The notes under the pieces are model-generated. The model worked only from the letters and a program-made list of their open reading frames with translations, searched no databases and was not told the origin of the DNA. Both the position numbers and the translations under genes were made by a program. From the NCBI GenBank assembly GCA_949297385.1, contig CASFSP010000016.1:1-33787 (forward strand): a stretch of DNA of 33,787 nt, read 5' to 3'. Origin of the DNA: an uncultured Oscillospiraceae bacterium. GTDB taxonomy: Bacteria; Bacillota; Clostridia; Oscillospirales; Ruminococcaceae. Shown here in pieces: positions 1 through 33,787 of this stretch; within the stretch, counting starts at the first letter, position 1; every line of letters begins with the position of its first letter.

Positions 1-107
1 AGAATAAGGCCGGGGTATTTACTGCGCATTTTTGACAAGAATACCTGCAATGTTACAACTGCCCGTAAAACCAAAACCAAAAAAACAATTCTGGGCCATA
101 TAATCAT
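1..107 (-). CDS. small membrane protein, N-terminal part, cut by window edge
   Basis: An open frame starts with ATG at 107 and runs off the left edge without a stop, giving 35 residues (MIIWPRIVFLVLVLRAV then ..LQVFLSKMRSKYPGLI). It overlaps the stop of the DUF2089 regulator as ATGA, so the two are translationally coupled. An AAGGAG-type site inside the end of the regulator gene sits about 10 bases upstream of this ATG. Residues 2 to about 24 are strongly hydrophobic and form one membrane helix, followed by a basic stretch (SKMRSK). The family cannot be named from 35 residues. A small membrane protein cotranscribed with a DUF2089 regulator is a plausible target of that regulator, which is inference. 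Confidence 0.7.
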   Translation of the reverse strand, partial: MIIWPRIVFLVLVLRAVVTLQVFLSKMRSKYPGLI

Positions 108-409
108 AGATCTTTATCTCCTTTTGACTTTTTGTACTGCTCTATCAGCACCTTGGCGGTGTCAAAATCCAGCCTGTCATCCAGCGCCATGTTTTTTATC
201 AGCGATATATAGCTGTCAGTTTCCTGCTGCCGGGCGGCATTTATCTTCTGTATTATCCTGTCCAGCCTGAGCCTTACAGTAGGATAAGTCACAGAATACT
301 GCCGAGCCACAGCTTTCAGTGAACCGGATTCCAGCACAAATCTTCTGATAAATTCCATATCTTCCCGCCCCAGGTTTTCCATCCACCGGGGCATCGGTGA
401 CAAAGCCAT
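104..409 (-). CDS. DUF2089 family helix-turn-helix regulator (short form)
   Basis: The 101-residue protein matches the C-terminal DUF2089 domain: an acidic LGREDMEFIRRFVLESGSLK segment followed by a recognition-helix-like YPTVRLRLDRII. Longer DUF2089 proteins carry an N-terminal zinc-ribbon that is absent here, and this start (ATG at 409, AGGAG 8 bases upstream) leaves no room for one. The C-terminal 45 residues are charged and helical. A TTGACT-17-TATATT promoter lies just upstream and is embedded in a perfect inverted repeat, which suggests autoregulation. The next gene downstream (start at 107) overlaps the stop codon. It probably binds DNA and controls its own operon; the signal is unknown. 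Confidence 0.85.
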   Translation of the reverse strand: MALSPMPRWMENLGREDMEFIRRFVLESGSLKAVARQYSVTYPTVRLRLDRIIQKINAARQQETDSYISLIKNMALDDRLDFDTAKVLIEQYKKSKGDKDL

Positions 410-423
410 TATTTCAACTCCTT

Positions 424-465
424 TTTAATAATATTAAATATAACATTTAATATTATTAAAGTCAA
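424..465 (-). promoter_or_regulatory. promoter with embedded perfect inverted repeat upstream of the DUF2089 gene
   Basis: On the minus strand, -35 TTGACT (460-465) and -10 TATATT (437-442) are 17 bases apart. A perfect 15-base inverted repeat, TTTAATAATATTAAA (424-438) and its complement (446-460), separated by 7 bases, covers the spacer and the -10. Each arm is itself a 6-3-6 palindrome. A protein bound here would block RNA polymerase directly. The predicted transcript starts near 430, giving a leader of about 20 bases with AGGAG at 418-422. Confidence 0.75.
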
Positions 466-506
466 TATTAAAATCTATTTTTATATTGTTAAAGTTTATA
501 TTATTT

Positions 507-1667
507 TTAACCGTTAAAGCCGCTAACAATATCTTTTATTTTATCCTCATCGGCAGGCTGTGTTATAAAGCCCTGATACATGCCGGGCTTTCCGCCGCCT
601 TTTCCGCCCAGGACAGAAGAAATATGCCTTCCCAGCGCGTTGGTGTCATACTCTGTGGATATTATACATATCTTGCCGTTTTCTTCGCCGGAAAATGCAA
701 TGGCTGTGTTGCTTTTTTCTGACAGGAGCGTGGCCAGCTGTACGGCTGAACCGGCGTCCAGGCTGTCCTTTTTCACAACGCACAGACCATTTTCCGCCAC
801 AGCCTGCCGCGCCAGCATTTCCATCAGCTGTCTGTTGGCCCGGGCCAGCTGTGCTTTCAGTGCTTCTGTCTCTTTCAGCCTGGCGCGCAGGCTGTCCGTT
901 ATTTTTTCCACCGGGCTGGACAGTATATGGCTGATTTCATAGCAGTCATCATTGCGGTTTTTCAGGTATTCCACTGCGCGTTTTCCGCACAGGATATTTA
1001 TTCTGGTGCCGCCTTTGTACGCCGCAAAGGACAGGGCCGCAATTGGGCCGGCCCGGGCTGTGGTAGCCGTATGGGTACCGCAGCAGGCGCACACATCTGC
1101 CTGTCCGGCAGTAACTATCCTTATGGGGCCGGACAGCTCTTTTTTACTGCGGTAATCCATATCTTTTACATTTTCGGGGAAATCGGCCACAACAGGCTGA
1201 TTTTCCCACACACAGCGGTTACATTCATCCATAACCGTCTTTATGTCTTCCCTGGTCAGCGGCCCGTCAAAGTCCACCACCACATCTTTTTCGTTCATGT
1301 GAAAGCCCACATTATTATATCCGAACATGCTGTGGACAACACCGGAAAACATATGTTCGCCGGTGTGCTGCTGCATAAAGTCAAAGCGGCGCTCCCAGTC
1401 TATTTCTCCCTTTACCCGGGTTCCGGCCGGTATTGGCCTGTCGCAGTAATGTACTATCTGTCCGCCCTTTTCCCTGACATCACTTACTGTTGCTGTTTCT
1501 TCGCCGAAATACATCCGGCCGGTGTCATGGGGCTGTCCGCCGCCTTCGGGATAAAATGCCGTTCTGTCCAGTATTACTGCCCAGCCTTTTTTGTCCTCCC
1601 GGCAGCTTTGTACCGTGGCTGTGAAAGTTTTCATATACCGGTCATCATAATACAGTTTTTCACTCAT
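507..1667 (-). CDS. alanyl-tRNA editing protein, AlaX type with DHHA1 domain
   Basis: The product hydrolyses mischarged (Ser/Gly) tRNA-Ala in trans. It opens with an AlaRS-like second-additional-domain fold (ILDRTAFYPEGGGQPHDTG at about residues 33-51) and shows the zinc-binding HTGEH motif and the second CCGTH motif of the editing site. The C-terminal third is a coiled segment (KETEALKAQLARANRQLMEM) and a DHHA1 domain ending in GGKGGGKPGMYQG. I chose ATG at 1667, preceded by GTGGAG 8 bases upstream, over a GTG at 1676 that lies on the previous gene's stop. This gives 386 residues, normal for long-form AlaX. The upstream gene ends 5 bases away, so the two form an operon. No terminator is evident before the DUF2089 promoter. 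Confidence 0.92.
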   Translation of the reverse strand: MSEKLYYDDRYMKTFTATVQSCREDKKGWAVILDRTAFYPEGGGQPHDTGRMYFGEETATVSDVREKGGQIVHYCDRPIPAGTRVKGEIDWERRFDFMQQHTGEHMFSGVVHSMFGYNNVGFHMNEKDVVVDFDGPLTREDIKTVMDECNRCVWENQPVVADFPENVKDMDYRSKKELSGPIRIVTAGQADVCACCGTHTATTARAGPIAALSFAAYKGGTRINILCGKRAVEYLKNRNDDCYEISHILSSPVEKITDSLRARLKETEALKAQLARANRQLMEMLARQAVAENGLCVVKKDSLDAGSAVQLATLLSEKSNTAIAFSGEENGKICIISTEYDTNALGRHISSVLGGKGGGKPGMYQGFITQPADEDKIKDIVSGFNG

Positions 1668-1672
1668 ATTTT

Positions 1673-2410
1673 TCACTCCACTTCTATGTCGTCTCCCAGC
1701 GGATCTTCACCGCTGAATATCCTGCAATGGTTTACCAGTGTCAGCGCCGTCTGTTTCTCCCTTTCGTCCAGTTCGGCGTCATACTCGTCATCATTTTCCG
1801 CATTGTATATATTTGCAGATATTTTACATTTTGTAAATTTTTCATCAAACAGAACCTCGCAGCAGAAATTATAACTGCCATCGGTGAAATCTCCGTCGAA
1901 AAACTGCCGCCGCACCCGGCCGCTGACCGGTATCTGCCGAAGGTATCGGTTAAGATGGGTCTGCTTCATGACTATATCATCCTGCCCGTCCAGTACCCGG
2001 TACACAGACATGGCGGCCATTGCGTCGTAATCCGGCACAAAACCCTTTTTATTGCTTTTGCCGGTATAGGGCTTCAACAAATTTTCATCATACCGGTATT
2101 CCACCGCAAAATTCAGCCGGGTGACATCCTTTGCCCTGGTTTTGCCATTCTTTACAGACACCGATGTAACACCGGCGCTTTTTATCATCAGGCTGTCATC
2201 ATCCATAAAAGGTGCGATACCCACACAGTCGGCATAGTCCAGCATACCCAGTGTTTTGCCCTCCCGGTTTACGGTTATCTCCCAGGTATCCTCCCGGTCA
2301 TAAACACGCTCCAGCGTCAGCGGCTGTCCCGCAGAAAGCTTTTGCAGCGCCTTGGCTTCCAGGTCTGCCCCTTCGGCTGTTATTTTGTAATCAAATGTAC
2401 AATATTCCAT
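1673..2410 (-). CDS. conserved hypothetical protein with possible HIRAN-like N-terminal domain
   Basis: A soluble 245-residue protein. The first 60 residues (SAGQPLTLERVYDREDTWEI, then a kLGMLDY-like turn) recall the HIRAN pattern, in which LxxEPdNpyDpnAV is followed by GYl. The match is weak because the usual Asn-Pro-Asp core is not clear. The remainder has no motif I recognise and ends in a very acidic tail (EDPLGDDIEVE). Translation starts at ATG 2410 behind a GGGTGA site only 3 bases upstream. It is the first gene of a two-gene operon with the AlaX-type editing protein, whose start is 5 bases past this stop. The function is unknown; a link to tRNA quality control or stress is only suggested by the operon. 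Confidence 0.75.
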   Translation of the reverse strand: MEYCTFDYKITAEGADLEAKALQKLSAGQPLTLERVYDREDTWEITVNREGKTLGMLDYADCVGIAPFMDDDSLMIKSAGVTSVSVKNGKTRAKDVTRLNFAVEYRYDENLLKPYTGKSNKKGFVPDYDAMAAMSVYRVLDGQDDIVMKQTHLNRYLRQIPVSGRVRRQFFDGDFTDGSYNFCCEVLFDEKFTKCKISANIYNAENDDEYDAELDEREKQTALTLVNHCRIFSGEDPLGDDIEVE

Positions 2411-2438
2411 AATTCACCCACATTATATATAATAAAAT

Positions 2439-2467
2439 ATATTACCACTATAAACCTGTCTTTGCAA
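2439..2467 (-). promoter_or_regulatory. promoter for the HIRAN-like/AlaX operon
   Basis: On the minus strand, TTGCAA (2462-2467) and TAATAT (2439-2444) are 17 bases apart, placing the start of transcription about 25 bases before the ATG at 2410. Its -35 directly abuts the -35 of the divergent plus-strand promoter. Confidence 0.5.
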
Positions 2468-2496
2468 TTGAAAATCGGATTTGCTTGGTATATAAT
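2468..2496 (+). promoter_or_regulatory. promoter for the GNAT acetyltransferase
   Basis: TTGAAA (2468-2473) and a consensus TATAAT (2491-2496) are 17 bases apart. A GGAGG site at 2514-2518 precedes the ATG at 2527. Confidence 0.7.
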
Positions 2497-2526
2497 AAAG
2501 ATAAAATTTTAACGGAGGAAAAAGTT

Positions 2527-3354
2527 ATGGATTTCACTGTAAAAATTGCCGGCTACGGCGACCTGGCCGCGGCAGACGCTGTGGAAAGAGAAACAATGGG
2601 CGATTATGTTTATCTTTCCGATGCGTGGAACTATTTCAACAGTCTGGGCGGCGGGCTGGTATGCGTTTATGACGGCGAAAAAATGATAGGCATAGGCCGT
2701 TTTTCAGTGCTGCCCGACGGCAGCGGCTGGCTGGAAACACTGAGGGTTATCCCCTCCTATCAGCGCAAAGGTGCAGGCAAGGCCATCTACAAAAAATGGC
2801 TGGAAATTGCCAAAGAGCTGAAATGTCCGTCCATGGCCATGTTCACCGGCGTATCCAATGCGGCCAGCTCCGGCCTGGCAGAGCTTTACGGCCTGAAAAC
2901 AGTGGCCCGGCACAGGGGCTATCATCTGACAGACCTGTCCGGCGGCGACCCCCACGGTTTTAAACACACAACCTGGCAGAGGGCTGTGGAACTGATTATG
3001 GCCAAAAAAGGCGAATACAACGACTATATGACCTTCAACCGCACCTTCCACCACATCAACGAAGCCAACGCCAAGGCATTTTCCGACCAGGGCAAGGTGT
3101 TTGAAGACAAGGAAAGCGGCAGCTTTATCGTGTGCGGCGCCCGCTTCCAGCACCAGGTTACATTGCATATAGCCATGATGGGCGGCGACCTGGACAAATG
3201 CATTGACTTTGCAATCAACTACGCCAAGGCCCAGGGCCTGGAAAAAGTGTCCTGCACTTTCCGGCTGGAAAACGAAAAGCTGGAAAATGCGCTGAAAGCC
3301 CGTGGCTTCAAAGCAGAAAGCAGTGATCTTATAACCAAAGAGGTAAAATTCTGA
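2527..3354 (+). CDS. GNAT family N-acetyltransferase, probably two GNAT units
   Basis: The acyl-CoA binding core is visible in the first half: LETLRVIPSYQRKGAGKAIY (about residues 73-92), the beta4-alpha3 motif A with the RxGxG/A loop, followed by a beta5 region ending LYGLKTVARHRGYHL. The second half (from about residue 190) has a further GNAT-like ending, ENEKLENALKARGFKAES, so the 275 residues likely hold two GNAT-like domains, with only the first clearly keeping the CoA loop. The start at ATG 2527 is set by GGAGG 8 bases upstream; an in-frame start at 2485 lies upstream of the -10 box and is unlikely. It has its own promoter and terminator and is monocistronic. The substrate is unknown. 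Confidence 0.85.
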   Translation: MDFTVKIAGYGDLAAADAVERETMGDYVYLSDAWNYFNSLGGGLVCVYDGEKMIGIGRFSVLPDGSGWLETLRVIPSYQRKGAGKAIYKKWLEIAKELKCPSMAMFTGVSNAASSGLAELYGLKTVARHRGYHLTDLSGGDPHGFKHTTWQRAVELIMAKKGEYNDYMTFNRTFHHINEANAKAFSDQGKVFEDKESGSFIVCGARFQHQVTLHIAMMGGDLDKCIDFAINYAKAQGLEKVSCTFRLENEKLENALKARGFKAESSDLITKEVKF

Positions 3355-3380
3355 TATTCATAACAATTTGCAGACGAAAA

Positions 3381-3411
3381 GAAAACCGCCTTTCCGGGCG
3401 GTTTTCTTTTT
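3381..3411 (+). terminator. rho-independent terminator, probably bidirectional
   Basis: A 10-base-pair perfect stem GAAAACCGCC/GGCGGTTTTC (3381-3390 and 3397-3406) with a 6-base loop is followed by a T run. It ends the GNAT gene. The A-rich left flank would also let it stop minus-strand transcripts coming from the DUF401 gene. Confidence 0.85.
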
Positions 3412-3572
3412 CTGTGACAGTTATAATATCCGAATATTTGGCCGATTTTGCACTGAACAGCTATCCACAGCTGTTTTCCGAGCTATGCATCTTCTTGGAC
3501 GCCTTATCGGCGGGAGATTTTGCCCAAAACTGCAATATCATTTTACATAGGCAGTTATGATTTTGTATTCGC

Positions 3573-4775
3573 TCATATTATTACCAGTAAATTATAATAT
3601 ATTATCATAAATGCGGCAAATACAATGGATATCGGTATTGTGCGTTTTATCAGTTTCCCCAGCGGCACCTTATAGTATTCACTGCACACAACCAGACATA
3701 CATGGGTCGGCGACACCTGGCTTCCGGCGTGTATCATGCCCGCCATAAGCACCGCCAGCGGAACTCCGCCGGCCGGCATTGCAGCCACAGCCAAAGGTAT
3801 TGTAAGAGCTACTGCTCCGGAGGCCCCTGATATAACACAGGCAACAAATGCCATCAGCGCAAAAGCCCGCCAGGTAGGGATCGGAAGGCCAGACATTGCC
3901 CGGGGCAGTTTTTCCAGCACACCGGTGCAGGCAATAAATTCTTTAAGCACCAGAACGAGAAATGTATTAAGTATCAGCTTTTTCTCAAAGGCTGTAAAAA
4001 TCATTCTTTTTACATCTGCAAGTGAGAAGCGGTAAACAAATATACACCGGACTATAACAATTGCTACAGCAGGCACAACGCCCAGCTTACCAACAAGGAT
4101 AAGCGCAAGTATAGCCAGCAAGCTCCATAGATGCCTGAAAAGATTTATTGCATCCTTTGCTCTGCTTGCAGACGGCAGGGCATCCGGCGCTTTGGGAATT
4201 TTGCGTATATATACAAAATAAGGTATAAGCAGCAGTACGGCAAAAGGTATGGCCATAGCTATCAGGAATTTGCCTATCGGCACACCGCTCAGGGCGCACA
4301 GCAATATTATCGAAGAATATGTAGGCAGGCTGGATTCAGGGATATGCCTTATCCATGTAGTGACAAAAGCCTGCTGTTCTTTGTTGAGATAGCCTTCCGT
4401 GGCTTTTTCAATTATACCGGCACACAACAGCATCGCCGCGGCTGACGGAAGAAGCCCGATAAACAGCGCTGAACCCATGGCAGTTATGCGCCTGTTGTAA
4501 AACAGGCCGTTCAGGTCCTCGGCCGCCAGGCCTATCTGATTTCTTGCTTCAAGCATTCTCTGAAGATATGTTATCAGGTAAAGACTGACCAGGACTTGCA
4601 ATGATGACCAGTTTACAAACACATTGGATGTCCGCTGTACAGCAGATAAAACAGGTATTCTGTAAAGAATAACGGTTGCTGCAAGTCCGCCCAGAACTGC
4701 CTGCCATAAAGGTCTTTTTAAAGCCAAAAGCAGTATTATTACAAAAAATACTACCGCCAAAAAAATTATTTCCAT
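3573..4775 (-). CDS. DUF401 family integral membrane transporter
   Basis: A very hydrophobic 400-residue protein with about ten membrane helices, lacking a signal peptide. Family marks include the N-terminal repeat-like segment LALKRPLWQAVLGGLAATVI, the SLQVLVSLYLITYLQRMLE stretch, GLLPSAAAMLL and a late SQVSPTHVCLVVCSEYYKV hairpin, which resemble the DUF401 group related to GntP/Dcu-type carriers. I chose ATG 4775 because GGAGG lies 5 bases upstream; the in-frame TTG at 4787 would place the Shine-Dalgarno inside the gene. It is divergent from a nitrilase-family hydrolase across a 327-base spacer, so the transporter may import that enzyme's substrate. The substrate is unknown. Confidence 0.85.
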   Translation of the reverse strand: MEIIFLAVVFFVIILLLALKRPLWQAVLGGLAATVILYRIPVLSAVQRTSNVFVNWSSLQVLVSLYLITYLQRMLEARNQIGLAAEDLNGLFYNRRITAMGSALFIGLLPSAAAMLLCAGIIEKATEGYLNKEQQAFVTTWIRHIPESSLPTYSSIILLCALSGVPIGKFLIAMAIPFAVLLLIPYFVYIRKIPKAPDALPSASRAKDAINLFRHLWSLLAILALILVGKLGVVPAVAIVIVRCIFVYRFSLADVKRMIFTAFEKKLILNTFLVLVLKEFIACTGVLEKLPRAMSGLPIPTWRAFALMAFVACVISGASGAVALTIPLAVAAMPAGGVPLAVLMAGMIHAGSQVSPTHVCLVVCSEYYKVPLGKLIKRTIPISIVFAAFMIIYYNLLVII

Positions 4776-5102
4776 AATTACCTCCAATATTATTCCGGCG
4801 TACCGTGAATTAATCGCCTGTTCTGCCGCTTATTTTACGATACTTTCTATGATTTCACAAGTAGTTTGTAAATTAATAAGTTACTTATAATTTTAATAGT
4901 ATAAATTTCAATTTATAATTCACCCTATGGAAACCTTAACAAAAATATGGTAATATGGGAAATGAAAATTCTGTACAACTCAGATATAAGCCACTCCTAA
5001 TTACTGTATAAAACTCCGGAGTATGCCAGTATAATCAACAGTCACAATTTGCCGTATATTTACAAACACTGAGTTGCAGATGATTTTATTTAAAATTCAA
5101 CA
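4776..5102. other. AT-rich divergent intergenic region (DUF401 / nitrilase)
   Basis: No coding frame with a credible start. It holds the ribosome binding site of the permease (4781-4785) and a possible minus-strand promoter, TTGTGA (4855-4860), 17 bases, TAAAAT (4832-4837). A TATAAT at 5030-5035 points toward the nitrilase, but no -35 stands 16-18 bases before it. I found no riboswitch-like structure. Confidence 0.45.
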
Positions 5103-5117
5103 ATGAAAGAGCCAATG

Positions 5118-5885
5118 ATGAAAACAGGAATTTTACAGTTTGATGTTACTCACAACCCTGGTGAAAATATAAAACTTTTAAAATCTTATCTGGGCAAAAA
5201 CCGCTGCGAGCTTGTACTGCTGCCGGAACTGTCTATGTGCGGATACCTGTTCCAAAGCCGTAATCAGCTGATGGATATCTCCGAAAGCGTTCCTCAGGGG
5301 CCGTCAACCCGTGCAATGCTCAGGCTTTCAGCGGAACATTCCTGCACCATTGTTTTCGGTCTGGCTGAAAAAGAAAGCCAAAACATATACAACACCGCCG
5401 TAATCGTCAGCAAAGGCAGGTATATCGGCAGATACAGAAAGATACATCTTTCAGATTTTGAAAAGAAACTGTTCGACAGAGGAAAAGAAAACCCGGTTTT
5501 TGATGTTGACGGCATGAAAATAGGCGTTCAGATATGCTTTGACCTGTGGTTTCCGGAAATTTCAAGGGAACAGATTCGCAATGGAGCAGATATCCTGCTG
5601 GTCCCGGCAAACTTCGGCGGCCGGACCACATATCATATTTCAAAAATCCGAGCCATTGAAAACCTGACCCCGCTGGTGCTTTGCAACCGAACAGGGCACG
5701 AGTCCATTCCGGGTATGAATGCAGATTTCCTGGGCAAAAGCTCTGCGGTTGATTCCCGGGGAAACAGGATCTGCACATTGTCAGAAGGCCACGAAGATTT
5801 TCGGGTATGTGACATAAGTTTATGCAAAAAGAAATCCAATGTTATATGCAGCGACTTTGAAAGGGAAATAAAGCTACATTATTGA
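5118..5885 (+). CDS. nitrilase superfamily carbon-nitrogen hydrolase
   Basis: The enzyme hydrolyses a C-N bond of an amide, nitrile or carbamoyl compound. All three catalytic elements are present: Glu in LLPELSMCGY, Lys in YRKIHLSDFE, and Cys in GVQICFDLWFPE, followed by ADILLVPANFGG. About 255 residues is the size of a single-domain aliphatic amidase, omega-amidase or carbamoylputrescine-type enzyme. The start is uncertain: ATGs at 5103, 5115 and 5118 are in frame, and I prefer 5118 because the weak AAAGAG at 5106-5111 sits 6 bases upstream and family members begin close to this point. The divergent DUF401 permease suggests uptake of its substrate. The exact substrate cannot be read from sequence. 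Confidence 0.9.
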   Translation: MKTGILQFDVTHNPGENIKLLKSYLGKNRCELVLLPELSMCGYLFQSRNQLMDISESVPQGPSTRAMLRLSAEHSCTIVFGLAEKESQNIYNTAVIVSKGRYIGRYRKIHLSDFEKKLFDRGKENPVFDVDGMKIGVQICFDLWFPEISREQIRNGADILLVPANFGGRTTYHISKIRAIENLTPLVLCNRTGHESIPGMNADFLGKSSAVDSRGNRICTLSEGHEDFRVCDISLCKKKSNVICSDFEREIKLHY

Positions 5886-6006
5886 TTTTATTGCACCCTT
5901 CTGCCATATTCTCAATCTGCAAGATTGCACAAAAACAGGCTTCAAACAACAGCGCACCAAAGTTTCAAAAGGATATATCAGGGGCAAAATAGTTTTAAAA
6001 CATTAT

Positions 6007-6038
6007 AAAAGGACACCGCTGGCTGCGGTGTCCTTTTT
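6007..6038. terminator. bidirectional terminator between nitrilase and Rrf2 genes
   Basis: A 13-base-pair perfect stem AAAAGGACACCGC/GCGGTGTCCTTTT with a 5-base loop has T-rich 3' ends on both strands. It separates two convergent genes. Confidence 0.9.
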
Positions 6039-6040
6039 GA

Positions 6041-6457
6041 TTATTTGTTTCTTTTTATTTTGCCCCGGGCCAGATCTTCCAGAGTTATGTTGCTCAGATA
6101 TGTGTATATGACATCCTGCAAATTGGCCCACAATGTTACAGTCAGACAATTTTCTGCATTTTCGCAGCCATTGCTGTCTTTAAGACATGATACCGGTGCC
6201 AGATCTCCTTCGCTGGCTGTCATTATCTCTGCCACCGTATATTCCCGCGGAGATTTTGTCAGGGTGTATCCGCCGTTTTTGCCCCTGGTGGATTTTACCA
6301 GGCCGTTTTTTGCAAGGCCGGCCACTATGTTTTCAAGATATTTTTCGGAAATACTCTGCCTTTCTGCTATCACAGCCAGCGGTATCAGCCGGCCGTCCCG
6401 ATGTTGAGCCAGATCCACCATCACCCTCAGTGCATATCGCCCCTTTGTGGAAATCAT
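6041..6457 (-). CDS. Rrf2/IscR-like transcriptional regulator
   Basis: The N-terminus MISTKGRYALRVMVDLAQH and the winged-helix wing RGKNGGYTLTKSP are diagnostic of Rrf2. Three cysteines, C91, C98 and C104 with this start, match the spacing of the IscR [2Fe-2S] ligands almost exactly (one residue longer in the first gap), so an iron-sulfur or redox/NO sensor is likely. The start is decided by the promoter: -35 TTGAAC (6510-6515) and -10 TAAACT (6487-6492) put the transcript start near 6480, which rules out the GTG at 6496. ATG 6457 or 6460 lies just behind GGCGGAG. This gives 138 residues. No Fe-S biogenesis genes are adjacent, so the regulon is not evident here. Confidence 0.9.
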   Translation of the reverse strand: MISTKGRYALRVMVDLAQHRDGRLIPLAVIAERQSISEKYLENIVAGLAKNGLVKSTRGKNGGYTLTKSPREYTVAEIMTASEGDLAPVSCLKDSNGCENAENCLTVTLWANLQDVIYTYLSNITLEDLARGKIKRNK

Positions 6458-6486
6458 CATCTCCGCCACCCCCATTCGTTTTTTAC

Positions 6487-6515
6487 AGTTTACCACAAAG
6501 GCGGTTTTTGTTCAA
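6487..6515 (-). promoter_or_regulatory. promoter for the Rrf2 regulator
   Basis: Minus-strand TTGAAC (6510-6515) and TAAACT (6487-6492), spacing 17. It lies back to back with the EamA gene's -10 TATAAT at 6549-6554, so an autoregulating Rrf2 protein could affect both genes. Confidence 0.55.
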
Positions 6516-6592
6516 TATCTTCACCTTTTAATTTGCTTTTGCGTATGATATAATCATCTTGTGTGCTTCAAAAAAGAATATCAGGAGGATTT

Positions 6593-7471
6593 ATGAAAAA
6601 GCAAACAGCTATACTGTTACTTATCATTGTTACAATTATATGGGGCGGTGGTTTCGTTGCTATAAAGCAAGCTTTGGATTATGGCGTGTCCGCCGGACTG
6701 CTGAATATGATCAGGGGTCTTATTTTTTCTGTGCTTGTATTTGTCAGCTTTCCCAAAGCGGTGCTGAATATGTCCAGAGAACAGCTGAAAAACGGCCTGC
6801 TGGTGGGAACTTTCAACTTTCTGGGTTTTATATTGCAGGCGATAGGCGCGATATATACCACACCCTCCAATTCCTCCTTCCTTACCACTACTAATGTGGT
6901 TATGGTACCTTTCCTGGCGTGGGCGCTGTACAAAGTGCGCCCCAAAATGCGCAATCTGCTGGCCGTAGTCGTATGTATGTGCGGTATGGCAGTGCTTACA
7001 GGGGCACTGAACACCCGGTTTGTGCTTAATATCGGTGACCGGTACACCATAGCCGGAGCATTTTTCTTTGCGATGTCCATTGTTCTGCTGGCCAGACAGC
7101 CTGCCGGCGGTCATTTTGCCCGGGGGGCTTTCCTGCTGGGATTTACTCTGTTTGCCGGCAGCCGGATTTATGCCTTCGCCATAGAAGGTGTAAATATTGC
7201 CGCCTGTGACTGGAACAGAGCTATATGGCCAATACTCTATCTGGCTGTAGGTTCCAACTTTGTGGCGCAAAGCCTGCAAATAATAGCTCAAAAACATTTA
7301 AGCGCTTCCACCGCCAGCCTGGTTATGATGCTGGAAGGTGTTTTTGGCAGTGCTTTCAGCATTATGTTCGGCTATGAAAACTTTACGCTTAATCTTCTGG
7401 TCGGCGGCGCCCTTATCCTTTGCAGCCTGGTCCTCAGCGAAATTCAGATCGTCAAAAAGAAAAAACTGTGA
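6593..7471 (+). CDS. EamA/DMT family transporter
   Basis: A 292-residue membrane protein with ten predicted helices in two EamA repeats. The first starts LLIIVTIIWGGGFVAIKQAL, the signature WGxxF motif of drug/metabolite transporters. The second half ends with an MMLEGVFGSAFSIMFGYENF segment and a ..LVGGALILCSLVLSEI helix, with a lysine-rich C-terminus. Such proteins usually export metabolites or amino acids from the cytoplasm. The start at ATG 6593 is fixed by AGGAGG at 6583-6588. A consensus -10 TATAAT at 6549-6554 lies upstream, with no clear -35. The superoxide reductase gene follows after 74 bases but has its own promoter. Confidence 0.9.
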   Translation: MKKQTAILLLIIVTIIWGGGFVAIKQALDYGVSAGLLNMIRGLIFSVLVFVSFPKAVLNMSREQLKNGLLVGTFNFLGFILQAIGAIYTTPSNSSFLTTTNVVMVPFLAWALYKVRPKMRNLLAVVVCMCGMAVLTGALNTRFVLNIGDRYTIAGAFFFAMSIVLLARQPAGGHFARGAFLLGFTLFAGSRIYAFAIEGVNIAACDWNRAIWPILYLAVGSNFVAQSLQIIAQKHLSASTASLVMMLEGVFGSAFSIMFGYENFTLNLLVGGALILCSLVLSEIQIVKKKKL

Positions 7472-7487
7472 ATAAGTCACAGTTTCA

Positions 7488-7525
7488 TTGACATATAATC
7501 CTTAATGGTATATTATATCATTAAG
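7488..7525 (+). promoter_or_regulatory. strong promoter with inverted repeat before superoxide reductase
   Basis: Perfect -35 TTGACA (7488-7493) and TATTAT (7511-7516) are 17 bases apart. An inverted repeat CTTAATG (7501-7507) and CATTAAG (7519-7525), arms perfect and 11 bases apart, brackets the -10. This is a likely repressor site. It does not match the PerR or Fur consensus well. Confidence 0.65.
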
Positions 7526-7545
7526 AAAAACACGAGGTGACTATT

Positions 7546-7929
7546 ATGAAAGATTTGAAATTTTCCTATTGCGATGTATGTAAAAAAGTTGTACTGTCCG
7601 TTGTGGACAAAGCTGTCCCTACTGTTTGCTGCGGCAAACCCATGACAGTCCTGACCGCTAACACAACTGATGCCGCCACAGAAAAACATGTGCCGGTAGT
7701 AGAAGTAAAAGACAGCCAGGTTGTTGTAAGCGTTGGCAGCGTTGAGCATCCCATGACAGAAGAACACCACATCTCCTTTATCGCTGTTGTTTTTGAAGAC
7801 GGCAGCTACATGGTAAAAGAGCTGGAGCACACAGGCAAGCCCGAAGCTGTTTTCCCGATAGGTGCTTCAAAACCTGTTGCAGCATATGAGTTCTGCAACC
7901 TGCACGGCCTGTGGAAATACGAAATCTGA
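7546..7929 (+). CDS. dfx: desulfoferrodoxin / superoxide reductase (two-centre)
   Basis: Reduces superoxide to hydrogen peroxide without making oxygen, a defence typical of anaerobes. The N-terminal desulforedoxin centre has all four cysteines (C9, C12, C28, C29). The catalytic centre II has H49 in EKHVP, H68 in VEHPM, H74 in EEHHISF, C117 and H120 in FCNLHG, plus the active-site E47-K48 pair. Its 127 residues are the usual size of the class with both centres. The start is ATG 7546, with GAGGTGA 5 bases upstream. It is monocistronic, with its own strong promoter and an inverted repeat over the -10, and ends in a hairpin terminator. Confidence 0.95.
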   Translation: MKDLKFSYCDVCKKVVLSVVDKAVPTVCCGKPMTVLTANTTDAATEKHVPVVEVKDSQVVVSVGSVEHPMTEEHHISFIAVVFEDGSYMVKELEHTGKPEAVFPIGASKPVAAYEFCNLHGLWKYEI

Positions 7930-7946
7930 TTTGTATAACAAAACTA

Positions 7947-7980
7947 AAAACAGCCCTGAGCACAGGGCTGTTTTATTTTT
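7947..7980. terminator. bidirectional terminator between dfx and the CAT-like gene
   Basis: An 11-base-pair stem AAAACAGCCCT/AGGGCTGTTTT (7947-7957, 7964-7974) with a 6-base loop and T-rich tails on both strands. Confidence 0.88.
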
Positions 7981-7991
7981 ATATTTTTAGT

Positions 7992-8648
7992 TTATACATT
8001 CATCCATTCGTCGGCCTGCCGTGCGCTGTCTTCCAGATGGGCAAAAAATTTGCCCAGGTGGGCACCGTCGCATACCCGGTGATGAACCTTGATGTTAAAG
8101 GGCAGACTCACCTTATCAGCCTCTTTTATCAGTTTACCGGTGGTTATTATGGGTGCCATCCATGTGCCGGAGGTGTACAGGTTCAGCTCGAAAGCGGTAA
8201 AATGCGCCCACGGTATGGCAGATATATCAAAACTGCCTGCCGGTGCCGGGCCTATCGGATTCATTGCAGGACTGCCTGCATTTTTATCTATTGTCTCTTT
8301 GCACCTGTTGTAAAAATCGTGGAAATCCGCGCTGTAAGGGCAGTGCAGAACATTGAAGTTTTCCCGGTCTTTGCCCATTACTGTAAATGAAGGGCTGGAA
8401 ACGGTATACACACCCACATTTCCTTCTTCATCAGTACCCCAGCGCATAAATTCAAAACTGTTTACAGCTTCGCTTATCCACCACAGCAATACCGGGTGCA
8501 GGCGGAGCTGCTTCTTCTTCGTCCGCTTGTACAGCCCTGTTATGTCCACATTTATTGTCATGCTGTATGTACAGCGCACATTGTCCATATAATGGCGGAA
8601 ATATTCCCGCCTTGGCAGGCTGTCTATATCTTTTTTTACAAAATTCAT
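7992..8648 (-). CDS. chloramphenicol acetyltransferase-like (CatA fold) acetyltransferase
   Basis: The 218-residue length and sequence match the trimeric CatA-type family. The catalytic motif VHHRVCDGAH holds the expected His (H190) and Asp (D194), and a FDISAIPWAHFTAFELNL segment corresponds to the conserved substrate-site strand of CAT. It transfers acetyl from acetyl-CoA to a hydroxyl group. The start overlaps the stop of the upstream kinase gene as ATGA, so it is the second gene of a coupled operon. It sits in a normal chromosomal context, with no mobile element beside it, so it may be a housekeeping or xenobiotic enzyme. Chloramphenicol resistance cannot be claimed from sequence alone. 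Confidence 0.9.
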   Translation of the reverse strand: MNFVKKDIDSLPRREYFRHYMDNVRCTYSMTINVDITGLYKRTKKKQLRLHPVLLWWISEAVNSFEFMRWGTDEEGNVGVYTVSSPSFTVMGKDRENFNVLHCPYSADFHDFYNRCKETIDKNAGSPAMNPIGPAPAGSFDISAIPWAHFTAFELNLYTSGTWMAPIITTGKLIKEADKVSLPFNIKVHHRVCDGAHLGKFFAHLEDSARQADEWMNV

Positions 8649-9784
8649 TTCTCTTTTCCGTCTTGTTCCAGTGTGTCAAACATACGCTCGGCCAAAGTGC
8701 AATATTTCCGGCACATAGCATATGTTCTTTTTGTATATCCTTCAAAAACTTCACCGTTGGCGGTTTTAAACTCGCTCCAAAGGCTCCACATCAAAGACGC
8801 GGTTGCAATATATGTATAAAACCTTGCCCGTTGCTGTATATCAGGGCGCTTTTGGAGGTAATCTTTCAGCAGCCTGTCAGACTGTCTTTTATCAAAAGCT
8901 GCTGAAATACAGAACATAGCCACATCCACCAGCGGGTCCTGTCCGCCGGAATATTCCCAGTCTATCAGCACCACTTTGCCCCGGCTGTCCAGCAGACAGT
9001 TGCCCGGAACAAAATCTATATGACAGAATTTCTTTTCTACTCCCAGCCTGTCCACCTTTTCCAACAGGCGTATAACCCTGGATTTTCGCGACGGGTATCC
9101 GGAAAGAAATTCTGCTTCGCTGTTGCGGCATATTTCTTCATAATAGTCAATGGTTTTGATAAAATCAAAATCATGTGGCGGTTTTATCCCGCTGTTGTGC
9201 AGGTGGCGCAGCGCATCCAGCGCCCGGCTCATATGGTCAGGATTCTGCGGATCTATGCCTTTGCTGTTTTCTATAAATTCAGTTATTTTAGTGCCGTCCA
9301 TCGGATTGTGGTAAACCACCACATCGCTTATTCCGCGCCCTTGCAAAGCTATGTAATTGGCATACTCACGATACCTGTCTACCAGCATATCACTGCCTTG
9401 TCCGGCGCGTCGGTATATGTATTTTTTGCCGCGGCAGTAAAATATATAGCTGTCATTGGTCATACCTTTATCCATCAGGAAAAAGTTGCTTATTTCGTTT
9501 TCCTTGACGCCCAGGGCATCACATATAGTATCTGTGGCCTTGCGTATAAACCTGGCATCGTCTTCCGCCTTTTCCCTGTCAAATTTTTCCATTTCGGCCT
9601 TGCCGTTATCAGTCAGATGCCAATTAAGATTTTTGTCTTTATGTAAATATCCCCTGCTGCCCAAAAACTGCCTGGCCCGTCTTATCATATGAGGCGGTAC
9701 GCCCAGTCTGTGCGATATATCAGCGGTGGCTGCGGCCGGGTTGCGGGCGTAAACCGCCAGCACCGTAAGTGTAAATGTTTGCAT
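8645..9784 (-). CDS. winged-helix / choline kinase-like phosphotransferase fusion
   Basis: Residues 1 to about 65 form a winged helix (TVLAVYARNPAAATADISHR, GYLHKDKNLNWHLTDNGKAE). The rest is a LicA/choline-kinase type kinase: a nucleotide-binding N lobe around residues 104-125 (MDKGMTNDSYIFYCRGKKYI), the catalytic HIDFVPGN with H255, D257 and N262, and the metal-binding IDWEYSG with D275. LicA-type kinases phosphorylate choline for cell-surface decoration. The start ATG 9784 has GGAG 6 bases upstream. The CAT-like gene overlaps its last 4 bases. No phosphocholine transferase or nucleotidyltransferase of the lic type is adjacent, so the substrate is uncertain. The fused DNA-binding domain suggests self-regulation, perhaps at the palindrome at 9873-9889. 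Confidence 0.85.
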   Translation of the reverse strand: MQTFTLTVLAVYARNPAAATADISHRLGVPPHMIRRARQFLGSRGYLHKDKNLNWHLTDNGKAEMEKFDREKAEDDARFIRKATDTICDALGVKENEISNFFLMDKGMTNDSYIFYCRGKKYIYRRAGQGSDMLVDRYREYANYIALQGRGISDVVVYHNPMDGTKITEFIENSKGIDPQNPDHMSRALDALRHLHNSGIKPPHDFDFIKTIDYYEEICRNSEAEFLSGYPSRKSRVIRLLEKVDRLGVEKKFCHIDFVPGNCLLDSRGKVVLIDWEYSGGQDPLVDVAMFCISAAFDKRQSDRLLKDYLQKRPDIQQRARFYTYIATASLMWSLWSEFKTANGEVFEGYTKRTYAMCRKYCTLAERMFDTLEQDGKEK

Positions 9785-9872
9785 AGCGTACTCCTTTTTT
9801 AGTTAAATTGTATATTATTTTACTCTCAAAATTTAATGATTTTGGGCGTTTTTTGTGTTTAAATTGTGAAAG

Positions 9873-9889
9873 ATTTTACAAAGTAAAAT
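9873..9889. promoter_or_regulatory. palindrome upstream of the kinase/CAT operon
   Basis: ATTTTAC-AAA-GTAAAAT, with perfect 7-base arms, lies about 90 bases before the kinase start in an AT-rich spacer. It is a candidate operator. No well-matched promoter was found in the 9785-9950 spacer. Confidence 0.4.
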
Positions 9890-9951
9890 TTTATACATCA
9901 AATATTTAAAAAAGAAGCACTTTATTGATTTTTTGCCGGCCGGGCCCGCAC

Positions 9952-9980
9952 AAAAAAACACCGTCCCTGTTGGGACGGTG
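9952..9980 (-). terminator. terminator of the tandem-repeat lipoprotein gene
   Basis: On the minus strand a 9-base-pair stem CACCGTCCC/GGGACGGTG with a 4-base loop is followed by seven T (the A run at 9952-9958). Confidence 0.88.
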
Positions 9981-10019
9981 CTTTAAATTTGATTTTAAAT
10001 ATCTGTAATAAAGATCAGA

Positions 10020-10979
10020 TTATTTTGCGTTAGCAACAGCTTTTGTGAAAGCTTCCAGGTAGCTGCCAACTGTAACTGTTACGCTGGATTTCAGATCTTC
10101 AACAGCAGGAACAGCTGTGTGGTCTTCATCTCTTTCGTATGTTTCCATACCTTCGATTTCAGCAACTGTTTTGCCAACCATCCAGTCTGTGAATGCTTTG
10201 TGCTGTTCGTTGATTTCTTTGCCGATTTCAGAAACGCCGGCCATGTTGTAGTCAGGACCTTTTTCGTTCTTTGTTCTCAGGTCTGTTTCGCCTGCAACTT
10301 TACCGTCCATGTCGAAAGCAACTTTCTGCTGAGCAACATCCAGAGAAGCAGCCAGAACTGTGTCGTTTTCGTCCAGAGCAACTACGATAAAGGAAGTATC
10401 CATCTGGAAGGAAGCGCCTTTTTCTGTTTCAGCATCTTCGCCAACAACTTTGGCTTCGGGAACTATGCCCAGACCTGTTTTGGCAACAACACCGTCAGCT
10501 TCAACAGCGTTGTCATAAGCTTTCTGCAGAGCTTCCAGGTATTCGCCAACTGTAACTGTTACGCTGGATTTCAGGTCTTCTACATCCGGAACAGTTGTAT
10601 GCTCTTCGTCCCTTGCGTATACGGGCATATTTACGCATTCTTCAACTGTTTTGCCAACCCAGTAGTTAGCCAGAGCTTCATGCTGTTCGTTGATTTCTTT
10701 GCCGATTTCAGAAACGCCAGCCATGTTGTAGTCAGGGCCTTTTTCGTTCTTGGTTCTCAGGTCAACTTCACCGTCAGGCTGACCGTCCATGTCGAATTTG
10801 GCTGTCTGCTGAGCAACATCGATTGTAGCGGAAACAACTTTGCCTTCGCCGTCAAATGTAGCAGCAACAATTGTTGTGCTTATCTGAGCAGAAGCACCTT
10901 TTTCTGTTTCAGCGTTTTCATCTGTGGGTTTTACAGATACAACTGCGCCAACACCTGTTTTGTATTTGGCATCTGTCTG
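10020..10979 (-). repeat. 480-base tandem duplication inside the lipoprotein gene
   Basis: Positions 10020-10499 and 10500-10979 align at an exact 480-base offset without indels. The block around 10199-10280 differs from 10679-10760 at only about four bases, and 10051-10107 is also close to 10531-10587, while the intervening parts have diverged clearly. Confidence 0.9.
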
Positions 10980-11069
10980 CACATCTGAGCTTGAATCGTC
11001 TGTTGTGCCGCAAGCTACCAATGAAACTGCCATAGCAAGTGTCAATGCAAGAGCAATAACTTTTTTCAT
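10020..11069 (-). CDS. secreted lipoprotein of two tandem 160-residue units
   Basis: A type II signal peptide (MKKVIALALTLAMAVSLVAC) gives lipidation at C20, followed by a Ser/Asp-rich linker to residue 35. Two units follow at exact 160-residue spacing: K37 pairs with K197. Each has a KTGxG start, an AETEKGAS segment, a DVAQQ strand, a DLRTKNEKGPDYNMAGVS segment, GKT and a C-terminal SSVTVTVGxYLEA helix. Residues 103-130 and 263-290 are identical. The pattern resembles FMN-binding-like lipoprotein repeats of Clostridia, but I see no certain flavin-attachment motif. It is anchored on the outer face of the membrane. A near-consensus promoter (11126-11154), GGAGG and a strong terminator suggest high expression as a single gene. 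Confidence 0.85.
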   Translation of the reverse strand: MKKVIALALTLAMAVSLVACGTTDDSSSDVQTDAKYKTGVGAVVSVKPTDENAETEKGASAQISTTIVAATFDGEGKVVSATIDVAQQTAKFDMDGQPDGEVDLRTKNEKGPDYNMAGVSEIGKEINEQHEALANYWVGKTVEECVNMPVYARDEEHTTVPDVEDLKSSVTVTVGEYLEALQKAYDNAVEADGVVAKTGLGIVPEAKVVGEDAETEKGASFQMDTSFIVVALDENDTVLAASLDVAQQKVAFDMDGKVAGETDLRTKNEKGPDYNMAGVSEIGKEINEQHKAFTDWMVGKTVAEIEGMETYERDEDHTAVPAVEDLKSSVTVTVGSYLEAFTKAVANAK

Positions 11070-11125
11070 TTTGGTTTTCCTCCGTAAAGAATTGTTGTGA
11101 AACTAATCACATATTTACACCATAG

Positions 11126-11154
11126 TTTATAGCACAAAATCTTTTCTTTGTCAA
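11126..11154 (-). promoter_or_regulatory. near-consensus promoter for the lipoprotein gene
   Basis: Minus-strand TTGACA (11149-11154, perfect) and TATAAA (11126-11131) with a 17-base spacer. The predicted leader is about 50 bases and contains GGAGG before the ATG. Confidence 0.85.
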
Positions 11155-11521
11155 TCAAATAGCCGGGTTACAATTCGATTACAAAGCCAACAGCTGTTTT
11201 GCACAATTTTTTTAAAATTTTTTGTGCATTTTACTAACATTCTCTTTATCTTCAAAAGCTCCGGGTGTAATATTTGCGGCAATCAGCACTATGATACAAA
11301 AGAATGACAAAAAATTTTCTACTGACGGCACACACGGTTTTCAATATACATTGCTGCAAACTGCCGAGAACTCTTCATCTGTTTAAACGCCTGTCAGAAT
11401 ATTTTCAGACCCTGCCTCTGTGCATAAAATATGGACAGCAGATATATTTTATGCTATATTAAAAACATATTATAATGTTTATTCTTATTTATATAATGCA
11501 CAGGGGCTGTCATTGTTGTTC

Positions 11522-11551
11522 TTGCCAAAAATGCCGGCTTTGTAATATAAT
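11522..11551 (+). promoter_or_regulatory. promoter for the galE operon
   Basis: TTGCCA (11522-11527) and consensus TATAAT (11546-11551) with an 18-base spacer. It implies a leader of about 118 bases before galE, in which I recognise no riboswitch. Confidence 0.65.
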
Positions 11552-11676
11552 TGTTGAAAGACTTTTCCGGCCGGCAGAATTTAAAATTTGAAATCACTAT
11601 TTTCCCGGCACAGGAGAATTGCACCGAAAACAATTAAAAAAATCAGAAATCTGATAAACCGTGAAAGGAAAAATAT

Positions 11677-12696
11677 ATGTCTATTTTGGTTACCGGCGGC
11701 GCCGGATATATCGGCTCACACATTGCTGTGGAGCTTGTAGAGGCCGGCTATGATGTTGTGATAGCTGACAATTTTTACAATTCCAGCCCGAAGGTTATTG
11801 ACAGGATACAGCAGATAACCGGCAAAAGCGTACAGTTCTGTCTGTGCGATGTATGTGATGAAAAACAGGTGGACAACCTGTTCAGCCGGCACAAGGATAT
11901 AGATTGCGTAATACATTTTGCCGCGTATAAAGCGGTGGGCGAAAGCGTGGAAAAGCCGCTGGAATATTATTCCAACAACATCGGCGGCGCCATGTGCGTA
12001 CTGCGCGCCATGAAAAAACACGGCGTAAAGAACTTTGTTTTCTCCTCTTCTGCCACCGTTTACGGACAGCCGGAAAAAATTCCCTGCGATGAAAGCTGTC
12101 CTGCCGGCAGTGCCACCAACCCTTACGGCTGGACAAAGGTGATGCAGGAACAGATACTGCGCGACATATGCGCCGCAGACAAAGATATGAATGTGGCGAT
12201 ACTCAGATATTTCAACCCCATCGGTGCACACCCCAGCGGACTTATAGGCGAAGATCCCAACGGAATACCCAACAACCTGCTGCCCTATATAGCCCAGGCG
12301 GCCATAGGCAAATTTGACTCTGTCAGGGTTTTCGGCGACGATTACCCCACAGCCGACGGCACCGGTGTAAGGGACTATATCCATGTGGTTGACCTGGCAA
12401 AAGGCCATGTGGCGGCAGTGCGCAAGCTGTACACAAACTGTGGAATTGTCACATATAATTTGGGTACAGGAAAAGGTTACAGCGTATTTCAGGTTATAGA
12501 CGCCTTTGAAAAGGCATGCGGCAAAAAGCTGAAAAGAAACATTCTGCCCCGCCGCGCCGGCGACATTGCCGAAAACTATGCCGACCCGTCAAAGGCAAAG
12601 GCAGAGCTTGGCTGGCAGGCACAGTATGATATAGAGGATATGTGCCGTCATGCCTGGAACTGGCAAAGCAAAAACCCCAACGGTTACAAGGAGTAA
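11677..12696 (+). CDS. galE: UDP-glucose 4-epimerase
   Basis: Interconverts UDP-glucose and UDP-galactose in the Leloir pathway and for cell-surface sugar supply. The NAD-binding GGAGYIGSH (residues 7-15), the catalytic Ser in FSSSATVYG (S125), Y150 and K154 in NPYGWTKV, and RYFNPIGAHPSGLIGEDP are all present; this is a full-length short-chain dehydrogenase-type epimerase of 339 residues. AAAGGA lies 8 bases before the ATG. The stop is 3 bases before the start of the nucleotidyltransferase, which indicates a tight operon. galM is in the same window at 21753 but in a separate unit. Confidence 0.97.
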   Translation: MSILVTGGAGYIGSHIAVELVEAGYDVVIADNFYNSSPKVIDRIQQITGKSVQFCLCDVCDEKQVDNLFSRHKDIDCVIHFAAYKAVGESVEKPLEYYSNNIGGAMCVLRAMKKHGVKNFVFSSSATVYGQPEKIPCDESCPAGSATNPYGWTKVMQEQILRDICAADKDMNVAILRYFNPIGAHPSGLIGEDPNGIPNNLLPYIAQAAIGKFDSVRVFGDDYPTADGTGVRDYIHVVDLAKGHVAAVRKLYTNCGIVTYNLGTGKGYSVFQVIDAFEKACGKKLKRNILPRRAGDIAENYADPSKAKAELGWQAQYDIEDMCRHAWNWQSKNPNGYKE

Positions 12697-12699
12697 ATT

Positions 12700-13629
12700 A
12701 TGGATAAACCTATTTTAGTTGTTATGGCGGCAGGTATGGGCAGCCGATACGGCGGTCTGAAACAGATAGATCCCGTTGGCCCGGGCGGAGAGATAATTAT
12801 AGACTATTCCCTGTACGATGCCAGAAAAGCCGGCTTTGAAACTGTTGTTTTCATTATAAAAAAAGAAATCGAGCAGGATTTTAAAAACATAGTCGGCCGG
12901 CGTATTCCCCGGGGAATGAAGGCGGAATATGTATTTCAGGATATAAACGACCTGCCGGAAGGTTTCAGCGCCCCGGCAGACAGGCAAAAACCCTGGGGCA
13001 CAGCCCATGCGGTGTGCGCCGCCAGAAACATAATCAACAGCCCGTTTGTGGTCATAAATGCTGATGATTACTATGGGGCCGATGCATTTAAAGTGATTTT
13101 TGATTACCTTTCCCACAGCATGGCATCACAGGACGGCATGGCCAGTTTTGCAATGGTGGCATACGAGCTGGAAAACACCCTGACAGAAAACGGGTATGTG
13201 TCCCGCGGAGTCTGCCTGACAGATGCCAACGATATGCTGTTGTCTGTAACAGAGCTGACAAGGATAGAAAAAGACGGCGACTGGGGTGCGAAATACACCA
13301 CTGACGACGGCGCCACATGGCAGGAGCTGGACCCTGAAAGTCTGGTATCCATGAACCTTTGGGGCTTTACACCGGAGTTTTTGCACCGGGCATGGGACGG
13401 TTTCCCGGACTTTTTGCGCACCACCCTGGCTGAAAACCCGCTCAAAGGCGAATACTATCTGCCCAGCGTGGTAACACAGATGATCGACAGCCGCCGCGCA
13501 TGCGTAAAAGTTCTTCACTGCGCCGACAAATGGTACGGAGTAACCTATAAAGAGGACAAACCGATGGTGCAAAAAGCCCTTAAACATATGCACGACATCG
13601 GCACATATCCATCATCGCTGATAAAATAA
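12700..13629 (+). CDS. sugar-phosphate nucleotidyltransferase family protein
   Basis: The N-terminal Rossmann-like fold has the pyrophosphorylase signature VVMAAGMGSRYGGLKQIDPV (residues 7-26) and a metal-binding VINADDYYG (from about residue 112). GTAHAV follows the nucleotide-binding loop. At 309 residues it resembles short NTP-transferase proteins often linked to galE in Clostridia. It may activate hexose-1-phosphate to a UDP- or other NDP-sugar for GalE, but it is not a close match to canonical GalU or GlmU, so nucleotide and sugar are unknown. AAGGAG in the end of galE is its ribosome binding site. Confidence 0.85.
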   Translation: MDKPILVVMAAGMGSRYGGLKQIDPVGPGGEIIIDYSLYDARKAGFETVVFIIKKEIEQDFKNIVGRRIPRGMKAEYVFQDINDLPEGFSAPADRQKPWGTAHAVCAARNIINSPFVVINADDYYGADAFKVIFDYLSHSMASQDGMASFAMVAYELENTLTENGYVSRGVCLTDANDMLLSVTELTRIEKDGDWGAKYTTDDGATWQELDPESLVSMNLWGFTPEFLHRAWDGFPDFLRTTLAENPLKGEYYLPSVVTQMIDSRRACVKVLHCADKWYGVTYKEDKPMVQKALKHMHDIGTYPSSLIK

Positions 13630-13667
13630 AACACGGCTGATGCCGACCTGCCCAAGGACTTCAAAAT

Positions 13668-14411
13668 ATGAAAAAGATATTTATTGCTGCGGCAGCTTTG
13701 CTGGTTTTACTTATTCCGGTCACAGCCTATGCTGCATACACGGATATAAGACCGGCCCAAATTGATATACAGCTGTCTTTGCCCGGCAACTGGCTGTACA
13801 TAGACCGAGATGTAAAACGGGACGATATACTTTTGCAGCAAAACGGTGAAACCAGAGAAGAATTCCTGGCCTATGCCTATGACAACGACTTGTATTTGGA
13901 GGCGTGGCGGGAAGATTTCACCGGATATTTTTCCCTCTTCTGCTATCCCAACGACAAGATGTACTTCTATTCCGACTGGACAGACCTGTCAGGGCAGCAA
14001 CAGCAGAACATACTGCAAAATCTTCTTCTGACCATGTCGGAAGAGGATTATATTAATTATGCGTCCAATGAAATAATTGAAAATGACGGACAAACTTTTA
14101 TCGCGCTGGATTTTGCCGACAGCCGGCAGTATTGTTACAGGGCGGTGTACACCGTCAAAGATGATATGATGTACTTTTTGTACTTTGCCGACAGCCGTAG
14201 CCTTCCGCTGCGGCGCGGCGGGTGGAACAGTGTTATAAACAGCGTGAATTTCAATCCTCTGCCGCCTGCGTCCAAAGTTATTTTTAATGTTGTACTGTCC
14301 ATTATTTCAGTAGTAGTGGCAGTCAGAATTTTTCGCCGCGACCGCCGGCAGACAGCCTATTACGCGGCCGCCGTTGATATGGTACAGCGAGAAATGTCCG
14401 AGCAAAAATAA
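13668..14411 (+). CDS. exported protein with C-terminal membrane anchor, function unknown
   Basis: A signal peptide (residues 1 to about 22, hydrophobic core IFIAAAALLVLLIPVTA, cleavage near AYA) precedes an exported domain of about 180 residues rich in Tyr, Trp and Asp. A single membrane helix (about 207-226, VIFNVVLSIISVVVAVRIF) is followed by a basic cytoplasmic tail starting RRDRRQ. The domain is close to the pattern of PsbP-like or DUF-type membrane-anchored extracellular domains, but I do not recognise a named family. It starts 38 bases after the nucleotidyltransferase, with only a weak AAGGA site, and is followed by a terminator, so it is probably the third gene of the galE operon. A role in surface polysaccharide metabolism is a guess from position only. 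Confidence 0.75.
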   Translation: MKKIFIAAAALLVLLIPVTAYAAYTDIRPAQIDIQLSLPGNWLYIDRDVKRDDILLQQNGETREEFLAYAYDNDLYLEAWREDFTGYFSLFCYPNDKMYFYSDWTDLSGQQQQNILQNLLLTMSEEDYINYASNEIIENDGQTFIALDFADSRQYCYRAVYTVKDDMMYFLYFADSRSLPLRRGGWNSVINSVNFNPLPPASKVIFNVVLSIISVVVAVRIFRRDRRQTAYYAAAVDMVQREMSEQK

Positions 14412-14447
14412 CCGCTGTACTTTTCCGCACAATGTAAAACAAATATC

Positions 14448-14485
14448 AACACCCTGCTTTATTACAAAAGCAGGGTGTTTTGTTT
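14448..14485. terminator. bidirectional terminator after the galE operon
   Basis: A 13-base-pair stem AACACCCTGCTTT/AAAGCAGGGTGTT with a 6-base loop is followed by TTTTG-TTTT. It separates the galE operon from the convergent AEC permease gene. Confidence 0.85.
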
Positions 14486-14533
14486 TCAACAATTTTTATT
14501 TTATATGTTAAAACTTCTTCTGTCTGTATTTTA

Positions 14534-15445
14534 TTACAGGAACATGCACAGTAAAGGTATTGTCACAAAGGAGCACATTGTGGTGATAAACACACCTTTG
14601 GATGCCAGCTTCGCGTCCCCGTCATACTGGTTGGCAAACATAACGGCTATGCTGGCCACCGGCATGGCTATAAGTATTGTCATAATCCCCAGCAATGTTG
14701 CATCCTTGATAAACATTCCGAACAGGTAGAACATTGCGAAGGGTATTATTATCTGCTTTATAACGGTAAAAGGGTACAGCTTGATTTCTCCAACTATCTC
14801 TTTTACAGGCATCAGCGAAAGGCTGGAACCTATCAGCAGCATGGCACTGGGGGAAGTTATGCTGCCTATGGAGTCCAAAGTCATTGCAAGTGCAGACGGT
14901 ATCTTTATTTCAAAAATAAATATTACCAGCGCCAGCACAGAACTTATCATAGACGGGTTTATCAGCGTTTTGACATTGAATTTTCCACCGCGGCTGTCCA
15001 TCAGCCACACGCCCAGGCTGTACACCATAATGCTGAATATCATGTTGAATATGCTGGCCAGAAAAATGGCATCATCGCCGAATATTGTGGCCACCACCGG
15101 ATAGCCCATAAATCCGGTGTTGGAGAATATCAGCATAAACACATAAAGTTTAAAATCCTTGGCCGGAATTCTCATCAGTTTGCATATCAGGTAGGCAACA
15201 GGTGTAAGCACCACAAAAACAGCACAGGCCGCAGCCAGTATCTCAAAGGCCAACGTTTTTGAAAAGGAAACCTCCCCTACTGTTACCGAAGCCAATATCA
15301 TGGCCGGCGTTGTGACCATCAGTATAATATTGGTCAGTTTTTTGGAAAAATCGCTGTCCATATATCCTATTTTTCCGCATAAATAGCCTGTTCCCATCAT
15401 CAGAAACAGCACTATCATCTGATTGATAATCTGTGTCATGTCCAT
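14534..15445 (-). CDS. AEC (auxin efflux carrier) family permease
   Basis: A 303-residue protein of about ten helices. Family marks are the N-terminal LFLMMGTGYLCGKIGYMD, KLTNIILMVTTPAMIL, the SNTGFMGYPVV crossover motif (conserved Asn-Thr-Gly, Pro-Val) and SAMLLIGSSLSLMPV in the second half. AEC proteins carry organic acids, amino acids or metabolite anions. GAGG lies 11 bases before ATG 15445. It is the third gene of the minus-strand operon that starts with the TIGR00300 protein (17070) and the SLOG protein (15954), with a 23-base gap, so its cargo is probably tied to those enzymes. Confidence 0.88.
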   Translation of the reverse strand: MDMTQIINQMIVLFLMMGTGYLCGKIGYMDSDFSKKLTNIILMVTTPAMILASVTVGEVSFSKTLAFEILAAACAVFVVLTPVAYLICKLMRIPAKDFKLYVFMLIFSNTGFMGYPVVATIFGDDAIFLASIFNMIFSIMVYSLGVWLMDSRGGKFNVKTLINPSMISSVLALVIFIFEIKIPSALAMTLDSIGSITSPSAMLLIGSSLSLMPVKEIVGEIKLYPFTVIKQIIIPFAMFYLFGMFIKDATLLGIMTILIAMPVASIAVMFANQYDGDAKLASKGVFITTMCSFVTIPLLCMFL

Positions 15446-15468
15446 ATTGTCTTGTTCCTCTTTTCCCC

Positions 15469-15954
15469 CTATATTATCTGAGCAAGATTTATAACCGTCA
15501 GTCCTTTGTCCAGCGCATAGCTCAGCGTACGCGCACTTCCGCCGTCAGATCTTGTGCAGTATCCTATGCAGCATGAACTGTCATCCACCATGGCATGGTT
15601 GCGGCGCATCATGCAGTATCTGTCATAAACTTGACTGATGTAAAACACGCTGTCGGCGGCCTGCTTTATCTTTTCATATTCTGATTTAGCCCGCCTGCTC
15701 CAGAATTTGTCCTGGTCCTGGCATGGAAGATAAAGATGCAGGCGGATTTTTTCATCCTGTTTTTTATATTTTATCACTGCCTTGGCCGCCATAGCGTCAA
15801 ACCCCTGGGCACCGCCGGCGCAAAAAACCGTATATCCCTGGGATATCCGAGCCCTTACCGCGTCATCCAGCAGACTTTCCAGCTGCCGCATATCCTGCTC
15901 AGGTATATTTCTGTGACCGGTAAAACAGCAGCTGATGTGTCTGTCTGTGCCCAT
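15469..15954 (-). CDS. SLOG family (YpsA/DprA-like) nucleotide-binding protein
   Basis: The N-terminal CCFTGHRNIPEQD and the following FCAGGAQGFDAMAAKAV are the typical SLOG/DUF1273 elements for binding a nucleotide or nucleotide-derived ligand. A cysteine-rich CCIGYCTRSDGGSARTLSYA follows near the C-terminus, as in the family. The 161 residues are a complete single domain. Its start is 3 bases after the stop of the TIGR00300 gene, with GGAG 9 bases upstream inside that gene. SLOG proteins are mostly uncharacterised sensors or hydrolases; the link to amino-acid metabolism here comes from position only. Confidence 0.85.
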   Translation of the reverse strand: MGTDRHISCCFTGHRNIPEQDMRQLESLLDDAVRARISQGYTVFCAGGAQGFDAMAAKAVIKYKKQDEKIRLHLYLPCQDQDKFWSRRAKSEYEKIKQAADSVFYISQVYDRYCMMRRNHAMVDDSSCCIGYCTRSDGGSARTLSYALDKGLTVINLAQII

Positions 15955-15957
15955 GTC

Positions 15958-17070
15958 CTAAAACTCCAAGCCCAGACCGCCGGCCAGTTTTGTGATAAAA
16001 TCCTGTACATTTGTTACCATGGTTGTGGCAGAAAGGGATCCGCGGTCCAGCAGCTTGTTTACCACAAATTCGTCGGCATCAACGGTGTAAAAATACACCG
16101 GTCGCACATTTCCGTCCTTATCCAGTGTAAATGACGGCGTCATATTGCCAGTGGCTATGGTATGCAGCATTGTGGCCATACATATCACTGTTGTGGCCTG
16201 CTGTATCTGCCGCCTCATGGCCCGCTGTCCTGCATAGCAGTCGGCAATCACTTCCGGCAGCGGGCCGTCATCCCTGATTGATGCTGTCAGCACCATGGGC
16301 ACTTTATGCTTTGTGCAGGCATAGACAATACCGTTGTCAATGGCGTATTCTTTTATAAAATTTTCAATGCTTCCAGATGCCCTCACACGGTTTATCACAT
16401 CCAGGTGGTTGTAATGTCCGCCGGGCATTGACTGCTGTGTGTATATATCCTGACCAAGTGCTGTGTGCAGCAGCGCACCTTCCAGGTCGTGGGTGGCCAG
16501 CGCGTTGCCTGCCAGCACACACTGCACATATCCGTTTTCCACCAGCGCCTGCATCGCTTTGCGCGCGCCGGCATCAAAAGAAAAAGCCGGGCCCATAACC
16601 CACAGAATTCTGCCGCCATTTTCTCTTTCATATTTCAAAAGAGAAATCAGTCGGTCATAGTCCCTGGAGTAGGCTGTCTCCCTGCTGCGGCCCTGACGGA
16701 AGACAAACCGTTCTTTTTCATTTTTATTCTGTGCAAATCCTTGTGTATGTACATATATGCCCCGGCTGCCGTCTTCACTGCGGCCTACAATTACCTTGTC
16801 ACCTTTTTTAATATTTCGGTTTTCCACCACAGACAGGTGCCCGTCATCTTTTATCACAACCGATGCATCCATTCGGCTGGGCCGGGCCAACAGCCAGCGC
16901 CCATCTACCTTGAAATATTCCGGATACATGGATGTGGAGTGAAAATCAAAGGGTGCCACACCGTCCTGCTGGGCTTTTTCCCACCGGGCATCAGGCGCCT
17001 GCACAAATACAGGCCGGTCAAAGTCCGGCCGGTTGTACTGCGGCATTACAAAATCAGATCTCACATCCAT
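15958..17070 (-). CDS. TIGR00300 / archaeal-type ornithine cyclodeaminase-like protein, short form
   Basis: The protein matches the TIGR00300 (LOR/SDH-like) family, known from archaeal ornithine cyclodeaminases and the C-terminal part of cyanobacterial ArgZ/AgrE. Diagnostic blocks are GVAPFDFHSTSMYPEYFKVD (37-56), MDASVVI (67-73), GDKVIVG (90-96), the VMGPA..AGAR stretch (158-170), AGNALATHDLEGAL (187-200), GGHYNHLDVINRVRASGS (217-234), SIRDDGPLPEVI (264-275), ATMLHTIATGNMTPS (299-313) and DRGS (342-345). These enzymes use NAD+ to turn ornithine into proline and ammonia. Archaeal members have about 80 more N-terminal residues; here the protein begins almost at the middle domain. GGAGG lies 6 bases before the ATG. 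It heads an operon with the SLOG and AEC genes. The ornithine substrate is inferred. Confidence 0.8.
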   Translation of the reverse strand: MDVRSDFVMPQYNRPDFDRPVFVQAPDARWEKAQQDGVAPFDFHSTSMYPEYFKVDGRWLLARPSRMDASVVIKDDGHLSVVENRNIKKGDKVIVGRSEDGSRGIYVHTQGFAQNKNEKERFVFRQGRSRETAYSRDYDRLISLLKYERENGGRILWVMGPAFSFDAGARKAMQALVENGYVQCVLAGNALATHDLEGALLHTALGQDIYTQQSMPGGHYNHLDVINRVRASGSIENFIKEYAIDNGIVYACTKHKVPMVLTASIRDDGPLPEVIADCYAGQRAMRRQIQQATTVICMATMLHTIATGNMTPSFTLDKDGNVRPVYFYTVDADEFVVNKLLDRGSLSATTMVTNVQDFITKLAGGLGLEF

Positions 17071-17102
17071 ATCTTACCTCCAAAAAAATAATGTTAACTT
17101 TA

Positions 17103-17131
17103 ATTATAGCACAAAAAAAGCGCCATGTAAG
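17103..17131 (-). promoter_or_regulatory. promoter for the TIGR00300-SLOG-AEC operon
   Basis: Minus-strand CTTACA (17126-17131) and consensus TATAAT (17103-17108), spacer 17. The -35 lies in the loop of the upstream gene's terminator hairpin (17114-17141). Confidence 0.6.
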
Positions 17132-17141
17132 GCGCTTTTTT
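17114..17141 (-). terminator. terminator of the YfcC-family permease gene
   Basis: An 11-base-pair stem AAAAAAGCGCC/GGCGCTTTTTT with a 6-base loop, with a T run on the minus strand, 23 bases after the permease stop codon. Confidence 0.85.
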
Positions 17142-17164
17142 CTTTTTGTCAGATTGTCTAAAAA

Positions 17165-18586
17165 TCAGAACGGCTGCCAGCCAAACTCTGTCAGTGCAAA
17201 CATAATCGCAAATGCCATCAGCATGAAGCAGATAACTTTGGGAATAACCCATTTAACCCATTTGGGGAACGGAACGCCTGCGGCCACACATGAACCAACT
17301 GTCCAGCCCAGGAAGGGTGAGAACATGTTGGAGAAGCCGTCGCCGTACTGGAAAGCCTGAACTGCCAGTTCCGGCATCATGCCCAGCGCTTCGCTGATAG
17401 GCTGCAATATCGGAACAAGGATAGCAGCTTTGGAAGAAGCTGATGGTATGATAAGGTTTACTATGGATATAACAAATGTCATACCGATAGAAGCAACTGA
17501 ACGGGGCAGGTTCATCAAAGGCAATGTCAGATAGTAAACTATTGTGTGCAGGATGTTACCGTTTGTCATAACAATGGACATAACCTTTGCAAGACCGATT
17601 ACAAAAGCAACAAATGCCATGCCGGCCAGACCTTTGCCAAACTCATTACCGATCTTGTCAAATGAGAACTGACCTACAAAACCACAGATGATTGATACGG
17701 CAACAGACAGTGCGATCATCATCGGGAAAGTTTTGGATGTGTCATTGGTAATCATCGGATACAGAACAATGATCAGGTACTGTGAAATGTAAACCAGCAG
17801 TACAACTATTGTACGCCATGACAGTTTTACCTCTTTGATGGAAGATGTGTCAACCACGGTTTCTTCCGGGCGCCAGCCATCATCCCACATCAGGGATTTG
17901 GTGGGGTCTTTTCTTATCTTCTTTACATACTGAAGCAGGAATATCATACCTACAATCATAAATACATTCATGGATATGAACATTGTAAAGAATGTACCGT
18001 AAATCTGTACGCCCATCAGCAGCTGTGTAGTAGCCTGCTTGGTGGGGCCTGTACCGAAGCCCAGCAGTGTGGCATAGGTGGAAACACCGATGGCACAGAT
18101 GGGGTCAAGACGCAGTTTCTTTGCGAACATAACACCGATGGGAACAATTGCTATCAAAGCGTCTGAGCCGCCGAAAGCACCCAGGTAAACCATCAGCGCA
18201 AACATAACCATAACCAATATGGAGTCGTCTTTGTCTTTCAGTTTGTAAATAGCCCAGTTGAGGAAATCGTCAAATGCGCCTGTGCCCATAACAATGGCAA
18301 CCATAGCGCCGGATACCATAACGGACCATCCGATAAGGGCTGATGATGTAAGACCTTCCATGATGCTCATCATCATATCAATTGGGCTTACAGGGGTCTG
18401 ATAACCCAGGAAATTAAACTGGTCGCCCAGTATTTTGCCTGTTTCCGGGTCTGTGGCAAACTGACCTGCAGGAATTATGTATGTCAGCAGGCTGGTTATC
18501 AGCAGCAGGCCGGCCATAATCCAGAACAGGTGAGGCATTTTAAAGCTTTTCTTAGCTTTTTGTTCAGTTTTAACTGTATTTGCCAT
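17165..18586 (-). CDS. YfcC family permease (basic amino acid or dicarboxylate type)
   Basis: A 473-residue protein of about twelve helices. Marks of the YfcC/DcuC-like group are the N-terminal MPHLFWIMAGLLLITSLLTY, YIIPAGQF, GAFGGSDALIAIVPIGV, GFGTGPTKQATTQLLMG, LIIPSASSKAAILVPIL and QYGDGFSNMFSPFLGW. Family names include putative basic amino acid antiporter and C4-dicarboxylate carrier, so the cargo is not fixed by sequence. The start has AAGGAG 8 bases upstream. It has its own promoter (TTGACT-17-TAAAAT at 18724-18752), a leader of about 130 bases, and a terminator at 17114-17141. Divergent from the M20 amidohydrolase across a shared regulatory region, it probably imports that enzyme's substrate. 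Confidence 0.9.
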   Translation of the reverse strand: MANTVKTEQKAKKSFKMPHLFWIMAGLLLITSLLTYIIPAGQFATDPETGKILGDQFNFLGYQTPVSPIDMMMSIMEGLTSSALIGWSVMVSGAMVAIVMGTGAFDDFLNWAIYKLKDKDDSILVMVMFALMVYLGAFGGSDALIAIVPIGVMFAKKLRLDPICAIGVSTYATLLGFGTGPTKQATTQLLMGVQIYGTFFTMFISMNVFMIVGMIFLLQYVKKIRKDPTKSLMWDDGWRPEETVVDTSSIKEVKLSWRTIVVLLVYISQYLIIVLYPMITNDTSKTFPMMIALSVAVSIICGFVGQFSFDKIGNEFGKGLAGMAFVAFVIGLAKVMSIVMTNGNILHTIVYYLTLPLMNLPRSVASIGMTFVISIVNLIIPSASSKAAILVPILQPISEALGMMPELAVQAFQYGDGFSNMFSPFLGWTVGSCVAAGVPFPKWVKWVIPKVICFMLMAFAIMFALTEFGWQPF

Positions 18587-18723
18587 AACTAATTCTCCTT
18601 TTAGCTTGTTTTCGAAAAATTGCTCGAATGAGTATGTAATGTATATTTAAATTACGCCCACTGGGAATGAAACCCCGCAAATAAACATCCATTGCAAATT
18701 TATGCAAACAATTTTATACAAAA

Positions 18724-18752
18724 ATTTTAACAAATATTTAACAACAAGTCAA
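18724..18752 (-). promoter_or_regulatory. promoter for the YfcC permease
   Basis: Minus-strand TTGACT (18747-18752) and TAAAAT (18724-18729) with a 17-base spacer. Confidence 0.7.
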
Positions 18753-18790
18753 TAAGCACTTTTTACAAAAAATTATCACATATTTACTGC

Positions 18791-18806
18791 AACTGTTATA
18801 ACAGTT
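18791..18806. promoter_or_regulatory. 16-base perfect palindrome, candidate operator
   Basis: AACTGTTATAACAGTT is identical to its reverse complement and lies between the two divergent promoters, 38 bases from the permease -35. Confidence 0.6.
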
Positions 18807-18819
18807 ATCTAACATTTTG

Positions 18820-18831
18820 TGAACGCGTTCA
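18820..18831. promoter_or_regulatory. 12-base CG-centred palindrome, LacI- or cre-like
   Basis: TGAACGCGTTCA is a perfect palindrome of the type bound by LacI-family regulators. With two upstream bases (TGTGAACGCGTTCA) it is one mismatch from the CcpA cre consensus TGWNANCGNTNWCA. It lies 47 bases before the amidohydrolase -35. Confidence 0.55.
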
Positions 18832-18878
18832 GAAACTACTTTGTACAAAAAATAAACAGCAATATTAAAAAGTTTTTG

Positions 18879-18907
18879 TTGACTTTTTACACTTGTTATT
18901 ATAATAT
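18879..18907 (+). promoter_or_regulatory. promoter for the M20 amidohydrolase
   Basis: TTGACT (18879-18884) and TAATAT (18902-18907) with a 17-base spacer; a TATAAT at 18900-18905 would need a 15-base spacer. The leader is about 115 bases. Confidence 0.6.
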
Positions 18908-19028
18908 ATACTTATCGATAGGTATGTTCCCACTCATACTTTGACAACCATTATTTTATGCACAATATTCAGTTTTATGTATAAATATGCTAAAAAATGT
19001 TGTGCAAATACAGAAAGGCGTGAATGAT

Positions 19029-20318
19029 ATGAAAAATTTTGAACTTGCTAAAAAATATGAAGATTACATTATCTCCATGCGCAGATATTTCCATGAAAAT
19101 CCGGAACTGTCCAGCCAGGAAGACAAAACAGTTGAAAGGCTCAACCGGGAACTGAAAGACATGGGCATTGAACATGTAATCATCCCCAACGGCGGTATCC
19201 TGGCCACAATCAAAGGCAAAACAGACAACGGCAAAACCGTTCTGCTGCGCGCCGACATCGACGCTTTGCCGGTTGTTGAAACAGACGAAAACCTGAAAGA
19301 AAAAAGAGTATGTAAAAGTAAAGTTGACGGCGTGATGCACGCCTGCGGTCACGACGGCCACATGGCAATGCTGCTGGGCGCTGCCAAAATCCTGATGGAG
19401 AAAAAAGACGAAATCGCCGGTACAGTATATCTGTGCTTTGAAAGAGGCGAAGAAGGCACAGGAAACGTTAAATACATATTTGCCTATATGGAGAAAAACG
19501 GCATAAAAGTTGACTCCGCTTACGGCATCCACCTGCTGAGCACACTGGAAACAGGCAAAATGGGCATCAACGACACCAACATGATGGCCGGCGCCATGGG
19601 CTTTAATGTAACAATCGAAGGCCGCGGCGGTCACGGCAGCCGTCCTGACCAGTCCATCAACCCGATAGATGCCTTTGCAGCCATCTATTCCGGTATGCAG
19701 GCACTGCGTCTGGTAAAAGTTGACCCCTACAAGACACTGACATACTCTGTTGGTACACTCAACGCCGGTGTTGTGGGCAATGTTATCCCCCAGACATGTA
19801 CTTTTGGCGGCACAATGAGAACCTTTGACCGCGATGTATCCGGCATGATATTCTACAATGAATTCAAAAACCTCATTGACAACACCTGCAAAGCTTACAA
19901 CTGTGTTCCCACATACAACGCTTACACACTGCCCGGCTTCCCGGTAATCAACGATCCTGAATGTGCAGCTTTTGCCAGAAAGGTAATCGGCGCTGAAATC
20001 GGCGCTGAAAACATAGTAGAGGCAGAACCCTGGATGGCTTCCGAAAGCTTCTCCCAGTACCTGATGATGTGGCCCGGCGTGTTTGCTTTCCTGGGTATGA
20101 AGAACGAAGAAAAAGGTATCGGTGCAGCTCACCACAACCAGCAGTTTGACATCGACGAAGATGTACTGGTAAAAGGTGCCGCAGGCGCAGCTACCTACGC
20201 TCTGGAATTCTTGAAGAGCGACATCGACACATCAGCCAGAAAATCTGTTTCTTCTTACAAAGAAATCCTGGTAAAATCCGGTAAAGAAGAAGAAATCAAA
20301 GAGCTGTTCGGCGAATAA
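19029..20318 (+). CDS. M20 family metallo-amidohydrolase
   Basis: A cytosolic zinc enzyme that removes an acyl or aminoacyl group from an amino acid (N-acyl-amino acid, hippurate, indole-acetyl-amino acid or p-aminobenzoyl-glutamate type). It begins with the typical RRYFHENPELSSQE. Metal ligands are visible: C106 and H108 in HACGHDGH (104-111), the E141-E142 pair in FERGEEGTGN, H168 in GIHLLS, and a late AAHHN. GRGGHGSRPDQSINP marks the lid/dimer domain. The start ATG 19029 has AAAGG 10 bases upstream; an in-frame ATG at 18987 has no such site. This gives 429 residues. Ile is mostly ATC, unlike many neighbours, which suggests strong expression. It is divergent from the YfcC permease. Confidence 0.92.
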   Translation: MKNFELAKKYEDYIISMRRYFHENPELSSQEDKTVERLNRELKDMGIEHVIIPNGGILATIKGKTDNGKTVLLRADIDALPVVETDENLKEKRVCKSKVDGVMHACGHDGHMAMLLGAAKILMEKKDEIAGTVYLCFERGEEGTGNVKYIFAYMEKNGIKVDSAYGIHLLSTLETGKMGINDTNMMAGAMGFNVTIEGRGGHGSRPDQSINPIDAFAAIYSGMQALRLVKVDPYKTLTYSVGTLNAGVVGNVIPQTCTFGGTMRTFDRDVSGMIFYNEFKNLIDNTCKAYNCVPTYNAYTLPGFPVINDPECAAFARKVIGAEIGAENIVEAEPWMASESFSQYLMMWPGVFAFLGMKNEEKGIGAAHHNQQFDIDEDVLVKGAAGAATYALEFLKSDIDTSARKSVSSYKEILVKSGKEEEIKELFGE

Positions 20319-20330
20319 TTTCAAAACAAC

Positions 20331-20360
20331 AAAAGCCGCCCTGTCCGGGCGGCTTTTTTA
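20331..20360 (+). terminator. terminator of the M20 amidohydrolase gene
   Basis: An 11-base-pair stem AAAAGCCGCCC/GGGCGGCTTTT with a 5-base loop followed by T. Confidence 0.9.
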
Positions 20361-20593
20361 TTCGGCACAGATTATGAACAGCATTTACCCGATATGGCGC
20401 AGGCGCTGCAATGCAATCCCGTAATTTAAAAATCTCTGTGCCACGCCATGCAAATAAAGACTGTTTGGCGGCTGTGAAACGCAGGCCTATATCTATTATT
20501 CTGACGGGACGGTTTTCTTCTTATTCTGCTGTTTTACGGATTTTATTCGTGTATAAACCAAAATACACACCGTCAAAGCCTGGAATTTTCCGC
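20361..20593. other. 233 bases without a supported gene
   Basis: This lies between two terminators of convergent genes. A short plus frame from 20411 crosses the second terminator and has no ribosome binding site, so I do not call it. It could be remnant sequence; no repeat or structure stands out. Confidence 0.4.
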
Positions 20594-20618
20594 AAAAAAA
20601 AGCAGGCATCTGCCTGCT
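20594..20618 (-). terminator. terminator of the SGNH hydrolase gene
   Basis: A 7-base-pair GC-rich core AGCAGGC/GCCTGCT, extended by A-T pairs, with a 4-base loop and a T run on the minus strand, 10 bases after the stop at 20628. Confidence 0.85.
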
Positions 20619-20627
20619 TTTTAATAT

Positions 20628-21593
20628 TTATACTGTCTGTGCGTAAGGCGAGCCTGGGATATAGGGGCTGGAAGGGTTGTACACCGTATGGGTGATAAGA
20701 TAGTCCAGCCATTCCTGGTAGCCTGTGGGAGTCAGGTGGTAACCGTCGCTCCGGGCTATTTCTTCCCTCAGATATCCGCTGTCACTTTTCAGTACATCAT
20801 ACAGATTTATCAGCGCCAGGCCTTTTTCATTGCACATTTTTGCAATCAACTGGTTTGCCTGATAAATTCTGTCAAAGGACAATCTGGGTTCTTCCTGTGA
20901 TTTCCATGCTGTGGTAGGTGTTATTGTTGTTACATATATCACCGCATTTGGAGCCTTTTCTTTCAGCATATCAATAAAAACATAGTAGCTTTCGATAAAC
21001 TCCTGCGGGTCCATGGACATCAGCGCATTGGTGCCCAGTGTCACATAAACCTTGCCCGGGTTTTTCTGCTCGACAGTAGCCCATGGGTCAATGGGGCCGT
21101 TGCCCACATCAATCATGGCGCCCGGCTGTGTGAAAGAACGCGGAGTCAGGCTCTGGCGTGTAATGTATGTGGCTGTTGTATTGCGCAAATCCAGCGAACC
21201 GCTGCCGGAATAAACCCTGAAACCATCCGCAAGGCTGTCGCCCATAAACACGGCATCATTGAAATAGCTTATATCCACGCGGCCGTTTTCTGCCACCTGT
21301 ATCATATTTATTTCCGGCGTTACCACTTCAAGATTTATGGTTTTTTCCACCGGACCTGTAAATGTATCCCAGTCTTCGCCCTGTTTGTCCACATCTGTGT
21401 TGGGCTGCTGTATTGTTGAACCGTCCAGCAAAGGCACTTCGCCTTCGTCAGCGGAAAACATTTCTATAACTTTGACAATTCCGAAAGAAACCACCAGCAC
21501 AAAAACCACCATAGTGGAATACATCGCCAGCTTTCTGGCTTTCTGCTGTTTTCTTCTTCTTTCTCTGGCTTCCGGAGCCATATATCTAGCCAA
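20628..21593 (-). CDS. membrane-anchored SGNH/GDSL hydrolase
   Basis: A 321-residue protein: a basic N-terminus, one membrane helix (about residues 24-45), a linker, then an SGNH esterase domain outside the cell. The catalytic residues are S120 in GDSLADGF, N189 in LGTNAL, and D283 and H286 in DGYHLTPTGY. Likely roles are deacylating cell-wall polymers or exopolysaccharide, as for other anchored SGNH enzymes. The start is probably TTG at 21593: GGGGTGA lies 5 bases upstream, whereas the ATG at 21581 is about 18 bases from it. The promoter is TTGAAT-18-TATAAT (21619-21648). It is divergent from galM. Confidence 0.88.
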   Translation of the reverse strand: MARYMAPEARERRRKQQKARKLAMYSTMVVFVLVVSFGIVKVIEMFSADEGEVPLLDGSTIQQPNTDVDKQGEDWDTFTGPVEKTINLEVVTPEINMIQVAENGRVDISYFNDAVFMGDSLADGFRVYSGSGSLDLRNTTATYITRQSLTPRSFTQPGAMIDVGNGPIDPWATVEQKNPGKVYVTLGTNALMSMDPQEFIESYYVFIDMLKEKAPNAVIYVTTITPTTAWKSQEEPRLSFDRIYQANQLIAKMCNEKGLALINLYDVLKSDSGYLREEIARSDGYHLTPTGYQEWLDYLITHTVYNPSSPYIPGSPYAQTV

Positions 21594-21618
21594 AAAATCA
21601 CCCCTTTATCAAGCACTC

Positions 21619-21648
21619 ATTATATACCATAACACCACGCAAATTCAA
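21619..21648 (-). promoter_or_regulatory. promoter for the SGNH hydrolase
   Basis: Minus-strand TTGAAT (21643-21648) and consensus TATAAT (21619-21624), spacer 18. Confidence 0.6.
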
Positions 21649-21683
21649 GTGGTTAAATATGACAAACAGCACTTTTCACAACA

Positions 21684-21721
21684 ATTACAATATTGTAATA
21701 AATAATATCAGATGATAAAAT
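21684..21721 (+). promoter_or_regulatory. galM promoter with palindrome over the -35
   Basis: TTGTAA (21693-21698) and TAAAAT (21716-21721) with a 17-base spacer. The -35 lies in the right arm of ATTACAATATTGTAAT (21684-21699), a perfect 16-base palindrome and a candidate repressor site. Confidence 0.6.
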
Positions 21722-21752
21722 ATATTAAGTATTAACCCCCGAAGGAGGATAT

Positions 21753-22784
21753 ATGGAAAAACAATTTTTTGGAAAAGACAAAAACGGAAACGAGATATTC
21801 AGATACACCCTGACCGACCGGCAGGGCAACAGCCTGAGCGTGCTGAACTACGGAGCTACCATACAAAGCCTGGTAATGACAGACAAGGACGGCGGCAAAA
21901 GAGATGTAGTGCTGGGATATGACAACCTGGCCCGGTACGAAGAGGATGAAAACCGCACTTATTTCGGCGCGGTGTGCGGACGCGTGGCAAACCGAATTGA
22001 AGACGCACGGTTTTATATAGACGGAGAAAAATATACCCTGGACCAAAACAATGGCAGCAGCTGTCTGCACGGCGGCAACAGCGGATTTGACAAAATGTTT
22101 TTTGACCTGACCGACGCCGAAGACGACTATATGACCTTTTCTGCTTTCAGCATGGGCGGAGAGAGCGGCTTCCCCGGAAACCTGTCCCTCAGTGTAAAAT
22201 ACACCTTCCGAAACGGCCTGCTGATGATTGAATATCTGGCCACCACCACAGCCGCCTGCCCTGTCAGCCTGACAAACCACTCCTACTTCAACCTGGACGG
22301 CAAAGGCGATATACTGAGCCACCGTTTGCAGCTTAACTCTCACTTTTTCATGGAGGTAAAGGACGACGGATGTGCCACAGGTCTGATAAAGGAAAGCCGG
22401 GGCACCCCATTTGATTTCACTCAGGAAAAATTGCTGGGCGAACAGATAGTCCGGGCGAAAAAACGCCAGCCGGCAATAAACGGTATCGACCACCACCTGT
22501 TCTGCGACAACGCTGTCAGCGAGTACCGCAAATTCGGCACACTGACCGCTTCCGACGGCGGATTGAAGATGGATATTTTCACAAACCAGTGCGGCGCACA
22601 GATTTATACAGGCAATTTTATCCCTGTCTGCCGGGGCAAAAACGGTCAGCTGACAGCTCACAGCGGTATATGCATAGAAACACAGGCCGCACCGGGCGCG
22701 ATGAAATATTCCCACCTGCCCCAGATAATCCTGCACCGCGGACAGCAGTATTATCAAAAAACCGGTTTCCGTTTTTACTTTTAA
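21753..22784 (+). CDS. galM: aldose 1-epimerase (galactose mutarotase)
   Basis: Interconverts alpha and beta anomers of galactose or glucose. The sequence shows the galactose mutarotase core: LSVLNYGATIQSLVMTDKDG, CGRVANRIEDARF, SCLHGGNSGFDK, SLTNHSYFNLDGKG (catalytic His) and GICIETQAAPGAM (catalytic Glu). It has 343 residues, the usual length. AGGAGG lies 6 bases before the ATG. It is transcribed alone, from a promoter with a palindromic operator candidate, and ends at a strong hairpin. galE lies about 9 kb upstream, but galK and galT are not in this window. Confidence 0.95.
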   Translation: MEKQFFGKDKNGNEIFRYTLTDRQGNSLSVLNYGATIQSLVMTDKDGGKRDVVLGYDNLARYEEDENRTYFGAVCGRVANRIEDARFYIDGEKYTLDQNNGSSCLHGGNSGFDKMFFDLTDAEDDYMTFSAFSMGGESGFPGNLSLSVKYTFRNGLLMIEYLATTTAACPVSLTNHSYFNLDGKGDILSHRLQLNSHFFMEVKDDGCATGLIKESRGTPFDFTQEKLLGEQIVRAKKRQPAINGIDHHLFCDNAVSEYRKFGTLTASDGGLKMDIFTNQCGAQIYTGNFIPVCRGKNGQLTAHSGICIETQAAPGAMKYSHLPQIILHRGQQYYQKTGFRFYF

Positions 22785-22805
22785 TCACAGATAAAATTAT
22801 ACAGA

Positions 22806-22834
22806 AAAAAAGCGGCAAAAATTGCCGCTTTTTT
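22806..22834 (+). terminator. terminator of galM
   Basis: A 13-base-pair perfect stem AAAAAAGCGGCAA/TTGCCGCTTTTTT with a 3-base loop. Confidence 0.9.
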
Positions 22835-23102
22835 GTTTGTCCGCCGGAACAAAATTTCCGCTGTAATAAATCACAGTGGTATTTTCCCCCAAGCCATAGA
22901 AACTGCCTATCGCATTATCATGAAAACTTTGTACCTGCCGTGATTTGGGCAGTGATGCAAAACCTGAGTTGCATTGTATATAAACGGCAACGGCTTGCAA
23001 CCTGTAAAAGAATATGCCGGATTGGGTTTTGCTTTCCGCGGCAGTTTTACCATACGCATGCCGTCACAAAACAATATTTTATTTTCGGATATCTCCGCCG
23101 TC
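22835..23102. other. 268-base unexplained interval between galM and ispE
   Basis: No gene with a credible start and ribosome binding site. Two short minus-strand frames in different phases (about 22907-23104 and 22797-23000) read plausibly protein-like in parts, such as ENTTVIYYSGNFVPADKQ, and could be a frameshifted remnant. Confidence 0.3.
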
Positions 23103-23132
23103 AAAAAATCCCGCCGTTACAGCGGGATTTTT
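23103..23132 (-). terminator. terminator of the lrp-ispE operon
   Basis: An 11-base-pair stem AAAAATCCCGC/GCGGGATTTTT with a 7-base loop and T runs on both sides, 34 bases past the ispE stop. Confidence 0.88.
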
Positions 23133-23166
23133 ATATAATCAAATATAATCTTGAAGCGGGTATGAA

Positions 23167-24072
23167 TTATCTGTAACTGCCGCTTTTACCGCGGCCAAAA
23201 CGGCCGGAAACCACATGGGCGCCGCGTTTTACCGGGCGGGCCAGGAATACACTGCGCACCCTGCCTTTGAAATATGTATAGGCCGCGCGGGCTTTTTCCC
23301 CGTCGTCAAAAACCCCGAACACCGCCGCACCGCTGCCTGTCATTACACTGCCCAGCGCCCCCAGCTTCAAAAGTTCTTCCTTTATGGGCCGGGTATACCG
23401 GCTGGCGGCAGCTTCTTCCAGATCGTTAGCCATAAGCGCGGACATGGAATGCAAATCTCCATCGGCCATTGCTTTTATCAGTCTGTCAGTGTCCACAGCC
23501 GCCTTTTTCCCCAATGCGTCATAATTGGCAAAGGCCGCAGGTGTTGACACCCCTTTTGACGGCATACATATCACAATATGGCAGGCGGGCATCGGTGCAC
23601 AGGGAAGTATCACATCTCCCACTCCCTGCACTCTTTTGGTGCCGCCCACTATCATAAAGGGCACATCACTGCCGGCCGCCGCGCCTATTTCGCACAGCTG
23701 CCGCCGGGTATACTTTGTGCCGTACAGGCGGTCAAGGCCTACTATGACGCCGGCGGCATCGGCACTGCCTCCGGCCATACCGGCCTTTATGGGCACTGTC
23801 TTTTTTATGTGAATATGGACCCCGCCGTCTATACCGCTGTAAGCAAAAAATTTCATAGCGGCTTTTACCGCCACATTTTTTTCATCCGTGGGTATATACC
23901 TGGCGTTGGAAGCTATGGTTATTCCCTGCTCTCTTTTTTCCAGGGTCACCTTTTCGTAAACAGATACCGACTGCATAACCATATCCAGCAGGTGATATCC
24001 TTTTTCGTCCACACCGGTTATGTCCAAAGACAGGTTTATCTTTGCCGGCGCCATAACGGTTATTTTGTTCAT
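23167..24072 (-). CDS. ispE: 4-diphosphocytidyl-2-C-methyl-D-erythritol kinase
   Basis: ATP-dependent fourth step of the MEP route to isoprenoid precursors. It is a GHMP kinase: APAKINLSLDITGVDEKGYH at the N-terminus (K11 is the usual catalytic-site Lys), HLLDMVMQSV, the ATP loop VPIKAGMAGGSADAAGVI (93-110), and MTGSGAAVFGVF near the C-terminus. At 301 residues it is slightly longer than E. coli IspE because of a basic tail ending GRGKSGSYR. GAGG precedes the ATG. It is the last gene of a four-gene minus-strand operon, 16 bases after the DUF362 stop. Confidence 0.95.
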   Translation of the reverse strand: MNKITVMAPAKINLSLDITGVDEKGYHLLDMVMQSVSVYEKVTLEKREQGITIASNARYIPTDEKNVAVKAAMKFFAYSGIDGGVHIHIKKTVPIKAGMAGGSADAAGVIVGLDRLYGTKYTRRQLCEIGAAAGSDVPFMIVGGTKRVQGVGDVILPCAPMPACHIVICMPSKGVSTPAAFANYDALGKKAAVDTDRLIKAMADGDLHSMSALMANDLEEAAASRYTRPIKEELLKLGALGSVMTGSGAAVFGVFDDGEKARAAYTYFKGRVRSVFLARPVKRGAHVVSGRFGRGKSGSYR

Positions 24073-24088
24073 CGCATTCCTCTGAAAA

Positions 24089-25234
24089 TCAGATTTTGAA
24101 AAAGCTGCTGCGCTTTATGTCAATGGCCTTTACCGGGCACATTTCATGGCAACAGAAACATTTTATGCAGTTTTTCAGGTTTATCACTGCTTTTTTGTCT
24201 TTTATCTCTATGGTTTTTTGCGGGCAGATACTCCGGCATTTGCCGCAGCCTATACATTTGGATTTGTTTATCTTCGGCTTGGGCGCCAGGAATTTTTCCA
24301 CCGCCGGCGTGGCCCAGCGCAAGGCTCTGGGCACATGGTCGCCGAAGTCCAAGCGGTAAGAACGGGGCAGAATGTAACCTTCGCACCTTTTGTACCGCTG
24401 TACATCTCCGGTTATATCTGTCATTTCCAGCTTTGTCGGTGCCAGGCCTCGGTCTATCGCCGCTTTCAGAACCGGCAGATTTTCCGGGTCAAAGCCCATT
24501 ATATACGCCATTGCCAGGTCGATTTTATACGGATCGCAACCTGCCAGCAAAAGCCCCAGGTTTCTGACGCTGCCGCCGGCCGGGCCGTCACCTTCCATCG
24601 CCTGTATTCCGTCCACAATGGTAAATGTGGGCTTTACAGCCTGACACAGGTCAACCAGCATGTTGGCAAAATTTTCCTTGTCAGGGAAACGCATGTGAAA
24701 TTCGGCCTTTTTCAGGCCCGGCACAACACCGAACATATTTTTTACCGCGCCGGTCATGCCTGTCATAACATGGGTTTTGAATTTGGCCAGGTTTATTATA
24801 ACATCGCTTTCCACTGCCGGCCGGATAACCTCAAATTCCTTTACCATGACGCCGTCGGTTTTCAAAGCGCGGCTGCTCATTTTGGTGTAAAGGTTTACTC
24901 CGCGTTTTCCAGCCACCAGTGAAAAACCGCAGGTGTTGTAATTGCCCTGTATCACACCCCGGCTGGCCGGTCCGCCGCTGGAATCGGCCAGGGTGATATT
25001 TTCGCCCTTTGCCCCGAATTCTTTCAGCACGCCTATGACGCTGTCCACAACCACCGGGTTGGTGGTCACCGCTTTGTCCGGCGTGTGTCGGCTGAGCATA
25101 TTGGGCTTTATCAATATCTTTGTATCCCGGTTTATCAGCTGATTTATCCTCTGTTGCAGCATTATTTCTTTGACCGCAATGTACATCGTCCGGCTGTCGT
25201 AACTGTCAACTTCTTTTATAACAACTTTGCACAT
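24089..25234 (-). CDS. DUF362 protein with two C-terminal 4Fe-4S clusters
   Basis: The N-terminal 300 residues match DUF362: ILIKPNMLSRHTPDKAVTTN, LADSSGGPASRG, NLAKFKTHVMTGMTGAVKNMFGVVPG and FTIVDGIQAMEGDGP. A bacterial 2x[4Fe-4S] ferredoxin domain follows, with C327, C330, C333, C337 and C356, C359, C362, C366, plus an extra C361. At 381 residues it is a normal DUF362-ferredoxin fusion, common in anaerobes. It is probably an electron-transfer or redox enzyme of unknown substrate. AAGGCGGTG precedes the ATG. It sits between an aminotransferase (25-base gap) and ispE; Fe-S electron supply to the MEP enzymes IspG and IspH is a possible, untested link. Confidence 0.9.
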   Translation of the reverse strand: MCKVVIKEVDSYDSRTMYIAVKEIMLQQRINQLINRDTKILIKPNMLSRHTPDKAVTTNPVVVDSVIGVLKEFGAKGENITLADSSGGPASRGVIQGNYNTCGFSLVAGKRGVNLYTKMSSRALKTDGVMVKEFEVIRPAVESDVIINLAKFKTHVMTGMTGAVKNMFGVVPGLKKAEFHMRFPDKENFANMLVDLCQAVKPTFTIVDGIQAMEGDGPAGGSVRNLGLLLAGCDPYKIDLAMAYIMGFDPENLPVLKAAIDRGLAPTKLEMTDITGDVQRYKRCEGYILPRSYRLDFGDHVPRALRWATPAVEKFLAPKPKINKSKCIGCGKCRSICPQKTIEIKDKKAVINLKNCIKCFCCHEMCPVKAIDIKRSSFFKI

Positions 25235-25259
25235 AACAACACCGCCTTAAAAATTTATA

Positions 25260-26429
25260 TCATTTAAGAGATTTCAAAAACGCGCCTATGCGCTTTGTGG
25301 CCTCCATAAGATGGTCAAGGGAGTATGAATAGGAAATGCGTACGAAGCCTTCCCCTGCTTTACCGAAAGCATTGCCCGGTATAACCGCTACATGGCCTTC
25401 CAGCAGCAGTTTTTCACAAAACTGTTCGCTGGTCATGCCTGTGCCGCGTATATCGGCAAACACATAAAAGGCACCCTGGGCATTGTAACAGGGCAGGCCT
25501 ATGGCGTTCAGCTCGTTTATCAGAAAACGGCGGCGCATATCGTACTGATGGCGCATGGCGTCAATTTCGCCGTCACATTCGTTCATCGCCACCACAGCCG
25601 CATACTGGCTGGTTATGGGAGCGCATATCACAGCCACCTGATGCAGTGTGGCCATGGCATCTATTATCGGCCGCGGGCCCAGGGCATATCCCAGGCGCCA
25701 GCCGGTCATGGCATAGGATTTGGAAAACCCGTTTATTACAACGGTTCTTTCCTTCATGCCGGGTATGGACGCAAAGGACACATGATGATATTCGCCGTAG
25801 GTCAGCTCGGCGTATATTTCATCTGTCATAACAAATATGTCAGTGTCCTTTATCACATCGGCAATGGCCAGCAGGTCTTCCTCTTCCATTATTGCGCCGG
25901 TGGGATTGCCGGGGAAAGGCAGAACCAGTATTTTGGTTTTGTCTGTTATGGCATTTTTCAAATCCCGGGCTGTCAGGCGGAAATTGTTTTCCTGTTTCAG
26001 TTCCACTTCCACCACTTTTGCGCCGCACATTTTTGCTATCGGGTCGTAGCTGACATAACATGGGGTGGGCAGGATAACCTCGTCCCCTTCTTCCAGCATT
26101 ACCCTGAACAGCATGTCGATGCCTTCACTGCCGCCCACTGTCACCATCACCTCGTCGGGGGTGTAGTCCAGCTTGAAACGGCGTTTCTGATAGGCACATA
26201 TTGCTTTTTTCAGCGGCAAAAGCCCCAGACCCGGGCTGTACCAGGTACGGCCTTTTTCCAGGCTCTGTATTCCGGCTTCCCTTATTCTCCACGGGGTTTT
26301 GAAATCCGGCTCGCCCACGCCCAGTATAATGCAGTCGTCAACATCCCGTGCCATCATTGATATTTTTTCTATGGGCGACAGGGGTATATCCCTTATCGCC
26401 TTGTTAAGGTATTTGCTGTAATCTATCAT
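25260..26429 (-). CDS. class I/II PLP-dependent aminotransferase
   Basis: An aspartate-aminotransferase-fold enzyme of 389 residues. It has GVGEPDFKTP near residue 37, TVGGSEGIDMLFRVML, PFPGNPTGAIMEEEDL, the DEIYAELTY motif, NGFSKSYAMTGWRLGYALGP with the PLP lysine, and a C-terminal GEGFVRISYS with the substrate-carboxylate Arg. It resembles the PatA/AspC-like group of Firmicutes. It overlaps the Lrp gene by 4 bases (ATGA), so the regulator probably senses or controls the amino acid made or consumed here. The substrate is not determinable by eye. Confidence 0.92.
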   Translation of the reverse strand: MIDYSKYLNKAIRDIPLSPIEKISMMARDVDDCIILGVGEPDFKTPWRIREAGIQSLEKGRTWYSPGLGLLPLKKAICAYQKRRFKLDYTPDEVMVTVGGSEGIDMLFRVMLEEGDEVILPTPCYVSYDPIAKMCGAKVVEVELKQENNFRLTARDLKNAITDKTKILVLPFPGNPTGAIMEEEDLLAIADVIKDTDIFVMTDEIYAELTYGEYHHVSFASIPGMKERTVVINGFSKSYAMTGWRLGYALGPRPIIDAMATLHQVAVICAPITSQYAAVVAMNECDGEIDAMRHQYDMRRRFLINELNAIGLPCYNAQGAFYVFADIRGTGMTSEQFCEKLLLEGHVAVIPGNAFGKAGEGFVRISYSYSLDHLMEATKRIGAFLKSLK

Positions 26430-26905
26430 AAAGCGTTAAGACCCCTTGTATCCTCTTCATCTTCGTGGAATATAATTCCGGCCTGCTTGTAGGGGCGCAA
26501 TACAAAATGGGTGGCCGTTTCGTTCACATCGTCCATGGGAGACAGCCTTTTGAATACAAACATTGCTATCTCCTGGAAGGATTTGGCCCTGATTTCCACC
26601 AGCAGGTCATATCCGCCGCTCATCAGTGTAACGCCTTCCACCTCGTCCATGGCGGCAATGGCCATGGCTATTTCGTCAAAGCCGCGGCCTTTTTTGGGTG
26701 TAACTTTCAGCTCTATCATTGCTTTTACCATGCTGGTGTCGGTTTTTTCCCAGTCTATCACAGCGCGGTATCCTTTTATAATTCCCTTGGCGGTACACTC
26801 GGCTATCATCTTTTCCACCTGCTCCTGACTGCATTCCAGCATTACTGCCAGCTGTGCGGGTGTCAGGGTCGGATTTGTTTCAATCAATTTCAGCAACTCT
26901 TCCAT
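26426..26905 (-). CDS. Lrp/AsnC family transcriptional regulator
   Basis: An N-terminal winged helix (LIETNPTLTPAQLAVMLECS, then VEKMIAECTAKGIIKGYRAV) is followed by the RAM ligand-binding domain (VKAMIELKVTPKKGRGFDEI, MSGGYDLLVEIRAKSFQEIA). At 159 residues it has the usual Lrp size. GGGAG lies 9 bases before the ATG. It is the first gene of the operon Lrp, aminotransferase, DUF362, ispE. Such regulators bind an amino acid and usually control the adjacent amino-acid gene. Confidence 0.92.
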   Translation of the reverse strand: MEELLKLIETNPTLTPAQLAVMLECSQEQVEKMIAECTAKGIIKGYRAVIDWEKTDTSMVKAMIELKVTPKKGRGFDEIAMAIAAMDEVEGVTLMSGGYDLLVEIRAKSFQEIAMFVFKRLSPMDDVNETATHFVLRPYKQAGIIFHEDEEDTRGLNAL

Positions 26906-26939
26906 AAAAATTATCTCCCGTATATTTATTTAATACTTA

Positions 26940-26968
26940 ATTATACATATTTTTTGTGTACATTGCAA
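26940..26968 (-). promoter_or_regulatory. promoter for the lrp operon
   Basis: Minus-strand TTGCAA (26963-26968) and consensus TATAAT (26940-26945), spacer 17. Confidence 0.65.
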
Positions 26969-26987
26969 TCAGTCCGGCGGCGCTCTA

Positions 26988-27017
26988 TTGAAAATTTTAT
27001 CTCCTTTGTGCTAAAAT
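26988..27017 (+). promoter_or_regulatory. promoter for nadE
   Basis: TTGAAA (26988-26993) and TAAAAT (27012-27017) with an 18-base spacer, about 40 bases before the nadE start. Confidence 0.55.
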
Positions 27018-27054
27018 TATTGGCAATAAAATGTGAAAAACGGGGTGATTTTTT

Positions 27055-28722
27055 ATGAAAATCTATCTGAGCAAAGCAAAAATCAAACCACTGGACATAG
27101 CCGCAAACCGGCGGCGGGCACAGCAGGAAATCGAAAAAGCCATCCGGCAGCAGGCCCGGCTGATAATATTCCCACGGGGATTTTTATCCGGTACAGACCT
27201 GGGAATACTGGCCGATGCGCCTTATTTTGCCGCCGCATACAACCAAGCTGCCCAAAGCCTGGCGCAAAAAAACAGCGAAATATACATCCTGGCAGACAGA
27301 TATGACGGCAGATTTATAAACACCCTGTATTACAGCGGTGAAAAACTGCCGGCAGACAGCTTTGAAATAGACGGCTTTTCCTTTGCCGCCTTTGACAGCC
27401 GGCACAAACTGCATCAAAAAGCCCCGGGCGTTCAGGCCGACCGGTTTATACTCAACGAAAGCCGGCCGGTGCTGGCCGGTCAGAGACGGCTTTTGCACCG
27501 AATGCTGTCCGCTTTACGGGTAAGCGGCCGCTGCACAGTGATATGCAACCTGGGCGGGCTGGGTTTTACCTCGCACCCCGATATATATATGCCCTGCGTT
27601 TCTTTTATAGACAGTAAAAACGATATTTTTACCGCAACGGTGGAAGAATATAAAAACAGCCCCTGCTGTTTTGCGCCGGAAAAACAGAAAAGCCGGCCCG
27701 GCGGCGTCTTTACCCTTCCGACACTGGATTTCCCGCTGGCTTTTAACCAAAACCCGCTTATTCCCGCCAATGTTGACCAAAAGGAATACTGCCTGGACCT
27801 GTTTTGCCTGCAAAGCCTGGCGCTGGCAAACCGCCTGGACAATCTGGGCATGAAAAGTGCAGTTGTGGCCGTCAGCGGCGGCCTGGACAGCTCGCTGGCC
27901 CTGCTGGTAACTGTAAACGCCTTTGATATGCTGGGGCTGGACCGCAGCGGAATAATAGCCCTGTCCATGCCAGGCTTCGGCACCTCCGACACTACAAAAA
28001 GCCTGGGACGGCAGCTGACCGCCGGCTTGGGAATAGAACTGAAATTCATCGACATTACCCCGGCCTGCACACAAGCGCTGAAAGACATCGGCCATGACGG
28101 ACAGACTGCCGATGTGACCTTTGAAAATGTCCAGGCCAGAATGAGGACACTGAACGCACTGAATATAGCCAACATGGCCGGCGGTATCATGGTGGGTACC
28201 GGAGACCTTAGCGAAGAGGCCCTGGGCTTTGCGACCTACGGCGGAGACCGGCTGGCCGGATACAATGTGAACAGCAGCGTATCCAAAACAGTCATCCGCA
28301 CCATGCTGCCCTATGTGACCCGGCTGGAAAACCTGAAAGGTGCAAAGGAAGCAGTTCAGGGTATACTGTCCATTCCCGTCAGCCCCGAGCTTCTGCCCGC
28401 CGCGGGCCGGATAGCCCAGAAAACCGAAGATATTCTGGCTCCCTACAAGCTTATAGACTTTTTTATATACTGCTTTGTGGTTGCAAAGCTGTCCCCAATA
28501 GAGATGGCCCAGCGCGCTTCCTGTGTGTTTGAGGGCGAATTTTCCGCCTCTTACCTGCGCGAAAAAGCGGCCATGTTTGCCAGAAGATTTATCGGTGGAC
28601 AGTTCAAACGCTCCTGCGCACCGGAAGGCGCACAGCTGACCCATGCCGCCCTTGCCGGCCGGAACAGGTCACTGCCCAGCGATAGCAGCCGGCGGTTTTT
28701 GCTCTCTTTTCTTAATATGTGA
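27055..28722 (+). CDS. nadE: NAD+ synthetase with degenerate glutaminase domain
   Basis: The C-terminal synthetase is complete: P-loop VSGGLDSSLA (273-282), PGFGTSDTTKSLGRQL, NVQARMRTLNALNIANMAG, VGTGDLSEEALGFATYGGD, the GYNVNSSVSKT segment (402-412), ILSIPVSPELLPAA and RRFIGGQFKRSCAPEG. It would amidate deamido-NAD with ATP. The N-terminal nitrilase-type domain (1 to about 205) still has the fold pattern, with ILNESRP and NLGGLG matching family strands, but Glu of FPE is Arg (R41 in FPRGFLSG), the Lys segment is shortened, and the ICEDLW Cys is missing (FAAFDSRH). At 555 residues it is about 80-100 shorter than glutamine-dependent NadE, so it probably uses free ammonia. GGGGTGA precedes the ATG. 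Confidence 0.92.
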   Translation: MKIYLSKAKIKPLDIAANRRRAQQEIEKAIRQQARLIIFPRGFLSGTDLGILADAPYFAAAYNQAAQSLAQKNSEIYILADRYDGRFINTLYYSGEKLPADSFEIDGFSFAAFDSRHKLHQKAPGVQADRFILNESRPVLAGQRRLLHRMLSALRVSGRCTVICNLGGLGFTSHPDIYMPCVSFIDSKNDIFTATVEEYKNSPCCFAPEKQKSRPGGVFTLPTLDFPLAFNQNPLIPANVDQKEYCLDLFCLQSLALANRLDNLGMKSAVVAVSGGLDSSLALLVTVNAFDMLGLDRSGIIALSMPGFGTSDTTKSLGRQLTAGLGIELKFIDITPACTQALKDIGHDGQTADVTFENVQARMRTLNALNIANMAGGIMVGTGDLSEEALGFATYGGDRLAGYNVNSSVSKTVIRTMLPYVTRLENLKGAKEAVQGILSIPVSPELLPAAGRIAQKTEDILAPYKLIDFFIYCFVVAKLSPIEMAQRASCVFEGEFSASYLREKAAMFARRFIGGQFKRSCAPEGAQLTHAALAGRNRSLPSDSSRRFLLSFLNM

Positions 28723-28748
28723 AAAAAGCCCCCTTTTGGGGGCTTTTT
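28723..28748 (+). terminator. terminator of nadE
   Basis: An 11-base-pair stem AAAAAGCCCCC/GGGGGCTTTTT with a 4-base loop. Confidence 0.9.
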
Positions 28749-29015
28749 GTTCAATTTTTTCACACAAATTTGTCTTAAAATCCTGTCTGATAAATATTTA
28801 TTTATAGAAAAAGCGCTGTGTTTTTATGATATTTTCCCTATTTTTGGCAAAAAAATATTGTAAATATTTGTTTTAAATTATAAATTATCATCAAAAGTAT
28901 ATACACAATGCCCTTTTGGAGTTATAATATAAAAGATTATTATGGGTTTTTATGCCATTATTGTAATAAATAAAAGCGGCGGGCGTTTTTTCGCTTGCGG
29001 AAAGGAGCTTTTTCA
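28749..29015. other. AT-rich spacer with the asp23 promoter
   Basis: No gene. It contains a promoter (28900-28928) and a leader hairpin, GCGGGCG/CGCTTGC with a T loop (28979-28998), just before AAAGGAG. Ribosomal protein L28, often divergent from this pair in other Firmicutes, is not here. Confidence 0.5.
28900..28928 (+). promoter_or_regulatory. promoter for asp23 and the DAK2 gene
   Basis: TATACA (28900-28905) and consensus TATAAT (28923-28928) with a 17-base spacer. Confidence 0.5.
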
Positions 29016-29369
29016 ATGATTAAAATTTACAATCCCATGGGGAAAGTCAGCCTGACAAACGATTACTTTGCGGCTTTGGTGGGCAATGCCATCACCAGCT
29101 GCTACGGTGTTGCCGGAATGAGCAGCGCCGGTGCGGCAGACAGCCTGCGCACTCTGGTTTTCGGCTCTGACATACCGGAGAAAGGTGTCGTGGTGAAAGA
29201 AGAGGAAGGCCGGCTGGTTATCGACCTGCATATCAAAGTGATTTACGGGGTCAACATCTCCACCATTGTGGACAACATCAAAGAAAGAGTTTCCTATGCG
29301 GTGGAACACGCCACAGCCCTGAAAGTAAAATCTATCAATGTTTCAGTAGATGATATCATAACAGAATAA
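29016..29369 (+). CDS. Asp23/Gls24 family protein (YloU-like)
   Basis: A small 117-residue protein of the alkaline-shock/Gls24 family. It has NDYFAALVGNAITSCYGVAG at the N-terminus, a middle beta strand LVIDLHIKVIYGVNISTIVD and the final VKSINVSVDDIITE. Members are membrane-associated or cytosolic and are linked to cell-envelope homeostasis. AAAGGAG lies 7 bases before ATG 29016; an in-frame TTG at 28995 lies within the leader hairpin and is unlikely. The DAK2 gene follows 23 bases later, the same order as yloU-yloV in Bacillus. Confidence 0.92.
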   Translation: MIKIYNPMGKVSLTNDYFAALVGNAITSCYGVAGMSSAGAADSLRTLVFGSDIPEKGVVVKEEEGRLVIDLHIKVIYGVNISTIVDNIKERVSYAVEHATALKVKSINVSVDDIITE

Positions 29370-29392
29370 CTTATTGTTTTTTGAGGTGACAA

Positions 29393-31063
29393 ATGATAAC
29401 AGGTAAAATGCTGCGTGACGCCATTATATCCGGCGCCAATGCGATTATAAACAACAAAACAGCCGTTGACGAGCTGAATGTTTTCCCCGTTCCCGATGGC
29501 GACACCGGTACAAACATGTCCATGACCATAGGCGCTGCCAAAAAGGAGCTGAGCGCCATGGATGATGACTGCACAGTGGACGCCGTGGCTTCCACAGCTG
29601 CTTCCAGCATGCTGCGCGGCGCCCGCGGCAACAGCGGCGTTATATCCTCTTTGCTGTTCCGTGGTTTTTCCAAAGCTCTGAAAGACAAAAAAGAAGCCAG
29701 CGCTGCCGATATGACACAGGCGCTGAGAAAAGGCGTTGATTCTGCATACAAAGCAGTTATGAAACCCACCGAGGGCACCATACTGACAGTTGCCCGTCTG
29801 GCCTGCGAAAAAGCCGAAAGCATGCAGGAGGAAGATGTGGCCGTGCTGTGGCAGGAAGTTGTAAACGCGGCCCAGGTTGCACTGGACAACACACCCGAAC
29901 AGCTGCCCGTACTGAAAAAGGCCGGAGTTGTAGACGCCGGCGGCCAGGGCCTGGTATACATCTTTACCGGTATGCTGAGCGTGTTCAAAGACGGTGTTAT
30001 TGTACAGTCTGCTGAGGCAGAAAAGGCTTCCGCCGCTTCCTTCACCCCCAAAGGCGTATACGCCAAAGACCTGGATCCGGACATAGTAAACGGATATTGC
30101 ACAGAATTCATCGTAAACAAAAACGAAAATGCCAGCGCCGAAAAACTGCGCGCCTATCTGGAAAGCATCGGCGACAGCGTTGTTGTGGTGGAAGATGATG
30201 ACATCATCAAAAGCCATGTGCACACCTCTGACCCGGGCAAAGCCCTGAGCGAGGCTGTAAAACACGGCTACATGACCAAGCTGAAGATTGAAAACATGAT
30301 AGAACAGATGACCGAGCTGGGCGAAAAGGCAAAAGGTCTGGAAAAACAGGCCACCGACGCCGACAGCGACGAAGAGTTCAAATATATGGCCGTTGACGCC
30401 GATGTGCCATTTGGCTTTGTTGCCGTGGCCGCCGGCGAAGGCATTGTCAATATGTTCAAAGACCTGGGCGCCGACGCAGTGGTTACCGGCGGACAGACAA
30501 TGAACCCGTCCACCAACGACATTCTGCGCGCCGTACAGTCTGTGGGTGCAAAAACAGTTTTTGTCCTGCCCAACAACAAAAACATTATAATGGCTGCCGA
30601 ACAGGCCGCCAAACTGGCAGACAGAAAGGTTGTTGTCCTGCCCACAAGAACAATCCCCCAGGGCATCACCGCCATGCTGAACTTTGACCCCGACGCCAGC
30701 GAAAGGGACAATGCAGTGACCATGGACATGGCCGCCCAGGGCGTATCCACCGGCTCCATAACCTTTGCGGCCAGAAATTCTGATTTTGAAGGCCACAAAA
30801 TAAAACGCGGCGATATACTGGCCATGGAAGACAGCAAGCTGTCCTTTGTGGAAAAGGATGTGGAAAAAGCCGCAGTCAAGCTGACAAAACAGATGATGAA
30901 CCGCAACACCTCCTTTGTCACAATCATCTACGGCGAAGGCATAAGCGCCGAAGAGGCAGAAAAGGTCTGCGAAGAGGTGAGAAAACGCGCCCCCAAAACA
31001 GCCGAAGTAAGCGTGCTGGAAGGCAATCAGCCAGTATATTACTATCTGATAAGCGTTGAATAA
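29393..31063 (+). CDS. DAK2 domain protein, YloV/FakA-like kinase
   Basis: The N-terminal DAK2 (DhaL-like) domain has NVFPVPDGDTGTNMSMT with the Asp residues that bind the two magnesium ions and ATP, GARGNSGVI, and GTILTVARLACEKAE. The C-terminal half has VTGGQTMNPSTNDI and VLPNNKNIIMAAEQAA, as in FakA, the ATP-binding subunit of fatty-acid kinase. The 556 residues and gene order with asp23 match the YloV group. A FakB (DegV-type) partner is not in this window. GAGGTGA precedes the ATG by 4 bases. Cytosolic; a role in fatty acid incorporation is known for the family, not shown here. Confidence 0.92.
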   Translation: MITGKMLRDAIISGANAIINNKTAVDELNVFPVPDGDTGTNMSMTIGAAKKELSAMDDDCTVDAVASTAASSMLRGARGNSGVISSLLFRGFSKALKDKKEASAADMTQALRKGVDSAYKAVMKPTEGTILTVARLACEKAESMQEEDVAVLWQEVVNAAQVALDNTPEQLPVLKKAGVVDAGGQGLVYIFTGMLSVFKDGVIVQSAEAEKASAASFTPKGVYAKDLDPDIVNGYCTEFIVNKNENASAEKLRAYLESIGDSVVVVEDDDIIKSHVHTSDPGKALSEAVKHGYMTKLKIENMIEQMTELGEKAKGLEKQATDADSDEEFKYMAVDADVPFGFVAVAAGEGIVNMFKDLGADAVVTGGQTMNPSTNDILRAVQSVGAKTVFVLPNNKNIIMAAEQAAKLADRKVVVLPTRTIPQGITAMLNFDPDASERDNAVTMDMAAQGVSTGSITFAARNSDFEGHKIKRGDILAMEDSKLSFVEKDVEKAAVKLTKQMMNRNTSFVTIIYGEGISAEEAEKVCEEVRKRAPKTAEVSVLEGNQPVYYYLISVE

Positions 31064-31076
31064 TATTCATATTTAT

Positions 31077-31107
31077 AAAAAAGCGCCGCAAGCCGGCGCT
31101 TTTTTTG
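31077..31107 (+). terminator. terminator of the asp23-DAK2 operon
   Basis: A 12-base-pair stem AAAAAAGCGCCG/CGGCGCTTTTTT with a 5-base loop and a T run. Confidence 0.9.
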
Positions 31108-31278
31108 TGCCCTAAACCCTGATTTTACCGGATATCTTCATTTGCTTATCCACCAAAACAAAACCCGGACTGATAAGGCCATTTTTCTGATCGCCTGCCC
31201 GTTTTTTAACCCGAAAGCTGTTGCTGTTTTTCCGGCAAAGTGTTATGCTGAAAGTATAAAAGATACTGAGGTGTGAAA

Positions 31279-31947
31279 ATGAAAAAAAGCGAAAATGTTG
31301 TACCTGTATGGCTGTATATCTTTTTGGGAATTTTTATTTTTCTGGGCCTGTGCCTGCTTTACTTTGGCATCAGCGGACAGATAAAGCTGAACCGCGCCGC
31401 CGCCGGCTACAAACAGACGGTAGGATATCTTACAGATTATTATCCGGACATTTCCAACGATGACAGTGTAACATATTATCTGGTGTACTCATACAATGTG
31501 GGCGGCCGGGACTACACCGCCGTCACCGATTACAGCACCGGTATGGTCCCCCGGCAGGGCAGCAGGGTAAAGATAAGATTTGACCCAGGCGACCCCGGTA
31601 AACGGATAATACAGGGGACAAACGGAAATTATATAATGATGTTTATCGGCGGCATGTTTACGGCCATACCCGGATTTATGCTTTATATATTTCTGACAAT
31701 AAACAAACCGGCAAAAAAACCTTCGGGCATAAATGTGACCACCCTTTTTGCCAGCTTTGTTATGATTTTCATTGCCGCCGGATGTATATGTATAATGGCA
31801 GGCACCACCGACCTGTACGAAATAATCCGTTATTATCTGCACTCCTTCTCTTTTCCGATGCTGATTCCGGTTATAATGATTGCCGGCGGAATACTGGGCT
31901 GTATAAGCGCAATAAGCGGAAGATATTATACGGATTACAAGGAATAA
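31279..31947 (+). CDS. DUF3592 domain membrane protein
   Basis: A 222-residue protein: a helix near residues 9-31, a DUF3592-like soluble domain (residues about 35-105, ..YYLVYSYNVGGRDYTAVTDY then VKIRFDPGDPGKRII), then three helices to the end. DUF3592 proteins are of unknown function, often single anchored domains. GAGGTG lies 5 bases before ATG 31279; an upstream in-frame GTG at 31273 falls inside that site. It is monocistronic between two terminators. The promoter is not clear, although a weak TTGCTG-17-TATGCT precedes it. Confidence 0.8.
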   Translation: MKKSENVVPVWLYIFLGIFIFLGLCLLYFGISGQIKLNRAAAGYKQTVGYLTDYYPDISNDDSVTYYLVYSYNVGGRDYTAVTDYSTGMVPRQGSRVKIRFDPGDPGKRIIQGTNGNYIMMFIGGMFTAIPGFMLYIFLTINKPAKKPSGINVTTLFASFVMIFIAAGCICIMAGTTDLYEIIRYYLHSFSFPMLIPVIMIAGGILGCISAISGRYYTDYKE

Positions 31948-31969
31948 TTTACAGTAAAGTTATATAATT

Positions 31970-31999
31970 AAAAAGCCGCCCATGGCGGCTTTTTCTTTT
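31970..31999. terminator. bidirectional terminator between DUF3592 and asparaginase genes
   Basis: An 11-base-pair stem AAAAAGCCGCC/GGCGGCTTTTT with a 3-base loop and T-rich flanks on both strands. Confidence 0.85.
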
Positions 32000-32862
32000 T
32001 ATATTAGTCCGAACATTACGGCGTATACTGCCCAGTCAACCGAGCAGTCGTTTATCGGGATAAATTTGCCTACGCCGGAGTGGGCTTCGTACAGCGCTTC
32101 CACCTTTCCTTGCAGGCACTGGCTTTTGATATAGACCTTTACACCTTTGGCTTTCAGCCGGTCAAAGGCGGCTTCCTGATGTTTTGGCATGCCGCCTGCA
32201 CCCAGTACCAGAGCAATCACGCAGTCGCAGTGGCTGTAACTTTCTATTGTCTGCCGGTCCAGGTTTGGGGTGATATAAATCAGACCTGTTTTATTTACAG
32301 GTTTAAGTACGCCGGTTACAGGTGCAGGCCGCTTTCCTGTGGAGGCCTGCATATAAACACCGTCCACACACTCAAAGGCAGTAAAGCCCTCTGTCTGGGT
32401 TTTGGTGGCTGTTTTTGCCGGCAGAATTCGGTGATATACAGCCAGGCAGACGCCCCAGGCGCCTTCCATGGCAGTTTTTATGGCAAGATTAAGGTTGTCC
32501 ACCGCATCAGTGCCTTCCTGTGGCAGCGGCAGCTGGGCACCGGTGAGGATAACTGATGTGGCCGTATGGTGCAAAGCGCAGTCCAGATAAGCCGCTGTAT
32601 AGGCCATGCTGTCAGTACCGTGGGTGATGATAAACGCATCGTACTTCCGGCTGTTTTCGGCTATTATATCAGCCAGCTGTGCGCGGTCGTCGTCAGTCAT
32701 TACAGACGAATCTATCAGTCTGAAATCCAAAACCGAAATGTCAGCGTCTGGATACAGGGAATATTTCAGTATATCCCGTCCTGTCAATGTGGGCACAAGC
32801 CCCCGGGGCGTGGGTGTGCACGCCAAAGTACCGCCGGTGGTAATAAGCAAAATCCTGTTCAT
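31999..32862 (-). CDS. asparaginase family protein (type I, cytosolic)
   Basis: Hydrolyses asparagine to aspartate and ammonia. Both catalytic threonines are present: T12 in TTGGTLA and T83 with D84 in ITHGTDSM. S52 in IDSSVM fits the substrate-binding loop, and VILTGAQLPL is the family hinge. There is no signal peptide, so it is cytosolic. At 287 residues it is about 40-50 shorter than E. coli AnsA, the C-terminal domain being reduced. GGGAGG lies 5 bases before the ATG. It starts 12 bases after the DUF2142 stop, so it is cotranscribed with an unrelated-looking membrane gene. Confidence 0.9.
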   Translation of the reverse strand: MNRILLITTGGTLACTPTPRGLVPTLTGRDILKYSLYPDADISVLDFRLIDSSVMTDDDRAQLADIIAENSRKYDAFIITHGTDSMAYTAAYLDCALHHTATSVILTGAQLPLPQEGTDAVDNLNLAIKTAMEGAWGVCLAVYHRILPAKTATKTQTEGFTAFECVDGVYMQASTGKRPAPVTGVLKPVNKTGLIYITPNLDRQTIESYSHCDCVIALVLGAGGMPKHQEAAFDRLKAKGVKVYIKSQCLQGKVEALYEAHSGVGKFIPINDCSVDWAVYAVMFGLI

Positions 32863-32874
32863 AAAAACCTCCCA

Positions 32875-33787
32875 TTACACAGATGTCATAAGTATAAATA
32901 TATTAAGCACAACCATAATGTCTGTGCATAACATTGCAAACATCAGTCCGCCGTCTATGTTCTTTTCCAGTTTCAGCCGGGACGGCGAAAGGGCAAACAG
33001 CGCCAAGGGCAAAGCCGGCAGGAAATACCTGCCCTGTATGCCGAAAATTGTTTCGTAGTTTATCGGTGTCCACATTATGCACGCCGCCACAGTCCGCGCA
33101 CAGATTGCAGCAAATATAGCCAGTGACAGCAGCTTTGCCGCGCCTTTATGGGGACATACCCGGCCGTTTACCGGCGTCACGGACAAAAACAGTATAGCTG
33201 CCAGCACCATAAACCATATAAAGCTGGCCTGTAAGTCCACAACTATTATTTCGCCGAAGCGAGTGCCCAGCACTGTTTGCAGATATTTTCCGCTTTGGGT
33301 GGTAACTGTGGACAACACCAGTTTTACCGTTTGCTTTAAATTCTGCAAGATATACGGTATGCTGTAATAATATTTGCTGTCCCCGTTGGGCAGTATATCG
33401 CCGTCCGGATCATAAAATACCTCTTCATCCGGCCGCGGATTTGCCTCCATATAAAGGTCAAATGGATATTTCAGGCTTTCGCCGGAAGATGACGGCCGCT
33501 GTTCTTCTGTGGTCCGTGGTATTTCCGGCATGGTTGTCCGGCGGGGCCGCAAAGTACCGATAACCGAAGTCAGGTTTACCGCCGCCCAGAATACCACTGC
33601 TGCACCTAACAGCACAACTTTGGATAAAATGGCAGATTTTTTGCTTTTGAATTTTCCCGACGGAATGATAAACACCAGCGCGCCCATCAGCACATATATG
33701 GCTTTGGCAGGCCGCAAAAGGCAAAGCACCGCCGCAGGAGCGGCCATATCTTTCCGGCTGATTTTTTCCTTTCCGTAAGCCAGGGAG
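32875..33787 (-). CDS. DUF2142 family membrane protein, C-terminal part, cut by window edge
   Basis: The frame stays open to the right edge; the first visible codons read SLAYGKEKISRKDM, so the N-terminus is missing. The visible part has five or more helices. DUF2142 marks are KAIYVLMGALVFIIPSGKFK, PYILQNLKQTVKLVLSTV and the late IFGIQGRYFLPALPLALFAL. DUF2142 proteins are GT-C-like, multi-spanning and often next to cell-surface polysaccharide genes. The asparaginase gene follows 12 bases downstream. Confidence 0.85.
   Translation of the reverse strand, partial: SLAYGKEKISRKDMAAPAAVLCLLRPAKAIYVLMGALVFIIPSGKFKSKKSAILSKVVLLGAAVVFWAAVNLTSVIGTLRPRRTTMPEIPRTTEEQRPSSSGESLKYPFDLYMEANPRPDEEVFYDPDGDILPNGDSKYYYSIPYILQNLKQTVKLVLSTVTTQSGKYLQTVLGTRFGEIIVVDLQASFIWFMVLAAILFLSVTPVNGRVCPHKGAAKLLSLAIFAAICARTVAACIMWTPINYETIFGIQGRYFLPALPLALFALSPSRLKLEKNIDGGLMFAMLCTDIMVVLNIFILMTSV

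Follow-up and report, generated by a model that had tools for sequence, protein, structure and literature searches.

In the window, by which we mean the whole 33,787-nucleotide stretch of DNA analysed here, from an uncultured Oscillospiraceae bacterium, the nadE gene (27055..28722, + strand, ATG start) encodes a NAD+ synthetase of 555 residues whose N-terminal, glutaminase-like domain is inactive. We consider it probable that this protein is an ammonia-dependent NadE with two domains, in which the pseudo-glutaminase has been retained for its structural role. It would descend from a glutamine-dependent NadE of the Mycobacterium tuberculosis type (tbNadE) that lost glutamine hydrolysis. The synthetase domain would adenylate nicotinate adenine dinucleotide (NaAD) with ATP, and the adenylated intermediate would then be amidated by free NH3 taken straight from solution. 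The pseudo-glutaminase, now devoid of both the C-E-K triad and the gating loop (Lys/YRE), would have persisted since it packs on the synthetase domain and probably makes up the core of the oligomer. The original prediction proposed free ammonia as well as a structural role, and these are the best inference because the triad is lost, the fold is kept under selection, this NadE is the sole copy, NadD is present and no committed glutaminase partner was found. In tbNadE and the human enzyme (hsNadE), both of them octamers, the core is made of the glutaminase domains, and free ammonia is accepted as a substrate (PMC6946656).

The synthetase domain (residues 231-555; 27745..28719, + strand) keeps its catalytic motifs, namely SGGLDS, ENxQAR, GTGDLSE, KT, PVSPELxP and QFKRS, and PF02540 (NAD_synthase) matches residues 256-483 with 83.5 bits, well over the cut-off of 21, so this part is intact as had been predicted. 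Its best PDB matches are of the M. tuberculosis type (6ofc/3dla/3sdb; 170 bits), and the best match of the whole protein in the NCBIfam search is likewise the model of tbNadE, NF002730 / PRK02628, with a score of 350.7 bits that falls short of the >473 required. When aligned with intact relatives, the domain keeps 81 of the 112 columns that are invariant among them; since the other 31 are altered (H467I, S401A and M402G, for example), the kinetics or the coupling of window NadE may differ. A sequencing, frame or assembly error as the source of the dead form can be ruled out, because the same form is found in 14 other genomes of the genus, so that 15 agree.

To read the glutaminase positions, 126 NadE frames from related genomes were aligned, 69 of which have intact E, K and C; 68 intact relatives served as reference. 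The roles of C176, E52, K121, the second Glu E132 and the YRE loop are described in tbNadE (PMC6946656). The position of the catalytic Glu (E52 in tbNadE) is R41 in window NadE (27175..27177, + strand), which bears out the predicted replacement of Glu by Arg. The Lys segment, thought to be reduced, proves to be wholly deleted: after residue 97, at the junction of residues 97-98 (27343..27348, + strand), there is no counterpart of K121 or of the loop formed by Y127, R and E132 (YRE; tbNadE numbering), and the second Glu goes with them. The position of the nucleophilic Cys (C176) is S115 (27397..27399, + strand), and the stretch equivalent to ICEDLW, residues 104-130, contains no Cys at all, as first noticed. 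Around these positions, the E-loop Tyr (tbNadE Y58) is replaced by T47 and the Glu following the Cys (E177) by R116, and among 36 glutaminase columns that are invariant in the intact proteins, 6 are kept and 10 more deleted. A displaced triad is ruled out, given that residues 104-130 are devoid of Cys and that the sole nearby Lys, K97, is not conserved, being an Ile in a 90%-identical sister. The order of the secondary-structure elements in the AlphaFold models of window NadE and of an intact relative agrees with the triad placement given by the alignment. Judged from these aligned sequences, none of the three residues of the glutaminase triad remains.

The remnant itself (residues 1-230; 27055..27744, + strand) has a predicted nitrilase fold and lacks the catalytic E, K and C. 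The original prediction that an inactive domain is kept holds, its length being about 230 residues and not about 200. PF00795 (CN_hydrolase) matches only residues 8-71 and remains below its gathering cut-off (16.3 vs 23.2), though the nitrilase fold is predicted for this domain. In the AlphaFold model (mean pLDDT 90, pTM 0.92), residues 1-220 match nitrilase-fold amidases with a Z of about 20 and an rmsd of 2.6-2.9 A over 205-212 residues. Its matches to tbNadE, hsNadE and nitrilase-fold chains extend over residues 1-555 and 1-220, and the model displays the fused nitrilase-fold N-domain and synthetase domain that are characteristic of type F. Superposed as a whole, it fits human NADSYN1 (2.9 A over 525 residues) and Cytophaga NadE (2.6 A), but the rmsd to tbNadE is 20.9 A. 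For the model of the intact relative the pattern is reversed, with 2.3 A against tbNadE and 22.5 A against human NADSYN1. Because of these opposite superpositions, the predicted domain arrangement of window NadE may differ from that of tbNadE, with the caveat that monomer models of domain-swapped proteins can mislead. The linker is also shorter in window NadE.

The dead form is not a particularity of this genome. A NadE match exists in each of the 16 genus members. One of these matches is split between contigs, and the triad is missing in all of the 15 readable ones; Q/R/A, a deletion and S/N/T/K are read at the three positions, and never E-K-C. When the family was sampled evenly with 198 genomes, dead-triad NadE was found in at least 33 of them, representing about 26 of 125 genera, this count being a lower bound with about 27 lower-scoring matches left unread. 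In trees built from the synthetase domain alone, leaving the dead domain out, the NadE of the genus, including that of the window, groups in one deep clade with copies that belong to 25 further genera of this family. The split between dead and intact NadE receives a support of 100/99 in the careful tree and 100 SH-aLRT in another. A second tree, with M. tuberculosis included, supports the dead clade at 100/100 and places M. tuberculosis among the intact proteins. The Burkholderia-type NadE was unusable as a root owing to its long branch, so we rely on the clade and not on the root. Two further dead members belong to other families of the order, one recognised by its profile score only (G536) and the other read as A-R-G (G246). 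In the class and phylum samples, no further member of the clade was found at that threshold, and the best-scoring matches have an intact triad, save one broken frame. In about 18 proteins of the dead clade, the nucleophile position is still occupied by a Cys, with E and K missing. The original prediction, which called for a survey of the form, thus understated its spread: as read from these sequences, the dead-glutaminase state is ancient and common to a clade of about 26 genera.

The gene neighbourhood points in the same direction. Upstream of nadE in the window lie a divergent gene for a regulator of the Lrp/AsnC type (26426..26905, - strand), a class I/II aminotransferase (25260..26429, - strand) and a DUF362 / 4Fe-4S (ferredoxin-like) protein (24089..25234, - strand). 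By clustering, all three recur near the nadE of the dead clade (the aminotransferase at 17 of 31 loci, Lrp/AsnC at 14 and DUF362 at 10), as do IspE, PHP, DUF711 and ACT genes, and the Lrp-aminotransferase-DUF362 neighbourhood is common to several other genera. The intact loci examined are almost wholly without these neighbours, one of them having an aminotransferase nearby. Because the neighbours recur in the dead clade and are nearly absent from intact loci, the common neighbourhood supports the view that dead NadE is an old orthologous lineage. A recent decay in place of an intact gene is ruled out by the tree and the neighbourhood, the intact copies being located elsewhere. A recurring layout (L176, L180 and L189, for example) has Lrp/AsnC, aminotransferase, DUF362 and IspE on one side and DUF711 and ACT on the other.

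Within the genus, dN/dS was estimated on seven pairs at 0.08-0.24 for the pseudo-glutaminase domain vs 0.02-0.10 for the synthetase domain, the intact controls giving 0.07-0.14 (glutaminase domain) and 0.03-0.13 (synthetase domain), and it rises up to 0.5 in two divergent pairs of the wider dead clade. The dead domain therefore remains under purifying selection, even if the constraint on it is somewhat relaxed.

The census of NadE copies consisted of a PF02540 search in 45 genomes, with about 41 bits taken as the level of other ATP-pyrophosphatases. The window gene is the only NadE found in its own genome. The other members of the genus, 20 genomes of the family sample with a dead-clade NadE and the eight Cys-less genomes tested likewise gave no second NadE-like match above that level. 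These MAGs are incomplete, and a second NadE could escape in any one genome, but not plausibly in all. In nine genomes, an intact NadE lies beside the dead one (G093, G130, G118, G184, G143, G026, G066, G103 and G190), and in four others a single-domain NadE does (G197, G088, G154 and G097). One locus of G093 (L086, G093:C6:703184-706423) has two copies in a row, first a dead NadE of full length and then one of 406 aa that comprises the synthetase part only. Their synthetase domains do not differ on the kept columns; either the gene was duplicated in tandem recently or the assembly is at fault. Each of the 16 genus genomes has NadD, which makes the NaAD substrate; therefore, NaAD is made and NadE is needed. 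As for ammonia, no Amt transporter was found in any of these 16 genomes (G000-G015), the same search being positive in 14 of 14 control genomes. This is consistent with an ammonia-rich niche, but it can alternatively mean poor ammonia scavenging; the named relatives are MAGs from the ruminant gut. GDH was found in 7 of the 16 genomes, and the genome of the window has no match. Since the dead form is widespread among relatives and usually their sole NadE, a direct use of free ammonia is suggested.

Ammonia could nevertheless come from a separate amidase or glutaminase, acting in trans and docking on the dead domain as in type C/R NadE; a two-subunit NadE exists in Thermus (PMC3376133), and among the window's own genes is one for a stand-alone amidase of the nitrilase superfamily, its E-K-C intact (5103-5885, + strand). 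However, nitrilase and N-carbamoylputrescine amidase models outscore NadE on this protein, its gene is about 21 kb away from nadE, its best matches in other genomes of the genus are just 26-30% identical, and 8 of the 16, one of which is 97% complete, have no match. It is unlikely to be a glutaminase subunit, and no NadE-type stand-alone glutaminase that could stand in for the dead domain was found. The S-subunit of type C/R, moreover, has no fused G-domain, and we hold such a supply in trans to be very improbable. We give hardly any credence to the possibility that the gene is decaying toward the loss of a functionless domain. The dN/dS of the dead domain is indeed higher than that of the synthetase domain, and synthetase-only frames are seen in G093 and G178, but in the genus its value is well below 1, the frames are open over their full length in the 15 readable members and at about 30 other loci, and the domain persists through a clade of about 26 genera.

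It has also to be considered that the dead domain may have taken on a regulatory or sensory function and would control the synthetase, for instance once bound to an amino acid or to a PII-like protein. The dead clade has a conserved motif of its own, GGxGDTSSPxLY, its nadE is repeatedly accompanied by genes for an Lrp/AsnC regulator and an ACT-domain protein, and PII is reported to control NadE enzymes elsewhere (PMC7196632). Yet the motif overlaps a region that is also conserved in intact NadE and may be structural, and the dN/dS values describe a relaxed constraint, not a novel one, so we find this reading improbable. Taken more broadly, a new role, be it that of an allosteric sensor or of a re-docked scaffold whose domains are arranged within the subunit as in the human enzyme, would make of these proteins a functionally distinct class of NAD+ synthetase, which we deem unlikely; it is with similar reserve that we would see in such a role the reason why the clade was retained beside an intact NadE in some genomes.

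Considered as an ammonia-dependent enzyme with a structural pseudo-glutaminase, window NadE can be situated among known systems. It shares with tbNadE (PDB 3dla/3syt/6ofc; NF002730 / PRK02628, type F) the fused nitrilase-fold N-domain and synthetase, but it is devoid of the C176-E52-K121 triad and the YRE loop that characterize that type. Its expected chemistry, ATP + NaAD + NH3, is that of type N NadE (Escherichia coli, Bacillus subtilis), and 1xng and 2e18 can be superposed on its synthetase domain with a Z of 26.7 and an rmsd of 2.0 A over 243 residues; however, type N has no N-terminal domain, whereas window NadE keeps about 230 nitrilase-fold residues, and the two are different lineages, both of which are present in the four genomes with a single-domain copy. 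In the type C/R NadE of Thermus thermophilus, the synthetase is likewise separable from the glutaminase function, but the glutaminase is a separate, active subunit there and a fused, inactive domain here (PMC3376133). A parallel can be drawn with human CPS1, in which an ancestral fused glutaminase was inactivated by a Cys to Ser change and retained while external ammonia is used (PMC4655335); CPS1 is an unrelated enzyme with another glutaminase fold, so this is an analogy of mechanism and not a membership, and dead NadE would be its bacterial counterpart. De Ingeniis et al. 2012 classified NadE as fused, clustered, remote or none, and discussed the direct use of ammonia by single-domain NadE as an open question (PMC3376133). 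A fused but dead NadE is outside these classes, and we found no description of it in the literature searched, most subscription journals being beyond reach. The organisms that carry it, in a gut-associated order where it is mostly the only NadE found, make direct ammonia use testable for a fused enzyme. To annotate these genes as glutamine-dependent NAD synthetase on the strength of their domain architecture would be wrong.

The loss of the nucleophile is not limited to the dead clade. Thirteen proteins on the intact side keep the Glu, and mostly the Lys, with a Ser or Gly instead of the Cys. On the tree these losses need six changes, nearly all of which are forced by well-supported branches, so the sequences indicate that the nucleophilic Cys was lost independently about six times in intact-type NadE. 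Together with the dead clade, these later losses amount to an experiment that nature has repeated, and that asks whether glutamine is required in vivo to make NAD. In one further NadE (L224, G628), an in-frame stop accompanies a Gly at the Cys position, which is possibly another Cys loss or a sequencing error. The replacement of Cys by Gly with Glu and Lys kept is seen in independent lineages, at L154 and L161 in one family (f3) and at L152, L156, L162 and L174 in another (f20).
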